64,000 bases of DNA from Actinomycetota bacterium (GTDB lineage Bacteria; Actinomycetota; Acidimicrobiia; IMCC26256; PALSA-610). Position numbers and translations under genes: made by a program. This document shows, in pieces, positions 1 to 64,000 of this stretch (position 1 is its first letter; the number at the start of each line of letters is the position of its first letter). The stretch lies in the NCBI GenBank assembly GCA_005773635.1, contig SXHN01000004.1, positions 62,001 through 126,000 of the forward strand, given 5' to 3'. Below the pieces are notes generated by a model that saw only the letters and a program-made list of their open reading frames with translations, was not told the origin of the DNA and did not search any database.

Positions 1-217
1 ATCGGCCGTCGACGGTGACCGAGCCGCTGAATGTACCCCCAGTGAGATGCGGCACGATGCCGTTGATTGAGCGTAAGACGGTGCTCTTGCCTGAACCTGA
101 TGCTCCGACAATCAAGACGAACTCGCCGTTGTCGACACCGAGATGTGGTACCTCCAGCGCCAGCGCATTGGTGTCTCGATATTGGAAGGTGACTCCGTCG
201 AAGGTTAGTGAACCCAT
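1..217 (-). CDS. ECF/CbiO-type ABC transporter ATPase, N-terminal part (runs off left edge)
   Basis: This is the ATP-hydrolysing subunit of an energy-coupling-factor transporter. About 72 residues are visible, starting MGSLTFDGVTFQYRD, a typical first strand of an ABC ATPase. A Walker A loop GASGSGKST follows near residues 38-46. The gene continues beyond base 1, so Walker B and the signature motif cannot be seen. Its ATG lies inside the last codons of the EcfT gene (13-bp overlap), so the two are one transcription unit and the products should form one complex. The substrate cannot be told because no S component is in view. Confidence 0.85.
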   Translation of the reverse strand, partial: MGSLTFDGVTFQYRDTNALALEVPHLGVDNGEFVLIVGASGSGKSTVLRSINGIVPHLTGGTFSGSVTVDGR

Positions 218-1323
218 GTGGGCCCTTCGGCTTTCGATTCGGTCGTTTGTTGAACGTGTCGTTCGTCGTGGACGCGTCTGCTTACTACTGGAGCCGCGAG
301 ACCGAGCAGCGCGATGACGGCTACAGGATTGACACTGGGCCAACTCAGCGGGTGGGGGCTCCAACTCATCGACGCGTCGTTGAGTAACGAGAACATCAGC
401 ATGGTCGCGACCGAGATGCCACACACTGCCATGATGACCTGGTCAGTCTTGGTGATGGGTTTCGGTCGGTATCTCGTGCGCGGATGCGCTCGCGACGCGA
501 CAATCGTCGCGCTCACGAACATTGCGATACTCGCGATCGCGAGCGTTCCGGCCGCGAGTCGGGCTCGGCTTATCAATGCCACGATCGCTCCCCCCATCGC
601 CGCGATTGCGATGAAGCTCAATGATGCGGCCCGAGTTTCTTCGCGTGTAGCGCGTGAGTGGCCGAGACCTCTCGACTCCATCGACTCGGCCAACGCGATC
701 GCGCGTTCCAAGCCTCCTTCCACGACCGGAATGACGTATCGGCGGAGCCTGCCTTTGCGCACTGGCGTACCCCCGCAACGAGCACGATCGGCAAGGTGAA
801 CTGCTTGCAGCGTCGCGATGGTCGAAGGCACGAACGCAATTGCAATCGCCACGACGAGCGCGGGCTCATGAAATGCGCGTGGAACCGCGCGAAGGACCTC
901 GTGGTGCGACACGACCGCATTCCAAGCCGCGAATGTGGCAATGAACGCAACCACCGCGTACGCCTCAAACAGTGATCGGACCAACGGTTCCTGTTCGAAG
1001 GAGCCAAAGATGGTGAATCCACCAACGACCTTGGGCATAGTGAATTCGTAGGGCCATCTGAACAGGACAGTGCTGCCCGTTGCGTGCGTGGTGAGAACCG
1101 TGAGTAGGACTCTTACCGCACCGAAAACCGCGGCGAGCCCGATCATGATCGGGAACGCTTTCGCAAAGAGGGTGCGCCGGCCATGCGCTTCGACGACGAG
1201 TGCTGCAACCAACAGCACCAAGGTCGTATAGATGGGGTTCGTGGTCGCCTGCACCGACACCGCGGCCGCGATCATCCACACAGTCCAGGTGGAAGCGTGG
1301 AGACGTATTGGGCTGGCAGACAT
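205..1323 (-). CDS. ECF transporter transmembrane subunit (EcfT/CbiQ family)
   Basis: This is the membrane scaffold that couples the ATPases to a substrate-binding S subunit for uptake of a vitamin or metal. The protein has a cluster of hydrophobic helices in the N-terminal third. A cytoplasmic coupling segment follows, with the EcfT-type motif ESMESRG in context ALAESMESRGLG, then further C-terminal helices. The frame stays open to a TTG at 1383. I prefer the ATG at 1323 (MSASPIRLH), but neither start has a clear Shine-Dalgarno or -10 box, so the start is uncertain. It overlaps the ATPase gene downstream. The long upstream region contains strong helices that may regulate it. Confidence 0.8.
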   Translation of the reverse strand: MSASPIRLHASTWTVWMIAAAVSVQATTNPIYTTLVLLVAALVVEAHGRRTLFAKAFPIMIGLAAVFGAVRVLLTVLTTHATGSTVLFRWPYEFTMPKVVGGFTIFGSFEQEPLVRSLFEAYAVVAFIATFAAWNAVVSHHEVLRAVPRAFHEPALVVAIAIAFVPSTIATLQAVHLADRARCGGTPVRKGRLRRYVIPVVEGGLERAIALAESMESRGLGHSRATREETRAASLSFIAIAAMGGAIVALISRARLAAGTLAIASIAMFVSATIVASRAHPRTRYRPKPITKTDQVIMAVCGISVATMLMFSLLNDASMSWSPHPLSWPSVNPVAVIALLGLAAPVVSRRVHDERHVQQTTESKAEGPTWVH

Positions 1324-1422
1324 CACCACCACAATCGCGCAGCGCACGGGGTCGCTGGGGAGTCGGCCGAGATTTCGAATCAACCTGGCAAGTGACTCTT
1401 TGGGACCAAGAATTACGAAGTA

Positions 1423-1530
1423 GGCCCCGCCGTCAGACGGCGGGGCCTGAGGTCCACGAAGGACCTTGCGTGCAGTTGGTGCCAGGGTGGATCACGTCGG
1501 GCTTGTCGCGCTCCACTCGCCCCAACTGCA
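1423..1530 (-). promoter_or_regulatory. Structured leader upstream of the ECF transporter genes
   Basis: On the minus strand three helices follow one another. TGCAGTTGG (1522-1530) pairs with CCAACTGCA (1471-1479) and encloses GTGGA/TCCAC (1487-1491 with 1512-1516). Next is GGTCC-TTCGT-GGACC (1451-1465). Last is a GC-rich stem GGCCCCGCCGTC/GACGGCGGGGCC (1423-1447). There is no U-run after the last stem, so it is not a textbook terminator. The position before a vitamin/metal transporter suggests a riboswitch or attenuator, but I recognise no known aptamer consensus. The rest of 1384-1696 shows no gene on either strand. Confidence 0.45.
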
Positions 1531-1684
1531 GGGTCACTCAATTGGTGTATCGGCCAGTGATGCAAAATGATGACCTTCGGTTTGAGTTCAAGCGGTGAAA
1601 TACGCCGAACGACCCAGCTAGACCGTGGATGTATGGGCGATTTATCCCAATGAACAGTGTTTCCTTCACGCTGCGCAAGTGTTC

Positions 1685-1690
1685 TAAAGT
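1685..1690 (+). promoter_or_regulatory. Leaderless -10 box for the carotenoid oxygenase gene
   Basis: TAAAGT lies 6 nt before the ATG at 1697, so transcription should start at or next to the start codon. No Shine-Dalgarno motif is present. Confidence 0.55.
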
Positions 1691-1696
1691 GCCGTC

Positions 1697-3031
1697 ATGA
1701 CGATGATCGCGCCCAATCCGTATTTGTCCGGCAACTATGCACCGATCCCGGATGAGGTCACGATCACCGATTTGGAGACCGTTGGTGCGGTACCGGACGC
1801 TCTGACGGGGCGATACCTCCGTACCGGTCCAAACCCAATGGCCGCACCTCATGAGCCCCACCATTGGTTTTTAGGCGACGGCATGATTCACGGCATCGAA
1901 CTCCGAGGTGGCAAAGCAACCGGCTATCGCAATCGTTGGGTTCGGACTGATGCGATCGCTCGCGCGCTCGGCGAAACCCCTGTCGGCGGCCCGGCGCAGC
2001 CAATGTTTGACTCCAGCAATACCAACATTGTGGAATTCAACGGGCAAATACTGTCGCTGACCGAGGGCTGCTATCCCTACATCATGTCGAAGGAGCTTGC
2101 AACGCTCAAGCGATTTGATGGCGGAACGTTGCCGAGAGGCATGACTGCGCACCCAAAGATCGACCCTCGTCGTAACGAACTCGTTGGATTTTCCTACGGA
2201 TATGTCGCACCGTTTCTGTATTTCCATACGGTGGACGCACAGGGCACGGTCACCAAAACTGAACCGATCGACATCGAACGGCCCGTGTCAATGCACGATT
2301 TCGCGATGACCGAAAACTACGTGCTGTTTTTCGACCAGCCCTACGTGTTCGATCTCGAGGCAGCTAAGACCCAGGGTTTCCCGTTTCGTTGGGCCCCTGA
2401 ATTTGGAGCCCGCGTCGGAGTGATGCCTCGGGCTGGTACGAACGCTGATGTGAAGTGGTTTGAAAGCGACACGTGCTACACGTTTCATCCGATGAATGCG
2501 TTCGAGACTGCTGACGGCAAGATCGTGGTCGACGTTCCTAAGGTCACCAACCTCGGCGGCGAAATGGCACCTACGACTGATCGTGGCTCGCTTGAGCGTT
2601 GGACAATGGATCTCGCGGGTGGGACATTAACCGCTGATGTCGTCGACCCCTGTGGGCAAGAGTTTTGCCGCATCAATGAAACCCTGCTGGGCACCGAACA
2701 CCGGTACGGATACACGATAAGCGCCTTTAACGATGGGCCAATGCCCTACGACTCAACCACGATCTTCAAACACGACTTCACGTCGCGAACGCGTACCGAC
2801 CACAACTTTGGTGCACATCGGCATCCTGGTGAATTCGTATTTGTGGGTGATCCAGATCGTGCTGGCGCTGAAGATGGCGGATGGATGATGGGGTTGGTCA
2901 CAAACGAAGCCGAGAATCGCACTGATCTTGTCATTCTCGATGCGCAGAACTTTGGTGGAGATCCGGTTGCGACGGTCAAGCTTCCCCGCCGGGTTCCGTA
3001 TGGTTTCCACGGTAACTGGGTCGCGGACTGA
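1697..3031 (+). CDS. Carotenoid oxygenase family protein (RPE65/CCD type)
   Basis: This is a non-haem iron dioxygenase family that cleaves a double bond in carotenoids, apocarotenoids or stilbenes. The 444 residues match the family's usual length. The four iron-binding histidines are visible at about H152 (AHPKID), H200 (MHDFAMTE), H264 (FHPMNAFE) and H438 (GFHGNW near the C-terminus). The N-terminal GRYLRTGPNP block is also typical. No signal peptide is present, so it is cytoplasmic. It stands alone between the divergent ECF genes and a convergent kinase gene. The substrate cannot be decided from sequence; the carotenoid-modifying pair at 15-16.7 kb makes a carotenoid substrate reasonable. 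Confidence 0.9.
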   Translation: MTMIAPNPYLSGNYAPIPDEVTITDLETVGAVPDALTGRYLRTGPNPMAAPHEPHHWFLGDGMIHGIELRGGKATGYRNRWVRTDAIARALGETPVGGPAQPMFDSSNTNIVEFNGQILSLTEGCYPYIMSKELATLKRFDGGTLPRGMTAHPKIDPRRNELVGFSYGYVAPFLYFHTVDAQGTVTKTEPIDIERPVSMHDFAMTENYVLFFDQPYVFDLEAAKTQGFPFRWAPEFGARVGVMPRAGTNADVKWFESDTCYTFHPMNAFETADGKIVVDVPKVTNLGGEMAPTTDRGSLERWTMDLAGGTLTADVVDPCGQEFCRINETLLGTEHRYGYTISAFNDGPMPYDSTTIFKHDFTSRTRTDHNFGAHRHPGEFVFVGDPDRAGAEDGGWMMGLVTNEAENRTDLVILDAQNFGGDPVATVKLPRRVPYGFHGNWVAD

Positions 3032-3081
3032 GCGACACCGAATTCGTCCCACAGCAGATTTCTTGGGGGCGAGTAGCGAGC

Positions 3082-4560
3082 TTAAGCGCGGGGGTTTGCG
3101 GCAAGCCAGTCTGCTTCGAGCTGTCCGAGGTCTGTCGTTGGTGTGCCTCCGACCCACGGCCACAGCTCTTCTGCGATGCATCGCCAATTTGCAGTGGCAT
3201 TGAGTTGCGCAAGGATCGCGTGTAGCCCGAGATTGATTCGCTGCGTAATGACGAACGCGGGCGGGACATTCGACTGCTTGGCGACTGCCGCACTCGGACT
3301 CGTGAGGTCGAACATTTTACGTACTGTGTCGGAGGCATATTCGGCGTTAAAAGTGACGACGCGATTCTCCCGCACAAAATCGTAGAAGTGACCAAAATAG
3401 TCCTGTACCTGTTCGTCGCTTATCGTGGCAGTTTCTTGAAGTATTCCTGCGTGTTCAATGAGCGATCGAAACTTCGTGATGTCGTGTTCGAAACACATCG
3501 CATGAATGAGATCGGAGAACAGCTGTACTTCCGGCGGGTCGTAGTGCTTCACTAAGCCGAAATCCAAGAACGTGACGTGACCACCTTTTGCAAAGAGATA
3601 GTTGCCAGGATGTGGATCGCCGTTGAACGCCGCGATGCGATAAATGCTTCGGAACACGAAGCGGAAAATAGTCTCGGCTGCAAGCTGTTGTTCCTGCTGC
3701 GGCCATGTGAGCAGATCGTCGAATCGGGCACCGTCGACGAGATCGGTTGTCAGCACCCGAGGAGTCGACAGTTCGAAGATCACGCTCGGAACGTGAATGA
3801 ACGGGTGGTCTCGATACCACTCGGCGAACAACGTCTGATTGCGCGCCTCAATTGAATAGTCGAGTTCCTCGATAATTCGTGCCCTGAGTTCGGTTACGAC
3901 CGTTTTCCCGTCGAGCCCCGGAAACGCCAAACCGATAAGGCGAAACAGCATGTCGGTGTTGTCGAGATCAGCCCTAATGGCAGCGTCAACACCGGGATAC
4001 TGGACTTTGACCGCAACCGCACGACCATCTTGCGTGATGGCTTTGTGGACTTGGCCGATAGATGCCGAAGCCATCGGAACTGGATCCCATTCGGCAAAGA
4101 GCTCGTTGGGGTGTTCGCCGAGTTCACTGACGATGACTGAGGCCGCGAGCGCTGCGCTCATCGGTGGTGCGTCTTGTTGCAAGGTTGCAAGAGCTTCGCG
4201 CATTGGTGCGGGCATCGTTTCGTCGAGGTAACTGGCCATTTGGCCTAGTTTCATCAACGCGCCTTTCATCTCGCCAAGTACTGCAGCCACATCTTGGGCA
4301 CTCTGCATTTGGTGCGTCGCGTCGAGATCAATGCGGCGCTGGGTGGATGCGAATGTGCGGCGGGCTTTGTGGAATGCGGTTCGGCGGGCTCGCCGAGCTC
4401 CGAGTTTTGCGATGCGAGCGGTGCGTTGTGCCCGTGATGCGTCGAGTGCGTCTGGCGATCGCCGTTGACGAAGTAGGGCAACGTAGGCACCGCAAAACGT
4501 GACTGCCCCGACTGTGATGAAACCCACGACTCTCCGTATTCGACCCCCACTGTCGCGCAT
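3082..4560 (-). CDS. ABC1/UbiB-family atypical kinase
   Basis: This is an atypical protein-kinase-like ATPase of the UbiB/ADCK family, linked in other organisms to quinone or lipid homeostasis. The 492-residue protein has an N-terminal membrane helix (about 13-30). The signature KLGQ (104-107) follows, then the VAVKVQYPG lysine (K185), the catalytic-loop block DPHPGN (315-320) and DFG (333-335), all intact. It starts at ATG 4560 with a leaderless TAGACT box 6 nt upstream. It converges on the carotenoid oxygenase gene and is transcribed alone. Actinobacteria of this type use menaquinone, so a direct ubiquinone role is not implied. Confidence 0.9.
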   Translation of the reverse strand: MRDSGGRIRRVVGFITVGAVTFCGAYVALLRQRRSPDALDASRAQRTARIAKLGARRARRTAFHKARRTFASTQRRIDLDATHQMQSAQDVAAVLGEMKGALMKLGQMASYLDETMPAPMREALATLQQDAPPMSAALAASVIVSELGEHPNELFAEWDPVPMASASIGQVHKAITQDGRAVAVKVQYPGVDAAIRADLDNTDMLFRLIGLAFPGLDGKTVVTELRARIIEELDYSIEARNQTLFAEWYRDHPFIHVPSVIFELSTPRVLTTDLVDGARFDDLLTWPQQEQQLAAETIFRFVFRSIYRIAAFNGDPHPGNYLFAKGGHVTFLDFGLVKHYDPPEVQLFSDLIHAMCFEHDITKFRSLIEHAGILQETATISDEQVQDYFGHFYDFVRENRVVTFNAEYASDTVRKMFDLTSPSAAVAKQSNVPPAFVITQRINLGLHAILAQLNATANWRCIAEELWPWVGGTPTTDLGQLEADWLAANPRA

Positions 4561-4566
4561 GAGAGC

Positions 4567-4572
4567 AGTCTA
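4567..4572 (-). promoter_or_regulatory. Leaderless -10 box for the UbiB-like kinase gene
   Basis: TAGACT on the minus strand lies 6 nt before the ATG at 4560. Confidence 0.55.
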
Positions 4573-4671
4573 AGAGTCCGCAGGCAGGGGGCTTGAGGTC
4601 GGAAGTGCGTAGCCGGACCGCGGTTCTCTAGACTTGACCCGACAGTCAACTGTGGTTCGAAAGGGTCTCCG

Positions 4672-5856
4672 ATGAGCGATGAAACACGTGTACTCGCACT
4701 GTGTGACGAGTTGTTGAGCAAGTGTGACCCGAAAACGGCGACGCCCGAAGAGTTTCTTGGACACCAATACGACCTCGGTCTCGGATGGGTGCATTTCCCC
4801 GAGGGATTTGGCGGGCTAGGACTCACACCCAAAGCTCAGACGTTCATTAACTCGAAGCTGAGCAAAGCCGGCGCTCCGTCGCCGTATGGCCGCAACCCGA
4901 TCGGCTACGGCATGTGCGCGCCAACGGTGTTGACGCACGGCAGTGACGCGATTAAGGGCGAGTATCTGCGTCGATTGTTCACCGCAGAAGATGTTTGGTG
5001 TCAGATGTTCTCCGAGCCGGGTGCCGGCTCTGACGTGGCGGGGCTTTCTACTCGGGCTGTGCGCGACGGCGATGAGTGGATTCTCAATGGCCAGAAAGTT
5101 TGGACAACGCTCGCTCACATTTCCAACTTCGGTATCGTGATTGCACGAACTGATACTGAGGCAGTGAAGCACAAAGGCATGACGATGTTTATCCTCGATA
5201 TGCACGCACCTGGAGTTGAGGTCAAGCCGTTGGTTCAAATCACTGGTGAAGCGGAATTCAACGAAGTTTTCATGACCGACGTACGGGTGCACGACAGCCA
5301 TCGTCTCGGTGATGTCGGCGAAGGTTGGCACGTATCACTCACGACATTGATGAATGAACGTGTTTCTATTGGTGGTCAGATTGCACCGCGAGGCGCGGGA
5401 ATGATTTCGCTCGCGCTTAACGCGTTTAGCCGTGCTGACGAATCGACGCGCGCCAACCCGGTATACCGAGATCGATTGTCCAAACTGTGGATTGAGGCTG
5501 AATTACTGCGCCTCACCAATATTCGAGCGTCGAACAATCGCAAGGTTGGCACTCCAGGACCCGAAGGATCGACGGGCAAATTGGTCATGGCCGAACTCAA
5601 TCAACGCATCGCGAACTTTGCCATGAACACCATGGGTATGGAAGCAACGCTGTTCGGCGAATACACCTTCGATCGCCCGAAGTACGCGCTCGATATGTCG
5701 ACCCCGCAGAAGGCGTTCCTTCGGGTTCAAGCCAATTCAATTGAAGGCGGCACGTCCAACGTGATGCGCAACATCATTGGTGAGCGAGTACTCGGGTTGC
5801 CAGGGGAACCGCGCAATGACCGCGATGTTCCATGGAGTCAAGTTCCGCGCAACTAG
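4672..5856 (+). CDS. Acyl-CoA dehydrogenase
   Basis: This is an FAD enzyme for alpha,beta-dehydrogenation of an acyl-CoA. At 394 residues it has the family's usual size. It shows FSEPGAGSD in the middle domain, WTTLAH, and a C-terminal IEGGTSNVMRN segment whose Glu corresponds to the catalytic base of YEGT-type members. A Shine-Dalgarno GAAAGGG lies 7 nt before the ATG, and a TAGACT box about 40 nt upstream. A luciferase-like oxidoreductase gene starts just after its stop, so the two are probably co-transcribed. The chain-length or ring substrate is not evident; many actinobacterial members act on sterol or terpenoid side chains. Confidence 0.9.
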   Translation: MSDETRVLALCDELLSKCDPKTATPEEFLGHQYDLGLGWVHFPEGFGGLGLTPKAQTFINSKLSKAGAPSPYGRNPIGYGMCAPTVLTHGSDAIKGEYLRRLFTAEDVWCQMFSEPGAGSDVAGLSTRAVRDGDEWILNGQKVWTTLAHISNFGIVIARTDTEAVKHKGMTMFILDMHAPGVEVKPLVQITGEAEFNEVFMTDVRVHDSHRLGDVGEGWHVSLTTLMNERVSIGGQIAPRGAGMISLALNAFSRADESTRANPVYRDRLSKLWIEAELLRLTNIRASNNRKVGTPGPEGSTGKLVMAELNQRIANFAMNTMGMEATLFGEYTFDRPKYALDMSTPQKAFLRVQANSIEGGTSNVMRNIIGERVLGLPGEPRNDRDVPWSQVPRN

Positions 5857-5872
5857 AGATCTGGCGCGAATC

Positions 5873-6784
5873 GTGAGGTTTTCGTTAGGGTTGCCGGTCT
5901 CTGACGTGGAGCCGGTCGGGGAATTCGTAACCGGTGCAGCCGTGATGGAAATGTCGCGTCATGCTGAAGCCCTTGGATTTGGTGCCGTGTATGTCACGGA
6001 TCATCCAGCGGCAGATCAACGATGGCTGGACACAGGCGGACATCATGCGCTCGATCCGTTTGTGGCATTGTCATTTGCTGCGGCCGCGACGACGACACTG
6101 CGATTGCAAACGCACATACTTGTGCTCGCGTATCGGAATCCGTTACTAGCTGCAAAAAGTGTGTTGTCTCTCGATGTGCTTTCTGAAGGTCGGTTCACGC
6201 TTGGTGTTGCGGCTGGGTATCTCCGAAGCGAATTCAACGCCTTGGGAGTTGATTACGACGAACGTAATGAACTCACCGACGAAGCAATTGATGTGATCAA
6301 ACGCGTGATGAGCGAGGATTCTTTCGCGTTTGAGGGGCGGCATTTCCGGTCACGCGGTACAACGATGCGTCCGAAATCCGCGCAGCAGCCGCATCCACCG
6401 ATATGGGTTGGGGGGAATTCCACATCGGCGATTCGCCGAGCCGTTGAGACTGCGGATGGATGGTGTCCATTTCCGAATCCTGCCGCGGCGGCGGCTGCCA
6501 CACGCACGCCGCCACTCGAAACCATCGACGATTTCGCACTACGAGTCGAGATCGCTCGTCAACATGCAGATTCGATTGGGAGGGTAGTGCCGTTTGATAT
6601 CTGTTTTGCGCCGATTTCGCTCACGATGTTTGGTATTGGCAATTATGACGTGGCCCAGTTGCGTGACGAAATTGTTCAGCTAGAAGCGCTCGGAGTGACG
6701 TGGATGCCGGTTGAATTTCATGCCCCAACACGAGCTGAGTGGTGCGCGAAAGTTGAACGGTTCGCCCTCGACGTTCTGCCGTAG
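5873..6784 (+). CDS. LLM-class (luciferase-like) oxidoreductase, probably F420-dependent
   Basis: This belongs to the luciferase-like monooxygenase fold, whose actinobacterial members mostly use coenzyme F420. Visible family traits are RFSLGLP at the N-terminus, SRHAEALGFGAVYVTDHP, the block LDVLSEGRFTLGVAAGY and PPIWVGGNS. The frame is open back into the acyl-CoA dehydrogenase gene, to a TTG at 5777 and an ATG at 5816. I prefer GTG 5873, 17 nt after the upstream stop, because it places RFSLGLP at the N-terminus as in relatives. Its role beside the dehydrogenase is unknown; a redox step in the same catabolic pathway is an inference. Confidence 0.85.
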   Translation: MRFSLGLPVSDVEPVGEFVTGAAVMEMSRHAEALGFGAVYVTDHPAADQRWLDTGGHHALDPFVALSFAAAATTTLRLQTHILVLAYRNPLLAAKSVLSLDVLSEGRFTLGVAAGYLRSEFNALGVDYDERNELTDEAIDVIKRVMSEDSFAFEGRHFRSRGTTMRPKSAQQPHPPIWVGGNSTSAIRRAVETADGWCPFPNPAAAAAATRTPPLETIDDFALRVEIARQHADSIGRVVPFDICFAPISLTMFGIGNYDVAQLRDEIVQLEALGVTWMPVEFHAPTRAEWCAKVERFALDVLP

Positions 6785-6964
6785 CGCACGACGGGGCGCA
6801 CGGGCGTCGTGTGCCTGGACGAAGCGAATGGATAGTTCGAATGGCCTCATTCGTCCACAGGGACGGTTCCACCGTCAAGCTGAGGCGATTTTGTGTCGAC
6901 AAAGAAAGTGTCGGGCATTGGAATCAAGAATGCAATTCGCACTCGCCAAATGACAAGGATGTCC

Positions 6965-7507
6965 ATGAATCTTCGTAAACCACTCATTTTTTGCAGCGCT
7001 ATTGTGCTCGCAGTCGCGGCGTTTACCCCAAGCGCGACGGCTGACGTTGTTGTCAATGGCGGCACAGTCGACTTCGACCCGGCGGGCGCCCCGGCGATAG
7101 CCGACTTTTCCGCGGTGACCTTGAACGGCACGCCGCAGCTCACCAGCATCACGGTTAACCCATTTACGATCGTGGACGCGACCGGGTCCGCAGCGGGGTG
7201 GCACGTATTGCTGACCGTGGCCGACCTTGTTAACGCTGGAGCTGGAAATGACACGATTCTCGCTTCCAACATTTCAATGTCGGCACCGGTTGTCACCGCT
7301 GGCGGTGCGTCGAGCCTGACTGGTGTGACGGGCAATGCTTCGGCTGGTGGCTTTGCAGCTGGCGAAAAGATTGTGGTTGCCACCGCAGGCAACGGTCTCG
7401 GTACCTACTTGATCTCACCGCGGATCTTGAAATTGACGGTACCGGTCACCGCACGAACTGGTACCTACACAAGCGTCGCAACAATTGCTGTCGCCTCTGG
7501 CCCGTAA
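6965..7507 (+). CDS. Secreted WxL-like surface protein
   Basis: This is a small exported protein. The start at ATG 6965 is supported by AAGGA 5 nt upstream; an in-frame ATG also lies at 6959. A signal peptide (MNLRKPLIFCSAIVLAVAAF, cleavage near SATA-DVVV) leads a Gly/Ala/Thr-rich beta domain. GWHVLLTV, the two-strand spacing and the ending TGTYTSVATIAV resemble the WxL cell-wall-binding domain of Firmicutes, although the second Trp-x-Leu motif is not preserved. Its closest support is context: the next gene resembles DUF916, the usual genetic partner of WxL proteins. A non-covalent cell-envelope role is inferred. Confidence 0.6.
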   Translation: MNLRKPLIFCSAIVLAVAAFTPSATADVVVNGGTVDFDPAGAPAIADFSAVTLNGTPQLTSITVNPFTIVDATGSAAGWHVLLTVADLVNAGAGNDTILASNISMSAPVVTAGGASSLTGVTGNASAGGFAAGEKIVVATAGNGLGTYLISPRILKLTVPVTARTGTYTSVATIAVASGP

Positions 7508-7609
7508 TCAGGCTGGCCCTGCACGAAGTGGATCACCGTTAGTGGCGACCCACTCCGCCAGGTCACCCTCGGTGGCAACGTATTTCTTCGTCGTTGCTCA
7601 TATCTAAAA

Positions 7610-7656
7610 AACCTCGTTTCGGCCCTAGTGCGTAGCGCACTGGGGCCGATGAGGTT
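7610..7656. terminator. Long hairpin after the WxL-like gene
   Basis: AACCTC (7610-7615) pairs with GAGGTT (7651-7656). Inside it CGGCCCTAGTGCG pairs with CGCACTGGGGCCG around a 3-nt loop, with one wobble. There is no T-run on the plus side; an A-run lies on its left. It probably ends or attenuates the transcript between the first and second cassette genes. Confidence 0.5.
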
Positions 7657-7670
7657 GACAAGGGTTGTCA
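7656..7670. promoter_or_regulatory. Palindrome TGACAA-GGG-TTGTCA before the DUF916-like gene
   Basis: A perfect 6-bp inverted repeat with a 3-bp centre lies immediately after the hairpin and 57 bp before the next start codon. It overlaps a TTGACA hexamer at 7655-7660, but I see no good -10 box 16-18 bp further on. It could be a repressor operator or chance. Confidence 0.3.
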
Positions 7671-7726
7671 CCCGACCTCGGGCGCAATGAGAACTGATTC
7701 ACGAAGCCTGCGAAGAGACGATCATC

Positions 7727-8779
7727 ATGACGCGAATATCAGCATCTATGGGTTGCCTTGTCGCATTCGTCGGCGTAACGGCGGCGTCGTTGCTTGGGCA
7801 ACCGGCCGCGCAGGCTGCCCAAGGCACTGACGTGGTGAGCGCAGCGATGGCGCCAGGTTCGCAAAGCGATGACTCTGGTGCGTTTTTTCGGTTGGATCTC
7901 GCACCTGGCGCCAGCGTTGGTCAGTCGGTGGTGATCTCGAACCCGAATACCAAGCCCGTTTTGGTTGATATTTCCGGGGTTGACGCCTGGACCAGCACGA
8001 GCACCGGCGCCTCCTACGGTACGCCGGGTTCGAAACCCACCGGTACAGGTCGATGGATCACAGTGCGCGACCGTCAGATTCAACTTGCACCACGGGAGCA
8101 ACGAACGGTTGAGTTTCGTGTAGAGGTACCCAGCGACGCGGAGCCGGGGCAGCATCTCGGCGCAGTGAGCGTTTCAGTTCCAACTCAGGCCGACCAAGGC
8201 GCCACGCAGCGCGGCGCGGACCAAGCAGCATTCAACGTCGCTTTGCAAGCACAACGTGTAATTGCAGTACAAGTTGATATCGCGGGCGATCGATCGCCGA
8301 ATCTCCTCATTGGCGGTGCTCGTGCAGTTGCTCATGGAGACTCAATAGATGTCGAGCTTGCCATTGCGAATACCGGGAATGCCTTCGCGCGTGGTCGTGG
8401 AGTCTTGATGATTCCCGATACCTCATTTCGCTTCGAATTTCCGATCGATACCTTCGTGTCGAAGACTTCGATCAAGATGCTCATCCCATGGACGCGCACT
8501 GCACCGTTGGGCGAACACAAAGTTGAAGCAGTGCTGACGTACGACGACGGGAAGCGGGCCACCTGGTCGGGGGTCGTGAGCATCGACGAGGCCTTGCTCG
8601 ACGAGCTCGATGGGCAACTCACTCCCATCCAACCTATTGAGTCGGCTGCGTCGATGATCGGACTTAACGCCGTCACCATTGGTGGTGGAGCCGCCGGAAT
8701 GGCCGCTTGTAGTGCTTTGGCATTGCGGCTTCGGCGGCGGCGGAATCTTCTAGCGAACGGAGTACGCGTTCGCGACTAA
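7727..8779 (+). CDS. DUF916-like exported protein with C-terminal membrane anchor
   Basis: This is an exported protein of 350 residues. It has a signal peptide (1 to about 30, cleavage near AQA). An N-terminal beta domain follows with FFRLDLAPGASVGQSVVISN, VDAWTS and RWITVRDRQIQLAPREQRTVEF, features of the DUF916 (WxL-protein peptidoglycan-binding) family. A second Ig-like domain spans about 185-290. A C-terminal membrane helix (about 306-333) ends in RLRRRR, as expected for an inside anchor. In Firmicutes DUF916 proteins pair with WxL proteins in cell-surface clusters. Here the partners flank it: the WxL-like gene upstream and a membrane protein gene 6 nt downstream. Confidence 0.65.
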   Translation: MTRISASMGCLVAFVGVTAASLLGQPAAQAAQGTDVVSAAMAPGSQSDDSGAFFRLDLAPGASVGQSVVISNPNTKPVLVDISGVDAWTSTSTGASYGTPGSKPTGTGRWITVRDRQIQLAPREQRTVEFRVEVPSDAEPGQHLGAVSVSVPTQADQGATQRGADQAAFNVALQAQRVIAVQVDIAGDRSPNLLIGGARAVAHGDSIDVELAIANTGNAFARGRGVLMIPDTSFRFEFPIDTFVSKTSIKMLIPWTRTAPLGEHKVEAVLTYDDGKRATWSGVVSIDEALLDELDGQLTPIQPIESAASMIGLNAVTIGGGAAGMAACSALALRLRRRRNLLANGVRVRD

Positions 8780-8785
8780 TTGTTT

Positions 8786-10351
8786 ATGAACCGACTTGCC
8801 GCTGCGTTCGGGCTGACTGTGGCGTGCACAATTTTTGTGCCCGCGACAAACGTTGCTGGCGCGCGGACTGGCTCGGATTCTGTATCGATTGTTCTCTCGA
8901 CAGCCGACGGAAAGCCACTGGCCGTTGTGGCCGCGCCCGGCGGTCAAACAACGGTTGCCGCAGCGATGACGAATCGAGGCTCCGTCAATAGAACAGTTCG
9001 AGTGTCGGTCGACGGCGATGACCTATCGCGTCAATGGGCCACCGTTGCGAACACGATTGTCGAGATCGCTCCGGGCGAAACGAGCATCGTCAATGCCCGC
9101 GTTGTCGTGCCGTTAGAGGCGACCGCGGGCTCATACGAGTTGGTGATCGAAGCGCAGGTTGTAGACCAGTCGGAAGCGGCAGCATCGTTGCCATTGGGGA
9201 TTTCGGTTCCGGGCGATCCTCGAGCGGCGTTGCAAATTGCCGGGGTGCGTCTAGATCCGAAAACAAACTCTCGGCTGCTCATAGACGTACGCAATGACGG
9301 CGCGCTCAGTGTTGCAGCGAACGCTGAGGTGCGTATCGGCGAATCACTAGAAGTGAAACCCACTTCGGTCGCTGTTGTGGTTGCACCATCGGCCACGCAA
9401 CAGGTCGCGGTGACGTTGGCCCAGCCGCTCAAGTTGCCTGCGAAGGTTTCAATAGAACTGCGATATGGCCCCGATACTGCACACTGGTCGAGCACGTTGC
9501 GACCGCCTACCGAGGTCCGTAGTCGCACGATCGCCACGACGAGCGCATCTCCGGAGCCCACGATTACTGAGGCCGCGCGTTCTGCTGGTATTCAACCTGC
9601 AGTCGTGTTGCTCGCACTGTTGGTCGGAGCAGCAGTGGTGTGGCTCATCGTCGAGTTGCTGGCATCGAAACGGGGCCCGTCGGCCGACGGCCGTTCGGTG
9701 TCGTCTGCGGGCGCCGATGGACCGAATTTCATGGCGGTGGCCGACGCACTCGGGGCGCAACTTGCACCACTCGTCGCCGCGATTGAGCAACTGGCCTCGG
9801 CATTTGTCGAACGAGAAATCCCGCCGATACAGATGTCGGAGCCTGCAGTGCCAAGTAATGCCGCCGTAGTCAACGTCGCGCTAATCGAGGAGTCCAAGGT
9901 GATATCGAATCCTGACGGGTATTTCGCAGATGAGGTGTATGCCACCGCGTCGCTCGTTGAACCAGTGCCGTTGGTGGAACGGCTCGATGGCATGACGGCG
10001 ACAGCGACGGGCCACGATGGCGTACAAGCACTGTCGGATATTGAGTCGGCGACCCTGTTCGTGCGGGAGGCTTATCTGCGACCGGAAATTGCTGTGGAAA
10101 CCCGGGAGGCAATCGAAGCTCAACTCGTTGCCGACGACGCGCATCATCGTGCGGAACTCATAGAAGCAGTTGCCTCGGGACTCGGTATCCCGAAGTCAAT
10201 CTTGTTGGAATGGATGCCCGATGAGGTGTTCGATCGGACGGAAATCGCGGCCACGCAGGTCGACGTGACGGCGATTCAACGGGAGAATCGGGTCCTTGAA
10301 CTACAGGTCGCGATACTGAAGCGGGCGGTTGCACACTTCGCTCGTCACTAG
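8786..10351 (+). CDS. Exported Ig-like membrane protein with cytoplasmic C-terminal domain, third cassette gene
   Basis: I do not recognise this as a named family. The ATG at 8786 follows the DUF916-like stop by 6 nt. It has a signal peptide (about 1-27) and two Ig-like or NEW3-like extracytoplasmic domains with IAPGETSIVNARVVVP. A single membrane helix (about 271-293, PAVVLLALLVGAAVVW) follows. The cytoplasmic tail is about 228 residues, has an Ala-rich segment, and ends in a predicted coiled coil (QRENRVLELQVAILKRAVAH). The arrangement looks like a link between a surface assembly and the cytoplasm. Function is unknown; membership of the WxL/DUF916-like cassette is inferred from spacing and shared domain style. 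Confidence 0.6.
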   Translation: MNRLAAAFGLTVACTIFVPATNVAGARTGSDSVSIVLSTADGKPLAVVAAPGGQTTVAAAMTNRGSVNRTVRVSVDGDDLSRQWATVANTIVEIAPGETSIVNARVVVPLEATAGSYELVIEAQVVDQSEAAASLPLGISVPGDPRAALQIAGVRLDPKTNSRLLIDVRNDGALSVAANAEVRIGESLEVKPTSVAVVVAPSATQQVAVTLAQPLKLPAKVSIELRYGPDTAHWSSTLRPPTEVRSRTIATTSASPEPTITEAARSAGIQPAVVLLALLVGAAVVWLIVELLASKRGPSADGRSVSSAGADGPNFMAVADALGAQLAPLVAAIEQLASAFVEREIPPIQMSEPAVPSNAAVVNVALIEESKVISNPDGYFADEVYATASLVEPVPLVERLDGMTATATGHDGVQALSDIESATLFVREAYLRPEIAVETREAIEAQLVADDAHHRAELIEAVASGLGIPKSILLEWMPDEVFDRTEIAATQVDVTAIQRENRVLELQVAILKRAVAHFARH

Positions 10352-10371
10352 TGGCGCACTTCGCCGACTCG

Positions 10372-11067
10372 TTATCGCAAAAGATGTTGGAACAGTGCGA
10401 GATGCTGCTGTTCGTGACGTAGCAACTCTGGATGCCACTGCACGGCGTTCACGTTGGCTGCTCCGATAATTTCGATGGCCTCGACGTGACCGTCTTCGTT
10501 GTGTGCGGTTGCTCGTGTTGCGTTACCGAGGCGATCGATGACCTGATGGTGCAGCGTATTGACGCCTATTTCGTTGACGCCCAGAATCGACGCGAGCTGT
10601 GAATCGCTATCGATGTACACCTTGTGCACATGTTGGTTGTAAGCGTCCAGGCGCATATGAGTGTCGACGTGCTGTGTGAGGGTGCCGCCGAGTGCGACGT
10701 TCAATACCTGAATACCACGGCATACTCCGAGCGTCGGGAAATTACGCGCCACTGCGGCCTGTGCGAACGCGATGTCTGCGCGGTCGCGTTCAATGTTGGT
10801 TGCTCCTAGTTCGGGTTCGGGCATGGCTCCGTAACTCGATGGATCGACATCACAGCCGCCGGTAATTACCAAAGCGTCGACACAGTCGAGCAGTAGGTCA
10901 ACATCGGACGCATCGACCGACGGGAGTATCAACGGAATGCCACCCGCTCTTTGTACTGCTTTGACGTAGGGCGTTGCCGCTACGAAATGCAGCAACTTGT
11001 CGCCATCGGAGTCGGAAAAGAGCTCCTGGTGTGCCACAATCCCAACCCGTTTTCGTCGTGTCGTCAT
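10372..11067 (-). CDS. Gamma-glutamyl-gamma-aminobutyrate hydrolase-like class I glutamine amidotransferase (PuuD type)
   Basis: This probably hydrolyses a gamma-glutamyl amide such as gamma-glutamyl-GABA. Class I amidotransferase features are present: the oxyanion/nucleophile block TLGVCRGIQ with the catalytic Cys, ITGGCDVDP upstream, and QWHPE carrying the catalytic His-Glu. The ATG at 11067 lies 7 nt after the stop of the glutamine-synthetase-like gene, whose product would make the gamma-glutamyl adduct. That pairing is the Puu polyamine pathway logic. The frame extends to a TTG at 11082 inside the upstream gene, which I reject. Confidence 0.85.
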   Translation of the reverse strand: MTTRRKRVGIVAHQELFSDSDGDKLLHFVAATPYVKAVQRAGGIPLILPSVDASDVDLLLDCVDALVITGGCDVDPSSYGAMPEPELGATNIERDRADIAFAQAAVARNFPTLGVCRGIQVLNVALGGTLTQHVDTHMRLDAYNQHVHKVYIDSDSQLASILGVNEIGVNTLHHQVIDRLGNATRATAHNEDGHVEAIEIIGAANVNAVQWHPELLRHEQQHLALFQHLLR

Positions 11068-11074
11068 GGGTTTC

Positions 11075-12448
11075 CTAGACAAGTTCGAAGTAGCGATCGA
11101 GTTCCCATTGCGTTACTGCACTCGCCGTCGCGTCGCCACCAGTGGTGTGGTACATCAACCATTCCCAACGACGCGTGTTCACCCAGTAATCGCAAAACGA
11201 CGTGCCAAGCACGGCGTGCAACAGGGTGTCGCTGCTCATAGCGTCAGCCGCTTGAGTGATCGAGTTTGGCAGGTGGGGCCACCCAGGTGGAAGTCCCCAT
11301 CCAGATACCGTGAGTGCTTCGGGCGCTTCGATGTGGTGCTGAAGCCCGGCAATACCACCAGCCAAAACACCAGCTAGCACCAAGTATGGGTTGGCGTCAC
11401 CACCTGAGATTCGATTTTCGATGCGTGCCGAGTTCGGCGACCGTGACAGCACGCGTAGCGCGGTGGACTTGTTGTCTTGTGCCCATGAGGCGACCGTTGG
11501 AGCTGCTGCAAATTCAACCATCCGGCGAAAGGAATTAATGTTCGGTGCAAACAATGAAGTCGCCGCGGGCATCGTTGCCATCATCCCGCCGATCCAGTGC
11601 CGCGTGGTTTCTGACAACTCGCCACCATCTGTGGCGTAGAACACTGGTCTTCCATCTCGCCGTAGTGAGTGATGTACATGCAATCCATTGCCGTATTCCT
11701 CGCTTGGCTTGGCCATGAACGTAATGGTGTGCCCGAGATCGAGTGCAGTCTCTTTCGCAGCTTGCTTGAGGCGCACGACGTAGTCGCAAGCGGTTACCGG
11801 GTCTGCTGGATCAAGGTTGATTTCGAACTGTCCGGGCCCGGCTTCGTCGTGCCAGCCCTCGACAGGTATGCCCAACCCATCGAGGCGCTCCAATAAGATG
11901 TCCATGAACGCCATCATGTGCCGCGAGTTGTAGTGAAGATACCCAAGGTGCACAGGATGTGACATCGGTGCCAAGCCTCGATACTTCGCGGCACGTGATG
12001 ATCGAGGACTCGGCTGGAACAGCATGCCCTCGACTTCAAATGCCGCTTGTGCAACGAGGCCAAGATCGCCGAGCTGTTGTACGACACTTTTGAGTGTGCT
12101 TCGCGCGCACGCCGGTAGTGGTTTGCCGTCGAGATCGGTAAAATCGCAGAGTACGTTGGCGGTTGAGGGTCGATCGGAGGAGATGACGAGCGTATCGAGA
12201 TCGGGCTGTTGGTGAATGTCGCCGAGGGCATCGCGTCGCCACTCGTCCCACCATGCCAAGTATGGGGTCCCGCCGATGTCGTAGCCGACTACCAGGTCGG
12301 CGATGGCATTGCCGTCGGGTAGCGCGTCAAGGAACTTTTTAGTGCCGATGTATTTGCCGATAACAAGGCCGTCGATCGACACGCCTTCCGTTTTCACCCA
12401 ACGAATCCTGTTGTCGGTGAGCCACTCGTTGGTTGAGTTTGCGTTCAT
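11075..12448 (-). CDS. Glutamine-synthetase-family ligase (gamma-glutamylpolyamine synthetase type)
   Basis: This is an ATP-dependent ligase joining glutamate to an amine. It has 457 residues from ATG 12448, with GS-family blocks GWHDEAGPGQFEI (metal site), GNGLHVHHSL (ATP/metal site) and RISGGDANPYL. The longer open frame to 12736 gives an Arg-rich, unlike-protein N-terminus and is rejected. The upstream gene's stop overlaps its ATG (TGATG), so translation is coupled. The PuuD-like hydrolase lies downstream, so a gamma-glutamylated amine (putrescine or another) is the likely substrate, rather than ammonia. Confidence 0.88.
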   Translation of the reverse strand: MNANSTNEWLTDNRIRWVKTEGVSIDGLVIGKYIGTKKFLDALPDGNAIADLVVGYDIGGTPYLAWWDEWRRDALGDIHQQPDLDTLVISSDRPSTANVLCDFTDLDGKPLPACARSTLKSVVQQLGDLGLVAQAAFEVEGMLFQPSPRSSRAAKYRGLAPMSHPVHLGYLHYNSRHMMAFMDILLERLDGLGIPVEGWHDEAGPGQFEINLDPADPVTACDYVVRLKQAAKETALDLGHTITFMAKPSEEYGNGLHVHHSLRRDGRPVFYATDGGELSETTRHWIGGMMATMPAATSLFAPNINSFRRMVEFAAAPTVASWAQDNKSTALRVLSRSPNSARIENRISGGDANPYLVLAGVLAGGIAGLQHHIEAPEALTVSGWGLPPGWPHLPNSITQAADAMSSDTLLHAVLGTSFCDYWVNTRRWEWLMYHTTGGDATASAVTQWELDRYFELV

Positions 12449-13092
12449 CACGAGGCCCCCAGCATCACAGCAATCGATCGTCCCGTCATTGTTGCAAGAT
12501 GGCTCAGAGTTCCCACCGCGGTCACTCTGCCGTCGAGCAGGTCTTGGCCGAATACGGTGTTGCCACAGAAAATGTTGATGAGGCAATGTTGCGATCCGAA
12601 GATTTGGTAGTCGACGGCGGACAGGTCGCCGAACACGCATTCTGATTCGTCGTCGGTGCAGACCACACGTACCCCTCGCGGTGCGCCCGGCATCTCCAGG
12701 ACGGGCGCCAGAAACACCCGCGCCTCTTCCTGCCACGTACCGTGAGGCGCGTCAAGCACCTTCGCTGCCAACAACGCCAATCGTACGTGGGCGGCGGCGC
12801 CATGGACCTGAGGCTTCGGCGGACTTTCGTCGGACATCTTGTTGACATCGGCTGCGATCGTGACGTGGACATCTTTCGATACTCCGCTGACGACTCGCAC
12901 GATTCCCTTATTGAATCGAATGGTGGCCGCCTGTTGGTCGACTGTCGACTTCAAGGCAACGTTGCCGCGAGCTTTGCGCATTCGTGTGGCGCGTTTCGGG
13001 TCCCGTGCCGACCGCCGCAGTGTGGCAGCCAGGATCATTGCGATCGGTGTGGGGTCCGCCTCGATTTCAATCGTCAGGCGTTGGAGTTTCAT
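12448..13092 (-). CDS. Uncharacterised protein with SCP2-like C-terminus, first gene of the GS-PuuD operon
   Basis: This is a 214-residue cytoplasmic protein. The last 60 residues (FGDLSAVDYQ... LLDGRVTAVGTLSHL) resemble the end of an SCP2 sterol-carrier domain, where DGxVxVxGxL is common; this is a weak resemblance. The N-terminal part has paired beta strands (LQRLTIEIEAD, IRFNKGIVRVVSG). It starts at ATG 13092 with a leaderless TAGCGT box 6 nt upstream, and its stop overlaps the ligase start. It therefore leads the amine-glutamylation operon. A lipid-binding or accessory role is speculation. Confidence 0.6.
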   Translation of the reverse strand: MKLQRLTIEIEADPTPIAMILAATLRRSARDPKRATRMRKARGNVALKSTVDQQAATIRFNKGIVRVVSGVSKDVHVTIAADVNKMSDESPPKPQVHGAAAHVRLALLAAKVLDAPHGTWQEEARVFLAPVLEMPGAPRGVRVVCTDDESECVFGDLSAVDYQIFGSQHCLINIFCGNTVFGQDLLDGRVTAVGTLSHLATMTGRSIAVMLGAS

Positions 13093-13098
13093 GCTGCA

Positions 13099-13104
13099 AC
13101 GCTA
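13099..13104 (-). promoter_or_regulatory. Leaderless -10 box for the SCP2-like/GS/PuuD operon
   Basis: TAGCGT on the minus strand lies 6 nt before ATG 13092. Its first three bases are also the stop codon of a possible small upstream frame. Confidence 0.55.
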
Positions 13105-13302
13105 GTTGCCTCCAAGGCTGAGCAGGTAGCCCACGAGTTGTGCCGCGAACTTTTGGGTTTGACTCGGCGTGAGGCCGTATTGGTTCGCCACGCTGACCAG
13201 CAAGGGTTGGTCCGCATCTGATGGTGATTGGTTGGAGACCGCTTTCCGCAGCGTTGTTTCGTTGAGAGTTGACCGCTGGCAGCGCTCCGTGTTGAATTGC
13301 AC
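13102..13302 (-). CDS. Possible small protein (about 66 aa) upstream of the SCP2-like gene
   Basis: A frame from GTG 13302 to TAG 13102 ends NQYGLTPSQTQKFAAQLVGYLLSLGGN-like, with a protein-like amphipathic C-terminal helix and plausible codon use. It lies between the divergent Nudix start (13307) and the SCP2-like gene. No good ribosome site or -10 box is seen for GTG 13302, and I do not recognise a family. It may be real or chance. Confidence 0.3.
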   Translation of the reverse strand: MQFNTERCQRSTLNETTLRKAVSNQSPSDADQPLLVSVANQYGLTPSQTQKFAAQLVGYLLSLGGN

Positions 13303-13306
13303 AGAT

Positions 13307-14032
13307 ATGAACGAGTGGACGAAACAAGTCAAGGCGAACGGCGCGGTGCCCACCGGTGCTGAGGTTCGTAACGCTGCAACCGTTGCTCTATTGCGCGACG
13401 GCGACGCCGGACTCGAAGTGCTCATGGGTAAGCGTGCGACGAAGCTTGACTTTCATGGTGGAGCTTGGGTGTTTCCCGGTGGGCGCATCGACGATGTCGA
13501 CTGGGACGGTAGTGAAGGCGATTTGGTTGTTGCAGCCCGTAATGCGGCAGCTCGCGAAGCTCATGAAGAAGCCGGCGTAGTTGTTGATGCCGCAGGGCTT
13601 GTGCACTTTTCAAATTGGACGACGCCGGTCATCTCTCCCAAGCGGTTCGCGACGTGGTTCTTCGCCGGTCGCGCCGGGAATGATCATGCTGACGCGAAAG
13701 CTGATGGCGTAGAGAGCGACGCAGTTCGGTGGTTGGCACCTGAAGTCGCTCTGGCTGAACGGGTCGCTGGCGTCATCGAGATCGCGCCGCCACAATTCGT
13801 GACGTTGCTGCAACTCGCACGTTTCGAATCTGTAGATGATGCGCTGCAAACACTGACATTCGAAGAGGCGTTTCACTTCGAGCCGAACTTTCATTTCCTC
13901 GAAGGTGGTGGAGCGGTTGCGATTTACGATGGCGACGTCGCGTACTCAGACCTCGATTTGTTGGAAGCGACCGGGCCTCGACATCGGCTCCTCATGGCGC
14001 GAGACAGCGGATGGGTCTACGAACGGGACTAG
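13307..14032 (+). CDS. NUDIX hydrolase
   Basis: This is a pyrophosphohydrolase of the Nudix superfamily, 241 residues from ATG 13307 (MNEWTKQVKANG). AATVALLRDG starts the domain and GGAWVFPGGRIDD leads the Nudix box. The box reads GGR...AAAREAHEEAGV and keeps the REAxEEAG core, with an insert of about 12 residues (WDGSEGDLVVAAR) between its halves, as in NUDT19/RNU-like members. The frame is open further upstream to 13169, but that part is unlike protein. The substrate is unknown; CoA-type or nucleotide substrates are both possible. Confidence 0.85.
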   Translation: MNEWTKQVKANGAVPTGAEVRNAATVALLRDGDAGLEVLMGKRATKLDFHGGAWVFPGGRIDDVDWDGSEGDLVVAARNAAAREAHEEAGVVVDAAGLVHFSNWTTPVISPKRFATWFFAGRAGNDHADAKADGVESDAVRWLAPEVALAERVAGVIEIAPPQFVTLLQLARFESVDDALQTLTFEEAFHFEPNFHFLEGGGAVAIYDGDVAYSDLDLLEATGPRHRLLMARDSGWVYERD

Positions 14033-14033
14033 G

Positions 14034-14924
14034 TCAGGTTTGTAGGTCGAGTAGAGCTTCTGCTCCTGCGGGGAGCTCGGTCGACCAATCATCGATAGCT
14101 GAGAACGGTACCAGCACAATTTTGCTGAAACCCACGGCTACGTACTCCTCGACGCGTGTTCGCACGGCTTGCCACGTTGAGGGTACGAGTAGCGCCGGAT
14201 CGACTCCAGGGTTTCGGCTTGCGATGAGCGCCGCGACCGAGTCGTGCAGCGTGCCTTTGGAATAGAACAGCATCGCTCCGTAGTGTTCGGGGTCGATCGA
14301 TCTGCCTGCCGCGGCCGCGGCTGCCTCGATCGTTGCTCGCGAATTTGCGCATTGTTCGGGCATCGCGAAACTCGCGAGCCAACCATCACCCAACCTGCCG
14401 ATCCGCTGCAGTTCCACCGACGACTTGCCGCCAAGCCAGACGTCGAGGGGCTGAGGTGGCTTGGGCGCCACCCGAAGACCTTCGTATTGAAAGAATCGAC
14501 CCTGATGATCGACGGACTCCTCGGTCCAGATGCGTCGTAGCAAGGGCAGCATTTCGTCGAACCGTGCCGCGCGTTCATTTCGCCGCACTCCGAACGCCTG
14601 TTGTTCGTTTGGATGCACGACACCGAGTCCGAAGGCTGGCAATGCACGGTTATTTGAAAGCAACGCGAGCGTGGCCCATTGTTTCGCAAGATCTGCGGGG
14701 TTGCGACCGGGCAACACTGAAACACTTGTCCCAAACTTGATGCGTTCGCTGCGCCCGGCCGCAAAGGCCAGCGCTGTGACGGGATCGAAACTCGCGGCCC
14801 CGATACGTTCCGAGAGCCACAGCGAATCGAAGCCAGTGCGTTCCAAACCATCGACCAACGTTGCGAACCCATGACTGTCGATTGGGGCAACACCGCTGAC
14901 ACCAAATCCGATGCGTACTTTCAC
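14034..14924 (-). CDS. LLM-class (luciferase-like) oxidoreductase, probably F420-dependent
   Basis: This is a second luciferase-fold enzyme, with VRIGFGVSG at the N-terminus, GFDSLWLSERIG, IKFGTSVSVLPGRNPADLAKQ and LDVWLGGKSS. I chose GTG 14924 because a TACTGT box lies exactly 7 nt upstream, the leaderless geometry seen elsewhere in this window, and because it puts the first beta strand at the N-terminus. An in-frame ATG at 14966 would add 14 Pro/Arg-rich residues. It converges, only 1 bp apart, on the Nudix gene. The substrate is unknown. Confidence 0.85.
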   Translation of the reverse strand: MKVRIGFGVSGVAPIDSHGFATLVDGLERTGFDSLWLSERIGAASFDPVTALAFAAGRSERIKFGTSVSVLPGRNPADLAKQWATLALLSNNRALPAFGLGVVHPNEQQAFGVRRNERAARFDEMLPLLRRIWTEESVDHQGRFFQYEGLRVAPKPPQPLDVWLGGKSSVELQRIGRLGDGWLASFAMPEQCANSRATIEAAAAAAGRSIDPEHYGAMLFYSKGTLHDSVAALIASRNPGVDPALLVPSTWQAVRTRVEEYVAVGFSKIVLVPFSAIDDWSTELPAGAEALLDLQT

Positions 14925-14931
14925 CGTTGGG

Positions 14932-14937
14932 ACAGTA
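14932..14937 (-). promoter_or_regulatory. Leaderless -10 box for the LLM oxidoreductase gene
   Basis: TACTGT on the minus strand lies 7 nt before GTG 14924 and decides that start over ATG 14966. Confidence 0.5.
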
Positions 14938-15069
14938 ACCGATGGCCTTGGCGGACGTGCGAGCATCGGCCTCAGGGTGTGAGCGATCCACGTCCGTGTC
15001 CCGTGCTGGCTACGAATACGCTACGGGAGGTGCGCACCATCGAGAATTGCCGAGTGATGATGAACTGCA

Positions 15070-16218
15070 ATGCTTGATCTCGCGTTGGTGTTGCTCTTGG
15101 CCCGATGGGCGATGGGGTGGTTACTAGGCGCCCGCTCACCGTCGTTGGCACGACTTGGCGGTGTTCGAAGTGTCCTGCCATCTGAGATGCGGTCTGCACT
15201 GCGTTTCTCAGTGATTATCCCTGCGCGCAATGAAGCTGAATCGTTGCCAAACTTGTTGGGTACGGTCGCGCCGCAAACGCTGCCTCCGTTTGAGGTAATC
15301 GTTGTTGATGATGCGTCAACCGACAACACGGCGCTCATCGCCCGAGACGCGGGAGCCACGGCACTGAGCTTCGGGAATCCTCCACCAGGGTGGTTGGGAA
15401 AACCATGGGCTTGTTGGCAAGGCGCGCAACACTCGAATGGCGACGTGTTGGTATTTCTCGATGCCGATACAGTGATGACTCCAGCATTCTTGGAATTGCT
15501 CGCGGCACGCCTTGACGAAGCTCCAGGTATCGTCTCCGTGGCACCATTCCACGAGACGCGGCGGGTGTACGAGCAAGCTTCGGGCCTGTTTCACTTGGTG
15601 TCGTTTATGGGCATTGGGCTTTCGAACGTGCGGCTTCGAACTCGCGTGACGGGTGCGTTCGGTCCGTGTATTGCGATCCGGCGAGGCGACTACGAACGTA
15701 TCCGGGGCCATAGTGCAGTGCAGTCCGACGTGCTCGAAGACATCGCAATCGCTCGTAACGCGGTTCGGGCCGGAATCGAAGTTCGTAACTACGTCGCCGG
15801 TGATCATTTCCGATATCGCATGTACCCAAACGGTATGCGCCAGCTTGTTGAAGGTTGGAGCAAGAACATCGCTGCGGGAGCGAGGTCGACGCCTTGGCTG
15901 CGAACCGTAGCTATCGCCGCGTGGGTGTCTGGTCTGATCGAGTCCGCTTGGGTATTCGCCAGCGGACTTATTGGCATGGCCTTCGGAGGGCCGGTGTTGG
16001 CGCAATCCGCAGTGTTGATGTACGCGTTGTTCACCGCGCAATTACTGGTGTTACTGCGACGAGTGGGGAGCTTTAACGTCGCGGCGGTTTGCTATCCAAT
16101 CGCAGCGTTGGCATTTCTGGCAATCTTTTCAAATTCCATTGTGATGTTGATGCGCGGCAAAGTGAAATGGAAGGATCGGGTTATCGATTTGTCGCGACCT
16201 GGCACACATCAACCATGA
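15070..16218 (+). CDS. Family 2 glycosyltransferase, CrtQ-like (carotenoid glycosylation)
   Basis: This transfers a sugar, probably to a carotenoid carboxylate or hydroxyl. An N-terminal hydrophobic helix precedes the GT2 domain: FSVIIPARNEAESL, EVIVVDDASTDNT and the metal-binding VFLDADT. It also shows GPCIAIRRGDYERIRGH and a Q-x-x-x-W-like motif (QLVEGWSKNI), with several membrane helices at the C-terminus (about 275-365). This architecture matches 4,4'-diaponeurosporenoate glycosyltransferase (CrtQ). The stop overlaps the start of a CrtO-like acyltransferase gene by 4 bp, which strongly supports that role. It acts at the inner face of the cytoplasmic membrane. Confidence 0.8.
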   Translation: MLDLALVLLLARWAMGWLLGARSPSLARLGGVRSVLPSEMRSALRFSVIIPARNEAESLPNLLGTVAPQTLPPFEVIVVDDASTDNTALIARDAGATALSFGNPPPGWLGKPWACWQGAQHSNGDVLVFLDADTVMTPAFLELLAARLDEAPGIVSVAPFHETRRVYEQASGLFHLVSFMGIGLSNVRLRTRVTGAFGPCIAIRRGDYERIRGHSAVQSDVLEDIAIARNAVRAGIEVRNYVAGDHFRYRMYPNGMRQLVEGWSKNIAAGARSTPWLRTVAIAAWVSGLIESAWVFASGLIGMAFGGPVLAQSAVLMYALFTAQLLVLLRRVGSFNVAAVCYPIAALAFLAIFSNSIVMLMRGKVKWKDRVIDLSRPGTHQP

Positions 16219-16718
16219 CGCGACCGCCCGGTGCCGTCGGTATCGCGTTGAACGTCGGCGCATGGTTCCTGTGGAGCGTGGGGATTGGCTACTTCGGCCA
16301 TCGGCGGCCCTTGGGTTCATTCAGCAAAGAGACCTGGTGGTCGAAACCGCGCGGGTTTGAGCGCCACGGCAGATGGTACGAACGGGCATTGCAGATCAAA
16401 CGATGGAAAGATCGTCTGCCCGAACTCGGAGCAGTGTTCCAAGGTGGGTTCGCGAAGCGCTCGGTGTCGCGTGAAGTCGCTCACATCGAACGATTTATTG
16501 TCGAGACCCGCAGGGCGGAGTGGGTGCACTGGCTCGCACTGAGCTTCTGGCCCGTGTTCGCAATCTGGAATCCACCTTGGGCAGTAGCTGTGATGTTCGT
16601 ATATGCGATGCTCGTCAACGTGCCGTGTCTTTTGGTGCAGCGTTACAATCGGATCCGACTGCAGCGACTACTCACGCTGATGCGTTCGCAACGTAGAACT
16701 GAATGTCTGGGACCGTGA
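16215..16718 (+). CDS. CrtO-like glycosyl-carotenoid acyltransferase
   Basis: This should esterify the sugar of a glycosylated carotenoid with a fatty acid, as CrtO does in staphyloxanthin synthesis. The 167-residue protein has an N-terminal membrane helix, then the family block RWKDRLPELGAVFQGGF, then AHIERFIVETRRAEWVHW and two C-terminal helices. These blocks are characteristic of glycosyl-4,4'-diaponeurosporenoate acyltransferases. The ATG (16215) lies inside the stop of the CrtQ-like gene (ATGA), so the two are translated together. Desaturase and oxidase partners are not in this window. Confidence 0.8.
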   Translation: MTRPPGAVGIALNVGAWFLWSVGIGYFGHRRPLGSFSKETWWSKPRGFERHGRWYERALQIKRWKDRLPELGAVFQGGFAKRSVSREVAHIERFIVETRRAEWVHWLALSFWPVFAIWNPPWAVAVMFVYAMLVNVPCLLVQRYNRIRLQRLLTLMRSQRRTECLGP

Positions 16719-17202
16719 GATCGAGGTCCGGCATCTCGGCGTCAAGGAGGCGCGCTGCTTCTGTTCGATCGGCATCGGTAAACGCAGTGGTCGTAACACA
16801 AAATTCCACCATGATGCCGTTCGGATCGTTGGTATAAATCGACCTGCACCACCCATGGTCGATCTCAGCGACGTCATTGCCATTGTCGACCCAACGTTGG
16901 CGCCTTGCCTGCATGTCGTCGAGATCGTTCGCCGCGAACGCGATGTGATTGACCCACTCCGGTAATCCAAGCCCTGTCGATATGGCAGTCGGGTAGTCCT
17001 CGGGTATCGCGGCGGTGTGCAGGTCCCACAAGGCCAGCATTTCCCCGCCGTCGGTCGCGTAAAAGAGATGGCGAGCCCAACCTTGCCCCTCAGGTGTCGG
17101 GTTGGCGACGACCTTTTGGAGTTCGAAGCCGCACGATTCCGTGTAGAAACGGTGGGAGGCATGGAGATTTCGGGTAGCGATCGCGACGTGGTGGTAGGCC
17201 AT
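16672..17202 (-). CDS. VOC-family (glyoxalase/bleomycin-resistance fold) protein
   Basis: This is a metal-dependent vicinal-oxygen-chelate protein of about 176 residues. MAYHHVAIATRNLHASHRFY is the classic first beta-alpha unit with a ligand His. The second module has VNHIAFAANDLDDM, IYTNDPNGIMVEF carries the last Glu ligand. ATG 17202 is preferred over the 17268 frame because the domain begins there, with a CAGACT box 7 nt upstream. The gene converges on and overlaps the CrtO-like gene by 47 bp. The reaction (dioxygenase, isomerase or lyase) cannot be told. Confidence 0.85.
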   Translation of the reverse strand: MAYHHVAIATRNLHASHRFYTESCGFELQKVVANPTPEGQGWARHLFYATDGGEMLALWDLHTAAIPEDYPTAISTGLGLPEWVNHIAFAANDLDDMQARRQRWVDNGNDVAEIDHGWCRSIYTNDPNGIMVEFCVTTTAFTDADRTEAARLLDAEMPDLDLTVPDIQFYVANASA

Positions 17203-17309
17203 AGGTTCCAGTCTGGTCGATAGATGACGGCGACCGCTACCTTTGCCATTACATAGGAGCCGCACCACGGATCTTGTGTCCTAGTCGTCTTGGCGCAGTT
17301 CGGGGCTCA

Positions 17310-17945
17310 ATGAACACCATCGCAGTTGTATTACTTGTCGTCGCAGGGTGCTTCGCGGTCGGCAATTGGATGTCACGACTGTGGCAGTTGCAGTGGCTTG
17401 AATACGCGACCAAGCCTGCAGTCACGGCGTTGCTTGCGGTCACTGCTGCGGTTTTGGATCCTCGAGACGTTGGCGCGCGGCCCTGGTTCGTTGTGGCGCT
17501 GGTGCTGTCGTTAGCCGGAGATGTGTTCCTGATGCTTCCCAAGGAACGGTTTGTCGAGGGACTCGCCTCGTTTCTCCTCGGCCATATTGCGTACGTCGTT
17601 GGGTTCGGCGTTGCTGGGCTCGCCCGAAACTGGGTGATTGCGGGGCTCTTGCTGGTGCCAATTGTCATTGTGCCGGTGGGCCACGCCGTGCTTGGCGGCG
17701 CGCGCCGCCATGATGCGAAGTTGGTCGCTCCCGTGGCCATCTACATGGCCGTCATCAGCATGATGTTGGTGGCCTCGCTTGGTTCGAAGGAACCGTTGGC
17801 TATCGTCGGAGCGATTTTGTTCGCGTTTTCAGATTCGCTGATCGCGTGGAATCGGTTCGTGAAGCCGCTGCGGTGGGCGAGTGTCGCGATCATGGTTACC
17901 TACCACCTGGGCCAAGCCGGGCTGTTGATCTCGTTGGCGGTCTGA
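17310..17945 (+). CDS. YhhN/TMEM86-family membrane protein (lysoplasmalogenase-like)
   Basis: This is an integral membrane protein of 211 residues with about eight hydrophobic helices. The family's conserved acidic sites appear as ALVLSLAGDVFLMLP near the third helix and ILFAFSDSLIAWNRF near the C-terminus. Eukaryotic relatives hydrolyse lysoplasmalogens; bacterial function is not settled. ATG 17310 begins the first helix; the frame reaches a TTG at 17274. An 84-residue gene with a strong ribosome site follows. Confidence 0.85.
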   Translation: MNTIAVVLLVVAGCFAVGNWMSRLWQLQWLEYATKPAVTALLAVTAAVLDPRDVGARPWFVVALVLSLAGDVFLMLPKERFVEGLASFLLGHIAYVVGFGVAGLARNWVIAGLLLVPIVIVPVGHAVLGGARRHDAKLVAPVAIYMAVISMMLVASLGSKEPLAIVGAILFAFSDSLIAWNRFVKPLRWASVAIMVTYHLGQAGLLISLAV

Positions 17946-17972
17946 GGAATTCGAACATGCGGAAGGAACATT

Positions 17973-18227
17973 GTGCGCAGATCTATTGATGATTCCGTCG
18001 ACGACCACCCTCAAGGTGATGAAGAACGTAGCCCCACTTCTTGGGCTGTCGCACTGAGTGACGACTGCGATGCTTGTGGTGATGGCGAGTTGCGTGTCGT
18101 AGTCACAGTTGAAGAGGTGGGACGGCCTGGTTACGGTCTCATTTCGCACCTTGCACCTGCGACGGCCCGTCGACTCCGGGCTGCGCTGGCGGCCGCGTTG
18201 CGCGAGATCGGCGAACCAATCGAGTAG
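17973..18227 (+). CDS. Hypothetical 84-aa acidic protein
   Basis: A small cytoplasmic protein I do not recognise. GTG 17973 is well supported by GGAAGGA 5 nt upstream. The sequence is acidic at the N-terminus, has a CDACG Cys pair, a beta hairpin ELRVVVTVEEVG and a C-terminal helix TARRLRAALAAALREI. It sits between the YhhN-like gene (28 bp upstream) and the HDOD gene, all on the same strand, so the three may be co-transcribed. Confidence 0.6.
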   Translation: MRRSIDDSVDDHPQGDEERSPTSWAVALSDDCDACGDGELRVVVTVEEVGRPGYGLISHLAPATARRLRAALAAALREIGEPIE

Positions 18228-18322
18228 GCGGAGGCCCCGCAGAAAGGCCGTGAATTGGACTCAGTTCAGCGCCAGGAACGCCGATCAGAGTCCGTGGTGC
18301 TGCACAACCGGGGAGAGACCCC

Positions 18323-19165
18323 TTGATCGATCTCGACGCTCTCGCGCAGGCCGCCGCGTGTCTTGAGCCATTGCCAGTATCAACGCTTCGTCTGGCTCGG
18401 CTCGTATGCAGTGGGGGCGATTCACCTGATATAGCAAGGGTTGTCGAAGTCGTCCAGTTCGACCAGGCCTTGACCGCGAGTTTGCTGCGGGCAGCCAATT
18501 CTTCTTGGAGCGCTAGTCGCTCTGAGATTACGAACGTGCATGACGCCGTGGTGCGCCTCGGTACAGGGCCGGTGTTCTCGATGGCATTGGGTGTGCAGGT
18601 CAAAGGTCGGCTCGCGGGAGCCGTACCAGAGTACGGGCTCGGTGAAGGCGACCTCTGGAATCACTCGGTGGCCTCCTCATTAGCTGCCGAACTCGTCGTG
18701 CGCATGTCTCCGCGTCAGCTTCCCCTTGAGACGGTGACCGCAGCGCTCCTGCACGACGTTGGCAAACTCGTTATGTCTCGGTTTCTATCGTCGGACCTAC
18801 TGGAACTGCTTGAGACGAGTCGATCTGCTGGATTGACACGTATGGAGGCCGAGGCCGACGTGCTGGGCGTCCATCACGCCGAGCTGGGCGGTCTCATTCT
18901 CCAGTGTTGGGCGCTTCCAGAAGGCTTGGTGCGAGGGGTGACCTACCACCATCAGCCTGATGTGAGTATTAATCCGGTGGCCTACGGCGTGTATCTCGCT
19001 GACGTGGCGGCAAAACGCTTGATCGGCGAAGACGACGACAACGCCGACCCCGAAATGCTTGCCAGCGCGCTTGGTGAACTGGAACTCACCGAATCCGACT
19101 TCGATGAGATCGGCGCACTGATTGAAACCCGATTCGCCGAGGTGTTGGAGCAATTCGCAGCCTAA
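18323..19165 (+). CDS. HDOD domain protein
   Basis: This is a signalling protein of the HDOD family, a non-catalytic relative of HD phosphohydrolases. In 280 residues it shows LPVSTLRLARLV, FDQALTASLLRAANSSW, VHDAVVRLGTGPVFSMA, and an HD-like LLHDVGKLVMSRF, followed by HHAELGGLILQCWALPEGL. These blocks fit the HDOD consensus across almost the entire length, with no partner domain. The start is a TTG with GGGGAGAG 6-7 nt upstream; no ATG or GTG is available nearby. Such proteins modulate motility, biofilm or cell-cycle outputs, but no partner is encoded nearby. Confidence 0.85.
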   Translation: MIDLDALAQAAACLEPLPVSTLRLARLVCSGGDSPDIARVVEVVQFDQALTASLLRAANSSWSASRSEITNVHDAVVRLGTGPVFSMALGVQVKGRLAGAVPEYGLGEGDLWNHSVASSLAAELVVRMSPRQLPLETVTAALLHDVGKLVMSRFLSSDLLELLETSRSAGLTRMEAEADVLGVHHAELGGLILQCWALPEGLVRGVTYHHQPDVSINPVAYGVYLADVAAKRLIGEDDDNADPEMLASALGELELTESDFDEIGALIETRFAEVLEQFAA

Positions 19166-19167
19166 AT

Positions 19168-19183
19168 ATCACGAAGAGTGATA
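19168..19183 (+). terminator. Short hairpin after the HDOD gene
   Basis: TATCAC-GAAGA-GTGATA directly follows the HDOD stop codon, then AATTCTGGCTT. The 6-bp AT-rich stem is weak, so terminator function is uncertain. Confidence 0.3.
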
Positions 19184-19226
19184 ATTCTGGCTTAGGAAGG
19201 TCACAAACAGTGCCGAACTACGGTGC

Positions 19227-21146
19227 ATGCTTCAATTCGGTCGCAAGCAGTGCCGCCTTTGTTTCGGGATAGCTCTCGCTACGGGATTGCTGTGTTCACT
19301 CACAGTGGCAACGCCGGCGGCGATAGCACTTGACACCACATCGACGGTCCCGCTGGCGCCATTGACCTCAATTGCAGCCCTCAACGCCCAAGCTGCGCGA
19401 GGATCGTGGGCACTAGAGCGCGGCGCCGACGGATCTTTGAAAGTCGTGCGATTCGCACCAGGAGCTGGGCCAGTTTCCTTGCAACGATCCGGGGCGAGCG
19501 TTCCGGAGCCAGACTCAGTGGTGACCGCAAGCGGTGATCCATTTGAATCCCAGCAGTGGGGCCTGGCGGCGAGTGGGTTTCCTTCGGGATGGGCGACATC
19601 GACAGGGGCAGGTGTGATCGTCGCGGTTATCGACACCGGTGTTCGCAAAACGCATCAGGATCTCAACGGCTCGGTGCTGGCCGGGATCGATCTCGTCACT
19701 GGAAGTGGCGACGGCAGTAATGACCAAAACGGCCACGGCACGCATGTCGCCGGGATAGTCGGCGGTCGTCGCAATGGAGTCGGCGGTGTCGGGGGTGCAC
19801 CCAGCGCAAAGATCTTGCCGATTCGAGTGCTCGATGCAAACGGCTCCGGCTTCACATCTGATGTCGCGCAAGGCATCATCTATGCCGCGGATCACGGGGC
19901 GCGTGTGATCAACCTCAGCTTGGGCGGGCCTGACCCGTCACCCTCCATGCAGACCGCGATTCAATACGCGAAATCGAAAGGTGTGTTGGTGCTCGCCGCA
20001 GCTGGCAACAATGCGCAAACAGGCAATCCTGTGATGTACCCAGCTGCATATCCCGAGGCGATCGCGGTCGCGGCAACGGATTCATCGAACAAGCGCGCGG
20101 CATTTTCTAGCCACGGAAGTTACGTTGATATCGCGGCGCCCGGTGCGAATATCTTGTCGGCGTGGGGGTCTGGCGACAGTCAGTACGCCTGGGCGAGCGG
20201 GACGTCGATGGCGACTCCGTATGCCGCGGCGGTTGCCGCGATGATCATCGCGAGGAGCCCAACTTCGACGGCAGCCGAGGTGTGGTCAAAAATGAAGTCG
20301 GCTGCGACCGATATCGGTGCCGCAGGGGTTGATACTTCGTTTGGATATGGTCTCATTAACGCAGCGTTGTCGATTCAAGGTGGAGAAGAAGGCAAGGGCT
20401 ACTGGACCGTGGGTGCGAATGGTCGAGTGCTTCCCTTCGGCGGTGTGAAACACTACGGCGATCTTGTGGGCGCATGGATCGACTCACCTGTAGTTGCAGC
20501 AACCGCAACGAAGTCTGGAAAAGGGTATTGGCTCACCACCGCAAGCGGTCAGGTGTTTCCTTTCGGCGACGCAAAATGGTTTTCTGACATGCGCGGCGTC
20601 GCGCTGTGGTCACCAATAGTTGCGATGACGCCGACTCCTTCGGGCAAAGGATATTGGTTGCTTGGCAAAGATGGTGGTGTGTTCAGTTTTGGGGATGCGG
20701 TATTTCGTGGGTCGACGGGCGGCATGAAATTGCGATCGCCGGTCGTCGACATCACCCCGTCCGCAACTGGCCGAGGCTATTGGTTTGTGGCTTCCGACGG
20801 CGGCGTATTCAGCTTTGGTGACGCGACATTCCGAGGATCAGCGGGCGCAATCAATCTTTGGGAGCCCGTGGTTTCGATGACCGCATCGTCGAGTGGAAAG
20901 GGCTATTGGTTGGTGGCATCTGATGGCGGAATTTTCAGTTACGGCGTGCCATTTCGCGGAAGTCTCGCGGCCACACCGAATAGTTCGTCCTACGGCGCTG
21001 GCGTGCGTATTCGGGCACTCACTAGCGGCAAGGGTTACTACATCCTTACGGCAAACGGCACGGTGCTGCCCTTTGGGAGTGCACGACGATTTTCGGGGCC
21101 ACAACATCTCGGTGCGACTGCGATCGACATGATGATTGCGCAATAG
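19227..21146 (+). CDS. Secreted subtilisin-like serine protease (S8) with six GKGYW repeats
   Basis: This is an exported endopeptidase of 639 residues. It has a signal peptide (about 1-35), a short pro-region, and an S8 domain with the full triad: D136 (AVIDTGV), H170 (NGHGTHVAG) and S327 (GTSMATP). The oxyanion Asn lies in LAAAGNN. From about residue 388 it carries six repeats of about 41-44 residues, each opening GKGYW or GRGYW and continuing as VxxDGGVFSFGDAxFRGS in the best copies. They probably form a six-unit beta-propeller-like module. No sorting signal or membrane anchor is seen. The repeats presumably bind substrate or the cell surface. Confidence 0.93.
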   Translation: MLQFGRKQCRLCFGIALATGLLCSLTVATPAAIALDTTSTVPLAPLTSIAALNAQAARGSWALERGADGSLKVVRFAPGAGPVSLQRSGASVPEPDSVVTASGDPFESQQWGLAASGFPSGWATSTGAGVIVAVIDTGVRKTHQDLNGSVLAGIDLVTGSGDGSNDQNGHGTHVAGIVGGRRNGVGGVGGAPSAKILPIRVLDANGSGFTSDVAQGIIYAADHGARVINLSLGGPDPSPSMQTAIQYAKSKGVLVLAAAGNNAQTGNPVMYPAAYPEAIAVAATDSSNKRAAFSSHGSYVDIAAPGANILSAWGSGDSQYAWASGTSMATPYAAAVAAMIIARSPTSTAAEVWSKMKSAATDIGAAGVDTSFGYGLINAALSIQGGEEGKGYWTVGANGRVLPFGGVKHYGDLVGAWIDSPVVAATATKSGKGYWLTTASGQVFPFGDAKWFSDMRGVALWSPIVAMTPTPSGKGYWLLGKDGGVFSFGDAVFRGSTGGMKLRSPVVDITPSATGRGYWFVASDGGVFSFGDATFRGSAGAINLWEPVVSMTASSSGKGYWLVASDGGIFSYGVPFRGSLAATPNSSSYGAGVRIRALTSGKGYYILTANGTVLPFGSARRFSGPQHLGATAIDMMIAQ

Positions 21147-21165
21147 CGCGCGAGCTTCGATGCAA

Positions 21166-21693
21166 TCAGCGTTGTTGCAAGACTGTTGCGGATTGCCACG
21201 GACACTCGGGCCAACCGCCTTTGCCCCGGGCGCGATGTAAACGATCAAGGTATCCAACGACGTCGACGGGCCGATGTCCGAGGTTCGTGAGCGCGACTCC
21301 GAGCACGGTTCCAGCGCGACCCCTGCCGCCACGGCAGTGCACCGCAACGCCCTCACCGACAAGGAGTGCGTCGCTGGTGATACGTCCGGCTTGTTCCACT
21401 CGAACACGTTCGGCAACTGGGTCGAGCGGGCCGATTGGCTCGCAGTACAGGTCTTGGAGCGCGATCGCGTGGGTCGTGATCGGCCCGCTGTCGTACGGCG
21501 CTTCGCCGTCGTGCGTCAGGCACACCACGTGGCGCACGCCGACGTCCCACAACAACTGCCAATCAACGCGTGCCGGAAAACCCATGCCGATGAGTGGCGC
21601 GGGGCTGCGGGCGATGAAGTACAAATCGGCGGGGATGGCGGCATCGCCCAAGAATCCAACTTCGGAACCCGGCGGAATCAGCGGCACAGTCAC
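21166..21693 (-). CDS. Tyrosine/dual-specificity phosphatase-like protein
   Basis: This is a cysteine-phosphatase-fold protein of 175 residues. The P-loop reads VHCRGGRGRAGT, keeping the Cx5R core HC-RGGRG-R. An upstream HVVCLTHDGE segment with PYDSGPITTHAIALQD may carry the general-acid Asp. The start is a GTG (21693) without an obvious ribosome site; the CoA-transferase gene ends 12 bp upstream. Substrate could be phosphotyrosine, phosphoinositide-like or another phosphate ester. Confidence 0.75.
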   Translation of the reverse strand: MTVPLIPPGSEVGFLGDAAIPADLYFIARSPAPLIGMGFPARVDWQLLWDVGVRHVVCLTHDGEAPYDSGPITTHAIALQDLYCEPIGPLDPVAERVRVEQAGRITSDALLVGEGVAVHCRGGRGRAGTVLGVALTNLGHRPVDVVGYLDRLHRARGKGGWPECPWQSATVLQQR

Positions 21694-21705
21694 TAGCGGT
21701 GCTTA

Positions 21706-24099
21706 TCAGTTCGTGAATCTTGACCGGTATTCGTCGAGGGTTTCGTCGGGGGTAAAAACGACTCCACTGGAAATCAAGCGATCAGTTTCACGGCCATCGA
21801 TGCCGAATTCACTGAGGATTTCGCGCGAATGTTGCCCAACGAGCGGTGGCGGCCCCGAAATGGTGCCCGGGGTCTCGGACATGTCGATGAGCGATCCATG
21901 TTGGCGCAAGTGTCCTAGCAGCGGATGTTCGTATTCGGCAATTAACCCGAGCGCCACGTTGTCGGCATCGTGCAGAATTCGGCGTCCATCGAATGAATCG
22001 AAGGGTACTTCGTTGGGAATCCCGAGGTCGTCAAAGACACGTGACCAATAGCGCGCGGTGTGTTGCTTGAACGCGGCTTCGAAAACGATTTCAATTTCGT
22101 TCCTCGAACGGGTTCTCCCAGACGGCGTCGCGAGGCGGGTTTCTGCGGCCATTTCAGCCTGTCCCAACACGCCACACAAATCCGTCCATTGTTTGTCAGT
22201 GAATGCCGCGATTGCGATCCAGTCATCGTCTTGGGTGCCATACAAGCGATAGGTCGCTCCTAGCCCGTTGAGGCCGCGATCGAGACTGGGTCTGGCGTGG
22301 GTAAGGCCATTGCTATCGAGCCAAGTGTCGCTCGCGAAGAACACGCCGCCATCGAACAACGATGTCCAGAGTTCCTGCCCTTGGCCCGTGCGATCACGAT
22401 GATGCAACGCGAGAAGAACACCAACCGCGCTCAACATCGCGTTGGAAGCGTCGCACATGCCGAAGCGATAGTACAAAGGTGTATTGCCCTCCGCGACAGC
22501 ACCGGCCTCGTATTCGATGCCTCCTGACGCCTGATACAGAGGATCCAGTCCGCCGAAGTGACCGAGTGGATCCGGTAGCCCGTACGCGTACGTGTTGCAA
22601 TAGATGATGTCGGTCCGCAAAGATTTACTGGTGGCGTAGTCGATGCCCAATTTGGTCGCGACACCGCGTGTCATGTTGTGATGCACGACGTCAGCCTTCG
22701 CGATCAACGCGTGGGCGAGTTCGCGACCAGCAGGGTCTTTGACGTTCAGCGCGAGCGATCGTTTGCCGCGTTGGCACCCAAAGAATGGTTTGCTTGCGAG
22801 TCGCATGCCGTCGCCGGTGACTGGTTCGATCTTGATGACGTTTGCACCAAGGTCTCCGAGCACCATGGTTGCGAATGGGCCAGCTAGGTACTGACCGAAA
22901 TCCAGCACTGTGATGCCCTGTAGCGCATGCGCTTGGCCCTGGTTTGGCTTGGCTTCATGAGTCGACGCGGCGCGGGTATTCGATCGCAGCTCCTGTACGA
23001 TCTCGTCGGTATGTTGGCCAACTGTTGGTTGTGGTCCTCGGATTGCGCCTGGAGTGCCTAGGAGATGGATGGGTACGCCCATTTGCGTTGTCGGGCCGTG
23101 CGTTGGGTCGGTGACTGCGGCGGCGAGTCCGTTCGCGATTGTCTGAGGGTGCGCAAAGATTTCGCCAGGCGTAATGATCGGTTCGACGGCATGATTGTTG
23201 GCCCGCAATTCAGCCACGAGTGCGGCCCGATCCCAGGTTAAGAATTTCTCACGACGCCGGCCGTTGATCACCTCGCGCTCTTGGGCTGACATTGCCATGA
23301 ACGCGAACGGATCGGGCGCGTCCTCGAGCCCCAGGATCGCATCCTGGCTCTTGATCGGCGTGAGCCCGCTCATTACTGAAAGGTGCAGGAATTCTCTGTT
23401 TTTGCACTCAAAGATCATTTGTTGATGTATTCCGGGTGGGTAGCTCTTGCCCATGAGTTCGTGAAATTGTGCCGGCGCTCGTTCAACGTCTTGCCAAATC
23501 TGGGTGGTGTACAGCAGAGCACCCTGAAACAAACTGGTGCTCACGTGCTGTCCGCGACCGGTGACTTCCCGCGCGTGGAGCGCCGCGAGAATTCCTGTCG
23601 GCACTAAGTATGCGCTGCCCATGGATGGCATCGGCATGTGCAAGAAAATAGGCCCCATTCGCCAACCCGGTTGTTCCCACATCTGGCCGGAGCTGGCCTG
23701 CACTAAGGCGTCATAGCCGGGGCGCGAGGCGAAGCGGTGCCCGCTGGGATATCCAGGAATTGAAAGCAGAATTGTTGCAGGATTGATGGCGGCGATCTTG
23801 TCGTATCCGAAGCCGAGGCGATCCATTACGCCTGGTCGAAAACTTTCCACCACGACGTCGGCACTGTGAACGAGATCAGTGAAGGTTGCAGTTCCCTCGG
23901 TGGACTTGAGATCCACTTCGATCGAGCGACGGCTGCGGTTCCACACCGTGTATCCGTCGTAGGAGCGAAACGGGTCGCCTCCTGGCGGTTCGACCTTGAT
24001 GACATCCGCGCCATGTTCAGCGAGTAGCAGTACTCCAAGCGGCCCTGCGATGCCCCAGGAAAGATCAAGAATACGAATTCCGTCGAGTGCTTGCACCAT
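21706..24099 (-). CDS. Tandem-domain family III CoA-transferase (CaiB/BaiF)
   Basis: This moves CoA between carboxylic acids. The 797-residue chain contains two complete family III domains: residues 1-370 (LDGIRILDLSWGIAGPLG) and 392-790 (LQGITVLDFGQYLAGPFA). Family III enzymes form an aspartyl-CoA anhydride on an Asp in the GxGQ...SLxD block. In domain 2 this is kept (TSLFDGGV, D583). In domain 1 the equivalent position reads TSLFQGAL (Q192), so only one site is likely active. TAAGTT lies 6 nt before the start, a leaderless box. The gene lies in a minus-strand run with SDR and epimerase genes; the acid substrate is unknown. Confidence 0.9.
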   Translation of the reverse strand: MVQALDGIRILDLSWGIAGPLGVLLLAEHGADVIKVEPPGGDPFRSYDGYTVWNRSRRSIEVDLKSTEGTATFTDLVHSADVVVESFRPGVMDRLGFGYDKIAAINPATILLSIPGYPSGHRFASRPGYDALVQASSGQMWEQPGWRMGPIFLHMPMPSMGSAYLVPTGILAALHAREVTGRGQHVSTSLFQGALLYTTQIWQDVERAPAQFHELMGKSYPPGIHQQMIFECKNREFLHLSVMSGLTPIKSQDAILGLEDAPDPFAFMAMSAQEREVINGRRREKFLTWDRAALVAELRANNHAVEPIITPGEIFAHPQTIANGLAAAVTDPTHGPTTQMGVPIHLLGTPGAIRGPQPTVGQHTDEIVQELRSNTRAASTHEAKPNQGQAHALQGITVLDFGQYLAGPFATMVLGDLGANVIKIEPVTGDGMRLASKPFFGCQRGKRSLALNVKDPAGRELAHALIAKADVVHHNMTRGVATKLGIDYATSKSLRTDIIYCNTYAYGLPDPLGHFGGLDPLYQASGGIEYEAGAVAEGNTPLYYRFGMCDASNAMLSAVGVLLALHHRDRTGQGQELWTSLFDGGVFFASDTWLDSNGLTHARPSLDRGLNGLGATYRLYGTQDDDWIAIAAFTDKQWTDLCGVLGQAEMAAETRLATPSGRTRSRNEIEIVFEAAFKQHTARYWSRVFDDLGIPNEVPFDSFDGRRILHDADNVALGLIAEYEHPLLGHLRQHGSLIDMSETPGTISGPPPLVGQHSREILSEFGIDGRETDRLISSGVVFTPDETLDEYRSRFTN

Positions 24100-24131
24100 G
24101 CGCGGAACTTAACGCAATCTGGACGCGGCTG

Positions 24132-25043
24132 TCAGCTGACGGTGATGGTGAATGCTGCGGTGAAGGTCTCGTTACCTGGCAACATCGGCGTGAGACCGTC
24201 GCCGAGCGCATTTGACGGTGCGGTCATCGGCTCGATGCACACGAAGTTGCGGAGTCCATCGCCGAGGTCGGGTGGCACGTAAACCTGAGCGTGCGGGTAG
24301 TGCTCGTCAAAGTCGATTTCGATCGCGAATTTGGCGGTTGTGACCGCGAATCTTCGGTCGTCACCGAGTGCGAAATGATCATCGAACGTGCTCGCTGCGA
24401 TCGCTTCGTCGAAGTGCTCGAACTGTGTCGTTTCTCCGGTGGGGAGTAGATGGTCGTCAAGCACGTGACGTTCAGATGCAGGGAGCCTGAGATGCCATGC
24501 GGCGCGAGGCGCATCTGGCGCAACCAAGTATGGGTGCCATCCGAACGAGATTGGCATCGGATTATCACCAAGATTCGTGATGGCCGTCGAAATCGTGAGT
24601 GAGTGCCGCGTCGGTGCTGAGGTGATCGATGCACCAATGTCGATGCGGTGTGGAAAGGGAAATTGCGCAAGGTGAGCCGCTTCGGTAAAGGCAAACGTCG
24701 TTGCAAGCGCGTCGCTTGACCTTGAAACGGTCGTGAAAGGCTTGCCGTGCATCATGCCGTGCATCGGGAGACCGTTGTTGTCAGTTGGCACCGTTGTTGG
24801 AACTTCGATCGTCTGACCGCTCGCCGTGTATTGGTGCGAACGCAAGCGATTGGCCCACGGATGCATCAACGGGATACCAGTCAGCTTTCCGTCGGCGTAC
24901 GCCTCGACGGTGTGCGGCAATGCAATGAGTTCACGACCGTGATGTTTGAGCGAAATTCCGAGCATGCCCCGCTCAACAAGAAACCCCGCGCTCAACGCGG
25001 GGTTTCCAATTGTTGTGACTGCGTCGTTGCGTGCGGCTGCCAC
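24132..25043 (-). CDS. Aldose 1-epimerase (galactose mutarotase-like) family protein
   Basis: This is a sugar mutarotase-fold protein of 303 residues. It has GMLGISLKHHGRELI, IPLMHPWANRLRS with the substrate-binding Arg region, MHGMMHGKPF with a catalytic-type His, SFGWHPYLVAPD with the second His, and FVCIEPMTAPSNAL near the end with the catalytic Glu. GTG 25043 comes 14 nt after the SDR stop; an ATG at 24965 would remove the first beta strand. A strong hairpin lies inside the first codons. The sugar substrate is unknown. Confidence 0.85.
   Translation of the reverse strand: MAAARNDAVTTIGNPALSAGFLVERGMLGISLKHHGRELIALPHTVEAYADGKLTGIPLMHPWANRLRSHQYTASGQTIEVPTTVPTDNNGLPMHGMMHGKPFTTVSRSSDALATTFAFTEAAHLAQFPFPHRIDIGASITSAPTRHSLTISTAITNLGDNPMPISFGWHPYLVAPDAPRAAWHLRLPASERHVLDDHLLPTGETTQFEHFDEAIAASTFDDHFALGDDRRFAVTTAKFAIEIDFDEHYPHAQVYVPPDLGDGLRNFVCIEPMTAPSNALGDGLTPMLPGNETFTAAFTITVS
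24981..25005 (-). terminator. Terminator-like hairpin inside the 5' end of the epimerase gene
   Basis: On the minus strand AAACCCCGCG-TTGAG-CGCGGGGTTT is a perfect 10-bp stem followed by CTTGTT. It follows the SDR stop by about 50 nt but lies within codons 13-21 of the epimerase frame. It could end most SDR transcripts and so attenuate the epimerase, or mean that the epimerase really starts at ATG 24965. Confidence 0.5.
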
Positions 25044-25057
25044 GTGCGAACGAGTGC

Positions 25058-25966
25058 CTACTGATTCGGTGTCGTGCCGGTTTCTTTGGCCAGCTTTGCC
25101 GCGGCTTCGCGTTCGGCCAGCACTTTGAGCATGCCGAGTTCTTCTTGGCCGACCTCATCGATGCGACCTGCGATTTCTTCGATGGTCCAACGGCCATCTT
25201 TACGCATTTCTCGCACTTCAACTGGTTGATTCCAGACCGCGATTTTGCCGCCGTTGGCGGTGTACACCTGACCGGTGATGCCCTCGGCAAGATCGCTGAG
25301 CAAGAAGCCGACCATCGGAGCAACGTCTTCAGGCTCGCCCATCTCGATACCGAATGGCACGTTGCCCGACATGCGGCTCTTAGCGACTGGTGCGATCACG
25401 TTGGAGCGCACGCCATACTTGTTCATTCCCAGCGCCACTGAACGGGCGAGCGACACGATGCCACCTTTGGCTGCGCTGTAATTCGCTTGCGCGACCGAGC
25501 CCGCGTATGCGCCGGAAGTGAAGGCGACGAAAGCACCGGAACCCTGCGCCTTGAAGTGCGGCGCTGCAGCACGAAAAACGGTGAATGTGCCCTTGAGGTG
25601 CGTCTCGACCACCGGATCGAACTCGGCTTCGCTCATGTTGAAGAACATCCGCTCGCGCAAGATCCCCGCCACCGAAACGACACCGTCGATGCGGCCGAAA
25701 TTGTCGATTGCACTTTGGATAATGGACGCGCCACCTTCCATGGATGTGACGCTCGACGCGTTGGCGACCGCGCGCCCACCATTGGCAATGATTGCGGCAA
25801 CCACTTCATCGGCGACTTCGCTCGACGGTTCTTGACCATCGATGGAAACGCCGAAATCGTTGACAACGACTGCGGCGCCTTCGCTCGCACAGAACTCAGC
25901 GACCGCCCGGCCGATTCCGCGCCCCGATCCCGTTATTGCGATGACCTTGCCTTCGAGTGCACCCAT
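25058..25966 (-). CDS. Short-chain dehydrogenase, MFE-2-like 3-hydroxyacyl-CoA dehydrogenase type
   Basis: This is an NAD(P)-dependent oxidoreductase of 302 residues. It has the Rossmann motif GSGRGIG (about 13-19), the VNDFG segment typical of the peroxisomal multifunctional-enzyme type, SVAGILRERMFFNMSE, and the catalytic S...YxxxK in TSGAYAGSVAQANYSAAK. ATG 25966 has AAGGAG 6 nt upstream. The C-terminal extension (EVREMRKDGRWTIEEI) is helical. It resembles the other SDR at 31.5 kb, which is paired with a MaoC-type hydratase. Beta-oxidation of a branched or ring-containing acyl-CoA is the likely context. Confidence 0.87.
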   Translation of the reverse strand: MGALEGKVIAITGSGRGIGRAVAEFCASEGAAVVVNDFGVSIDGQEPSSEVADEVVAAIIANGGRAVANASSVTSMEGGASIIQSAIDNFGRIDGVVSVAGILRERMFFNMSEAEFDPVVETHLKGTFTVFRAAAPHFKAQGSGAFVAFTSGAYAGSVAQANYSAAKGGIVSLARSVALGMNKYGVRSNVIAPVAKSRMSGNVPFGIEMGEPEDVAPMVGFLLSDLAEGITGQVYTANGGKIAVWNQPVEVREMRKDGRWTIEEIAGRIDEVGQEELGMLKVLAEREAAAKLAKETGTTPNQ

Positions 25967-26061
25967 AGAGAGCTCCTTGGAAAACGAATTTCTGTGACGA
26001 ATTCAGAAACTAGAACATGGTGCAGCGGCGCGTCGATGCCGCTGCCCGGTCGTCTCGAGGG

Positions 26062-26565
26062 TTAGTCAGCTCGGAGGTAATAAACCAGCTCGTCGCCATC
26101 GGTAGCCACGAAGCGCAGGCCGGCGCGCTCAAGCACTCGTTGGGCGGGTTCGTTTGCGTGATGGGTGAACGCCACCACGCGGGCGAGGCCGAGGCGCTCA
26201 AAGCAATGTTCGACAACGCCGACTACAGCCTCGCTGGCGTATCCGGCTCCCCAGTGGGCGCGGTCGAACGTCACTCCAATCTCGGCCGTTGGCTCCTCGG
26301 CTTCTAACCGGACCGCGACGTCACCGATGAGCGCGTGGGAAGCCTCGAGGCGGGCGACAGCCAACTGGGTCCAATCTCCGAGTGCGAAGGGATCGTTGAG
26401 GTCCATGTCGCGAGCCAGTGATTCAGCGTCCTGCAGTGCGTACGGGATTGCCCAGCCTTGATAGCGAGCGACTTCGGCGTCGTTTCGATAGCGGTGCAGT
26501 GTTGGGGCATCGTCGATCGTCATTTTGCGGATAACGAGCCGTTCAGTGGTGGTGACGATCTGCAT
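26062..26565 (-). CDS. GNAT-family N-acetyltransferase (RimJ/RimL-like)
   Basis: This is an acyl-CoA-dependent N-acetyltransferase of about 167 residues from ATG 26565 (MQIVTTTERLVIRKM). It shows the GNAT order: TERLVIRKMTIDDAPTL, then GDVAVRLEAEEPTAEIGVTF, then the CoA-binding AHWGAGYASEAVVG, then the C-terminal NEPAQRVLERAGLRFV. TATCGT lies 8 nt upstream. The frame is open to 26700, but that stretch is antisense to the divergent VOC gene start. The amine substrate (ribosomal protein, antibiotic or metabolite) cannot be told. Confidence 0.87.
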   Translation of the reverse strand: MQIVTTTERLVIRKMTIDDAPTLHRYRNDAEVARYQGWAIPYALQDAESLARDMDLNDPFALGDWTQLAVARLEASHALIGDVAVRLEAEEPTAEIGVTFDRAHWGAGYASEAVVGVVEHCFERLGLARVVAFTHHANEPAQRVLERAGLRFVATDGDELVYYLRAD

Positions 26566-26670
26566 CCCGGCGCACGATACTGCCGCCGAAATTCCGTTTT
26601 GCGCGCGTGGGAAGTCCCGTTTGGGCGTCGTGGGCGGATCAGAAGCGGGGTTTTGGGGCAGACTGTGGAG

Positions 26671-27030
26671 ATGAAGCCGATTCTTGCTGGTGTCCACCAT
26701 GTTGCGTTGTGCGTCGCTGATGTGTCCGAAGCCGTCAATTTCTACGTCGACGTGATCGGTTGTTCACAACGGACCGACCGTCCCGATTTTGGGTTTCCCG
26801 GAGCGTGGCTCGATGCTGGCCCGCAACAGATTCACCTCATGGCATTCGGCGACCCGCAGCGCACGATGTCGCATTTCGCGCTACAGGTTGACGACATCGA
26901 CGCGTGGTGCGACCACTTAGACAATCACAGCGTGGAATACCAGCGGTCAGCACGCACGCCAGGCGCCGGACAGCAAGTGTTTCTCCATGACCCCGCGGGC
27001 AACCAAGTCGAGCTCAATCAACCGGACTAG
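26671..27030 (+). CDS. VOC-family protein (glyoxalase fold)
   Basis: This is a single-domain vicinal-oxygen-chelate protein of 119 residues. LAGVHHVALCVADVSEAVNFY opens it with the first ligand His, QIHLMAF and MSHFALQVDDIDAWCD give the middle strands, and VFLHDPAGNQVELNQ carries the final Glu ligand. ATG 26671 is chosen because the domain starts there, with CAGACT 6 nt upstream; the frame is open to 26458. It converges on the ABC transporter operon, with 3 bp between the stops. Substrate unknown. Confidence 0.85.
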   Translation: MKPILAGVHHVALCVADVSEAVNFYVDVIGCSQRTDRPDFGFPGAWLDAGPQQIHLMAFGDPQRTMSHFALQVDDIDAWCDHLDNHSVEYQRSARTPGAGQQVFLHDPAGNQVELNQPD

Positions 27031-27033
27031 TCG

Positions 27034-27783
27034 CTAGAGGCGCCCAGCTTCGATGATGCTTTTCAGGAATCGCTGTGTGTGTGCACTCTTCGGTGAGCTG
27101 AAGATTTCTTGCGGCTCGGCGATTTCTTCGACCTTGCCTTGGTACAAAAAGCAGACGCGGCTCGAGACCTCTTTGGCAAAGCCCATCTCGTGCGTCGCCA
27201 GCAACATTGTCATGCCATCGGCTGCGAGTTCGCGCACCATGTTGAGGACTTCGTGGACGAGCTCCGGGTCGAGTGCACTCGTAATCTCGTCCAGCAACAT
27301 CACTCTCGGCCGCATCGCGAGAGCGCGTGCTATGGCGACTCGTTGCTGTTGACCCCCTGACAATCGGTCTGGGTAGTCATTGGCCTTGTTGTCGAGTCCG
27401 ATGCGTTTGAGCAGTGTCATCGCTCGATCAGTTGCTTCGGATTTCGAAAGCCCCAGCGCTTTGATTGGCGCGAGCGTGATGTTGCGTAACACAGTCATGT
27501 GGGGAAAGAGGTTGTAGCTCTGAAAAACGATGCCGACGTCTTGGCGCAACCAATTCACGTCGACGCCTCGCCCGGACGCCTGTTCGCCGTCAACTCGGAT
27601 CGAGCCCTCTTGGATTGGTTCGAGTGCGTTGATGCAGCGCAACAGCGTGCTTTTGCCGCAACCGGATGGACCGATTAGGCAGACGACTTCATGTTCGTGC
27701 ACTTCAAGATCGATGCCCTGCAGCACATGATTTTCCCCAAACCACTTGTGTACTTGCTTGATCTCGATAAACGGCTCGGTCAT
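27034..27783 (-). CDS. Polar amino acid ABC transporter ATPase (GlnQ type)
   Basis: This is the ATPase of an amino-acid importer, 249 residues. It has Walker A GPSGCGKST, Q-loop FQSYNLFPHM, signature LSGGQQQRVAIARAL, Walker B VMLLDEITSALDPE and switch His ATHEMGFA. ATG 27783 overlaps the permease stop by 4 bp. The longer frame to 28179 is an antisense-like extension inside the permease gene and is rejected. The GlnQ-type sequence (FPHMTVLRNITLAP) points to polar or basic amino acids. Confidence 0.92.
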   Translation of the reverse strand: MTEPFIEIKQVHKWFGENHVLQGIDLEVHEHEVVCLIGPSGCGKSTLLRCINALEPIQEGSIRVDGEQASGRGVDVNWLRQDVGIVFQSYNLFPHMTVLRNITLAPIKALGLSKSEATDRAMTLLKRIGLDNKANDYPDRLSGGQQQRVAIARALAMRPRVMLLDEITSALDPELVHEVLNMVRELAADGMTMLLATHEMGFAKEVSSRVCFLYQGKVEEIAEPQEIFSSPKSAHTQRFLKSIIEAGRL

Positions 27784-28898
27784 CCTGCTTGCGTCCTTGC
27801 TTGATCGCGTCGAATCAGGTAATCCAAGAATCGTGTGAACGGGATTGTGACGGCCAAGAAAAGTAGTGCTGCTCCAAACACTGGCGTGAGGTTGAAAAAG
27901 CGGTTTTTGAGGAGGTTTGATTGCCCGACGATGTCGACAAGGCCGGCGAAGGAAACCAGCGCCGTGTCTTTTTGCAGCGCAATGAAGTCGTTCAGTAGTG
28001 GCGGCAGTATCCGGCGCACTGCCTGCGGCACAATCACATGGCGATAGGTCTGCCACTGCGACAAACCGAGCGATCGAGCGCCCGCGGTTTGGCTCCAGTG
28101 AATGCTCTCGATCCCGGCGCGATATACCTCCGAGACGTACGCGCCGTAGACAAGCACGAGCGCAAGGACTGCGAGCCAAAACCGCTGGAGGTCTTTATCT
28201 TGCATGTCGGCGAATGGCGGCACGCCAGCCAATGGAAATCCAAGCACCACGGCGTAGATCACGATGACTGCCGGCACGCCGCGAAAGACATCCGAATATA
28301 TGACCGCGAGGAGCCGGACGGGTGCGGCTCCGCGACCAGGGAGTTGCCGGACGATCGCGACGAGCAACGCCCAAATCGTGACCAGTACCTGTGCCGTGAC
28401 GAAGATCTTGATGTTGAGCCAGAAACCGCGCAAGAGCGCAGGTCGGCTTCGGCTCAGAAAGTCTCCATTGAGAAAGACTTGGCGGATCTTGCCACCGTTG
28501 GCGGATGTAAACAGCAGCAGAAAAACGACGATGAGGATGGCCAGACCGATACCAGCAAGCGACGCAAGATGGGTTCGTGATTCTTCCGCGTCGATTCGTG
28601 CAGCTTGATGGTGTCCAGCACGCCATTGCTTGTCTGCTCGCTGCGCGTGGATAAGCGCACGGCTCGCGTACCAGCAACCGCTCATTCCGAACAGGCCGAT
28701 CGCTATCAGCAAGCCAAGTGCAACGGCTCTTGCGGTATCGAGTAATCCGACGGTTGACCAGTACTGGTGCAGCGCGTAGATCAATAACGATTCAATGCCA
28801 AGTGCGGCGAATACGCCAATGATTGATTTGACGCGATTCGAGCTGAAGTGTGGTGCCGTCCTCGTTGAAGACGGCACCACGCCAGCGTTCCCGTTCAC
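27780..28898 (-). CDS. Polar amino acid ABC transporter permease (HisM/GlnP type)
   Basis: This is the membrane channel of the same importer. The 372-residue chain is longer than the usual 220-250. An N-terminal extension with two or three extra helices (about 25-150) precedes the standard domain, which begins near LLRGFWLNIKIFVTAQ. The domain has the EAA-type loop AGARSLGLSQWQTYRHVIVPQAVRRILPP that contacts the ATPase. GTG 28898 lies 10 nt after the binding-protein stop. A strong hairpin covers codons 7-17. The single permease probably works as a homodimer. Confidence 0.9.
   Translation of the reverse strand: MNGNAGVVPSSTRTAPHFSSNRVKSIIGVFAALGIESLLIYALHQYWSTVGLLDTARAVALGLLIAIGLFGMSGCWYASRALIHAQRADKQWRAGHHQAARIDAEESRTHLASLAGIGLAILIVVFLLLFTSANGGKIRQVFLNGDFLSRSRPALLRGFWLNIKIFVTAQVLVTIWALLVAIVRQLPGRGAAPVRLLAVIYSDVFRGVPAVIVIYAVVLGFPLAGVPPFADMQDKDLQRFWLAVLALVLVYGAYVSEVYRAGIESIHWSQTAGARSLGLSQWQTYRHVIVPQAVRRILPPLLNDFIALQKDTALVSFAGLVDIVGQSNLLKNRFFNLTPVFGAALLFLAVTIPFTRFLDYLIRRDQARTQAG
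28850..28880 (-). other. Hairpin between binding-protein and permease genes, inside the permease 5' end
   Basis: GTGGTGCCGTC (28850-28860) and GACGGCACCAC (28870-28880) form a perfect 11-bp stem with a 9-nt loop. No T-run follows on the minus strand. Such structures often stabilise the binding-protein message and lower permease expression; here it lies in coding sequence if GTG 28898 is the start. Confidence 0.5.
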
Positions 28899-28908
28899 TG
28901 GCTAGTGA

Positions 28909-29775
28909 TCAGATCTTGATGATCGGGATATTTCCGGGATCGGTAGAGAGGTTTTTCGTGCCAATCTCGGCCAACTTCCCAGATGTTTTGAGATCGTCGA
29001 ACGCCGCGTCGATTGCTGCGACGTTTTTGGAGTCCTTCGGGAGAATCGCGCCGTATTGGTCGGGGCCAGTTTCTTGTTCGAATTGACCAACCACCTCAAA
29101 TTTGCCGTCGGAACGGGCGGCTTGTCCGAGATTGATTGCAGTATCGATCAGAATTGCGTCGACTTGATCGGCATCGAGTGCCGTGTACGCGTCTGGCAAT
29201 GTTTGATACACACTGGTTTCGTTCGCAAGCTCAATTTTGTCCAGCAGATCTATTGCGGTCGTGCCTGTCTGCACGCCCCACTTGGCGTTCTTGACATCTT
29301 CGATAGTGCTGATTTTCTTGCCCTTTTTGACCAAGATGCCTTGGTTCGATTCGAAATACGGCTTCGAAAATGAAACGACTTTGGCGCGTTCATCGGTGAT
29401 CGAAATCTGCGAAAGTGCGAGATCGTAGTCAGTCACTGAGCCCGCGGTGATCGCGTCGAAGCTCTCATTGCGAACTTCGAGCTTGTCGAGACAGAACTTC
29501 GCCTTCATTTCCTGGGCGATGTCGTATTCGAATCCAGATGTCACTGCGCTTGGGTCGTCATCGGAGCCTTCCCAAAAACCCGGGCCCGGCAAACTCGTGA
29601 CGACAGTCAGGGTGCCCGCTGTAATCGGAGCGAAACCGCCGAGCGGCTTGCAGTCCGTGCCATCAACAGTCGTCGTTACTCCACCGGCGTCTTCTTTTTT
29701 GTCGCTGCCGCAGGCGGCGAGGCCGGTAACGAGCAAACCTGCGGCGAGCAGGGTTGTGATTTTGGTCAGTCGCAC
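28909..29775 (-). CDS. Amino acid ABC transporter substrate-binding lipoprotein
   Basis: This captures the solute outside the membrane. The signal peptide ends in a lipobox VTGLAAC, then a flexible linker. Next comes a family 3 (SBP_bac_3) fold with SGFEYDIAQEMKAKF, DLALSQISITDERAKVVSFSKPY, VGQ-type GVQTGTTAIDLL and DAILIDTA. GTG 29775 has AAAGGA 7 nt upstream. It is the first of three genes (binding protein, permease, ATPase) on the minus strand. The ligand is probably a polar amino acid. Confidence 0.92.
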   Translation of the reverse strand: MRLTKITTLLAAGLLVTGLAACGSDKKEDAGGVTTTVDGTDCKPLGGFAPITAGTLTVVTSLPGPGFWEGSDDDPSAVTSGFEYDIAQEMKAKFCLDKLEVRNESFDAITAGSVTDYDLALSQISITDERAKVVSFSKPYFESNQGILVKKGKKISTIEDVKNAKWGVQTGTTAIDLLDKIELANETSVYQTLPDAYTALDADQVDAILIDTAINLGQAARSDGKFEVVGQFEQETGPDQYGAILPKDSKNVAAIDAAFDDLKTSGKLAEIGTKNLSTDPGNIPIIKI

Positions 29776-30163
29776 GGGGGTGTCCTTTGGTCGAGGGGCG
29801 ATGTGAGGAAATCTAGATCGGTTGCTCCCCGCCGTGTTCGCTCTGCGAGGAAATTCTGCAGAAAGAGTGTTGGGGGCACTTCGCGAGCTGCCTTTACTTC
29901 ACCACTGTCAGTGTCTAGTGTCGGGCTGCACGTGGCAAGTAGTGGGTCCGCGGGGGTCTCCGACCGCGTGAGAAATTCGCTGTGAGGAGCGATTCATGAA
30001 ACGCCAAACGACACATGCTCGGGTTGGCCTTTTCGCCCTATCTTCTCACTGTTTGCTGGGAGTGCGTTCGATGCAACGGAGTCGACGACGCGACGAATGT
30101 TTTTTGGCAATCAGACGCCAACCAGATTGCAACCGCAACGTCGCGTAACTGATACTCGGCGCG
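29776..30163. other. Intergenic region before the amino-acid transporter operon
   Basis: This 388-bp gap separates the divergently placed binding-protein start from the stop of the threonine ammonia-lyase. It should hold the transporter promoter, but I see no convincing -10 or -35 pair and no palindromic operator. One possible short plus-strand frame is listed separately. Confidence 0.5.
29996..30148 (+). CDS. Possible 50-aa Arg-rich peptide
   Basis: An ATG with a strong Shine-Dalgarno (GAGGAG, 8 nt spacing) opens a 50-codon frame beginning MKRQTTHARVGLFALSSH and ending in TAA. The sequence is Arg-rich with no recognisable domain, and it converges on the ammonia-lyase gene. The ribosome site is the only support. 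Confidence 0.22.
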   Translation: MKRQTTHARVGLFALSSHCLLGVRSMQRSRRRDECFLAIRRQPDCNRNVA

Positions 30164-31381
30164 TTACCCGGATGTAACGGTAAATCCTTCGGCCGCGAGC
30201 ATCGCTGCGATTCTGTTGGCATGCTCGCGGTCTCGGGTTTCGACCGAGACCTCCAGCACGGTTTCTCGCAGCGGCACGCCGGGCCGATCACGGTGGTGTT
30301 CGACGTCGATGATGTTGCCACCGGTGTTGCCCACCACGGTCGCAACCGACGCCAACACGCCCGGCCGATCGGGGATTTCCAGGCGATAGTGAACAATGCG
30401 ACCCGTTCTGGCCAACGCACGCAGGATCACCGACGAGAGCACGCGCAGGTCGATGTTGCCGCCGCTCACCACGATCCCACAATTGCGCCCAACAAACGCG
30501 TGGGGCATTTCGAGCAATGCCGCGAGTCCCGCGGCGCCAGCGCCTTCCACCACAACCTTTTCGATTTCGAGGAACAATCCAACGGCTTCTTCGATTGCTT
30601 GTTCTTCGACCACAATGATGTCGTCGACGAGGCGCCGACAAATGTCTGCCGTCAGCGTCCCTGGAGCGGTGACTGCGATGCCTTCCGCGATGGTTGCGCC
30701 GCCGACGAGGTCAGCCGCGACAAGCCGATCGGGGTGCGTGAGCTGTGCCATCGCTGCGTGACTAGCAACTTGTACACCGACAATGCGGATGTCGGGGCGC
30801 AGCGCCTTAGCGGCGATCGCCATACCTGCGATGAGACCTCCGCCGCCCACTGGAACGATCAACGTGTCGAGCTCAATTACTTGTTCGAGCATTTCGATCG
30901 CGACGGTGCCCTGACCGGCAATGATGCGGGCGTCGTCGAACGCCGGTACGAACGTGGCTCCAGTTGCGGTCGCTATCGCAATCGCTTGTGCCACGGAATC
31001 GGCGAACGACTCGCCGGAAATCTCTACCCTGGCGCCGGAAAGCTCGGTACGGGTAATTTTCGTGAATGGCGTGCCGACTGGCATCACGATGGTTGCTTCA
31101 ATCCCAAGCAGCTTGGAATGATGAGCCAAGCCTTGCGCGTGGTTGCCCGCCGACGCAGCAACAACACCACGCGCTCGCTGTGCGGCATCCAAGCCTTCTA
31201 AAAACCAGCGGGCGCCGCGTTCTTTAAATGATGCGGTGTATTGCAGATTCTCGAATTTGCACCACACGTTGGTGCCCGTGATGGCAGACAAGGTCGTGGA
31301 CGGGGCGCAGGGCGTGTGCACGATCACGGGAGCGAGGGCCGCGGCCGCCTCGACTATGTCGTCGTAACATGGTTCGGGCAT
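30164..31381 (-). CDS. Threonine ammonia-lyase (threonine dehydratase)
   Basis: This is a PLP enzyme converting threonine to 2-oxobutanoate and ammonia. The 405-residue chain has the PLP lysine in YTASFKERGA, the AGNHAQGLAHHS block, and the phosphate-binding VGGGGLIAGMA. A single C-terminal ACT domain (IPDRPGVLASVATVVGN) starts near residue 330. One ACT domain and this length fit the IlvA/TdcB-like actinobacterial enzymes. ATG 31381 has a GACAAT box 6 nt upstream. It supplies oxobutanoate for isoleucine synthesis or threonine catabolism. Confidence 0.92.
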   Translation of the reverse strand: MPEPCYDDIVEAAAALAPVIVHTPCAPSTTLSAITGTNVWCKFENLQYTASFKERGARWFLEGLDAAQRARGVVAASAGNHAQGLAHHSKLLGIEATIVMPVGTPFTKITRTELSGARVEISGESFADSVAQAIAIATATGATFVPAFDDARIIAGQGTVAIEMLEQVIELDTLIVPVGGGGLIAGMAIAAKALRPDIRIVGVQVASHAAMAQLTHPDRLVAADLVGGATIAEGIAVTAPGTLTADICRRLVDDIIVVEEQAIEEAVGLFLEIEKVVVEGAGAAGLAALLEMPHAFVGRNCGIVVSGGNIDLRVLSSVILRALARTGRIVHYRLEIPDRPGVLASVATVVGNTGGNIIDVEHHRDRPGVPLRETVLEVSVETRDREHANRIAAMLAAEGFTVTSG

Positions 31382-31513
31382 AGCTGCATTGTCGCACGTT
31401 CGACGGGGTCAGCTTGGTTCAATATCCGGTTCGCTGGTTCGTGCATATGACACGCGAGCCAGTTGCGAGATAGCGTCCCGCAGTCCCTCGAACACGGAGA
31501 AAATGAGCAGGTC

Positions 31514-32422
31514 ATGGCAGGTTTGAACGAAGGTCGCGTTGTCATCATTACGGGTGCAGGTCGAGGCATTGGGCGCGAACACGCGCTCGCGTATGCCGCG
31601 TCGGGCGCTCACGTCATGGTCAACGATCTCGGAGGCGATGCCACCGGTGAAGGCGCCGATATCCATCCGGCGCAAGAAACTGCCGCGATGATTCGCGAAA
31701 TGGGTGTGGACGCGATCGTCAACGGCGAAAACGTCGCCGATTTCGCGGGCGCAGGTCGCATGGTGCAGCAAGCGATCGACCACTTTGGTCGACTCGACGT
31801 GGTGGTCAACAACGCGGGAATCCTGCGTGACCGCATGCTCACCAACATGAGCGAATCCGAATGGGATTCGGTGATTGCAGTGCACCTCAAAGGCACGTTT
31901 TCACCCACTCGGCATGCAGTGGAGTACTGGCGCAACCAGAGCAAGGCCGGCAACCAGCCCGATGCTCGAGTGATCAACACCACAAGCCCCAGCGGCATTT
32001 TCGGCAACGTTGGTCAGACCAACTACGGCGCGGCAAAGGCCGGCATCGCTTCGTTCAGCGTCATCGCTGCGATGGAGCTAGGTCGTTACGGCGTGAACGT
32101 CAACGCGATTGCGCCGGTCGCTCGTACGCGAATGACCGAAAACCTTATGGGCGGCACGCCCGGCGCTCCCGACGTATCGAAATTCGATGCGCTTGACCCG
32201 GCCAACATTTCGCCATTGGTCTGCTGGCTCGGGTCGCCTGAGTCCAAAGACGTTACCGGTCAGGTGTTTCTGGTCGCGGGCGATCGCATTGGTGTTGCTG
32301 AAGGCTGGCATCGTGGCCCAACCGCAGAAAACGATGGCGAACGCTGGGATCCCAACACGCTTGGAGCGATCGTGCCCGGGCTCGTGGAGAAAGCCCGCAA
32401 AGCTGCGGGAATGTTCGAGTAA
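31514..32422 (+). CDS. Short-chain dehydrogenase, MFE-2-like 3-hydroxyacyl-CoA dehydrogenase
   Basis: This is an NAD(P)-dependent enzyme of 302 residues. Rossmann GAGRGIG, VNDLGG, VNNAGILRDRMLTNMSE and catalytic S...YxxxK (SPSGIFGNVGQTNYGAAK) are present. ATG 31514 starts MAGLNEGRVV; a longer frame to 31463 lacks support. A MaoC-type hydratase gene follows after 38 bp. Together they reproduce, as separate proteins, the dehydrogenase and 2-enoyl-CoA hydratase-2 halves of peroxisomal multifunctional enzyme type 2. Oxidation of long, branched or sterol side-chain acyl-CoAs is the likely role. Confidence 0.9.
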   Translation: MAGLNEGRVVIITGAGRGIGREHALAYAASGAHVMVNDLGGDATGEGADIHPAQETAAMIREMGVDAIVNGENVADFAGAGRMVQQAIDHFGRLDVVVNNAGILRDRMLTNMSESEWDSVIAVHLKGTFSPTRHAVEYWRNQSKAGNQPDARVINTTSPSGIFGNVGQTNYGAAKAGIASFSVIAAMELGRYGVNVNAIAPVARTRMTENLMGGTPGAPDVSKFDALDPANISPLVCWLGSPESKDVTGQVFLVAGDRIGVAEGWHRGPTAENDGERWDPNTLGAIVPGLVEKARKAAGMFE

Positions 32423-32460
32423 GTCAATATTCATAGCTACTTTTGTAACGGAGTGTCGAT

Positions 32461-33321
32461 ATGTCAATGAACCTTGATGCGGTTGGCGGAGTCTCAGAGC
32501 CGGGCAGCAACTCGTGGACGTCGAAAGACGCGCTGCTGTACGCGCTGGGTGTTGGCGCGGGCCAAGCCGATCCGACGGGATTCGAACTGGAGTTCACGAC
32601 CGAGAACAGCCAGAACACGTCGCAGCGAGTGCTGCCGACACTCCCGGTCGTCGTCGCGATGGGTGGCGGCGCGGGCGCACCGAAGTGGGGTGACTTCGAT
32701 TTTCGGATGTTGCTGCATGGCGAACAAGGCGTCACCGTGCACGGCCCGATTCCCGCCGACGGCGAAGTCACCACAGTGCAACGGCTTGTTGGGATATACG
32801 ACAAAGGCAAAGCAGCAGTGGTGCGACTCGAAAACGTTTCGACCTACCTCGATGGCACGCCGGCCTTTACGACTCGATTTGCAGCGTTTATTCGTGGCGA
32901 GGGTGGATGCGGTACCAAGGGCGATGAGATCGCTGACCCACCCAAGGTTCCCGAGCGTGCCGCCGATCACGAAGTGAGTTATGCGGTCCGGCCCGACCAA
33001 GCATTGCTGTATCGATTGTCTGGTGACCGAAACCCGCTGCACTCCGACCCTGAGCTTGCAAAATTCGCGGGATTTGATCGCCCGATCCTTCACGGCCTTT
33101 GCACATACGGCTTTACCGGCCGCGCGTTGCTGCACACGCTGTGCGGAAGTGACGTTGCAAAGTTCAAGAGCATGGACAACCGCTTTAGTAAGCCGGTGAT
33201 GCCAGGCGACACGCTCACCGTCAAGATGTGGATCAACGCCCCCGGCGAGGCTCAGTATCAGACGGTGAATCAAGACGGAGCGGTAGTCATCGACGGTGGA
33301 GTCTTTACCTATAAGGCCTAG
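32461..33321 (+). CDS. MaoC-like 2-enoyl-CoA hydratase (hydratase 2)
   Basis: This hydrates trans-2-enoyl-CoA to the (3R)-hydroxyacyl-CoA. The 286-residue chain has two hot-dog domains. The C-terminal one carries the hydratase-2 motif YRLSGDRNPLHSDPE...GFDRPILHGLCTYG with the catalytic Asp and His. ACGGAG lies 7 nt before the ATG. It is paired with the SDR just upstream, which would oxidise the (3R)-hydroxyacyl product. The N-terminal hot-dog domain lacks the motif and is probably for substrate binding, as in the human D-bifunctional protein. Confidence 0.9.
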   Translation: MSMNLDAVGGVSEPGSNSWTSKDALLYALGVGAGQADPTGFELEFTTENSQNTSQRVLPTLPVVVAMGGGAGAPKWGDFDFRMLLHGEQGVTVHGPIPADGEVTTVQRLVGIYDKGKAAVVRLENVSTYLDGTPAFTTRFAAFIRGEGGCGTKGDEIADPPKVPERAADHEVSYAVRPDQALLYRLSGDRNPLHSDPELAKFAGFDRPILHGLCTYGFTGRALLHTLCGSDVAKFKSMDNRFSKPVMPGDTLTVKMWINAPGEAQYQTVNQDGAVVIDGGVFTYKA

Positions 33322-33331
33322 CGCAGGCGCG

Positions 33332-33337
33332 TAGTGT
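33332..33337 (+). promoter_or_regulatory. Leaderless -10 box for the LuxR-type regulator
   Basis: TAGTGT lies 6 nt before ATG 33344, within the 22-bp gap after the hydratase gene, so the regulator probably has its own promoter. Confidence 0.5.
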
Positions 33338-33343
33338 GTCGTC

Positions 33344-35986
33344 ATGGTTCCGCCCAGCGCGATCGGGCGCGACCTCTTACCGTTGCTCGGCAGGCATGAG
33401 GCGCTCGGCGCCGCGATCGCAGCGCTTGAGCAGTCGGTCGCCCAGTCGGTTGTCATCGCGGGCGAGATTGGTACCGGCAAAACCCGTCTCGCCAATGAGA
33501 TAGCGAAAACGCTGGAGCGCACCGACAATATCTTGCGCCTTCGTGGGACCGAACGCACCCATGATGAGTCCTACGCCGCGATCGCCCCGCTGCTCTGCGA
33601 TCGTCCCGAATTGCCAGAAAGTGCGGTCGAATCCCTCCACCGAGCCGCGAGTGCGCTCAACGAATCTGGAGCGTTCTTGCTCGTAGACGACGCGCAATGG
33701 CTTGATGACGCGAGCGCACTGACCGTGGCGCAACTTGTCGCCCAGCGATGGTGTAGCGCCATTATTACGTACCGTGCACCGTTACCTTTGCACGACGCAC
33801 TAGTGCAGTTGTGGCGAGATGGTGATGCAGTGCGCATCGACCTCATGCCATTTACTCGCGAAGAAACTGGGGCGCTGGTGGTCGCGGGTCTGGGTGGTGA
33901 GGTAGCGCCGACATCTATCGACGCCATCTTTGAACGCACACAAGGCAATCCGATGTTCATCACCGAACTGCTGCGCCATGCGATGTCGACGTCCGCAGTC
34001 CGCCAAGAAGGCGGATTGCGTTGGATCGATTTGCCGCCCCGCGACAGCCATGAGCCAGCATCGGTTCCGAGTCGCCTCAGCGAATTGGTATCTGCTCGTC
34101 TCGGTCGCCTGAGCCCGAGCGCGCTCGACGCTATTGCCGCGATCTCGGTCGCAGGGCCACTTCAGTGCTCGCTCGCGCAGCGGTCGCTTGGAACGGCCGC
34201 GTTGTTGGACCTCGAAGACGCCGCGTGGATCGTCACCACAGATTTGGCCACTGCCTACACAGTCGCGCATCCTCTGTATGGATCAGTAGTAGCTAGCGGA
34301 GTGAGCCCAACGCAACGTTCGCGATGCTTTGCACGCCTGTACGAATCAGCAGACAACCGTATCGACGTCGTGCAACGCGCACAATGGCTCGCCGCCTCTG
34401 GGCTCCCGTTTGATGGTGATGTAGTTGGCGAAGCCGTTACTACTGCACGCTCGCGCGGGAACATTGCGGTCACGTTGGAGCTAGCCAGGTGGTGGTATTC
34501 GAACGAGCCTACTTTGCAAGTTGGCACGATCCTTGCCCACAATCTCGCCCGTTACGGCGACGTTGACGCGAACCTAGAGATCGTCGATGCATTGCTTTCG
34601 CTCGCGACCAACGACATTGAACGCATGTTGGCAATCGTGTCGACCGCTTGGGCGTTGGCAATCGATGATGCCGTACCGGTTGCGATAGCGCTGCTTGAGA
34701 ATGAATATTCGCGATACGGCGATCCTCTTGCGCTCGGTGGAATTGAAGGAGCCCTGACTTCGATCGCTCAGCTTCAAGGAAACCGGCTGATGACCGTCGA
34801 GTGGGGCAACCGAGCGATGGAACGAACCGATAATCCATGGACGCAGCTGCGGGCGAGTATCGCCATGGGTTATTCCGCTCGTATCTCGGGATCGTTGTCC
34901 GAGGCGATGCATCACTCGAAGGTCGCACTGTCGTTCGACGATGCGATCTCCACAAGCATGGGTACTCTCCCCGGAGAAGCCCTGCTTGTCCGCGCGGAGA
35001 CGCACCTTGAACTCGGCGACCTCGAAGCCGCGTACGCCGACTTTCAGACCGTTCACGCCGAAGCCGTTCAGGCGGGCCACAAGGTTGCGACGATTGATAG
35101 TCGATGCGGGCTCGCGCACGTGGAAGTGGCCCGAGGCTTGGTGCAATCGGCAGCGGTGCTCGCCCGTGAAGCACTTGCGCTGTGTGATTCGATCGGTCGC
35201 GATCAATGGAGTCTGCAAGTAGCCAGCACCCTTGCGATGTGCCTGATGGTGTCAGGTGAACCCGTTGAACTCGATGCGCTAGTCACTGAGCTTACGACGA
35301 ACCGATGGCGCGACAAAGAGCATGAGCACGTGTTGACCGCTCGAGCCTGGCAGAGCGCGGCGCGGGGAGAATTCGATCTCGCCGTCGAGCTCCATTTATG
35401 CGCAGCAGAGTTCGCGTCTCGAAACGATCGCAACACGATCGCGCAGCGATTCATCCACAATTGCACTCGGATGGGGCGACCTCAACCAGACGCGTACAGC
35501 GTGCTCAGCTTCCCACTCGAAGGGGAACTCGCTGAACTTGAACGGCAGGCCGCAACCCATTGGAACGCGGATGCATCAGCACTTGGCGAAATCGCCGGCC
35601 GTTTCGAAAGGCTCGGATTTGCTCTCGATGCGATGGTTTGTTATCAACAGGCTGTGCACGCGACGCGACGCACCGGTGCAGCGGCGTCCGCTCTACTCGA
35701 ACATCTCCAGCGTCTCGCGGCGGTCTCTGGCATAACTACTCTCCCAAACGGTGAACCAGTTCTCGCCGAATCGAAAAGAACCGCATCGCCGACTTTGCTC
35801 ACGCCGCGCGAGCTCGACATCGCGCGCAGAGCCGCGAGGGGACAACGTTCGCGACGCATAGCGACAGACCTCTTCGTTTCGCCGCGCACCGTCGACAACC
35901 ATCTCAGCCGTGTATATGTGAAGCTCGGCATCAATCGGCGCGACGAACTCGAAATTGCACTACAAAGTCAGGGCTTGTTGCCGTAG
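33344..35986 (+). CDS. Large ATP-binding LuxR-family regulator (LAL type)
   Basis: This is an STAND-type transcriptional activator of 880 residues. The N-terminal ATPase has Walker A GEIGTGKT (about 43-50) and Walker B FLLVDDAQWLDD. The middle is an all-helical repeat region (about 400-790, TPR-like). The C-terminus holds a LuxR helix-turn-helix: LLTPRELDIARRAARGQRS, IATDLFVSPRTVDNHLSRV and YVKLGINRR. Such proteins sense a ligand through the repeat region and hydrolyse ATP to switch. It lies directly after the SDR-hydratase pair and may control it or the convergent ROK/acyl-CoA synthetase genes; the target is not shown. Confidence 0.9.
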   Translation: MVPPSAIGRDLLPLLGRHEALGAAIAALEQSVAQSVVIAGEIGTGKTRLANEIAKTLERTDNILRLRGTERTHDESYAAIAPLLCDRPELPESAVESLHRAASALNESGAFLLVDDAQWLDDASALTVAQLVAQRWCSAIITYRAPLPLHDALVQLWRDGDAVRIDLMPFTREETGALVVAGLGGEVAPTSIDAIFERTQGNPMFITELLRHAMSTSAVRQEGGLRWIDLPPRDSHEPASVPSRLSELVSARLGRLSPSALDAIAAISVAGPLQCSLAQRSLGTAALLDLEDAAWIVTTDLATAYTVAHPLYGSVVASGVSPTQRSRCFARLYESADNRIDVVQRAQWLAASGLPFDGDVVGEAVTTARSRGNIAVTLELARWWYSNEPTLQVGTILAHNLARYGDVDANLEIVDALLSLATNDIERMLAIVSTAWALAIDDAVPVAIALLENEYSRYGDPLALGGIEGALTSIAQLQGNRLMTVEWGNRAMERTDNPWTQLRASIAMGYSARISGSLSEAMHHSKVALSFDDAISTSMGTLPGEALLVRAETHLELGDLEAAYADFQTVHAEAVQAGHKVATIDSRCGLAHVEVARGLVQSAAVLAREALALCDSIGRDQWSLQVASTLAMCLMVSGEPVELDALVTELTTNRWRDKEHEHVLTARAWQSAARGEFDLAVELHLCAAEFASRNDRNTIAQRFIHNCTRMGRPQPDAYSVLSFPLEGELAELERQAATHWNADASALGEIAGRFERLGFALDAMVCYQQAVHATRRTGAAASALLEHLQRLAAVSGITTLPNGEPVLAESKRTASPTLLTPRELDIARRAARGQRSRRIATDLFVSPRTVDNHLSRVYVKLGINRRDELEIALQSQGLLP

Positions 35987-36014
35987 TGATCCAATGTCGT
36001 GCGGAGGCAAGCGC

Positions 36015-36872
36015 TCAGGTCTCAGCGCACTGACGTCGGGCCACCTGTGCGGCGCCAATGAGCGGGCCTCTGCTTCCCAACCCGGCGGGACGAATCACCG
36101 TGTTGCGTGAGAACTCAATTGTGCAGAGCTCGTCCATGGTGCGCTGAGCCGCGGCGAAGAACGGCTCGCCGTATCCGAGCGCTACTGATCCGGCCACGAC
36201 GGCAAGGTGTAGGTCGAGCAAGTTGGCGGCTGCAGCAATTGCCCGACCAACCATCATGCCGGTGCGTTCGATGATTGGCAATGGCGCATCCTTGGGATGC
36301 GCGGCGGTGATCGCCGCGATAGCGGTACCGCTCGCTTCTGCTTCGACGCACCCTCGCGCCCCGCACTTGCACAATCGTCCGCCTGGTTCTACGACGATAT
36401 GGCCGATGTGGCCTGCGTTGCCCGTCGCGCCGTCGAGTAAACGGCCGTCGAGCACAATCCCTCCCCCCACGCCAGTGCTCACGACCATTGCGATGTAATT
36501 TGTCTCGCCGCGCGCTGCGCCGGTCCAGCCTTCACCGAGCGCTAGTGCCTTGGCGTCGTTGTCAAGGTACGTTGCGGCACCGCAATGGGCCGCGAGCACG
36601 GCCTTCAGCGGATACTCGCGCCAAGCCGGGATGTTGAGCGGCGACACGGTCGCTCCCGCTGCAGCCATCGGCCCTCCGCATCCCACGCCCACCGCCGAAA
36701 TCTTTGAGATGTCGAGTTCATCGATGATGGAACGCAGTGCGTGCCATACGGCTTCTGGGTCGAGCGTTTTCGGAGTCGGTATTGTGCGCGAGGATGCGAT
36801 GTCGCCCTCATCATCGACAACACCTGCAGCCATTTTGGTGCCGCCGATGTCGACCGCGAGATACTGGTTCAC
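36015..36872 (-). CDS. ROK-family sugar kinase (glucokinase-like)
   Basis: This phosphorylates a hexose or amino sugar with ATP. The 285-residue chain opens with YLAVDIGGTKMAAGVVD (phosphate-1), has LDNDAKALALGEG with the catalytic Asp, and STGVGGGIVLDGRLLDGATGNAGHIGH. The ROK zinc motif is CKCGARGCVE. GTG 36872 overlaps the stop of the acyl-CoA synthetase gene (GTGA), so the two are coupled although their chemistries seem unrelated. No DNA-binding domain is present, so this is a kinase and not a NagC-type repressor. Confidence 0.9.
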   Translation of the reverse strand: MNQYLAVDIGGTKMAAGVVDDEGDIASSRTIPTPKTLDPEAVWHALRSIIDELDISKISAVGVGCGGPMAAAGATVSPLNIPAWREYPLKAVLAAHCGAATYLDNDAKALALGEGWTGAARGETNYIAMVVSTGVGGGIVLDGRLLDGATGNAGHIGHIVVEPGGRLCKCGARGCVEAEASGTAIAAITAAHPKDAPLPIIERTGMMVGRAIAAAANLLDLHLAVVAGSVALGYGEPFFAAAQRTMDELCTIEFSRNTVIRPAGLGSRGPLIGAAQVARRQCAET

Positions 36873-38428
36873 AGCAGGGCTCGTTTCAACACCTTGCCCG
36901 TTGGGTTGCGTGGCAGTGCGTCGAGAAACACGACGTCGCGCGGCACCTTGTAGCGAGCGAGATGATCACGAACGTAGGCGCGAACATCTTGGTCGCTGAG
37001 CTGTGAATCGCCAGTGCGCACAACGTAGGCGCAGAGTCGCTGACCGAAGTCGAGGTCGTCGACACCAACGACTGCGGCTTCGGTTATCTCAGGGTGCTTC
37101 GCCAGCAAATCTTCGACTTCACGGGGGTACACGTTTTCGCCGCCACTGATGATCATGTCATCGTCGCGGCCGTCGACAAAGAGTCGGCCTTGCGCGTCGA
37201 GATGACCGACGTCGCCTGTGCTCATAAAACCGTCAATAACTGCCTTGGTATCTCCGTTGGTGTACCCGTCGAATAAGAGCGCGCTGCGAACAAAGATGCG
37301 TCCGGTTCCACCGGGTTCAAGCAATGCGTCGTGGTCATCGTAGATACGCAGTTCGACGCCCTGGGGCGGGCACCCTGCGGTGCCGGGAGCCGCGCGCAGG
37401 TCATTGGGTGTGGCCACAGTTGCGGAACCGACCTCGGTAGATCCGTACAAGTTGTAGACGACCTCTCCAAACTGATCCATAAAAGCTTCGGCGAGGCCCG
37501 CAGGTATCGCGGATCCGGAGAGCGGCACGAGCCGCAAACTATTGGTGTTGAGATTGTTGGTAGTGGGGCTACCGGCAGTGTCCAGCATTCGTCGGAGCAT
37601 GATCGGCACCGCGACGAGGATTCCCACTCGATGGGTTGCGATCGCGGTGATGGTGTCGCGCGGATCAAAGTTTGGTTGCAACACGATCGGGCACCCAAGT
37701 GCGAACGCGATAGCGAGATGTGCGAACCCCCAAGCATGAAACAGGGGCGCAGCGATCAGCATGGGTTCGCCGCGGTGATACGGAATCGCTTCGAGCATTC
37801 CAAATGTGGCGGTCGATGCTCGCGGTGCGCCGCGGTTAGCGCCTTTGGGAATGCCTGTAGTGCCGGAAGTCAAAATGATTGTGCGGCCGGCGCGTTTTGG
37901 TGCGGGTAGCGGAGCGCTGGTGTGTGACGATGCCCAGTTACTCGTTGTAAATGTGTTGACACATTGGATTGATTCGTTGAGTTCGGAGACGAGCTCCGTG
38001 AATTCCTCATTGAAGATGATGAGGCTGGGTTGTTCACGATCGCAAACGTCCCGGAGTTGTGCCGCGGCCATGGATGTGTTGAGTAACAAGATGTGCGCCC
38101 CAATTTTGGATAACGCAACGCTTGCTTCTACGAACGGTGCCTGATTCCTAGCCAATAGGGCAACGGTGGTGCCTTCCTGCACGCCGTGGTTACTTAATGC
38201 GTGTGCGAGAGCGTTGGTGCGTTCGTGGAGGCGGGCATAGGTGGTGGAACCATTGTTGTCGATGATCGCGGTGTCGCGTCCGTACAGCGCGGCGGCGCTA
38301 ACGCAAGCGCCTGCGAGCGTTGTGCCGTGTTGTCGCAGCGCTCGAGCCGCATTGATGTAGCGGTCGGGTCTGAGTGGGCGCAGCAATCCTGATCGGCCTG
38401 CGGTTCGAACTAGTTGCATTGCATCCAT
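36869..38428 (-). CDS. AMP-dependent acyl-CoA synthetase/ligase
   Basis: This activates a carboxylic acid to its CoA ester through an acyl-AMP. The 519-residue chain shows the P-loop TSGTTGIPKG, the core YNLYGSTEVGSA, the STGDVGHLD hinge region, GRDDDMIISGGENVYP, and a C-terminal NPTGKVLKRALL with the catalytic Lys. ATG 38428 has a TAGTCT box 6 nt upstream. It heads a two-gene unit with the ROK kinase. The fatty or aromatic acid substrate is not evident. Confidence 0.92.
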   Translation of the reverse strand: MDAMQLVRTAGRSGLLRPLRPDRYINAARALRQHGTTLAGACVSAAALYGRDTAIIDNNGSTTYARLHERTNALAHALSNHGVQEGTTVALLARNQAPFVEASVALSKIGAHILLLNTSMAAAQLRDVCDREQPSLIIFNEEFTELVSELNESIQCVNTFTTSNWASSHTSAPLPAPKRAGRTIILTSGTTGIPKGANRGAPRASTATFGMLEAIPYHRGEPMLIAAPLFHAWGFAHLAIAFALGCPIVLQPNFDPRDTITAIATHRVGILVAVPIMLRRMLDTAGSPTTNNLNTNSLRLVPLSGSAIPAGLAEAFMDQFGEVVYNLYGSTEVGSATVATPNDLRAAPGTAGCPPQGVELRIYDDHDALLEPGGTGRIFVRSALLFDGYTNGDTKAVIDGFMSTGDVGHLDAQGRLFVDGRDDDMIISGGENVYPREVEDLLAKHPEITEAAVVGVDDLDFGQRLCAYVVRTGDSQLSDQDVRAYVRDHLARYKVPRDVVFLDALPRNPTGKVLKRALL

Positions 38429-38434
38429 GCAATG

Positions 38435-38440
38435 AGACTA
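38435..38440 (-). promoter_or_regulatory. Leaderless -10 box for the acyl-CoA synthetase gene
   Basis: TAGTCT on the minus strand lies 6 nt before ATG 38428, in the 19-bp gap after the amidohydrolase gene. Confidence 0.55.
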
Positions 38441-38447
38441 TGAGCAT

Positions 38448-40178
38448 TTACACCGTTGTCACGGTGTAAGTATCGCGGCCGCTGCGTACGACAGTGCCAG
38501 GAGTTGCGCCCGTCGCTATACCGTCGCGCACCGTTTCCACGCCATTCACCCAAACACGCGTCATCCCGATTGAGCCTGCAGTGAGGCGCGCGGTGTCGCC
38601 CGGAAGATCTTCAACCAAGGTTGCGGGCTCGGATGCGATGGTCTCTGGGTCGAACATCACCAGATCTGCATGCAGTCCAACGGCGATGGTGCCGCGATCT
38701 CGGAGGCCGAATAGCTGCGCGGGTGCTTCAGTGATGAGTTGCACAGCTCGTTCGAGCGACACCAGTTTGCGGCCGCGCAGCACATCGCCCAAAAAGCGGG
38801 TGGTGTATGGAGCGCCGCACATCCGGTCGAGGTGCGCGCCGGCGTCGGATCCTCCGAGCATGGCGCGTGGGTCGTCCCACAGGTCTGCTCGCATTTGCCA
38901 ACTCTTGTCGTCGCCGTCACTTGCGATGGGCCACAAGATGGTGCGCAGTTCGTCGGCGATCACAATGTCGAGCAAACAATCGAAGTTCGTTTGATCGCGC
39001 TCTTTCGCGATGTCGCTGACTTTGCGCATTTTCAGGCCGTCATTGTCTGGGCTGAAGGTGTCGCCGATGACGTAGGCACCCCATGCGGACAATCGGCGGA
39101 AAACACCGGCGTCGGGACTGTCGGCTTTGGCGTTGAGCTCAGCTCGCACTTGCGGATCTTGGAGCTTTTCGATGCGCTGTGGTCGGTCGAGGCCCATGAC
39201 TTCGCCCCACCCAGGGATCATGAAGAGCGCGCAGTACGTCCCGAAGCTCATGTTCATGGGCACGATTGACGGCATCGTGAGCGCAATCACTTTGCCACCA
39301 AGTTCTTTGGCGCGATCGCCAGCTTCGAGCTGGCGGGGAATGCGTTGCGGGACGCGTGAGTCGACGGTGAGTACGTTCCAATTCAGCGGGCGCTGACCGG
39401 CCGCGCTCATTTGTGCCAGCAGTTCAATTTCTTCGTCGCTAAACATGTCGAGGCAGCCACTCACGATTGCTTCGAGGGTGGTGCCTTCGTGGTCTTTGAC
39501 AGCGCCCGACAGTGCGAGCACTTCGTCGTTGCTAGCCCAACGGGAGGGAACTTTCGCGCCGTCGCCATCGGAATGCGTGTGCGAAAGGGTAGTTGAAAAC
39601 CCTAAACCACCTGATTCGATTGAACTTTTGAGGAGCGCAACCATCCTGTCGATTTGTTCGGGCGTCGCTTCCTCGCCAACAGAGGCTTCTCCCATGACGT
39701 AACGGCGAATTGCGCAGTGACCGACAAGAAATCCCGCGTTGACCGCGATCTTGCCTTCGAACCGGTCGAGAAATTCACCGAAGGTGTGCCAATCCCAGGT
39801 GATGCCGTGTTCGAGTGCGGCAAGCGGCATTCCCTCGACTTTCGCCATCATTTTGCGGGTGTAGTCGGCCGCTTCTGGTTTGATCGGCGCCAGTGAAAAG
39901 CCGCAGTTACCACCAATCACTGTGGTGACACCGTGAACGTTGGATGGCGTTGCGAACGGATCCCAGTGGAGCTGCGCGTCGTAGTGAGTGTGGGGATCGA
40001 CGAATCCTGGAGCTAGTACCTGGCCGACGCCGTCGATGGTTGAGACTGCGTCACCGTCGAGGGCGCCTGGGTCCGCGATGGCGGTGATTCGTCCGCCATG
40101 AACTCCAACGTCGGCGAGCCGTTCTGGAGCACCAGTGCCGTCGACTAACCGCGCACCGAGAATTTTGACATCGAACAT
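38448..40178 (-). CDS. D-aminoacylase-like amidohydrolase
   Basis: This is a metal-dependent hydrolase of the amidohydrolase superfamily, 576 residues, nearest to N-acyl-D-amino-acid deacylases. It has FVDPHTHYDAQLHWDP with the metal HxH, GNCGFSLAPIKP, GFSTTLSHTHSDGD, and GGSDAGAHLDRMCG with the C-terminal metal Asp. The small beta-barrel domain is split between the N-terminus (LGARLVDGTG) and C-terminus (ADLVMFDPETI). ATG 40178 is supported by GGAGG 8 nt upstream. The substrate may be an N-acyl-amino acid or a cyclic amide; many Acidimicrobiia carry several copies. Confidence 0.87.
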   Translation of the reverse strand: MFDVKILGARLVDGTGAPERLADVGVHGGRITAIADPGALDGDAVSTIDGVGQVLAPGFVDPHTHYDAQLHWDPFATPSNVHGVTTVIGGNCGFSLAPIKPEAADYTRKMMAKVEGMPLAALEHGITWDWHTFGEFLDRFEGKIAVNAGFLVGHCAIRRYVMGEASVGEEATPEQIDRMVALLKSSIESGGLGFSTTLSHTHSDGDGAKVPSRWASNDEVLALSGAVKDHEGTTLEAIVSGCLDMFSDEEIELLAQMSAAGQRPLNWNVLTVDSRVPQRIPRQLEAGDRAKELGGKVIALTMPSIVPMNMSFGTYCALFMIPGWGEVMGLDRPQRIEKLQDPQVRAELNAKADSPDAGVFRRLSAWGAYVIGDTFSPDNDGLKMRKVSDIAKERDQTNFDCLLDIVIADELRTILWPIASDGDDKSWQMRADLWDDPRAMLGGSDAGAHLDRMCGAPYTTRFLGDVLRGRKLVSLERAVQLITEAPAQLFGLRDRGTIAVGLHADLVMFDPETIASEPATLVEDLPGDTARLTAGSIGMTRVWVNGVETVRDGIATGATPGTVVRSGRDTYTVTTV

Positions 40179-40211
40179 GGCAATTGCCTCCACGGGGCGC
40201 AGTTGTGACAA

Positions 40212-40232
40212 AATCTGATGGGTAGTCAGATT
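40212..40232. promoter_or_regulatory. Palindromic operator candidate at the amidohydrolase promoter
   Basis: AATCTGA (40212-40218) and TCAGATT (40226-40232) form a perfect 7-bp inverted repeat with a 7-bp centre. On the minus strand a TAGAAT -10 box overlaps its right arm. A bound repressor, for example TetR or GntR type, would block transcription of the amidohydrolase. No regulator gene lies next to it. Confidence 0.5.
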
Positions 40233-40359
40233 CTAAGACTGCGACCAGTGCCCGCCGAATCCGTATCGCCCTCGGAGTATCCCCGAGAGAGCCTGTTGTA
40301 TCGAGCAACGACGAAAAAATTCCAGCTCAACTGGAGATTGTTGTTGCCGATGCGAATAT

Positions 40360-41421
40360 GTGGATTCTGAAACTCCTGAACCGGAAGTTGGAACGGCGCC
40401 GCCCGTAGGTGCGGTCGCGACTGCTGACGAAACACCGGCGGAGGAGCCCAATGCCCCGGAATTGAGTCGCCTCGACAAAGTCAAGACGTTGATGCGAGGC
40501 GATCATTCGAAGCTGGTTGCAGGGTTGCTGATTGGATCTCTGGCGACTTTCTCGGTGACGTCAACGATGTCGAATGGCAAGGTCGAAGCGCCAGTAGCCG
40601 CACAACTCGCGCAGCTGCGCGCCGATGTGACTGAGCTGAAATCAGGTACGCACGGCGCGGGGCCAAGCAAACACGACGCTGCCGAAAAGCCTACGAAGAC
40701 CAGTACTGCCGAGCACGAGACGCCCCCCAAGGCTGGAAAGGCTCCGCACTGGACCTACGCCGAAGCCAAAGATTGGGGCGCGCTCAGCGACCAATACATC
40801 GCTTGCCAGGAAGGCACCAAACAATCACCTATCGCGCTGAAGACCGAAGGTGTGAAGCGATTCGCTGGTGAGACCGAGTTTGAATACGAGCCGCATGCTG
40901 TTTCTGTTGTGGACAACGGACACACTGTGCAGGTGAATGCCGAAGGCGCAGGAACGATGACGACCGGGGACCACAAGTTCAGCCTTGTGCAGTTCCATGT
41001 CCATCTCCCAAGCGAACACACCATCGACGGCAAGCAATTCGAACTCGAAGTGCACCTGGTGCACAAAGACGCCCAAGACAAGCTTGCTGTCGTAGGAGTG
41101 ATGGTCGAAGAAGGAGACGCGCTCACAGATTTCGACGGCCTGCTTGCTGCGGTTGGTGAAATTGACCAAGAGACGGATGTCGACGAACCGTTCGATCCGT
41201 CCTCGCTACTGCCCGAAACCCACGATGTGTTGCGTTACGACGGTTCGCTGACAACGCCGCCGTGTAGCGAAGGCGTGTCGTGGAACGTCATGGTGGAACC
41301 GATCACGATGAGCAAAGCACAAATCGAATCGTTGAAGACTCACCTACACGAGCCGAACAGCCGTCCTCTTCAAGAAGCCAACGGACGCGAAACCAAGATG
41401 GAAATTGACCTCGGGCACTAG
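40360..41421 (+). CDS. Membrane-anchored alpha-type carbonic anhydrase
   Basis: This interconverts CO2 and bicarbonate on the outer side of the membrane. A cytoplasmic N-terminal tail of about 50 residues, rich in Pro/Glu/Thr, precedes one membrane helix (KLVAGLLIGSLATFSV). A short coiled segment and Lys/Thr/Pro linker follow, then an alpha carbonic anhydrase domain from about residue 130. It has KQSPIAL, the zinc ligands in QFHVHLPSEH and EVHLVH, and SLTTPPCSEGVSWNV. GTG 40360 is the only start that fits. The anchored N-in topology is inferred; most bacterial alpha enzymes are periplasmic and soluble. Confidence 0.9.
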   Translation: MDSETPEPEVGTAPPVGAVATADETPAEEPNAPELSRLDKVKTLMRGDHSKLVAGLLIGSLATFSVTSTMSNGKVEAPVAAQLAQLRADVTELKSGTHGAGPSKHDAAEKPTKTSTAEHETPPKAGKAPHWTYAEAKDWGALSDQYIACQEGTKQSPIALKTEGVKRFAGETEFEYEPHAVSVVDNGHTVQVNAEGAGTMTTGDHKFSLVQFHVHLPSEHTIDGKQFELEVHLVHKDAQDKLAVVGVMVEEGDALTDFDGLLAAVGEIDQETDVDEPFDPSSLLPETHDVLRYDGSLTTPPCSEGVSWNVMVEPITMSKAQIESLKTHLHEPNSRPLQEANGRETKMEIDLGH

Positions 41422-41450
41422 TTGCCCTCGGAGTGATTCTTGCCAGACAG

Positions 41451-42602
41451 CTAGCTCGCGCCTTGGTAGTCGGTGTTCATTCCGTATTTGGGGAACGATT
41501 TGATGAAGGCGTGTTCGTGGAGGCCGTAGCCGACCGTACCGTTGGTCTGGGTAAAGCGGGCGACTTGGTCCACGATCGTGAATTGGCCGAGCGCCTCAAT
41601 GTCGGCGATCTTGAATTCGCGACCCTGCACCACGAGTGGTCCTTGGTACATGCCGTGCCGCCAGTCGGCCTCGACGCCGTAGCCGGTGCCAATCGCGATG
41701 TACGCAGGCAATAACGGTTCTACCTTCACAGAAAACGCACCTTCGGGAGCATCCGGGAAGTGAATTGTGGACGCCGTGACCATACGGGTGCCGGGTGTAA
41801 GCGTGTGCTCGTATTCCGGGCGCCCGAGCCACTCTGGCTCGCGTTCAGGATCGCTCCAGATCCGCATTGATTCTTCCAGTACACGGCGACCGTCGGCTTC
41901 CTCATTAAGCATGTAGAGAATGGAGTGGTCGTCGAACTGCATGGGGTCGTAGTTCCACATGCCTTGCATCGACCCGGTGTGTTCGTGGATTCCCTCCGGC
42001 TCCTTCTCGCCGTGTGGGCGAACACCCCACGACCGGTCACGAGTTCCCCACCAGCGGTCGGGTGTGATGTCGGATCGTTCGCCAGCGACTTCGAGCCATC
42101 CCGTCCAGCAACCAGTTTGCGCGAATCGCATGGTGTCAAACAGCACCCGCCCGTGGCGTCGCACGTACTGCCGTGGTTCTTCGAATGCCGGAATCGACCC
42201 TTCCCATTGGAGATCGCACGCGATTTGGAGTTCGCCACTATCGGCATCGGTTGCCGCGTGCGACGATGGATCACAGACGAACCTCACCTTTTTCAACGGT
42301 TCGATGACTTCGACGCGAAAGGGTCCAACGCTGGTATCCATGCGATCGCCGAGTTCGCGCGACGCTCGTACGACGTATTGCGAGTCGCCGCGGCGCACGC
42401 AAGCGAAACAATCTGATGTCGCGAGGTTGGGGTATTGCCCAAGACCCATCACCATGAAGAGCTCATCGCTACTGCCGTGCATGTTGAAGTAGTAACGATC
42501 GTAAAAGTTGCGGTCGCTGCTGCCAACGTTGCGAATCGTGTCGGCGTTTTGGTGAACGGGGTAGTCGTCCCATGAACTCAATGAAGACTGGTAGTCGCGC
42601 AT
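41451..42602 (-). CDS. Uncharacterised AttH/CrtC-like beta-barrel protein, copy A
   Basis: This is a cytoplasmic protein of 383 residues, one of three paralogues in the window. The N-terminus has WDDYPVHQ, SDRNFYDRYYFN and MGLGQYPN, and the core has VGPFRVEVIEPLKKVRF. The motif TRDRSWGVRPHG resembles the DxxWG signature of AttH/CrtC lipocalin-like proteins, so a hydrophobic-ligand barrel is inferred, and such proteins are often left as DUFs. ATG 42602 has TACTTT 7 nt upstream. It faces away from the formaldehyde-activating enzyme gene, with overlapping promoters. Function unknown. Confidence 0.65.
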   Translation of the reverse strand: MRDYQSSLSSWDDYPVHQNADTIRNVGSSDRNFYDRYYFNMHGSSDELFMVMGLGQYPNLATSDCFACVRRGDSQYVVRASRELGDRMDTSVGPFRVEVIEPLKKVRFVCDPSSHAATDADSGELQIACDLQWEGSIPAFEEPRQYVRRHGRVLFDTMRFAQTGCWTGWLEVAGERSDITPDRWWGTRDRSWGVRPHGEKEPEGIHEHTGSMQGMWNYDPMQFDDHSILYMLNEEADGRRVLEESMRIWSDPEREPEWLGRPEYEHTLTPGTRMVTASTIHFPDAPEGAFSVKVEPLLPAYIAIGTGYGVEADWRHGMYQGPLVVQGREFKIADIEALGQFTIVDQVARFTQTNGTVGYGLHEHAFIKSFPKYGMNTDYQGAS

Positions 42603-42609
42603 GCGTGAG

Positions 42610-42619
42610 AAAGTAGCTT
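42610..42619. promoter_or_regulatory. Overlapping divergent leaderless -10 boxes
   Basis: Only 24 bp separate the two ATGs (42602 minus, 42627 plus). TACTTT (minus, 42610-42615) and TAGCTT (plus, 42614-42619) share two bases, each 7 nt from its own start codon. RNA polymerase can occupy only one direction at a time. Confidence 0.55.
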
Positions 42620-42626
42620 CGCGGCT

Positions 42627-43154
42627 ATGAGTGTTGTCAAAGCGGCGCAGATCGGTGAAGGCTTCGTGGGCGAGGTACCGCACGTCGCCCACGTCAATAC
42701 GGTGTTTGGGGTGCGAGGTGGCCCGGTTGAAGCTGCATGGGCGACAGCACTCGCCACCCCTCGAGCAGGCCATGTTCCGTTCGTATGCGTGTTACGTCCG
42801 AATTTGCCAGTGCAGCCAATGACGTTGTTTGTGAACAAAGCGGCCGTTGTAAATGACTTACACGGCACGCTCACTTGGGGTGCGGCACAGGCCGGGGTCG
42901 CAGCAGGTGTAGCCGACGCGATAGCCGCCGGTGCCATCGACGCGTCCACCGTTGGCGATCATTGCTTGATCGTTGCGGTCTGGGTTGACCCGGCCGCGAC
43001 CGACGCCGAGTTGATATACGCGCACAATCGAGCTGCTACGTCAGCAGCGCTCGCCGCAGGGGCACGCGGAGAGCCGAGCGTCACCGCAGTATTGGCCGAA
43101 CGAGATTCGCCTTGGAATCCGTATTTCATACCTACGGCAAAGGACAACGCATGA
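42627..43154 (+). CDS. Formaldehyde-activating enzyme (Fae) homologue
   Basis: Fae condenses formaldehyde with tetrahydromethanopterin in methylotrophs and some archaea. This 175-residue protein matches over its whole length. IGEGFVGEVPHVAHVNT aligns with the Fae N-terminus and keeps the proposed catalytic His at residue 22. GGPVEAAWATALATPRAGHVP, CVLRPNLPVQPMTLFVNKA and IYAHNRAATSAAL follow. ATG 42627 has TAGCTT 7 nt upstream. The stop overlaps the start of an AttH/CrtC-like gene (ATGA). No other methanopterin gene is in the window, so the partner cofactor and true substrate are open. Confidence 0.85.
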   Translation: MSVVKAAQIGEGFVGEVPHVAHVNTVFGVRGGPVEAAWATALATPRAGHVPFVCVLRPNLPVQPMTLFVNKAAVVNDLHGTLTWGAAQAGVAAGVADAIAAGAIDASTVGDHCLIVAVWVDPAATDAELIYAHNRAATSAALAAGARGEPSVTAVLAERDSPWNPYFIPTAKDNA

Positions 43155-44326
43155 ATAACCCCGTTGGCCCCGTCACCGCAGCCGACGAAATGTTCTGCCA
43201 TCAAGTCACAGAAACGTTTGCCACCGTGGGGAGTTCTGACCTCGCGTGGACAGAAAAGGTGTGCGCAATGGCGGCAGCTCGCGACGGGTCGTTGCAGCTT
43301 GGCTTTGGCTTAGGCAAATACAACAATCGAAACGTGATGGATGCGTACGCGGGCGTGTCGCGAGGTCTCGAACAAATCACCGTTCGCGCGAGCCGCCAGC
43401 TCGCACCCGATCTGAACACCACTGTGATTGGCCCAATTCACTACGAAGTACTCGAACCGCTGCGCAGGGTTCGGTTCCGTCTTGAGCCCAACGATGTGCA
43501 ACCCATTGCGTTCGACTGGACTTTTGATTCTGTGGTGCCTTGCCAAACCGAAGAACGTACATTGCAGCGTACGCAAGACGGCCGTCGCATTAGTGCGGAA
43601 CTTGTTCGTTACCACCAGACGGGCGTGGCGTCGGGGTGGATTGAGATCGACGGCAAGCGTACCGAAATGTCGAACGACACCTGGGTGAGTACGCGGGATC
43701 ACAGCTGGGGCGTGCGCTACGACGTGGGGCAAACCCCGACTGATCTTGAACCTGCGCTCAATCCTGTAGATATTGACGGCGTGAGTTTCTCGATGATCTG
43801 GTGCCCGATGCTGTTCGAACGCTCCGACGGCAGTCGCTACGCAATGTTTATGCACGCGATCATCGTTGAGGGTTTTGGGAGCGTGTTGCACAAGACAGTC
43901 ACTGGCGGAGTGGAACATGCCGACGGCAGCGTAGAGCCGTTTCTCGACCTGCAGCTCGACTTAGATTTTCATCCGGTCACTCGGCGTTTGCAGGGTGGAA
44001 CCGTGCACGCACGGATGGTCGACGGCAGCGAACGACCAGTCACGTTTCGGGTGCCGACCGACACCGGGTTTCATCTTGGCGCGGGGTTGTATTTCGGGTG
44101 GAAGGGGCATCATCACGGTGAATGGCGGGGCGTATTGCACACCGAAGGGGAGCGGATTGCGGATTGCACTGCTGCCGAGGTGTTTCAAGACCTCCACCAA
44201 ATTCGTGACACCTTCGTGTTGGTCGAAGATCCAGTCGGTGGAGGAAGCGGCTATGGCAACTGCCAACCGGTGATCACCGGTGCCCACCCCAGTCGAGGGC
44301 TCAGCACCGATTCATCGTTTTGGTAA
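43151..44326 (+). CDS. Uncharacterised AttH/CrtC-like protein, copy B, coupled to Fae homologue
   Basis: This is a 391-residue paralogue of copies A and C, more divergent at the N-terminus. It keeps GFGLGKYNNRNV, VIGPIHYEVLEPLRRVRFRLE and STRDHSWGVRYD, the DxxWG-type motif. ATG 43151 lies within the Fae stop codon, so synthesis of the two proteins is coupled. The C-terminal half (FMHAIIVEGFG, GGTVHARMVDG) is beta-rich. Coupling to a formaldehyde-binding fold suggests that both act on the same small or hydrophobic carbonyl compound; that is inference. Confidence 0.65.
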   Translation: MNNPVGPVTAADEMFCHQVTETFATVGSSDLAWTEKVCAMAAARDGSLQLGFGLGKYNNRNVMDAYAGVSRGLEQITVRASRQLAPDLNTTVIGPIHYEVLEPLRRVRFRLEPNDVQPIAFDWTFDSVVPCQTEERTLQRTQDGRRISAELVRYHQTGVASGWIEIDGKRTEMSNDTWVSTRDHSWGVRYDVGQTPTDLEPALNPVDIDGVSFSMIWCPMLFERSDGSRYAMFMHAIIVEGFGSVLHKTVTGGVEHADGSVEPFLDLQLDLDFHPVTRRLQGGTVHARMVDGSERPVTFRVPTDTGFHLGAGLYFGWKGHHHGEWRGVLHTEGERIADCTAAEVFQDLHQIRDTFVLVEDPVGGGSGYGNCQPVITGAHPSRGLSTDSSFW

Positions 44327-44405
44327 ACACATCGACCGATGTCGCGGCCGTGCTATTGCCCGTAGGAACCTCAAGAACTTAGGAGTGGCTGCCGATTGAG
44401 AGGGC

Positions 44406-44480
44406 ATGATCACTGTTGTTGCCCTGTTCTCACTCGCGGCTGCGATGAGCGCGCAATACTTCGTGCACCAAGGGAACTAA
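44406..44480 (+). CDS. Possible 24-aa hydrophobic peptide
   Basis: A 25-codon frame, MITVVALFSLAAAMSAQYFV to HQGN, has a GAGAGG motif close to its ATG and looks like a single membrane helix. It lies in the 201-bp gap after copy B. It is too short to judge by composition and could be chance. Confidence 0.22.
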   Translation: MITVVALFSLAAAMSAQYFVHQGN

Positions 44481-44527
44481 ACACTCCCGCTGTTGTAGTT
44501 GTGGCGCCGCCGCAGGCCTCAGTTGGG

Positions 44528-45652
44528 TCAGCGCGAGATCAGCTTGACGCTCGTCGTGAACTCTTTGAGCGATGATGCCAACGGTTCGACGCCGATGCCT
44601 GGCCCGGTCGGCACGCGGAGCTGACCGTGTTCGAGTACGAACGGTTCCGTGATGTCTTGGGCGAAGTAGCGCTTCGATTCCGATGTGTCACCCGGCAATG
44701 TGAAGTTGGGCAGGGCGGCGAGGGCAATGTTCGCGGCGCGTCCGATCCCGGTTTCAAGCATGCCTCCGCACCAAACCGGGATTCCCCGCTCCGCACACAC
44801 ATTGTGCACCTTGACCGCTTCGAGATATCCGCCGACGCGGCCAGGTTTGATATTGATGATCTTGCAGGCGCCGATTTCGATCGCGTACCGCGCACTCTTC
44901 GCGGAAACGATTGACTCATCAAGACAGATTGGTGACGCAATGAGCTGAGCGAGTGCCGCGTGGCCTGGGATATCGGCCGGTGCCAATGGCTGTTCGAGCA
45001 TGAGTAATGCAAATGGATCGAGAGCCTGCATCGCTGCGATGTGCGCGGGATTGTCGAGTGAATACGCTGCGTTGGCATCGGTCGACAGTAGGAGGTCGGG
45101 CCCGAAGTGCTCGCGTACGCCGCGTACGAATTGCACATCGGAGCCGGGCTCGATCTTCAGCTTGATTCGTTTGTAGCCCGCGGCGACATAGCCCGCTACC
45201 GTGTCGATGAGTTGCGCGACCGATCCTTGAATGCCCACAGACACCCCGCAATCGACGCGTTCGCGACTGGCTCCTAAACGCTGGCCGAATGAAATGCCTT
45301 GCGACTTCAATTCGGCGTCGAGGATCGTCATCTCCAACGCAGCCTTTGCCATCGGGTGACCTTGCACCCTGCTGAGTAGTTTGGCGACGTCCTCGGCGGC
45401 AGGGCCATGCGAGGCGAATATCCGTGGGATGAGGTACCGCTCGATTACGTCTGCGGCTCCGTCTACATACTCAGGTGAGTACAAGGGCTGAACGTCGGCC
45501 ACGCATTCGCCCCAACCTGTCGGTCCGTCGTGCGCGAAACTCCGCACTAGCAGCGCGTCGCGATGCGTCTCGGTGCTGAACGAGGTTCGAAAGGGCGTGA
45601 CAAGCGGGATTCGCACACGACGAAGTTCGAACGCATCGATTTGCATACCCAT
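44528..45652 (-). CDS. Enolase-superfamily enzyme, o-succinylbenzoate synthase / N-acylamino acid racemase type
   Basis: This probably makes o-succinylbenzoate for menaquinone or racemises N-acyl amino acids; the two activities share a fold. In 374 residues it has the capping domain with RIPLVTPFRTSF, the base KxK in RIKLKIEPG, metal ligands in STDANAAY, LEQPL and CLDESI, and the second base in IIIKPGRVGG-like INIKPGRVGG. The start may be ATG 45652 or ATG 45646. It lies 9 bp after the coiled-coil gene's stop, on the same strand. A D-aminoacylase-like gene at 38.4 kb would fit a racemase role, but they are not adjacent. Confidence 0.87.
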   Translation of the reverse strand: MGMQIDAFELRRVRIPLVTPFRTSFSTETHRDALLVRSFAHDGPTGWGECVADVQPLYSPEYVDGAADVIERYLIPRIFASHGPAAEDVAKLLSRVQGHPMAKAALEMTILDAELKSQGISFGQRLGASRERVDCGVSVGIQGSVAQLIDTVAGYVAAGYKRIKLKIEPGSDVQFVRGVREHFGPDLLLSTDANAAYSLDNPAHIAAMQALDPFALLMLEQPLAPADIPGHAALAQLIASPICLDESIVSAKSARYAIEIGACKIINIKPGRVGGYLEAVKVHNVCAERGIPVWCGGMLETGIGRAANIALAALPNFTLPGDTSESKRYFAQDITEPFVLEHGQLRVPTGPGIGVEPLASSLKEFTTSVKLISR

Positions 45653-45661
45653 CAAGGTGTT

Positions 45662-46354
45662 CTACACCGTTTTATCGACGGCGTCGCCGGTTGCCTCGCT
45701 GGCATGTTCGGCGTCGGGTTGCACTGGCAATGGTCGAATATCGATGGAGTCGAATAAGACCGGCAATGCCATGTGATCAGAGATTCGCGTGAGCCTGAAC
45801 CGGCGTATATCGCCGACGTCGATGATCTCGCGGATTTCGAAACCGCGGATCCAACGATCATGGAATCGCGAACGCACCTCGACGAGCATTCCGACTGTTC
45901 GTTCTGCTTCGCGAAGATCGATCTCGCCACTCGGTGAAATGGGCACAACATCGGAATCTCGGAAATGCTGATGCGAGCCCTGTTCAATCGTGCCACCGAG
46001 CAGCGTCGACGGCTCGTGCGATGTTGGCTGTGGGAAGCTGATGATCAGCTCGCGCATTAACCACTCCACCGACGACAGGTGAAGTTGTCGTTCGTTGACG
46101 TCGGCATCGAGGCGGCTGTGCAATGCTGTGATCGCGCTCGCGAGTTGTGTCAACGCATGCGCAAGTTCTTGGGTGTCTTGGTTGCGGGCAGATTCAAGCG
46201 CAGTTGCTCCGCTGTGGTGCTCAGCAATGTCGTGGTGGAGCTCAGCGATACCGGTTTCGATTTTGTGTTCCAAGGTCGCGTTGGTCTGCGAGATCTCGCT
46301 ACGCACGACCTTTGAAAGCTCATCGCGCAGCCAGGCTTGCAGGCGCTGCTTCAC
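45662..46354 (-). CDS. Coiled-coil protein with C-terminal beta domain, coupled to degenerate GGDEF gene
   Basis: This is a cytoplasmic protein of 230 residues with no recognised family. Residues 1-110 are helical and coiled-coil-like (VVRSEISQTNATLEHKIETG, LTQLASAITALHSRLDADV). The C-terminal part (about 135-215) alternates short strands: TVGMLVEVRSRFHDRWIRGF, FRLTRISDHMALPVLF. It might be a small beta barrel, perhaps PilZ-like, though no RxxxR motif is clear. GTG 46354 overlaps the stop of the GGDEF-like gene by 4 bp, so a joint signalling function is inferred. Confidence 0.55.
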   Translation of the reverse strand: MKQRLQAWLRDELSKVVRSEISQTNATLEHKIETGIAELHHDIAEHHSGATALESARNQDTQELAHALTQLASAITALHSRLDADVNERQLHLSSVEWLMRELIISFPQPTSHEPSTLLGGTIEQGSHQHFRDSDVVPISPSGEIDLREAERTVGMLVEVRSRFHDRWIRGFEIREIIDVGDIRRFRLTRISDHMALPVLFDSIDIRPLPVQPDAEHASEATGDAVDKTV

Positions 46355-47145
46355 GGTGCCGACGGTACAGTAATTGTGGGCTGCATGCCGGGATTTTCCG
46401 TTGAAAACATCCGTGTTTCTAAGGTTTCTTTGAGGCGCGTCGCAGCCGCGGCTAACACTGTGTGCGCGTCATTTCCATCGGCGGGGCACATGGCAACGCC
46501 GAACGTCATAGTCGGTAAGCCGAAGCGATGAGCGATTTGACCGAGTTTTTCGGGTATGTCGGTGGCGCGCGTGGAGGGAAGAATGAAGGCAAGTTCGTGG
46601 TCGTCGAGTCGGTAGGTTTCGCATGGATCCTGTTCTGGCGCGCAGGCTGCTGCGCTGAATCCATGCGGCGAGTCGCATTGGGCCAGCACAAGTGCGAACC
46701 CCCAACCGAGCTCGCATGCCGCGGCGGTTGCGGCGTCGAGACGGTTTCGCAGGTGCAGGCCGACGCGCGTTTCGGCTGAGTCGAGTTGGGCTGAATTCGG
46801 GCTGGCGTGTAGCGATGCAAACGCCAATTCGGCTGCGACAATGAGGAGTTGCGCGGCTTCAGCGTCGATTGTCATCGCGGGATCGGTGATGAGGCTGGCC
46901 GGGCCGAAGAGCGGGGCAGTATGGGTATCGAGAGGTGCCCGGTTCGAAGTGAATACCTGACGGCCAAGGTGCTTGTCGTCGATGCCCAGCACGACGTGCT
47001 CAGCTCCGACCCGAGCCGCGAGATCGCCCAGTGCATCGCCGATGGCCCGCAGCGGCGACTCATGATTTCGGATCGACGAGAGTACTGCGGTCGCCGCGAT
47101 CTGGAGTTCTCGGGCATCGAGGTCGGGTGTCATCGATGCCAACAT
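46351..47145 (-). CDS. Degenerate GGDEF-domain protein with GAF-like N-terminus
   Basis: This is a 264-residue signalling protein. The N-terminal half (IGDALGDLAARVGAEHVVLGI) looks GAF-like. The C-terminal half follows the GGDEF fold, with LHLRNRLDAATAAACELGWGFALVLA, then RLDDHELAFILPST at the active-site turn, and TMTFGVAMCPADGNDAHTVLAAAATRL at the end. The GGDEF signature is replaced by DDHEL, so cyclase activity is unlikely. ATG 47145 has TATCCT 6 nt upstream. It is followed by the coiled-coil gene with a GTGA overlap. A sensor or nucleotide-binding role is inferred. Confidence 0.6.
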   Translation of the reverse strand: MLASMTPDLDARELQIAATAVLSSIRNHESPLRAIGDALGDLAARVGAEHVVLGIDDKHLGRQVFTSNRAPLDTHTAPLFGPASLITDPAMTIDAEAAQLLIVAAELAFASLHASPNSAQLDSAETRVGLHLRNRLDAATAAACELGWGFALVLAQCDSPHGFSAAACAPEQDPCETYRLDDHELAFILPSTRATDIPEKLGQIAHRFGLPTMTFGVAMCPADGNDAHTVLAAAATRLKETLETRMFSTENPGMQPTITVPSAP

Positions 47146-47151
47146 GGTGTG

Positions 47152-47157
47152 AGGATA
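47152..47157 (-). promoter_or_regulatory. Leaderless -10 box for the degenerate GGDEF gene
   Basis: TATCCT on the minus strand lies 6 nt before ATG 47145 and supports this start over upstream in-frame codons. Confidence 0.5.
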
Positions 47158-47243
47158 TCTGCGTAATCCCACGCTGGGCGCGATACCGATGGGCGTCTGG
47201 TGGTGTTTGTCGGGGTTTGCGACACTCTACGTCGTGGTGCGAC

Positions 47244-48305
47244 TCAGGTGTCACGCGTTTCGTACTTCGACAAGATCGGCTGCAGCTCGCTTGGAGTCGC
47301 GCCGTGAAGAATGACGCGGTCACAACCGAGGTCGAATTGGTTGCGAATCGCGGTCACGCACTGCTGAGGCGAACCCGTTGCCGCAGGGGCCAACCACTCA
47401 TTGGGAATCAGCGTTGCAATGTGTGTGAGTTGTTCGGGTGTTGCCTTGCCGTCGATAGCCCCCGGAAACGACGAGACCATCTCGTCAGCCCGGAATCGGG
47501 CCAGAGCGTTGGTATCCCAATTATTGGTTCGCACCAAGAGATCGCCGTAGCCCTGCAGATACGTGGCGAGCCGGCCAACTGTTTTGCGGAGCCGTAACTG
47601 TTCGTCGATGTGGTCGCCGACAACCGCAAAACACGACCAAACTCGAACCGTCGCTGGGTCGCGCCCAGCTTGTTCGGCTGCGTCTTTGACGATCCGTACT
47701 GCGGCGGCGGTTGTTTCGTCGGTAAAGAACGTATGCAGCACTACGTCATCGAAGCATCGCCCGCCCAGTGCGAGGGTGTCGGGTCCAAAGGCGACCAGTG
47801 TGAGTGGAATTTCTTCGTTGAAGCTCGCGTCGAGGTGTAGTACCGGATAGACGCGTTGTGCGTCGACGTAGTCGAACACTGCCTCGCCTGCCCAGAGCCT
47901 GCGCATGAGTTTCGCGAACGATTCCATCGACGCGGTACTGATCTTTGGGATTCCGTAAGCTCCCATGAGCGGATCGATACCGCGGCCGAGACCAAGGCTG
48001 AACCGTCCATTTGTGAGACGATGCATCGTTGTCGCGTAACTCGCAGTGATGATTGGGTGGCGCGACGTGTGATTGGTGGCAGCGGTCGCAATGCGAATTT
48101 GTTCGGTGACTGCGCCCGCAGCCCCCGAGAGCGTAGCGGCCTCTTTGATGTTGAACCGTTCGGAAATGAACGCGGTGCCCAATCCCAGGGCTTCTGCGTG
48201 GCGCACTTCGCCGAGGAGTTCTCGCGGCGAGGTTGGAGCGCCTGCGAGTGTGTAGAACCCTAATTCTTCGAATTTCGCGGCGGTCGGCTGTATGTCGAAT
48301 TGCAT
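47244..48305 (-). CDS. LLM-class (luciferase-like) oxidoreductase, probably F420-dependent
   Basis: This is the third luciferase-fold enzyme in the window, 353 residues. Family traits are EVRHAEALGLGTAFISERFN, IRIATAATNHTSRHP, NGRFSLGLGRGIDPLMGAYG and a C-terminal DLGCDRVILHGATPSEL. ATG 48305 has TACTGT 8 nt upstream. It is divergent from the P460-like lipoprotein gene, with 29 bp between the ATGs. The sequence resembles the TIGR03857-type F420 group, but the substrate is unknown. Confidence 0.87.
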   Translation of the reverse strand: MQFDIQPTAAKFEELGFYTLAGAPTSPRELLGEVRHAEALGLGTAFISERFNIKEAATLSGAAGAVTEQIRIATAATNHTSRHPIITASYATTMHRLTNGRFSLGLGRGIDPLMGAYGIPKISTASMESFAKLMRRLWAGEAVFDYVDAQRVYPVLHLDASFNEEIPLTLVAFGPDTLALGGRCFDDVVLHTFFTDETTAAAVRIVKDAAEQAGRDPATVRVWSCFAVVGDHIDEQLRLRKTVGRLATYLQGYGDLLVRTNNWDTNALARFRADEMVSSFPGAIDGKATPEQLTHIATLIPNEWLAPAATGSPQQCVTAIRNQFDLGCDRVILHGATPSELQPILSKYETRDT

Positions 48306-48334
48306 ATTTGAGCACAGTAACGCGAGGCTGGCTC

Positions 48335-48934
48335 ATGATGACTTCCTCTCGCGTACAATCGTTTCGTTGGGCGACCATCACAATTGCCGCGTCTCTCGGG
48401 TTGTTCGTCGCCTGTGGTGACAGTGCGAAACCCGCGGCGAAGCTCGAACCGACCGCTACCACGCAGGTCGCAGCAACTACGGCGGCCACACCGGTTGATT
48501 TTGTGGCGACCGAAGCTACGTTTGTGAACCTCAAGAAGATGACGCCGGTTCGGTTTTTCTTTGTTTCCAACGGTCTCGGCAATCTTGAAGAGACGCTCAA
48601 AGTGGCGAGGTCGAAGGATGGCGGTGTGTACCCGGTGGGTTCGATCGTGCAACTGGTGCCTCAAGAGGCCATGGTGAAGCGAGCAAAAGGCTTCAACCCG
48701 GCGGGTAACGATTGGGAGTTCTTCTTTCTTGATATCGACGAGAAGGGCACCACGATCGTCAGTCGTGGCAAAAATGAAGTTAAGAATCGCTTCGATCTGC
48801 AGTGCTCGGCATGTCATGCCGCGGCGGAACCGAAATGGGACTTCATCTGTGAGGCCGATCATGGCTGCGCCGCCCTACCGATCGGTCGTGACATCATCAA
48901 AGTGATCCAAGACGCGGATACTCGTCCGTTATAG
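48335..48934 (+). CDS. Lipoprotein with c-type haem motif, cytochrome P460-like
   Basis: This is an exported lipoprotein of 199 residues. The signal peptide ends in GLFVACGDS, with the lipobox Cys, followed by a Thr/Ala-rich linker. The mature part carries DWEFFFLDIDEKGT and then CSACHAA, a CxxCH haem-binding motif. In cytochrome P460 proteins a similar WxFF strand precedes the haem motif, hence the assignment. Two further Cys in FICEADHGCAALP may form a disulfide. Start ATG 48335 (or 48338) is preferred over the 48233 frame, which overlaps the divergent gene. A redox role at the outer membrane face is inferred. Confidence 0.65.
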   Translation: MMTSSRVQSFRWATITIAASLGLFVACGDSAKPAAKLEPTATTQVAATTAATPVDFVATEATFVNLKKMTPVRFFFVSNGLGNLEETLKVARSKDGGVYPVGSIVQLVPQEAMVKRAKGFNPAGNDWEFFFLDIDEKGTTIVSRGKNEVKNRFDLQCSACHAAAEPKWDFICEADHGCAALPIGRDIIKVIQDADTRPL

Positions 48935-48991
48935 GCGCCCGAAGCGCCTGATCGTCGGTGAATCGGCTGCAACGCGCGAGACTGGAGGACC

Positions 48992-50917
48992 ATGCGCCTG
49001 AATCCTGCTGCTGAAACCATCGCGGAGTCCGACGATGTCATTCGAGCGTCATTAGGGGGTGCGCTGCCGCCTCCGTTGCTGTGCTCAGTGGCCCAACTCA
49101 CAGGCGACCTGTCGTTGCTACGTGACGACTTGCGATTTGACCCCGCCAAGATGCTTGAACCCGACGGGGGTTATACACCCGATCAACTGGCGTTGGCCCG
49201 TGATATTGCCGCCGACGCGTTGATTCAGTTCCGCAACTCTGGCGCAGTTGCAGCGCCCGATCCGGATCGAGCGACGTTGTTGCGGCTCATAGCGTTTGCT
49301 TCGGGCGGCGAGGTGGACGCTGAGTTCCTTCCGTTGTTGGAAGAGGAACTTGCCCTCAACGGCAATGACCTGCGGGCCCCAGATTGGAATGCCCGCGACA
49401 TCGCGCCGGACCGTAATTTCAATGTTGGCATCATCGGCGCGGGTATGTCCGGTATCGCAATGGCGCACCGACTGAACCAAGCTGGCATCGCGGTCGAACT
49501 GTTCGAAAAGAATTCCGATGTCGGCGGTACGTGGGTAGAAAACGTGTATCCCGGTTGTCGCGTCGATATCCCGAATCACTTCTATAGTTATTCGTTCGCA
49601 CAGACGGTTGATTGGCCCCAGTTCTATTCGACGCAACCTGTGTTGCAGGACTACTTCGCCAGCGTGGTGGAAGAAACGGGTATCCGCAAATACATCCGTT
49701 TCGAAACTGAGGTTGTCGACGCGATCTGGAGTGATGGCGATCAGCGGTGGACTGTTCACTCTCGTGACGCCGCGGGGAACGAAACGACCAGTGTTTTCAA
49801 CGCACTTGTGAGCGCCGTCGGACAATTGAACCGTCCGAAGATGCCTGACATCGCTGGAATAGAAGAGTTTGCGGGCGCGTCGTTTCACTCAGCGAATTGG
49901 GACCACTCGGTAGAACTCGCGGGTAAACGAATCGGTGTCATCGGTACCGGCGCAAGTGCGGCACAGTTCATTCCCATTGTGGCAGAACAAGCCTCGCATC
50001 TCACTGTGTTTCAGCGTACGCCGCCGTGGTTGTTGCCAGTATTTGACTATCAGGATGACGTACCCGAAGGCACTCGTTGGTTGTTGCGGCACGTGCCTGC
50101 GTACATGCGTTGGAATCGCATGTGGATAATGGCCCGCACAAACAACGGTTTGTTGCCGTTGGCCACCGTTGATCCGCAGTGGCAACCCCAAGACAAGTCG
50201 GTGAGTGCACTCAACGAATTCCTACGCGAAATGCTCACGGGCTATTACTCATTGGTGGTTCCTGACGATGCGTTGCGCGCCAAAGTGCTGCCGAAGTATC
50301 CGCCAATTGCGAAGCGCGTAGTGCTCGATAACGGATCCTTTCCTATGGCGCTAGGTCGCGAAGATGTGACGCTGACGATTGAGGCGATCGACAACATCAA
50401 TGCCAATGGTGTGCGTACTTCCGACGGAGTGCAACATGACTTCGATGTGCTGATCTACGGCACCGGCTTTGAAGCATCGAAGTTTCTCACGCCAATGAAT
50501 GTCCGTGGTGTGAACGGCGTTGATCTTCATGAGCAGTGGGGAGGCGATGCTCGCGCCTATCTTGGAATCACTGTTCCGGGATTTCCGAATCTCTTCATGA
50601 TGTACGGACCGAATACCAACATCGTGATCAATGGTTCGATCATCTACTTTTCGGAATGTGAAGCCCATTACATCCACGAGAGCGTTCGGATGCTGCTCGA
50701 CAGCGGCAAACAGTCGATGAACTGCAAGGTGGACGTGCACGACCAATACAACGAATACATCGATACCGGTAACCGCGCAATGGCGTGGGGCGTCAGCGAT
50801 GTAAATAGTTGGTACAAAAACGAATTTGGCCGGGTTGCTCAAAACTGGCCGTACACCTTGCACGATTACTGGAAGCAAACGCGTACGCCCAACGAACAGG
50901 ACTATTTGCTTTCATGA
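48992..50917 (+). CDS. Flavin-dependent monooxygenase, Baeyer-Villiger type
   Basis: This is an NADPH- and FAD-dependent enzyme that converts ketones to esters or lactones. In 641 residues it has the FAD motif GIIGAGMSG (about 146-154), GGTWVENVYPGCRVDIP, the Baeyer-Villiger fingerprint FAGASFHSANW (about 293-303), and the second Rossmann motif GVIGTGASA (about 313-321). An N-terminal helical extension of about 140 residues is longer than in CHMO and recalls the larger, PAMO-unlike BVMOs. GGAGG precedes ATG 48992. The stop overlaps the start of a hydrolase lipoprotein gene (ATGA), so the pair may oxidise a ketone and cleave the ester. Confidence 0.9.
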   Translation: MRLNPAAETIAESDDVIRASLGGALPPPLLCSVAQLTGDLSLLRDDLRFDPAKMLEPDGGYTPDQLALARDIAADALIQFRNSGAVAAPDPDRATLLRLIAFASGGEVDAEFLPLLEEELALNGNDLRAPDWNARDIAPDRNFNVGIIGAGMSGIAMAHRLNQAGIAVELFEKNSDVGGTWVENVYPGCRVDIPNHFYSYSFAQTVDWPQFYSTQPVLQDYFASVVEETGIRKYIRFETEVVDAIWSDGDQRWTVHSRDAAGNETTSVFNALVSAVGQLNRPKMPDIAGIEEFAGASFHSANWDHSVELAGKRIGVIGTGASAAQFIPIVAEQASHLTVFQRTPPWLLPVFDYQDDVPEGTRWLLRHVPAYMRWNRMWIMARTNNGLLPLATVDPQWQPQDKSVSALNEFLREMLTGYYSLVVPDDALRAKVLPKYPPIAKRVVLDNGSFPMALGREDVTLTIEAIDNINANGVRTSDGVQHDFDVLIYGTGFEASKFLTPMNVRGVNGVDLHEQWGGDARAYLGITVPGFPNLFMMYGPNTNIVINGSIIYFSECEAHYIHESVRMLLDSGKQSMNCKVDVHDQYNEYIDTGNRAMAWGVSDVNSWYKNEFGRVAQNWPYTLHDYWKQTRTPNEQDYLLS

Positions 50918-52569
50918 GGTACACAACCTGTCGTTTGGCAATTGGTGTAGTCGCCACTGCGTTGGCCCTGACGGCGTGTTCGAGCTCCACGGAGTCCTCG
51001 CCGCCAGTGACTGACGACGTCGTGCGCGCCACAACTACCACTGCGTTCACCGCATACGAGCGTCCGGCGTGTTCGCCAGCGAGCTTCAAGCCAGCAGAGG
51101 CCGCACCAGTTGAAGGCTCAACCTCAGATTTTGATCTTGTGTCATTTGATGGCGCGACCATTCGCATGCATTGGTTTCCTCGTGCTGTGGGCAAGCCCTC
51201 TCCGACCGTGCTGAAGGGGCCAGGATGGTCGCTCCCCGGCGATACTGACGCGACCTCGCAAGGGTCTGGTCTGTTCGGTGATGTGAATATCAAGAATTTG
51301 CGTGACTCGGGGTACAACGTGCTCACTTGGGATCCGCGCGGGTTCGGTGAATCAGGCGGCAAAGTCAACATCAACTCAGCAGAGTTTGAAGGCCGAGATG
51401 TGCAGCGCATTATCGATTGGGCATCGGCGCAACCCGAAGTGAAGCTTGATGCCGAGGGCGACCCTTCGTTCGGCATGGTCGGCGCGTCGTACGGCGGTGG
51501 AATTCAATTCATAACCGCCGCGATCGATTGCCGGGTGGACGCCATTGTTCCAGCAATTGCGTGGAAGTCGCTGGAAACCAGTTTGTACAAGAATCAGACC
51601 TACAAAAGCGGCTGGGGCGATGCGCTTTACAATTTCGGTAATACCGCAAACCTCGATCCACACATCGTTGCAAGCCATGATGAAACAGCCGCCGATGGCG
51701 TGTTGTCGAAGGAAAATCAGGATTGGTTTCGGGCTCGGGGGCCGGGGGATCTCGTTGACAAGATCACAGCTCCAACCTTGATTGTGCAGGGCACGGTTGA
51801 CACGTTATTTACTTTGGATGAGGGCGTCGCGAACTACAACGCGTTGCGGGCTCAGGGTGTGCCGGTGGCGATGTTGTGGTACTGCGGCGGGCACGGCGTG
51901 TGCCTCACCCCCGACGGCGACCCCGCTCGCAACTCGACCGTCGCAATCGACTGGTTGAACCGCTTCGTCAAAGGCGACAAGTCGGTTGAAGTTGCGGTGG
52001 GCATTGATGTTGTTGATCAGACCGGTGCCCATATTCGCGCGCGCGAGTTTCCTGGAGCTTCGGGCCCAACGGCTACGGCTTCGGGTCGCGGCACGCTCAA
52101 GCTGATCGAGTCTGGCGGAGCCGGCCCTATCGATCCCGCAACAGCAGCGGGAGTTATCGGCGCATTGGCCGGCGGTTTCACCCCTGCGAAAGCGTCGAAC
52201 TCGATCGATGTTGATATTGCGTTTGCAACCGCCGCGGTGGTGGCAGGCGCACCGAAACTCACGGCCCGGTATCGCGGGTCGTCGCCTGCCGGCGCGAAGC
52301 CAACCAGAGTGTTCGCGCAGCTGGTCGACAGCGCAACTGGCCTTGTACTGGGCAATCAGATCACTCCGATAGAGGTGTTGCTCGACGGCACGGAACATGA
52401 ATTCTCGGTCGCGCTCGAAACGGTCGCGTTTTCCGCTAAGGCCGGTTCAAAATTAACCTTGCAGATTGTGGCCACGACGGTCGCATACGCGAAGCCTCGC
52501 TTTGGAGGCTCGGTGGAATTTGTTGATATTGACGTTGAAGTGCCGACATCGACTGGATTTTCGCAGTAG
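50914..52569 (+). CDS. Alpha/beta-hydrolase lipoprotein (S15/CocE-like)
   Basis: This is an exported hydrolase of 551 residues. The signal peptide ends ALALTACSSS, a lipobox. The catalytic domain has GYNVLTWDPRGFGESGG, the nucleophile elbow GASYGGG (S192), VQGTVDTLFTLDEG with the Asp, and CGGHGVC with the His. A C-terminal beta domain (about 360-551) recalls the jelly-roll of X-Pro dipeptidyl-peptidase and cocaine esterase. ATG 50914 lies in the monooxygenase stop codon. Coupling to a cytoplasmic monooxygenase although it is exported is unusual. It may cleave an ester or peptide. Confidence 0.85.
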   Translation: MRYTTCRLAIGVVATALALTACSSSTESSPPVTDDVVRATTTTAFTAYERPACSPASFKPAEAAPVEGSTSDFDLVSFDGATIRMHWFPRAVGKPSPTVLKGPGWSLPGDTDATSQGSGLFGDVNIKNLRDSGYNVLTWDPRGFGESGGKVNINSAEFEGRDVQRIIDWASAQPEVKLDAEGDPSFGMVGASYGGGIQFITAAIDCRVDAIVPAIAWKSLETSLYKNQTYKSGWGDALYNFGNTANLDPHIVASHDETAADGVLSKENQDWFRARGPGDLVDKITAPTLIVQGTVDTLFTLDEGVANYNALRAQGVPVAMLWYCGGHGVCLTPDGDPARNSTVAIDWLNRFVKGDKSVEVAVGIDVVDQTGAHIRAREFPGASGPTATASGRGTLKLIESGGAGPIDPATAAGVIGALAGGFTPAKASNSIDVDIAFATAAVVAGAPKLTARYRGSSPAGAKPTRVFAQLVDSATGLVLGNQITPIEVLLDGTEHEFSVALETVAFSAKAGSKLTLQIVATTVAYAKPRFGGSVEFVDIDVEVPTSTGFSQ

Positions 52570-52575
52570 CCGAGA

Positions 52576-52581
52576 TACCGT
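52576..52581 (+). promoter_or_regulatory. Leaderless -10 box for the M3 peptidase gene
   Basis: TACCGT lies 6 nt before ATG 52588, directly after the hydrolase stop codon. Confidence 0.55.
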
Positions 52582-52587
52582 CTGAGG

Positions 52588-54387
52588 ATGACCTCAACCT
52601 CATCGGTCCCACGTTGGGACCTCTCCGCCTACTTTGGTTCGTCGAGCGATCGTGGGTTACATGCTTCGTTAGAGTCGGTGTACTCGCGACTCGACCGCCT
52701 CGTAGTGCTGTACGACGAACACAACGTGCGGGCCATCGAAGCTCGGCCTGCGACGAGCGATGATTTTGCCGTGGTGGACCAGATCCTGCGTGAAACCAAT
52801 GCGCTGCACACCGAGCTTCGGCCCGCGAGCGCTTTCCTCTATGGGCTCGTCACGACCGATAGCCGTGACGACATGGCGTCGTCGTTGACTGTTGAAATGC
52901 AAACTCGGCTCGCGGGCCTTGGGCCATTGTGGAAACGGCTAGAGGCGTGGGTCGCTGCCCTTGGTGTAGATGGGTTAAGCGCAGGAAGTTCGGAGGCGGG
53001 CGCACATGAGTTCGCGCTTCGACGGGCGTGCGAATATGCCGAATTCCAGATGAGCGAAGCCGAAGAGGACCTTGCTGCACAGCTCGGGCCGAGTGGGGCG
53101 CTGGCGTGGCAACGGCTCCATGGTGATATTTCATCGCAGCTCATGGCCGATGTGGTCAATGCTGACGGTTCGATTGAACGGATTCCGGTCACCATGGCGC
53201 GCGGTCGTGCAACCGATCACGATCCGCAAGCGCGTCGTGCCGCATACGAGGCCGAACTGGCGGCTTGGGAATCCGCTTCCATTCCACTCGCCGCCGCGAT
53301 CAACGGAGCCAAGGGTGAAATCGGCGTAATCAATCGGCGGCGCGGTTACACAGATGATTTAGAGCCCGCGCTCAAAGGCAACAATGTTGATCGGGCGACA
53401 CTCGACGCGATGAATTCTGCTGTCGTCGATTCGCTTCCCGCATTTCGCCGATATTTTCGTAGCAAAGCTCGCCTGCTAGGCCATGATGCCGGGTTGCCTT
53501 GGTGGGATTTGTTTGCCCCCATCGGAGAATCGGAAACCGTTGAGTGGCAACATGCGGTTGATCTTGTGAATTCTGCATTCGGCGGTTATTCATCGCACCT
53601 TGCCAATCTCGCGACGCGAGCCTTTGATGAGCATTGGGTCGACGCCGAGATGCGCGATGGCAAACGCGGCGGCGCATACTGCGCGTCCTTCGGCGACGAC
53701 GTAAGCCGAGTGCTGATGAACTTCGATGGCAGTCATGAATCGGTCTCAACGCTGGCCCATGAGCTCGGTCACGCGTATCACAACGTCACGATGGCGCCGC
53801 GCACTTCGATACAGCGACGAATGCCGATGGCGCTGGCCGAAACCGCGTCGATTTTTTGCGAGACGCTGCTGTTTCAACATTCGATACAGAGCGCTGCCAA
53901 TGAACAGCAGCGCATCGCCTTGCTCGACACGTATCTTGTCGGAGCGGCCCAGGTCGTCGTCGACATTCATAGCCGTTTCCTGTTTGAAATGGAGTTGTGT
54001 GAACGGCGCCGAAAGACTTCACTTTCAGTTGGCGAGCTGTGTGCGATGATGTCGGCGGCCCAAGATGCCGCGTACGGAGAAGGTGTCGATGCTCGGTACC
54101 GGCATCCGTACATGTGGGCGGTGAAAGCGCATTACTTCACGCCGTTTTATAACTGGCCCTACACGTTCGGGCTTCTCTTCGGCATTGGCTTGTACGCCCG
54201 ATTCGTTGAACACCCGGAGACCTTTCGAGCGGGCTACGACGATCTGCTCTCGATGGCCGGAATGGCCGACGCGATCTCGCTGGGTGCCCGTTTCGGGATA
54301 GACGTCACCGATTCGTCGTTTTGGGCTTCGAGCCTTGCCGTCATCATCGGGCATATCGACAGCTTTGAGGCACTGGCCAGCGCGTAG
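52588..54387 (+). CDS. M3-family oligoendopeptidase (PepF type)
   Basis: This is a zinc metallopeptidase that cleaves short cytoplasmic peptides. The 599-residue chain is typical for oligoendopeptidase F. The zinc site is HELGH (391-395, in ESVSTLAHELGHAYH), with the third ligand Glu in MALAETASIFCETLLF. The remaining length is helical, and YMWAVKAHYF...FYNWPYTFGLLFG at the C-terminus is the family's substrate-loop block. A leaderless -10 box precedes ATG 52588. No signal peptide is present. Confidence 0.92.
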   Translation: MTSTSSVPRWDLSAYFGSSSDRGLHASLESVYSRLDRLVVLYDEHNVRAIEARPATSDDFAVVDQILRETNALHTELRPASAFLYGLVTTDSRDDMASSLTVEMQTRLAGLGPLWKRLEAWVAALGVDGLSAGSSEAGAHEFALRRACEYAEFQMSEAEEDLAAQLGPSGALAWQRLHGDISSQLMADVVNADGSIERIPVTMARGRATDHDPQARRAAYEAELAAWESASIPLAAAINGAKGEIGVINRRRGYTDDLEPALKGNNVDRATLDAMNSAVVDSLPAFRRYFRSKARLLGHDAGLPWWDLFAPIGESETVEWQHAVDLVNSAFGGYSSHLANLATRAFDEHWVDAEMRDGKRGGAYCASFGDDVSRVLMNFDGSHESVSTLAHELGHAYHNVTMAPRTSIQRRMPMALAETASIFCETLLFQHSIQSAANEQQRIALLDTYLVGAAQVVVDIHSRFLFEMELCERRRKTSLSVGELCAMMSAAQDAAYGEGVDARYRHPYMWAVKAHYFTPFYNWPYTFGLLFGIGLYARFVEHPETFRAGYDDLLSMAGMADAISLGARFGIDVTDSSFWASSLAVIIGHIDSFEALASA

Positions 54388-54415
54388 CAACCAGCGGGGT
54401 CGCGAGCGTGGCCGT

Positions 54416-54421
54416 TACGAT
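54416..54421 (+). promoter_or_regulatory. Leaderless -10 box for the quinone oxidoreductase gene
   Basis: TACGAT lies 7 nt before ATG 54429 and decides this start over the in-frame codon at 54408. Confidence 0.55.
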
Positions 54422-54428
54422 GCTGGTC

Positions 54429-55391
54429 ATGAAAGCAGCGGTCTATTACCAAACTGGCAGCCCGAATGTATTGAAGTATGAAGACGTCGCCGATCCGGTT
54501 TGCGGCCCCGGCGATGTACTCGTCAAGGTCGAAGCCGTCAGCATTGAAGGCGGCGACACGCTGAACCGTCTCGGGGGAGACATGCCGACGGTCCCTCACA
54601 TTGTTGGGTATCAGTGCGCCGGGACGATTGTCGAAGTTGGCGAGGGCGTGCACGACCGTGTCGTTGGCCAACGTGTCGTTGCGACCATGATGTGGGGGTC
54701 ACACGCGGAGCTGGTCTCGGTGCCCGCGATCATCACGTGGCCGATCGCGGTGGGTGCCGACGTTGTGGCTGCTGCCTGTGTTCCGGTCCCGTTCGGAACT
54801 GCCGACGATTGTCTCTTCGAGTTCGGTCATCTCGAACCCGAACACACGGTGTTGATTCAGGCCGGCGCCGGTGGCGTCGGACTCGCTGCGATTCAACTTG
54901 CGAAACGTTGTGGGGCGACGGTCTTTGCCACCGCCTCCAACCTTGGTCGTCTAGATACCGCAATGGAATACGGGCTTGATCGCGGGTTCGACTATTCACA
55001 ATCGGGATGGGTCGATGAGGTGCGCGCCGCAACGGGTGGGCGCGGCGTCGATCTTGTCGTTGATTCGGTCGGTGGCAAAGTGTTGGCGGGCAGCGTTGCC
55101 TGTTTGGCGTATCGAGGTCGGTGTATCACGGTAGGAAGCGCGGGCCGCGACCCGCAGCCGTTCGATATCGGTGTGCTTGGCATGAATAATCAAACGATTA
55201 CCGGCGTGTTCCTTGGTGCTGAAATTGTCACGGACCGAGCGCGCACGATGATCGGTCGTCACGTCGATGATGTTGGTGCTGGCCGACTGAGCGTGGTGGT
55301 GGACCGCACGTTTCCGCTCTCGCAAGCGGCCGAAGCCCACGCGTTCATAGAAAGCCGCCAAGCCGTAGGCCGCGTTGTGCTCATCCCGTAG
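54429..55391 (+). CDS. NADPH:quinone reductase-like medium-chain dehydrogenase
   Basis: This is a zinc-less MDR enzyme of 320 residues. MKAAVYYQTGSPNVLKYEDV is the classic opening, followed by VGYQCAGTIVEVGEGV, then the Rossmann block IQAGAGGVGLAAIQLAKRCGA, then VDLVVDSVGGKVL. The C-terminus has LSQAAEAHAFIESRQAVGRVVL, typical of quinone oxidoreductases. No zinc-ligand Cys cluster is present. The start at 54429 is fixed by the leaderless -10 box and family N-terminus. It reduces quinones or enones with NADPH. Confidence 0.9.
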   Translation: MKAAVYYQTGSPNVLKYEDVADPVCGPGDVLVKVEAVSIEGGDTLNRLGGDMPTVPHIVGYQCAGTIVEVGEGVHDRVVGQRVVATMMWGSHAELVSVPAIITWPIAVGADVVAAACVPVPFGTADDCLFEFGHLEPEHTVLIQAGAGGVGLAAIQLAKRCGATVFATASNLGRLDTAMEYGLDRGFDYSQSGWVDEVRAATGGRGVDLVVDSVGGKVLAGSVACLAYRGRCITVGSAGRDPQPFDIGVLGMNNQTITGVFLGAEIVTDRARTMIGRHVDDVGAGRLSVVVDRTFPLSQAAEAHAFIESRQAVGRVVLIP

Positions 55392-55420
55392 CTGACCCGG
55401 CGCGACCCTTCCCCGCCGCG

Positions 55421-55535
55421 GTCCCATGAAAGCCGCGCAAGCCGCCAGATTGTGTGACCACCTCGAGTTTCGGTGCCGGACATGTGCGCCGAGGTCCCAC
55501 GAAAGCCGCGCAAGCCGCCAGATTGTGTGACCACG
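55421..55535. repeat. Two 42-bp direct repeats, 73-bp period
   Basis: Copies at 55421-55462 and 55494-55535 share GGTCCCA..GAAAGCCGCGC and continue to GATTGTGTGACCAC, with a single mismatch (T/C). The spacer is 31 bp. They fill most of the 180-bp gap between the reductase gene and the convergent copy C gene. The element has no strong internal palindrome and no gene. Confidence 0.75.
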
Positions 55536-55571
55536 CGGCGACGATGCGCCGTTCGCGCGTTAGGACGCGAC

Positions 55572-56699
55572 TTATTTCGCAGGGTCGAGGATTGATTCGA
55601 AGCCGTAGCGGGTGTGTGGGCCGAAGCAGATTTGTTCGAGCACACCGATGCCAACCTTGTCGCCGCTGCGGGCCCGCACAACCTGCTGGATATGTTGGTT
55701 TTCGAAACCCATTTCGTTGAGATCGGCGGTCTTCCACGAATCGCTGCCGATCGCGTACTCACCGTGCCAAAGCCCGTGACCCCATGTGGGGTGCATGTAT
55801 CCGATGCCTTTCATGCGAAAGCACAGCAGCGGTTCGAGCTCGATCTCTTCAGTTTCGCCATTGTCGCGGTGCAACTCGATGCGGGCGTGACCAGCGCGGC
55901 GCGTGCCTGGGACGTAGGTGATGTGATGATCGACGCCCGCGAGCACTTCTGTGCCAGGGTCTTCGGCGCCAGGGATGTCGTTGAGGTCGCTGTAGACAGG
56001 AACGATGGCTCCGTCTTCATGCCATTTGTTGCCACGCGCATTTTCGAAGACGCCAAAGTGCGTGCAGCGGTCTTCCCAATGCAGCGGTGCCCAAGCGAAA
56101 AAGATTTGCATGCTTGACGGATCTTGGGGTGCGAGCCCTTGGTCGGGCGCGCCGATCGGGCGCACGCCCCAACTGCGGTCTTTGGTGCCGAGCACACGAT
56201 CGGCATTGACGTTGATTGTTTTGCCGTCGCAGTGGATCTCTCCCTGCCATCGCCCGAACTGTGCGAACCTCGTGACGTCCATGATGAGCCGCGGGCCAAC
56301 GAACTTGGTTTGGCGACCTTCTTCGATGCACGCGGTGCGGGCGGTAAACAACAGGTCGGCGCTGATACCGGTCTCGTTCTCATCGAGGACGAATCGAATT
56401 TGGCGCATGGGCTCAATAACTTCAATCCGGTACGGCCCAATTGATACATCCGTAGGCTCTTTCGGTGCCCGGCGCGACCCGAAGAAGCAGTGCTGTTCTC
56501 CGTTATGCACGACGCTGAACGCGCCGTCGAGTATGCCGAGGTTCGGGTACCTCGCCGCGCCGATTCCGAAGTAAAACTCGCCGTCGTCCTGATAGCCGTT
56601 GAACCAATAGCGGTCGTAGGCATTGCGGTCGCCGGACATGGGCGCGGCGATGGGTGCCGCAGTTTGGTGGATGGGGTAGTCGTCAAAGCTTGAAAGCAT
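55572..56699 (-). CDS. Uncharacterised AttH/CrtC-like beta-barrel protein, copy C
   Basis: This is a 375-residue paralogue, closest to copy A. It shares SFDDYPIHQ, GDRNAYDRYWFN, GIGAARYPN and IGPYRIEVIEPMRQIRFVLD, and the motif TKDRSWGVRPIG. It is cytoplasmic. ATG 56699 has TAGTGT 6 nt upstream, and the TAG of that box is the stop of the HDAC-like gene. The protein has no visible catalytic residues from a known enzyme class; the conserved Asp-Arg-Ser-Trp-Gly motif is the main handle. Function unknown. Confidence 0.65.
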   Translation of the reverse strand: MLSSFDDYPIHQTAAPIAAPMSGDRNAYDRYWFNGYQDDGEFYFGIGAARYPNLGILDGAFSVVHNGEQHCFFGSRRAPKEPTDVSIGPYRIEVIEPMRQIRFVLDENETGISADLLFTARTACIEEGRQTKFVGPRLIMDVTRFAQFGRWQGEIHCDGKTINVNADRVLGTKDRSWGVRPIGAPDQGLAPQDPSSMQIFFAWAPLHWEDRCTHFGVFENARGNKWHEDGAIVPVYSDLNDIPGAEDPGTEVLAGVDHHITYVPGTRRAGHARIELHRDNGETEEIELEPLLCFRMKGIGYMHPTWGHGLWHGEYAIGSDSWKTADLNEMGFENQHIQQVVRARSGDKVGIGVLEQICFGPHTRYGFESILDPAK

Positions 56700-56705
56700 G
56701 ACGGC

Positions 56706-56711
56706 ACACTA
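56706..56711 (-). promoter_or_regulatory. Leaderless -10 box for copy C that includes the upstream stop codon
   Basis: TAGTGT on the minus strand lies 6 nt before ATG 56699. Its first three bases (56709-56711) are the TAG stop of the HDAC-like gene. Confidence 0.55.
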
Positions 56712-57770
56712 GACACCGGCGAGCGCCATGAGCCAGGTGACAACGTTGATGCCAATTGCCTCAACGTCGTAGCCGCCTTCTTGTAACACAACGGTGGGTA
56801 ATCCGAGCTCGCGCACCATGAGACCTTGTTGCCTGTACGACTCGGTTGAGAGGTCTAAATCGCCCAACGGATCGTTGGTGTAGGTATCGACCCCGAGCGA
56901 CACGATGACGATTTCGGGTGCAAACGCGGCGATCGCATCAATGCCAACGCGGAGACGACTGGCGTATTCGTCGTTGTTGCAGCGCGGCGGAAGTGTCAGA
57001 TTGAGATTGGAGTTGCGGCCGTGACCCTCGCCGATTTCGTCTTCGTATCCACAAAAGTACGGGTACGCGCGCGATGGATCTCCGTGGAGCGATACGTACT
57101 GCACATCGCCGCGTGCCCAAAAGATCTGTTGGGTCCCGTTGCCGTGGTGATAGTCAACGTCGAGAATCGTCACGCGCGCCGCCCCTGAATTCAGCGCGTG
57201 CTGTGCGCTGATCGCTGCGTTGTTGAAGTAGCAATACCCGCCAAAGCCCGCGACGGGGGCGTGGTGCCCGGGAGGGCGACATAATCCATATGCGGCCATT
57301 GCTGTGCTGTCCATCACGCGGTCGGTTGCAGTGAGTGCCACGTCGACTGCAGACCGGGCAGCTTGATAGGTGCCTTGCATGAGCGGCGTAGTGGTGTCAA
57401 AACACCAGTAGCCGAGCCGACCTATCGCCCCTTGAGGTTCTCGAAATGGTGGCATCCCTTCGTTCATTGCCGGGTGTCGGTATGTGTCGGCTACGGCATC
57501 AGTGATGGGCGCGGGTGTCGTCGCGAGCGCACCGATATATTCTGCCCAAGCATCCGCGAGGTATCGCACGAGTGCGGCGTCGTGAACGGCAACGATTGGA
57601 TCCAGGCCGTATTCGATTGGGGAGTGCATCGTGAAGGCCTGATCAGCGAGCAAGGCTGCCTTGATGTTCTCAGCTCGCTGCGGACATTCGTTCATCGGCC
57701 AGCGGTGGCCGAATTCGACTTGTTCCGTAGGGTTGTGGGCGAGGTGGTCCGGCGAGTAGATCGCATCCAT
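56709..57770 (-). CDS. HDAC-like amidohydrolase (acetylpolyamine amidohydrolase type)
   Basis: This is a zinc-dependent deacetylase of 353 residues. It has RPPGHHAPVAGFGGYCYFNN with the paired His, ILDVDYHHGNGTQQIF with the zinc Asp and His, and VSLGVDTYTNDPLGDL with the second zinc Asp. LQEGGYD is the end-loop motif. In bacteria such enzymes remove acetyl groups from polyamines or proteins; the polyamine-type gene set at 10.4-13 kb makes that plausible. ATG 57770 has TAGAAT 6 nt upstream. It is divergent from the enoyl-CoA hydratase gene. Confidence 0.9.
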   Translation of the reverse strand: MDAIYSPDHLAHNPTEQVEFGHRWPMNECPQRAENIKAALLADQAFTMHSPIEYGLDPIVAVHDAALVRYLADAWAEYIGALATTPAPITDAVADTYRHPAMNEGMPPFREPQGAIGRLGYWCFDTTTPLMQGTYQAARSAVDVALTATDRVMDSTAMAAYGLCRPPGHHAPVAGFGGYCYFNNAAISAQHALNSGAARVTILDVDYHHGNGTQQIFWARGDVQYVSLHGDPSRAYPYFCGYEDEIGEGHGRNSNLNLTLPPRCNNDEYASRLRVGIDAIAAFAPEIVIVSLGVDTYTNDPLGDLDLSTESYRQQGLMVRELGLPTVVLQEGGYDVEAIGINVVTWLMALAGV

Positions 57771-57776
57771 GGAGCG

Positions 57777-57823
57777 ATTCTATGGGTGCATTCGAATTCG
57801 CGATGCTGCGACCGAAGTAGCGT
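57777..57823. promoter_or_regulatory. Divergent leaderless promoters of the HDAC-like and enoyl-CoA hydratase genes
   Basis: TAGAAT (minus, 57777-57782) lies 6 nt before ATG 57770, and TAGCGT (plus, 57818-57823) lies 7 nt before ATG 57831. Both genes lack a Shine-Dalgarno motif. Confidence 0.55.
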
Positions 57824-57830
57824 CGTCCCC

Positions 57831-58610
57831 ATGGCAGACCTCTCGGTTGTTGTACAGGACGCAGTCGCGGTGGTGACGTTGGATCGTGCTCCGGTCAACG
57901 CGGTTACCCCTCAGACCTATTTAGAAATCATTGACGTATTCACAAGTTTCGCGGAGCGCCGGGATGTGCGAGTAGCGATTCTTACTGCCACAGGAACGCG
58001 AGCGTTCGTGGGTGGCGCGGATCTCAAATCGATTGATGATGCCGACCCGGCGAACTGGCCGGCGCGCCGAGTGCTCGACCGCGGCGTACTGGCCCGCGAC
58101 GCCATGTGGGCCATCGGCGACTGTGCCGTGCCGGTGATTGGTGCGATCAACGGCCCCGCGATCGGCGCAGGTGTCGCACTCGCGGCCATGTGCGATGTGC
58201 TGGTCGTCGCGGATCACGCCACGTTCGGCCTGACTGAGATCAATGTGGGTTTACTCGGTGCAAGTTCACATTTATCGTTGTTGGTGAGCCGCCATATTGC
58301 TCGCGAGTTGTTCTTCACCGGAGAAGTAATTTCGGCGCAAGAATTGCAGTCCCTGGGAGCAATTCGTCATGTTGTTCCGATAGCCGACTTGCTCGATACC
58401 GCGCGCTCCATCGCTGCGACACTCGCGGCGAAGAGTCCGATTGCATTGCGTCTCGCGAAAGAGTCGATGAATCGGGCCGAGTTTCTCCCCCTGAAAGACG
58501 CGTACCGCTCCGAGCAGGATTACACGGCTCGGCTTATGGGATTCGAGGATTCAACCGAGGCACGAATGGCGTACCTCGAGAAGCGAACTCCTGAATGGAA
58601 ATGGCGATAG
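57831..58610 (+). CDS. Enoyl-CoA hydratase/isomerase family protein
   Basis: This is a crotonase-fold enzyme of 259 residues. AFVGGADLKSID forms the first oxyanion strand, INGPAIGAGVALAAMCD the second, and FGLTEINVGLLGASSHL the active-site helix. The Glu equal to rat mitochondrial hydratase E164 is present in TEINVG. The E144 position in the GAGVALAAMCD block is Ala, so simple hydratase activity is doubtful; isomerase, hydrolase or other crotonase chemistry is possible. ATG 57831 is set by a leaderless -10 box; the frame is open to 57363. Confidence 0.88.
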   Translation: MADLSVVVQDAVAVVTLDRAPVNAVTPQTYLEIIDVFTSFAERRDVRVAILTATGTRAFVGGADLKSIDDADPANWPARRVLDRGVLARDAMWAIGDCAVPVIGAINGPAIGAGVALAAMCDVLVVADHATFGLTEINVGLLGASSHLSLLVSRHIARELFFTGEVISAQELQSLGAIRHVVPIADLLDTARSIAATLAAKSPIALRLAKESMNRAEFLPLKDAYRSEQDYTARLMGFEDSTEARMAYLEKRTPEWKWR

Positions 58611-58704
58611 TCGCGCTCTTGAGCGCTGACACCTCAGCAGGCCGACGAAATGTTGCGCGACCAATCATGATCTTGAGGTCGTTCCGCATACAGTGGTCGG
58701 TTCG

Positions 58705-61700
58705 ATGTCAAACGACCCTGTCTTTTCTCCGCGCGCGACGCGAGTGCGCCTTGAAACGCTCGCAGGCCAAGCGCGTTACAGCCGCGGCTGGGATATTTGG
58801 AAGGCCCGCCACGTCCGTATTGTCGATCGGCGACCGAGTCGCGCTCGGGGCGTAGTCGACGGGTCGCAGCCGTATTTGGTGGATGTTGCAGTTCTTGGCA
58901 ATGGTGAGTTTGTCGGGTCGTGTAACTGCCCAGATTTCGCGGGCGGTTCGGTGTCGTTGTGCAAACATGGCGTCGCTGTAGTGCTGGAACTTGCGGCGAT
59001 CGAACGCCACGAAGCTGAAGTTGCAAAGTTGCTTCCCAAAAATGTGGAGCCGGTTTTGCGCACGTTGGTGCCGTTTCAGGAACCGAAAGGCGCGTACGCG
59101 ATCATCTCGGAAGCAGGACGGCCGGAGTTGGTCGCGGGTATTCACGTGGTCGAAGCCATTCCCCAGCGTTGGCATGCGCATTTCACCAACGGCGCGTTGT
59201 ACGTGTGGGCCCGCAATGACCGGCGTGGCCCAACTGAGTTGGTCGCGACAGTGTTCGGAGATGTCACCCGTCACCCCTACGCCGCCCCTGTGCAGGTGGT
59301 GGGTGGAATGGTTATGGAGCTTGGCGTCACCGAGGCTCGTCCAGTCGAAGCCGTTGTCGACGTCGACGATGGTGAATTGTGTGAGCGTTACCTAGTGCCG
59401 ACGATCGTTCTTGCTGCCGCGAAGGCAACGACGTTGTTGGCGGCAATGGTTGCGGATCCTCGTATTGAACTCGCGGACGACGCGTTATGTTTGGCCGCGA
59501 TTGCGATGGGAGAGGTTGATATTCGTGGACCAAGAACTCTGACGAACGTTGATCGTCGCGCGCATTCGGCCAATGTGCTCACGCTGTGGACGTTGTCGGG
59601 TGCCGCAGGAACCGAGACCGTGTCGCAATTCGAGACGTTCATTGGGAGAGGTTTCGATCAGATTCTTGCAACTCGGGTGCGGTCAATCGCTGACTTCGGT
59701 GCGCTTGCTATTTTGCGGGCCCCAGATTCTTACAACGCCACCCCAACGGCCGGGACAGCCATCCCGCAATTCGGGTGGAGCCTAGAAATCGCGGTGGTCG
59801 ATCCTGATGGAGTGCGAACGAGCACCGGTGATGGTGAAATAGATCGTCTCGATATGACGCCGCGTACCCAGGCACTGCGGGTAGCCGCTCGACGCTGTGC
59901 CCGTGCCGCCAACATTGATTCGCAAGTCGTGCTTGGCGGACCCGTGGTTATGGACCTTGATCAAGTTCTTGCCCTTGTGAACGCCACGGTCGAACTTGAA
60001 ACCGCGGGAATTCGCCTCCAAGTGCCGACGGGTTTGCCGAAACCTGCGAAGTTTGCGGCTTCAGTGTCGATCGGCTCGGATCGCCCGTCCATGTTGGGCC
60101 TCAACGCGGTCTGTGATTTCGCGTGGCGTGTGCATGCAGACGGTTCGGAGTTGTCGACAGCAGATCTTGAGGCGATCGCTTCTGCAAAGGCAAAAGTTGT
60201 CGCGATCGACGGGCGATGGGTGACTGCGACCGGGGCCGACCTCACCGCGTTGCGCAAACTTTTGGGTGCCACCACAGCAACCCAAGCGTTGCAACTTGCT
60301 GCGGGTGTGATGGACACCGGCGATGTTGCACTCGAAACGGTGAGTTTGCATGGATGGCTCGAACATCTTGCGCACATTGATGAACGAGTTGAGCCGGTCG
60401 AAAAGCCGGAGGCGCTTGAGGTTGAACTCTACGAGCATCAGCGTGACGCGTTGGCCTGGCTCGCGTTTTTGAATCGATGTGGCATCGGTGGAATTCTTGC
60501 CGACGATATGGGGCTGGGAAAGACCGTGTCGATCCTGTCGCTTATCGCGCACGATCAGCAGACCAACGGCAAACTCGGCCCCACGCTCGTCGTAGCCCCG
60601 ACGTCTGTTGTGGCGGTGTGGGCCCGTGAGGCTGAGCGTCATGCGCCCGGGCTTTCGGTCCATGTGCACCACGGGTCGAAGCGTTTGGTCGGTCGTGCGT
60701 TTGTGGCCCGGGCAGACGAAGTCGATCTCGTCGTTACGAATTACGACACGATGGTGCGCGACCGTGAATCGCTTGAGGCGATTACGTGGCGGCGCGTGAT
60801 AGCAGATGAGGCGCAGGCGGCGAAAAACCCGCGAAGCCGTAGGGCGATGGCACTGCGCGCGATACCTGCGCACCAAAAAATCTGCGTTACTGGTACGCCC
60901 ATCGAAAACGGACTCATCGACCTCTGGTCGCTTGCCGCGCTTGCGATGCCCGGATTGCTCGGTTCGGTTGAGCAGTTCCGGAATCGCTTCGCCAAACCGA
61001 TTCAACTTGAAGACGATGAAGACGCGGCCGAGACTCTCGTCGCGCTCCTCGAGCCATTCTTGTTGGCGCGCCGCAAGATGGACACCGATGTCGGCAGGTC
61101 ATTACCCCCACTCGTCGAGTCCGATACGGCAATCGAACTCACCGTTGAACAGCAAGCCCTGTATGACACGGTGGTTGAACAGACGTTGCAGGATTTGAGT
61201 GGGCGCACCGGTATTGCTCGTCGCGGTGTGATCCTTGCTTTGCTCGTGCGCTTGAAACAGATTGTGAACCATCCGGAGGCATACTTGCGCGACGGCCGCC
61301 CACTCGCCGGGCGATCGGGAAAGTTCGCGCATTTGGAAACCGTTGTTGGAGATGCGTTCGCGCAAGAGCAACGAGTATTGGTCTTTTCTCAGTTTGTGGG
61401 GACGGCTGAATTGATTGTTCGGCATCTTGAAGATTTGCATGGGGCCGGTACCTCGGAATTGTTGTGTGGTGCAACCAGTACGAATGATCGCGAAGACCTG
61501 GTGCGTCGATTCGGCACCGTTGGCGGCCCGCGGGTCATGGTGGTGTCGCTGAAGGCGGGGGGTGTAGGGCTGACGTTGACTGCCGCAACTCGTGTCGTGT
61601 TGTTCGACCGATGGTGGAACCCGGCAGTCGAAGACCAGGCAATCGCGCGGGCCCACCGAATCGGTCAGACCAAGACAGTGGTAGTTGACAAGCTGGTCAC

Positions 61701-61854
61701 AACGGGCACGATTGAAAGCAAGATCGCTGAACTGTTGGCAACCAAGCGGTCGTATGCCGCGAAAGTCCTTGGGGTCGATGGCGACGTCGCTGGTCGCCTA
61801 GCCGAACTCGACACCGACGCGCTTCGATCGGTGCTTGCACGAAGTCTGTCGTGA
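58705..61854 (+). CDS. SWIM zinc finger SNF2-family DEAD/DEAH-box helicase
   Basis: This is a large ATP-dependent DNA translocase of 1049 residues. A SWIM zinc finger is near the N-terminus: CNC (73-75) and CKH (86-88). A region of about 450 residues of bacterial type follows. The SNF2 motor has DDMGLGKT (about 600-607), DEAQ (about 701), and helicase C motifs VVSLKAGGVGLTLT and IARAHRIGQTKTV. The frame is open to GTG 58693, but ATG 58705 is preferred. Such proteins are common in actinobacteria and probably act in transcription-linked or repair processes; no partner gene is evident. Confidence 0.9.
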   Translation: MSNDPVFSPRATRVRLETLAGQARYSRGWDIWKARHVRIVDRRPSRARGVVDGSQPYLVDVAVLGNGEFVGSCNCPDFAGGSVSLCKHGVAVVLELAAIERHEAEVAKLLPKNVEPVLRTLVPFQEPKGAYAIISEAGRPELVAGIHVVEAIPQRWHAHFTNGALYVWARNDRRGPTELVATVFGDVTRHPYAAPVQVVGGMVMELGVTEARPVEAVVDVDDGELCERYLVPTIVLAAAKATTLLAAMVADPRIELADDALCLAAIAMGEVDIRGPRTLTNVDRRAHSANVLTLWTLSGAAGTETVSQFETFIGRGFDQILATRVRSIADFGALAILRAPDSYNATPTAGTAIPQFGWSLEIAVVDPDGVRTSTGDGEIDRLDMTPRTQALRVAARRCARAANIDSQVVLGGPVVMDLDQVLALVNATVELETAGIRLQVPTGLPKPAKFAASVSIGSDRPSMLGLNAVCDFAWRVHADGSELSTADLEAIASAKAKVVAIDGRWVTATGADLTALRKLLGATTATQALQLAAGVMDTGDVALETVSLHGWLEHLAHIDERVEPVEKPEALEVELYEHQRDALAWLAFLNRCGIGGILADDMGLGKTVSILSLIAHDQQTNGKLGPTLVVAPTSVVAVWAREAERHAPGLSVHVHHGSKRLVGRAFVARADEVDLVVTNYDTMVRDRESLEAITWRRVIADEAQAAKNPRSRRAMALRAIPAHQKICVTGTPIENGLIDLWSLAALAMPGLLGSVEQFRNRFAKPIQLEDDEDAAETLVALLEPFLLARRKMDTDVGRSLPPLVESDTAIELTVEQQALYDTVVEQTLQDLSGRTGIARRGVILALLVRLKQIVNHPEAYLRDGRPLAGRSGKFAHLETVVGDAFAQEQRVLVFSQFVGTAELIVRHLEDLHGAGTSELLCGATSTNDREDLVRRFGTVGGPRVMVVSLKAGGVGLTLTAATRVVLFDRWWNPAVEDQAIARAHRIGQTKTVVVDKLVTTGTIESKIAELLATKRSYAAKVLGVDGDVAGRLAELDTDALRSVLARSLS

Positions 61855-61869
61855 CGCGGTCTCGCCCGC

Positions 61870-62499
61870 TTATTGCTTGGTCGCTCCCATTGCAACGGCC
61901 AATCGCTGTTGAGCTGCGCTGCCACATCGAAGCTCGTCGATTGCGCCGTCCCGATCGGCGCCCTCACGATTCTGGCTCAGTTTCTGTTTCGCGTCGATGC
62001 GAGTGATCTGCAGCTCGATTCCGACGATCGCTCTCAGCATCGCGTCGATGTAGTTCGCGGGCGCATCGTCAACAGACCAAGGAGGGTTTTGGTCCGCTTC
62101 GTGGCGTTCGGTGAGGGCCTCGACGATCATGCGTACCCACCGTGCGTCGTCGTGCACGGTGATCACACCGTGGACGTACACAGACGTGTAGTTCCACGTT
62201 GGGACAACTTTGCCATGTGCGTGTTTGCTCGGATACCAATTCGGTGAAATGTAGCCGTCAGCTCCAGCGAACAACATGAGCGCGGGTGATGAAGGGTCAC
62301 ACGACTTCCATTGATTGTTGGCTCGTGCCAAGTGGCCGCGAAGCACTCCGAATTCGCCGTCGGTCGGATCGAAGATCACCGGCATTCCTGAAACTGTGAA
62401 ATCGCGGCCGTTGTTGGTGATCAGATGCCCGAACGGCATCGTTGCCAACAGATCGTGGGCGGTTTCGGTATCGACGGCGAATGAGGGTTGGACATACAT
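61870..62499 (-). CDS. PaiB-like FMN-binding protein
   Basis: This is a flavin-reductase-fold (split beta-barrel) protein of 209 residues. MYVQPSFAVDTETAHDLLA and PFGHLITN, LRGHLARANNQWK, GYISPNWYPSK and VPTWNYTSVYVHG are conserved in the PaiB family, whose Bacillus member represses sporulation and degradative-enzyme genes. No DNA-binding helix is evident. ATG 62499 has TATCGT 7 nt upstream; the frame reaches 62694. It converges on the helicase gene, 15 bp apart, and is divergent from hemolysin III. Confidence 0.88.
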   Translation of the reverse strand: MYVQPSFAVDTETAHDLLATMPFGHLITNNGRDFTVSGMPVIFDPTDGEFGVLRGHLARANNQWKSCDPSSPALMLFAGADGYISPNWYPSKHAHGKVVPTWNYTSVYVHGVITVHDDARWVRMIVEALTERHEADQNPPWSVDDAPANYIDAMLRAIVGIELQITRIDAKQKLSQNREGADRDGAIDELRCGSAAQQRLAVAMGATKQ

Positions 62500-62506
62500 G
62501 GCCACG

Positions 62507-62512
62507 ACGATA
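62507..62512 (-). promoter_or_regulatory. Leaderless -10 box for the PaiB-like gene
   Basis: TATCGT on the minus strand lies 7 nt before ATG 62499 and rules out the longer frame. Confidence 0.55.
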
Positions 62513-62613
62513 TTCAGTCGTTGCGAGCAACTGGTGTCCTTTTTGCTGAGAATTATGTTCTCAGAAATTGTTCCTACTATCGCAATGGAGTCGGGTGCCG
62601 ATAGGGTTGCATG

Positions 62614-63291
62614 ATGGGTGCAACTGACAACGATCTCGCTCGTGAGTCTGTGCACGTGCGCCCGCAGAAACCTAGGTTTCGAGGGCGGCTGCATCAGGCA
62701 ACGTTTTGGTGTTCAATCCCCGCCGGCGCGTTCTTGATTGTGCGGTCCACCCACGCTTCGGCTTACGTGGCGAACGCAATCTATGCCGCTTCGATCACGA
62801 TCTTGTTCGGGACATCAGCCGCGTATCATCGCGGCGACTGGTCAGCGAAAGCTCGAGCGCTGATGCAGCGACTTGACCACGCGATGATTTTCGTATTGAT
62901 AGCTGGTTCGTACACTCCCATCACGCTATTGGCGCTGCGCCCGGGTTGGGGCATCACGATGCTGTCGCTGGTATGGACACTCGCAGCTATCGGAGCCACG
63001 GTCACCCTGGTGAAATTCGACTTCGTTGATAAACACGGTGGCTATTTCTATGTCGCTCTGGGCTGGCTCATGGTGGTGGCGCTGCCAGTAATTGTCGACA
63101 CGCTGAACACAACGCAGCTGGCGCTGCTTGCGGGCGGCGGGATTCTCTACACCATCGGAGCGATCAACTTCGGCCGTGAATGGCCGAAGCTACGACCGCG
63201 CACCTTTGGGTATCACGAGCTGTGGCACGTGATGACGGTCATGGCCGCGGGGTGTCACTACGCGTTGGTGTACTCACTCATTCGAGTTTGA
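62614..63291 (+). CDS. Hemolysin III / PAQR-family membrane protein
   Basis: This is an integral membrane protein of 225 residues with seven predicted helices. PAQR metal residues are visible: FGTSAAYHRGDW with a His, RLDHAMIFVLIAGSYTP, and at the C-terminus FGYHELWHVMTVMAAGCH with two ligand His. ATG 62614 is 6 nt after TAGGGT; ATG 62611 is immediately upstream and equally possible. Bacterial members (YqfA/TrhA) affect membrane energetics or lipid, and the haemolysin name is historical. Confidence 0.9.
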   Translation: MGATDNDLARESVHVRPQKPRFRGRLHQATFWCSIPAGAFLIVRSTHASAYVANAIYAASITILFGTSAAYHRGDWSAKARALMQRLDHAMIFVLIAGSYTPITLLALRPGWGITMLSLVWTLAAIGATVTLVKFDFVDKHGGYFYVALGWLMVVALPVIVDTLNTTQLALLAGGGILYTIGAINFGREWPKLRPRTFGYHELWHVMTVMAAGCHYALVYSLIRV

Positions 63292-63362
63292 ACCGGCCGC
63301 GTCGAGGATCTACTCTGAGGGCGGCAACGTCAGAGAAATCGCGGGTGCTCTCAACACCGCGT

Positions 63363-63974
63363 CTACGGAGTGGCGCCGCGACATTCGTTGGTCGCTGTGG
63401 TGAACGCCGTCGCAGCTTCGCTGAATCCTGGCGTTGGTCCCAACAATTCGTCGTCGTTCAGCACTGCGGGGTCGTAGTTCGATGCCTCGGCAACTTCTCG
63501 CAACTTGGTGCCCGACGCTCGCCATGCTTCGCCATGTTCGGGCGGTGCTGTGTCGGCAATTGCCGTGTAGAGCGGCCCAACGAATTCGACTGCGAGTTTG
63601 ACTTGGCCTGAGGTTGAAGGCTCAGGGATCGCAGCGAGCGAGTCCATGATGAGTCGGAGGTCGCAGGCACTCGACGCCGCGTCGAGGTTTGCCTGAGCTT
63701 CGTCGATGATTTGCGCGAACGTTTCGTTGTCGACCGGCGTCGCCTTCGTCGTCGTTGTCGTTGTTTTGGCGGTTGGGGTGGTTGCATCGACGGGCGCGCT
63801 GGTCGTTGTGGTGATCGTTACTTCGGACGTGGTCGTTGTTGTGGCTTGGGTTGTCGTTGTGCTGTTGTTCGACGAAGTAGTTGAGCTCGCAGACTTCTTT
63901 GCGTCGCTGCTGCAGTCAGCGAGCCCGAATGCGAGGAAGGCACATAGTGCAATGGTCGGGGCACGGCGAATCAT
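63363..63974 (-). CDS. Thr-rich lipoprotein, function unknown
   Basis: This is an exported lipoprotein of 203 residues. The signal peptide ends FGLADCSSD, a lipobox. About 65 residues of Ser/Thr linker follow, almost all Thr between residues 36 and 75. A compact helical domain with one Cys pair (CDLRLIM, NECRGATP) comprises about residues 80-203. ATG 63974 has AGGAG 6 nt upstream. The linker should hold the domain away from the membrane. No family is recognised. Confidence 0.7.
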   Translation of the reverse strand: MIRRAPTIALCAFLAFGLADCSSDAKKSASSTTSSNNSTTTTQATTTTTSEVTITTTTSAPVDATTPTAKTTTTTTKATPVDNETFAQIIDEAQANLDAASSACDLRLIMDSLAAIPEPSTSGQVKLAVEFVGPLYTAIADTAPPEHGEAWRASGTKLREVAEASNYDPAVLNDDELLGPTPGFSEAATAFTTATNECRGATP

Positions 63975-64000
63975 CGAGGGCTCCTGAGTGGTGGGCGAGT

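What the first reader, a model, noticed from the sequence alone, without database searches (positions are those of the whole stretch)
6965..10351. WxL/DUF916-like surface cassette outside Firmicutes
A secreted WxL-like protein is followed by a DUF916-like anchored protein, then a membrane protein with an Ig-like outside and a coiled-coil cytoplasmic tail. Seen: signal peptides, anchor helices, tight spacing and DUF916-type strands. Known: WxL plus DUF916 proteins form cell-surface (csc) clusters in low-GC Gram-positives. Inference: this is a diverged actinobacterial version whose third protein may carry a signal across the membrane.
Basis: partly seen in the sequence, partly recalled or inferred. 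Interest (0 to 1): 0.62.

Follow-up and report, generated by a model that had tools for sequence, protein, structure and literature searches.

The report
WxL surface cassette with membrane-spanning partner
An uncultured actinobacterium carries a small cell-wall protein and two related membrane-anchored holder proteins of a kind known from lactic acid bacteria, and the second holder has gained a conserved inner tail that may let the cell sense its own surface.

Summary
Gene A (6965-7507) encodes a secreted, diverged WxL-domain protein. Gene B (7727-8779) encodes a DUF916/WxLIP protein (PF06030, E=9e-14, above cut-off). Gene C (8786-10351) is not just "Ig-like": it is a second, diverged WxLIP. 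Profile-profile comparison with B gives 99.5%, and its model's best PDB match is Enterococcus faecium WxLIP. A transmembrane helix and a cytoplasmic tail of about 225 residues follow.

The three genes stay together in all five genomes that carry C, all from one family. A-B pairs are far wider: they occur across Actinomycetota, Chloroflexota and Bacillota, so presence outside Firmicutes is not itself surprising.

New points:
- In place of the large WxL protein, this family has a paralogous WxLIP with a cytoplasmic tail whose end is better conserved than its outside.
- In the window's genus that tail resembles the helix-turn-helix plus zipper of IS3 OrfA.
- A distant WxLIP is fused, behind its transmembrane helix, to an apparently intact receiver domain. 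This places WxLIP helices in the bacterial membrane, against a published host-membrane proposal.
- A strong RNA hairpin follows WxL genes in about half of the junctions tested, in several phyla.

Signalling is plausible but not shown.

The parts
6965..7507 (+). Gene A: secreted small WxL-domain protein, 180 aa (signal peptide about residues 1-26)
7196..7207 (+). First WxL motif, G78-W79-H80-V81 (WxV); the Trp is kept in almost all relatives
7478..7486 (+). Position of the second WxL motif, A172-T173-I174: the Trp is lost here and in all 7 sequences from this family; 25 of about 142 sequences keep it
7610..7656 (+). Strong GC-rich RNA hairpin between A and B, no U-tract
7727..8779 (+). Gene B: WxLIP (DUF916-type) protein, 350 aa: signal peptide, PGBD, HBD-like domain, TM helix, RLRRRR
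7844..8176 (+). PF06030 (WxLIP_PGBD) match in B
8663..8725 (+). C-terminal transmembrane helix of B (approximate)
   Evidence: sequence
8786..10351 (+). Gene C: second WxLIP paralogue with long cytoplasmic tail, 521 aa (alternative TTG start at 8780, directly after B's stop)
8870..9505 (+). C ectodomain: two Ig-like domains, WxLIP fold
9596..9670 (+). Transmembrane helix of C (residues 271-295 of the model)
9728..9811 (+). Juxtamembrane cytoplasmic helix (coiled-coil-like), conserved pattern L..Q...L...I..L in all five C proteins
10124..10333 (+). C-terminal cytoplasmic segment resembling the HTH and leucine zipper of IS3-family OrfA; best-conserved part of C within the genus

Best explanation
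This is a WxL/WxLIP cell-surface complex with an altered third component. A is secreted and lies in the cell wall. B holds A, as Enterococcus WxLIPs hold WxL domains, and is anchored in the bacterium's own membrane by its C-terminal helix. C is a second WxLIP made together with B. It has shed loops of its WxLIP domain and carries a cytoplasmic tail with a juxtamembrane helix and a conserved C-terminal helical module. I propose that C sits beside B/A outside and couples the state of the wall complex (occupied, pulled or missing) to a cytoplasmic partner or to DNA. The hairpin after A is proposed to give more A than B and C, as expected for a wall protein held by fewer anchors. Shown: homology of all three proteins, gene order, tail conservation, hairpin. 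Inferred: binding of A by B, the B-C partnership, excess of A, cytoplasmic output.
For: B is PF06030 above cut-off, and a profile of its relatives finds the E. faecium WxLIP crystal chains at E=7e-9; PDB entry 9i25 is titled as that WxLIP bound to a long WxL. C is a WxLIP paralogue: HHalign with B 99.5%, E=3.9e-23 over both Ig-like domains; top PDB match 9i25_C/9i1y (Foldseek E=1.4e-10; VIA Z 13.8); a C profile finds B proteins at E down to 1e-20. C proteins form one clade (support 0.994) and lie directly behind B in all five genomes that have them. G000 and G001 have a single WxL gene, so nothing here plays the large WxL. Within the genus, C's last 80 residues are 55-58% and its juxtamembrane helix 48% identical, against 28-35% outside. 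WxLIP helices span the bacterial membrane: WxLIP L025 continues after TM+RRRRRR into a receiver domain (E=1.2e-21) with D-D, D, S and K residues visible in its sequence; L071 has a GGDEF-like tail. Hairpin z<-3 in 31 of 57 WxL>WxLIP junctions, against 6 of 55, 3 of 57 and 0 of 57 in control regions.
Against: No binding, localisation or signalling was measured. C's tail has no recognised Pfam domain and its model there is of low confidence. Tails of C differ between genera. The receiver fusion is in one MAG contig, and a congener (L028) does not keep a readable receiver domain. Most WxLIPs have short basic tails. C's loop-poor WxLIP domain may not bind WxL at all.
Confidence: 0.5

Rival explanations
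1. Purely structural: C is a second anchor, and its cytoplasmic tail only helps to cluster or position the complex (for example by coiled-coil pairing or by binding a division or cytoskeletal protein). No information is passed inward.
For: Juxtamembrane coiled-coil-like helix conserved in all five C proteins; tails otherwise vary in length and are rich in P, A and E in other genera; most WxLIPs lack cytoplasmic domains.
Against: The far C-terminal end is the best-conserved part within the genus and carries HTH-like sequence, more than a clustering device needs; receiver and GGDEF-like domains occur on other WxLIPs.
Confidence: 0.35
2. C's tail has a domesticated IS3 OrfA HTH-zipper and acts as a membrane-tethered or proteolytically released DNA-binding regulator (a ToxR-like or regulated-proteolysis design).
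For: A profile of 31 OrfA sequences ranks the window's C first of 4,624 ORFs (E=1.9e-5) and its congener second (E=0.078); 0 of 2,000 shuffles reach either score; in a blind protein search with the tail, three of the four non-self, non-congener hits were IS3 OrfA-type (L035 and L037 read directly; L034 a degenerate copy beside an OrfB).
Against: The hypothesis was chosen after seeing the resemblance; the second match is not significant alone; PF01527, NCBIfam and PHROGs do not hit the tail; the first OrfA helix is missing; related genera have a non-OrfA helix ending in the same WM(D)xE position.
Confidence: 0.25
3. The A-B hairpin is a plain transcription terminator: A is a separate transcript and only B-C are an operon. 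Its recurrence reflects ordinary termination after highly expressed WxL genes.
For: GC-rich perfect stems; also found after WxL genes that precede another WxL gene, 7 of 15, but rarely after WxLIP, 1 of 6.
Against: The terminator scan found no U-tract terminator in the region; A and B are kept adjacent despite the hairpin in many phyla.
Confidence: 0.45
4. A is not a WxL protein but an unrelated beta-sandwich; the resemblance is compositional.
For: A alone is below the Pfam cut-off, lacks the second Trp, and Foldseek gives no significant PDB match (best E=6.5e-3, to GH123 N-terminal domains).
Against: 36-38% identity, over about 135 residues or more, to Oceanobacillus and other Bacillaceae proteins that hit PF13731 above cut-off; next to a WxLIP almost everywhere; first motif and C-terminal GP conserved.
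Confidence: 0.04

Closest known systems
csc / WxL clusters of Lactobacillales and Bacillales (CscA = DUF916, CscB = small WxL, CscC = large WxL, CscD = LPxTG; Siezen 2006 PMC1534035; Hassan 2022 PMC9772566, 2023 PMC10599100)
   Same: Adjacent genes for a small secreted WxL protein and a WxLIP with PGBD, second Ig-like domain and C-terminal TM; all proteins exported.
   Different: No large WxL and no LPxTG protein; one WxL and two WxLIPs; the second WxLIP has a long cytoplasmic tail; strong hairpin between WxL and WxLIP; second WxL Trp lost.
Enterococcus faecium WxLIP1 crystal structures (PDB 9i1y; 9i25, titled as bound to long WxL)
   Same: Best solved-structure match for B by sequence profile and for C by fold.
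   Different: E. faecium WxLIP1 was solved without any cytoplasmic domain; C has lost loop segments of the PGBD and of the stretch before the second domain.
WxL-WxLIP-large WxL clusters of Thermoleophilia and Acidimicrobiia
   Same: Actinomycetota versions with small WxL followed by WxLIP.
   Different: They keep the large WxL protein and the second Trp motif; the window's family has C instead.
Membrane-tethered one-component regulators (ToxR/CadC type; own knowledge, not tested)
   Same: Exported domain, one TM, cytoplasmic HTH-like segment.
   Different: Topology is reversed (cytoplasmic part at the C-terminus) and the HTH is only weakly supported.

Membership tests
WxL domain (PF13731) | Profile match above curated cut-off | tested here: not met
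   A alone: E=0.0058, 17.1 bits against 25. Relatives in the same alignment reach 2.4e-7.
WxL domain (PF13731) | Homology to accepted members through intermediates | tested here: met
   A-profile search; Bacillota hits 36-38% identical to A that score E 4e-12 and 4e-11 in PF13731.
WxL domain (PF13731) | Two Trp-x-Leu motifs | tested here: not met
   First motif W79-x-V present; second position is A172-T-I. The same holds for all 7 sequences of this family and for the Bacillaceae sampled.
WxLIP (DUF916-DUF3324-TM), protein B | PGBD (PF06030) | tested here: met
   E=9e-14, 52 bits against 27.3.
WxLIP (DUF916-DUF3324-TM), protein B | Second domain, HBD (PF11797) | tested here: inconclusive
   No PF11797 hit in B at E up to 1, but the whole of B aligns with WxLIPs that do hit it (L045, E=3.8e-17).
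WxLIP (DUF916-DUF3324-TM), protein B | Signal peptide and C-terminal TM | tested here: met
   Hydrophobicity and sequence.
WxLIP, protein C | Two-domain WxLIP fold | tested here: met
   HHalign 99.5% with B over both domains; Foldseek rank 1 = WxLIP; VIA Z 13.8.
WxLIP, protein C | PF06030 match above cut-off | tested here: not met
   No PF06030 match for C at E up to 1.
[quoted passage not shown]
   Only one WxL gene in the genome.
csc cluster (Siezen 2006) | Large WxL (CscC) and LPxTG (CscD) members | tested here: not met
   None among A, B, C or the adjacent genes; no LPxTG motif in A, B or C.
csc / WxL complex | Physical binding of WxL by WxLIP | not testable with these tools
   No complex prediction or experiment available.
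IS3 OrfA HTH-zipper (PF01527), tail of C | PF01527 match | tested here: not met
   No Pfam hit on the tail at E up to 5.
IS3 OrfA HTH-zipper (PF01527), tail of C | Similarity to a local OrfA profile beyond chance | tested here: met
   E=1.9e-5 in 4,624 ORFs; 0 of 2,000 shuffles. Post hoc hypothesis.

The most novel reading that the evidence does not exclude
WxL-WxLIP complexes are a bacterial wall-sensing module. The WxLIP reads the state of a WxL protein in the wall and passes it through its own membrane helix to cytoplasmic outputs that have been attached repeatedly: a transposase-derived HTH-zipper in C, a receiver domain in L025, and a GGDEF-like domain in L071. In this Acidimicrobiia-like family a dedicated WxLIP paralogue has taken over that task.
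Probability: 0.27. Interest if true: 0.78.

Novelty: new variant of a known kind. Interest (0 to 1): 0.5.

Why it matters
WxL/WxLIP complexes are described almost only from gut-associated and food Firmicutes and are read as host-adhesion platforms; the published model even places the WxLIP membrane helix in the host membrane. Here the complex is found in environmental Actinomycetota and Chloroflexota. WxLIPs that continue behind the helix into cytoplasmic domains argue that the helix sits in the bacterium's own membrane. C makes the question 'is a WxL complex only an anchor, or also a sensor?' directly testable. The recurrent hairpin after WxL genes is a simple, testable clue to unequal expression of clients and holders.

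Tried and rejected
The fold model of A against PDB gave no significant match (best E 6.5e-3, GH123 N-terminal domains), VIA Z at most 6.3: uninformative, so A rests on sequence. An A-profile search of PDB sequences found nothing relevant. Rfam: no family in 6500-10900. U-tract terminators: none. The C tail against Pfam, NCBIfam and PHROGs: nothing. The HTH_Tnp_1 hit (residues 244-275, E=0.027) lies in the extracellular linker and was rejected as chance. A receiver domain in the congener L028 was looked for and not found readable.
Full report
WHAT IS THERE. The window lies in a 3.56-Mb draft genome, G000 C25:62001-126000. It belongs with Actinomycetota MAGs; named relatives found through A include an 'Acidimicrobiia bacterium' and several 'Actinomycetes bacterium' MAGs. 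Three + strand genes are confirmed: A 6965-7507, B 7727-8779, C 8786 (or 8780)-10351. B and C abut; A and B are 219 nt apart.

PROTEIN B is a WxLIP. PF06030 matches at E=9e-14, above the curated cut-off; it is the genome's only match. A profile of B and seven relatives finds the E. faecium WxLIP1 crystal chains at E=7e-9. The protein has a signal peptide, a PGBD, a second Ig-like domain, a TM helix and RLRRRR.

PROTEIN A is a diverged WxL protein. Alone it is below the Pfam cut-off (E=0.0058). Ten of 13 aligned relatives match PF13731, and a genome-collection scan with A's alignment returned 55 loci. These include Bacillaceae proteins 36-38% identical to A, two of which score 4e-12 and 4e-11 in PF13731. 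The first Trp motif is kept (GWHV); the second is A-T-I instead of W-x-L. In a family alignment of about 142 rows the first Trp is nearly universal and the second is kept in 25, none of them in this family or in the sampled Bacillota. Loss of the second Trp is therefore common and does not disqualify A.

PROTEIN C is a second WxLIP. Its profile aligns with B's over both Ig-like domains (HHalign 99.5%, E=3.9e-23). C proteins from three relatives individually score 1e-16 to 1e-22 with B's profile, L019's 3e-11, and 1,000 shuffled sequences none; the window's C itself did not score alone. The C profile finds B proteins at E down to 1e-20. The AlphaFold2 model (ectodomain pLDDT about 60-87, tail low) has E. 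faecium WxLIP as top PDB match in two programs (Foldseek E=1.4e-10; VIA Z 13.8; large rmsd because the domain angle differs). C proteins are one clade (support 0.994) separate from B; where that clade joins is unresolved. In C the loop that in B reads TSTSTGASYGTPGSKPTGTGRW is reduced to DDLSRQW. Whether that is the strand which enters WxL in the Enterococcus model (PMC10599100) could not be checked.

NEIGHBOURHOOD. Of 61 relatives searched, 13 have a B homologue. In the window's family, five genomes (G000, G001, G003, G008, G009) have A-B-C in order. G006 has A-B at a contig end plus another A-B pair without C. Among 395 genomes of the class the full-length C occurs only in those five; G013 has only a weak tail-like fragment. 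G016 has two A-B pairs. More distant Acidimicrobiia and Thermoleophilia keep the classical small WxL - WxLIP - large WxL order (for example L026, L060, L083, L091). PF06030 occurs in 33 of 396 sampled Actinomycetota genomes. In the 40 loci fetched from that unbiased set most WxLIPs have a WxL gene next to them. WxL genes: one in G000 and in G001; two in G003 and G008.

CYTOPLASMIC TAIL. Behind C's TM lie a helix with a conserved L..Q...L...I..L pattern in all five C proteins, a variable linker and a C-terminal segment. Between G000 and G001, identity is 28-35% in the ectodomain (the signal-peptide block is higher), 48% at the juxtamembrane helix and 55-58% over the last 80 residues. The last segment resembles IS3 OrfA: a tail search of 58 genomes gave four weak non-self, non-congener hits, of which two are clear OrfA ORFs and one a degenerate IS3 copy beside an OrfB. 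A profile of 31 OrfA proteins, built from loci and those hits, ranks the window's C first of 4,624 ORFs (E=1.9e-5; congener second, E=0.078), and no shuffle of 2,000 reaches the score. The idea was formed after seeing the sequence, curated models do not see it, and other genera have a different helix at the same place, so I hold it at about one in four.

OTHER WxLIPs WITH INSIDE DOMAINS. L025 (contig JAUZEY010000449.1, also L065): a 495-aa WxLIP continues behind TM+RRRRRR into a receiver domain (PF00072, E=1.2e-21) with the acidic pair, phospho-acceptor Asp, Ser and Lys visible. Its neighbours include an OmpR-type regulator, a PAS-LuxR protein and a PAS-GGDEF-EAL protein. L071 has a degenerate GGDEF-like tail (E=0.009). 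Such tails are the exception. They place the WxLIP helix in the bacterium's own membrane, against the proposal in PMC10599100 that it enters the host membrane.

HAIRPIN. The A-B gap holds a long, nearly perfect hairpin at 7610-7656 (149-nt fold -69.6 kcal/mol, z=-5.75), without a U-tract. Two of the nearest relatives keep its base with compensating changes inside; others in the family have unrelated but equally strong hairpins. Across all fetched loci, 31 of 57 WxL>WxLIP junctions have z<-3, against 6 of 55 downstream of WxLIP, 3 of 57 upstream of WxL and 0 of 57 inside WxLIP. A second run gave 29 of 54, with 7 of 15 for WxL>WxL and 1 of 6 for WxLIP>WxL. The hairpin thus follows WxL genes. Siezen 2006 describes intergenic gaps within csc clusters as mostly under 100 nt and without predicted terminators (PMC1534035); I found no earlier description of such a hairpin in the papers read.

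MECHANISM. Best reading: A in the wall, held by B; C co-translated with B, sharing its fold, spanning the membrane, with a conserved inner module that either transmits or anchors. The hairpin should make A more abundant. Homology, order, tail conservation and hairpin are shown; binding, stoichiometry and output are inferred.

JUDGEMENT. 'Outside Firmicutes' is already implicit in databases and in PMC9772566. Searches of the held literature for DUF916, and for WxL with Acidimicrobiia, Chloroflexi or Actinobacteria, found no description of these non-Firmicutes clusters; the library is open-access only.

Noticed in passing
L025:3508-4992 (same contig as L065, JAUZEY010000449.1): WxLIP fused behind its TM helix to an apparently intact response-regulator receiver domain, amid OmpR-type, PAS-LuxR and PAS-GGDEF-EAL genes.
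   Followed up: partly
L071:1826-3241 (VAWK01000045.1): WxLIP with a degenerate GGDEF-like cytoplasmic tail, between a small and a larger WxL protein.
   Followed up: partly
L126:4823-6343: WxLIP with a long cytoplasmic tail of helical and Lys/Arg/Pro-rich sequence, function unknown.
   Followed up: no
L086:1122-2555: WxLIP with a tail of about 127 residues that looks like a small folded domain, no Pfam match.
   Followed up: no
L192 (G008:C90) and L193 (G003:C107): Second WxL genes away from the cassette in genomes of the same family; for the G008 copy (also L040) no WxLIP was found beside it. Possibly extra clients.
   Followed up: no
L026:2752-3474; model of A: WxL domains show weak similarity to the N-terminal beta-sandwich of GH123 glycosidases by sequence (PF22680, E=0.005) and by fold (Foldseek E=6.5e-3).
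   Followed up: no
L047:6743-11737 and L100:2-4693: Very large WxL proteins (about 1,560-1,660 aa) beside a WxLIP; L047 is from a Thermoleophilia MAG.
   Followed up: no
control: Thermotoga maritima, a diderm outside Bacillota, has a PF06030 match over the cut-off.
   Followed up: no
L034 (from G007:C25, around 21.5 kb): Degenerate IS3-type element: broken OrfA next to an OrfB.
   Followed up: no
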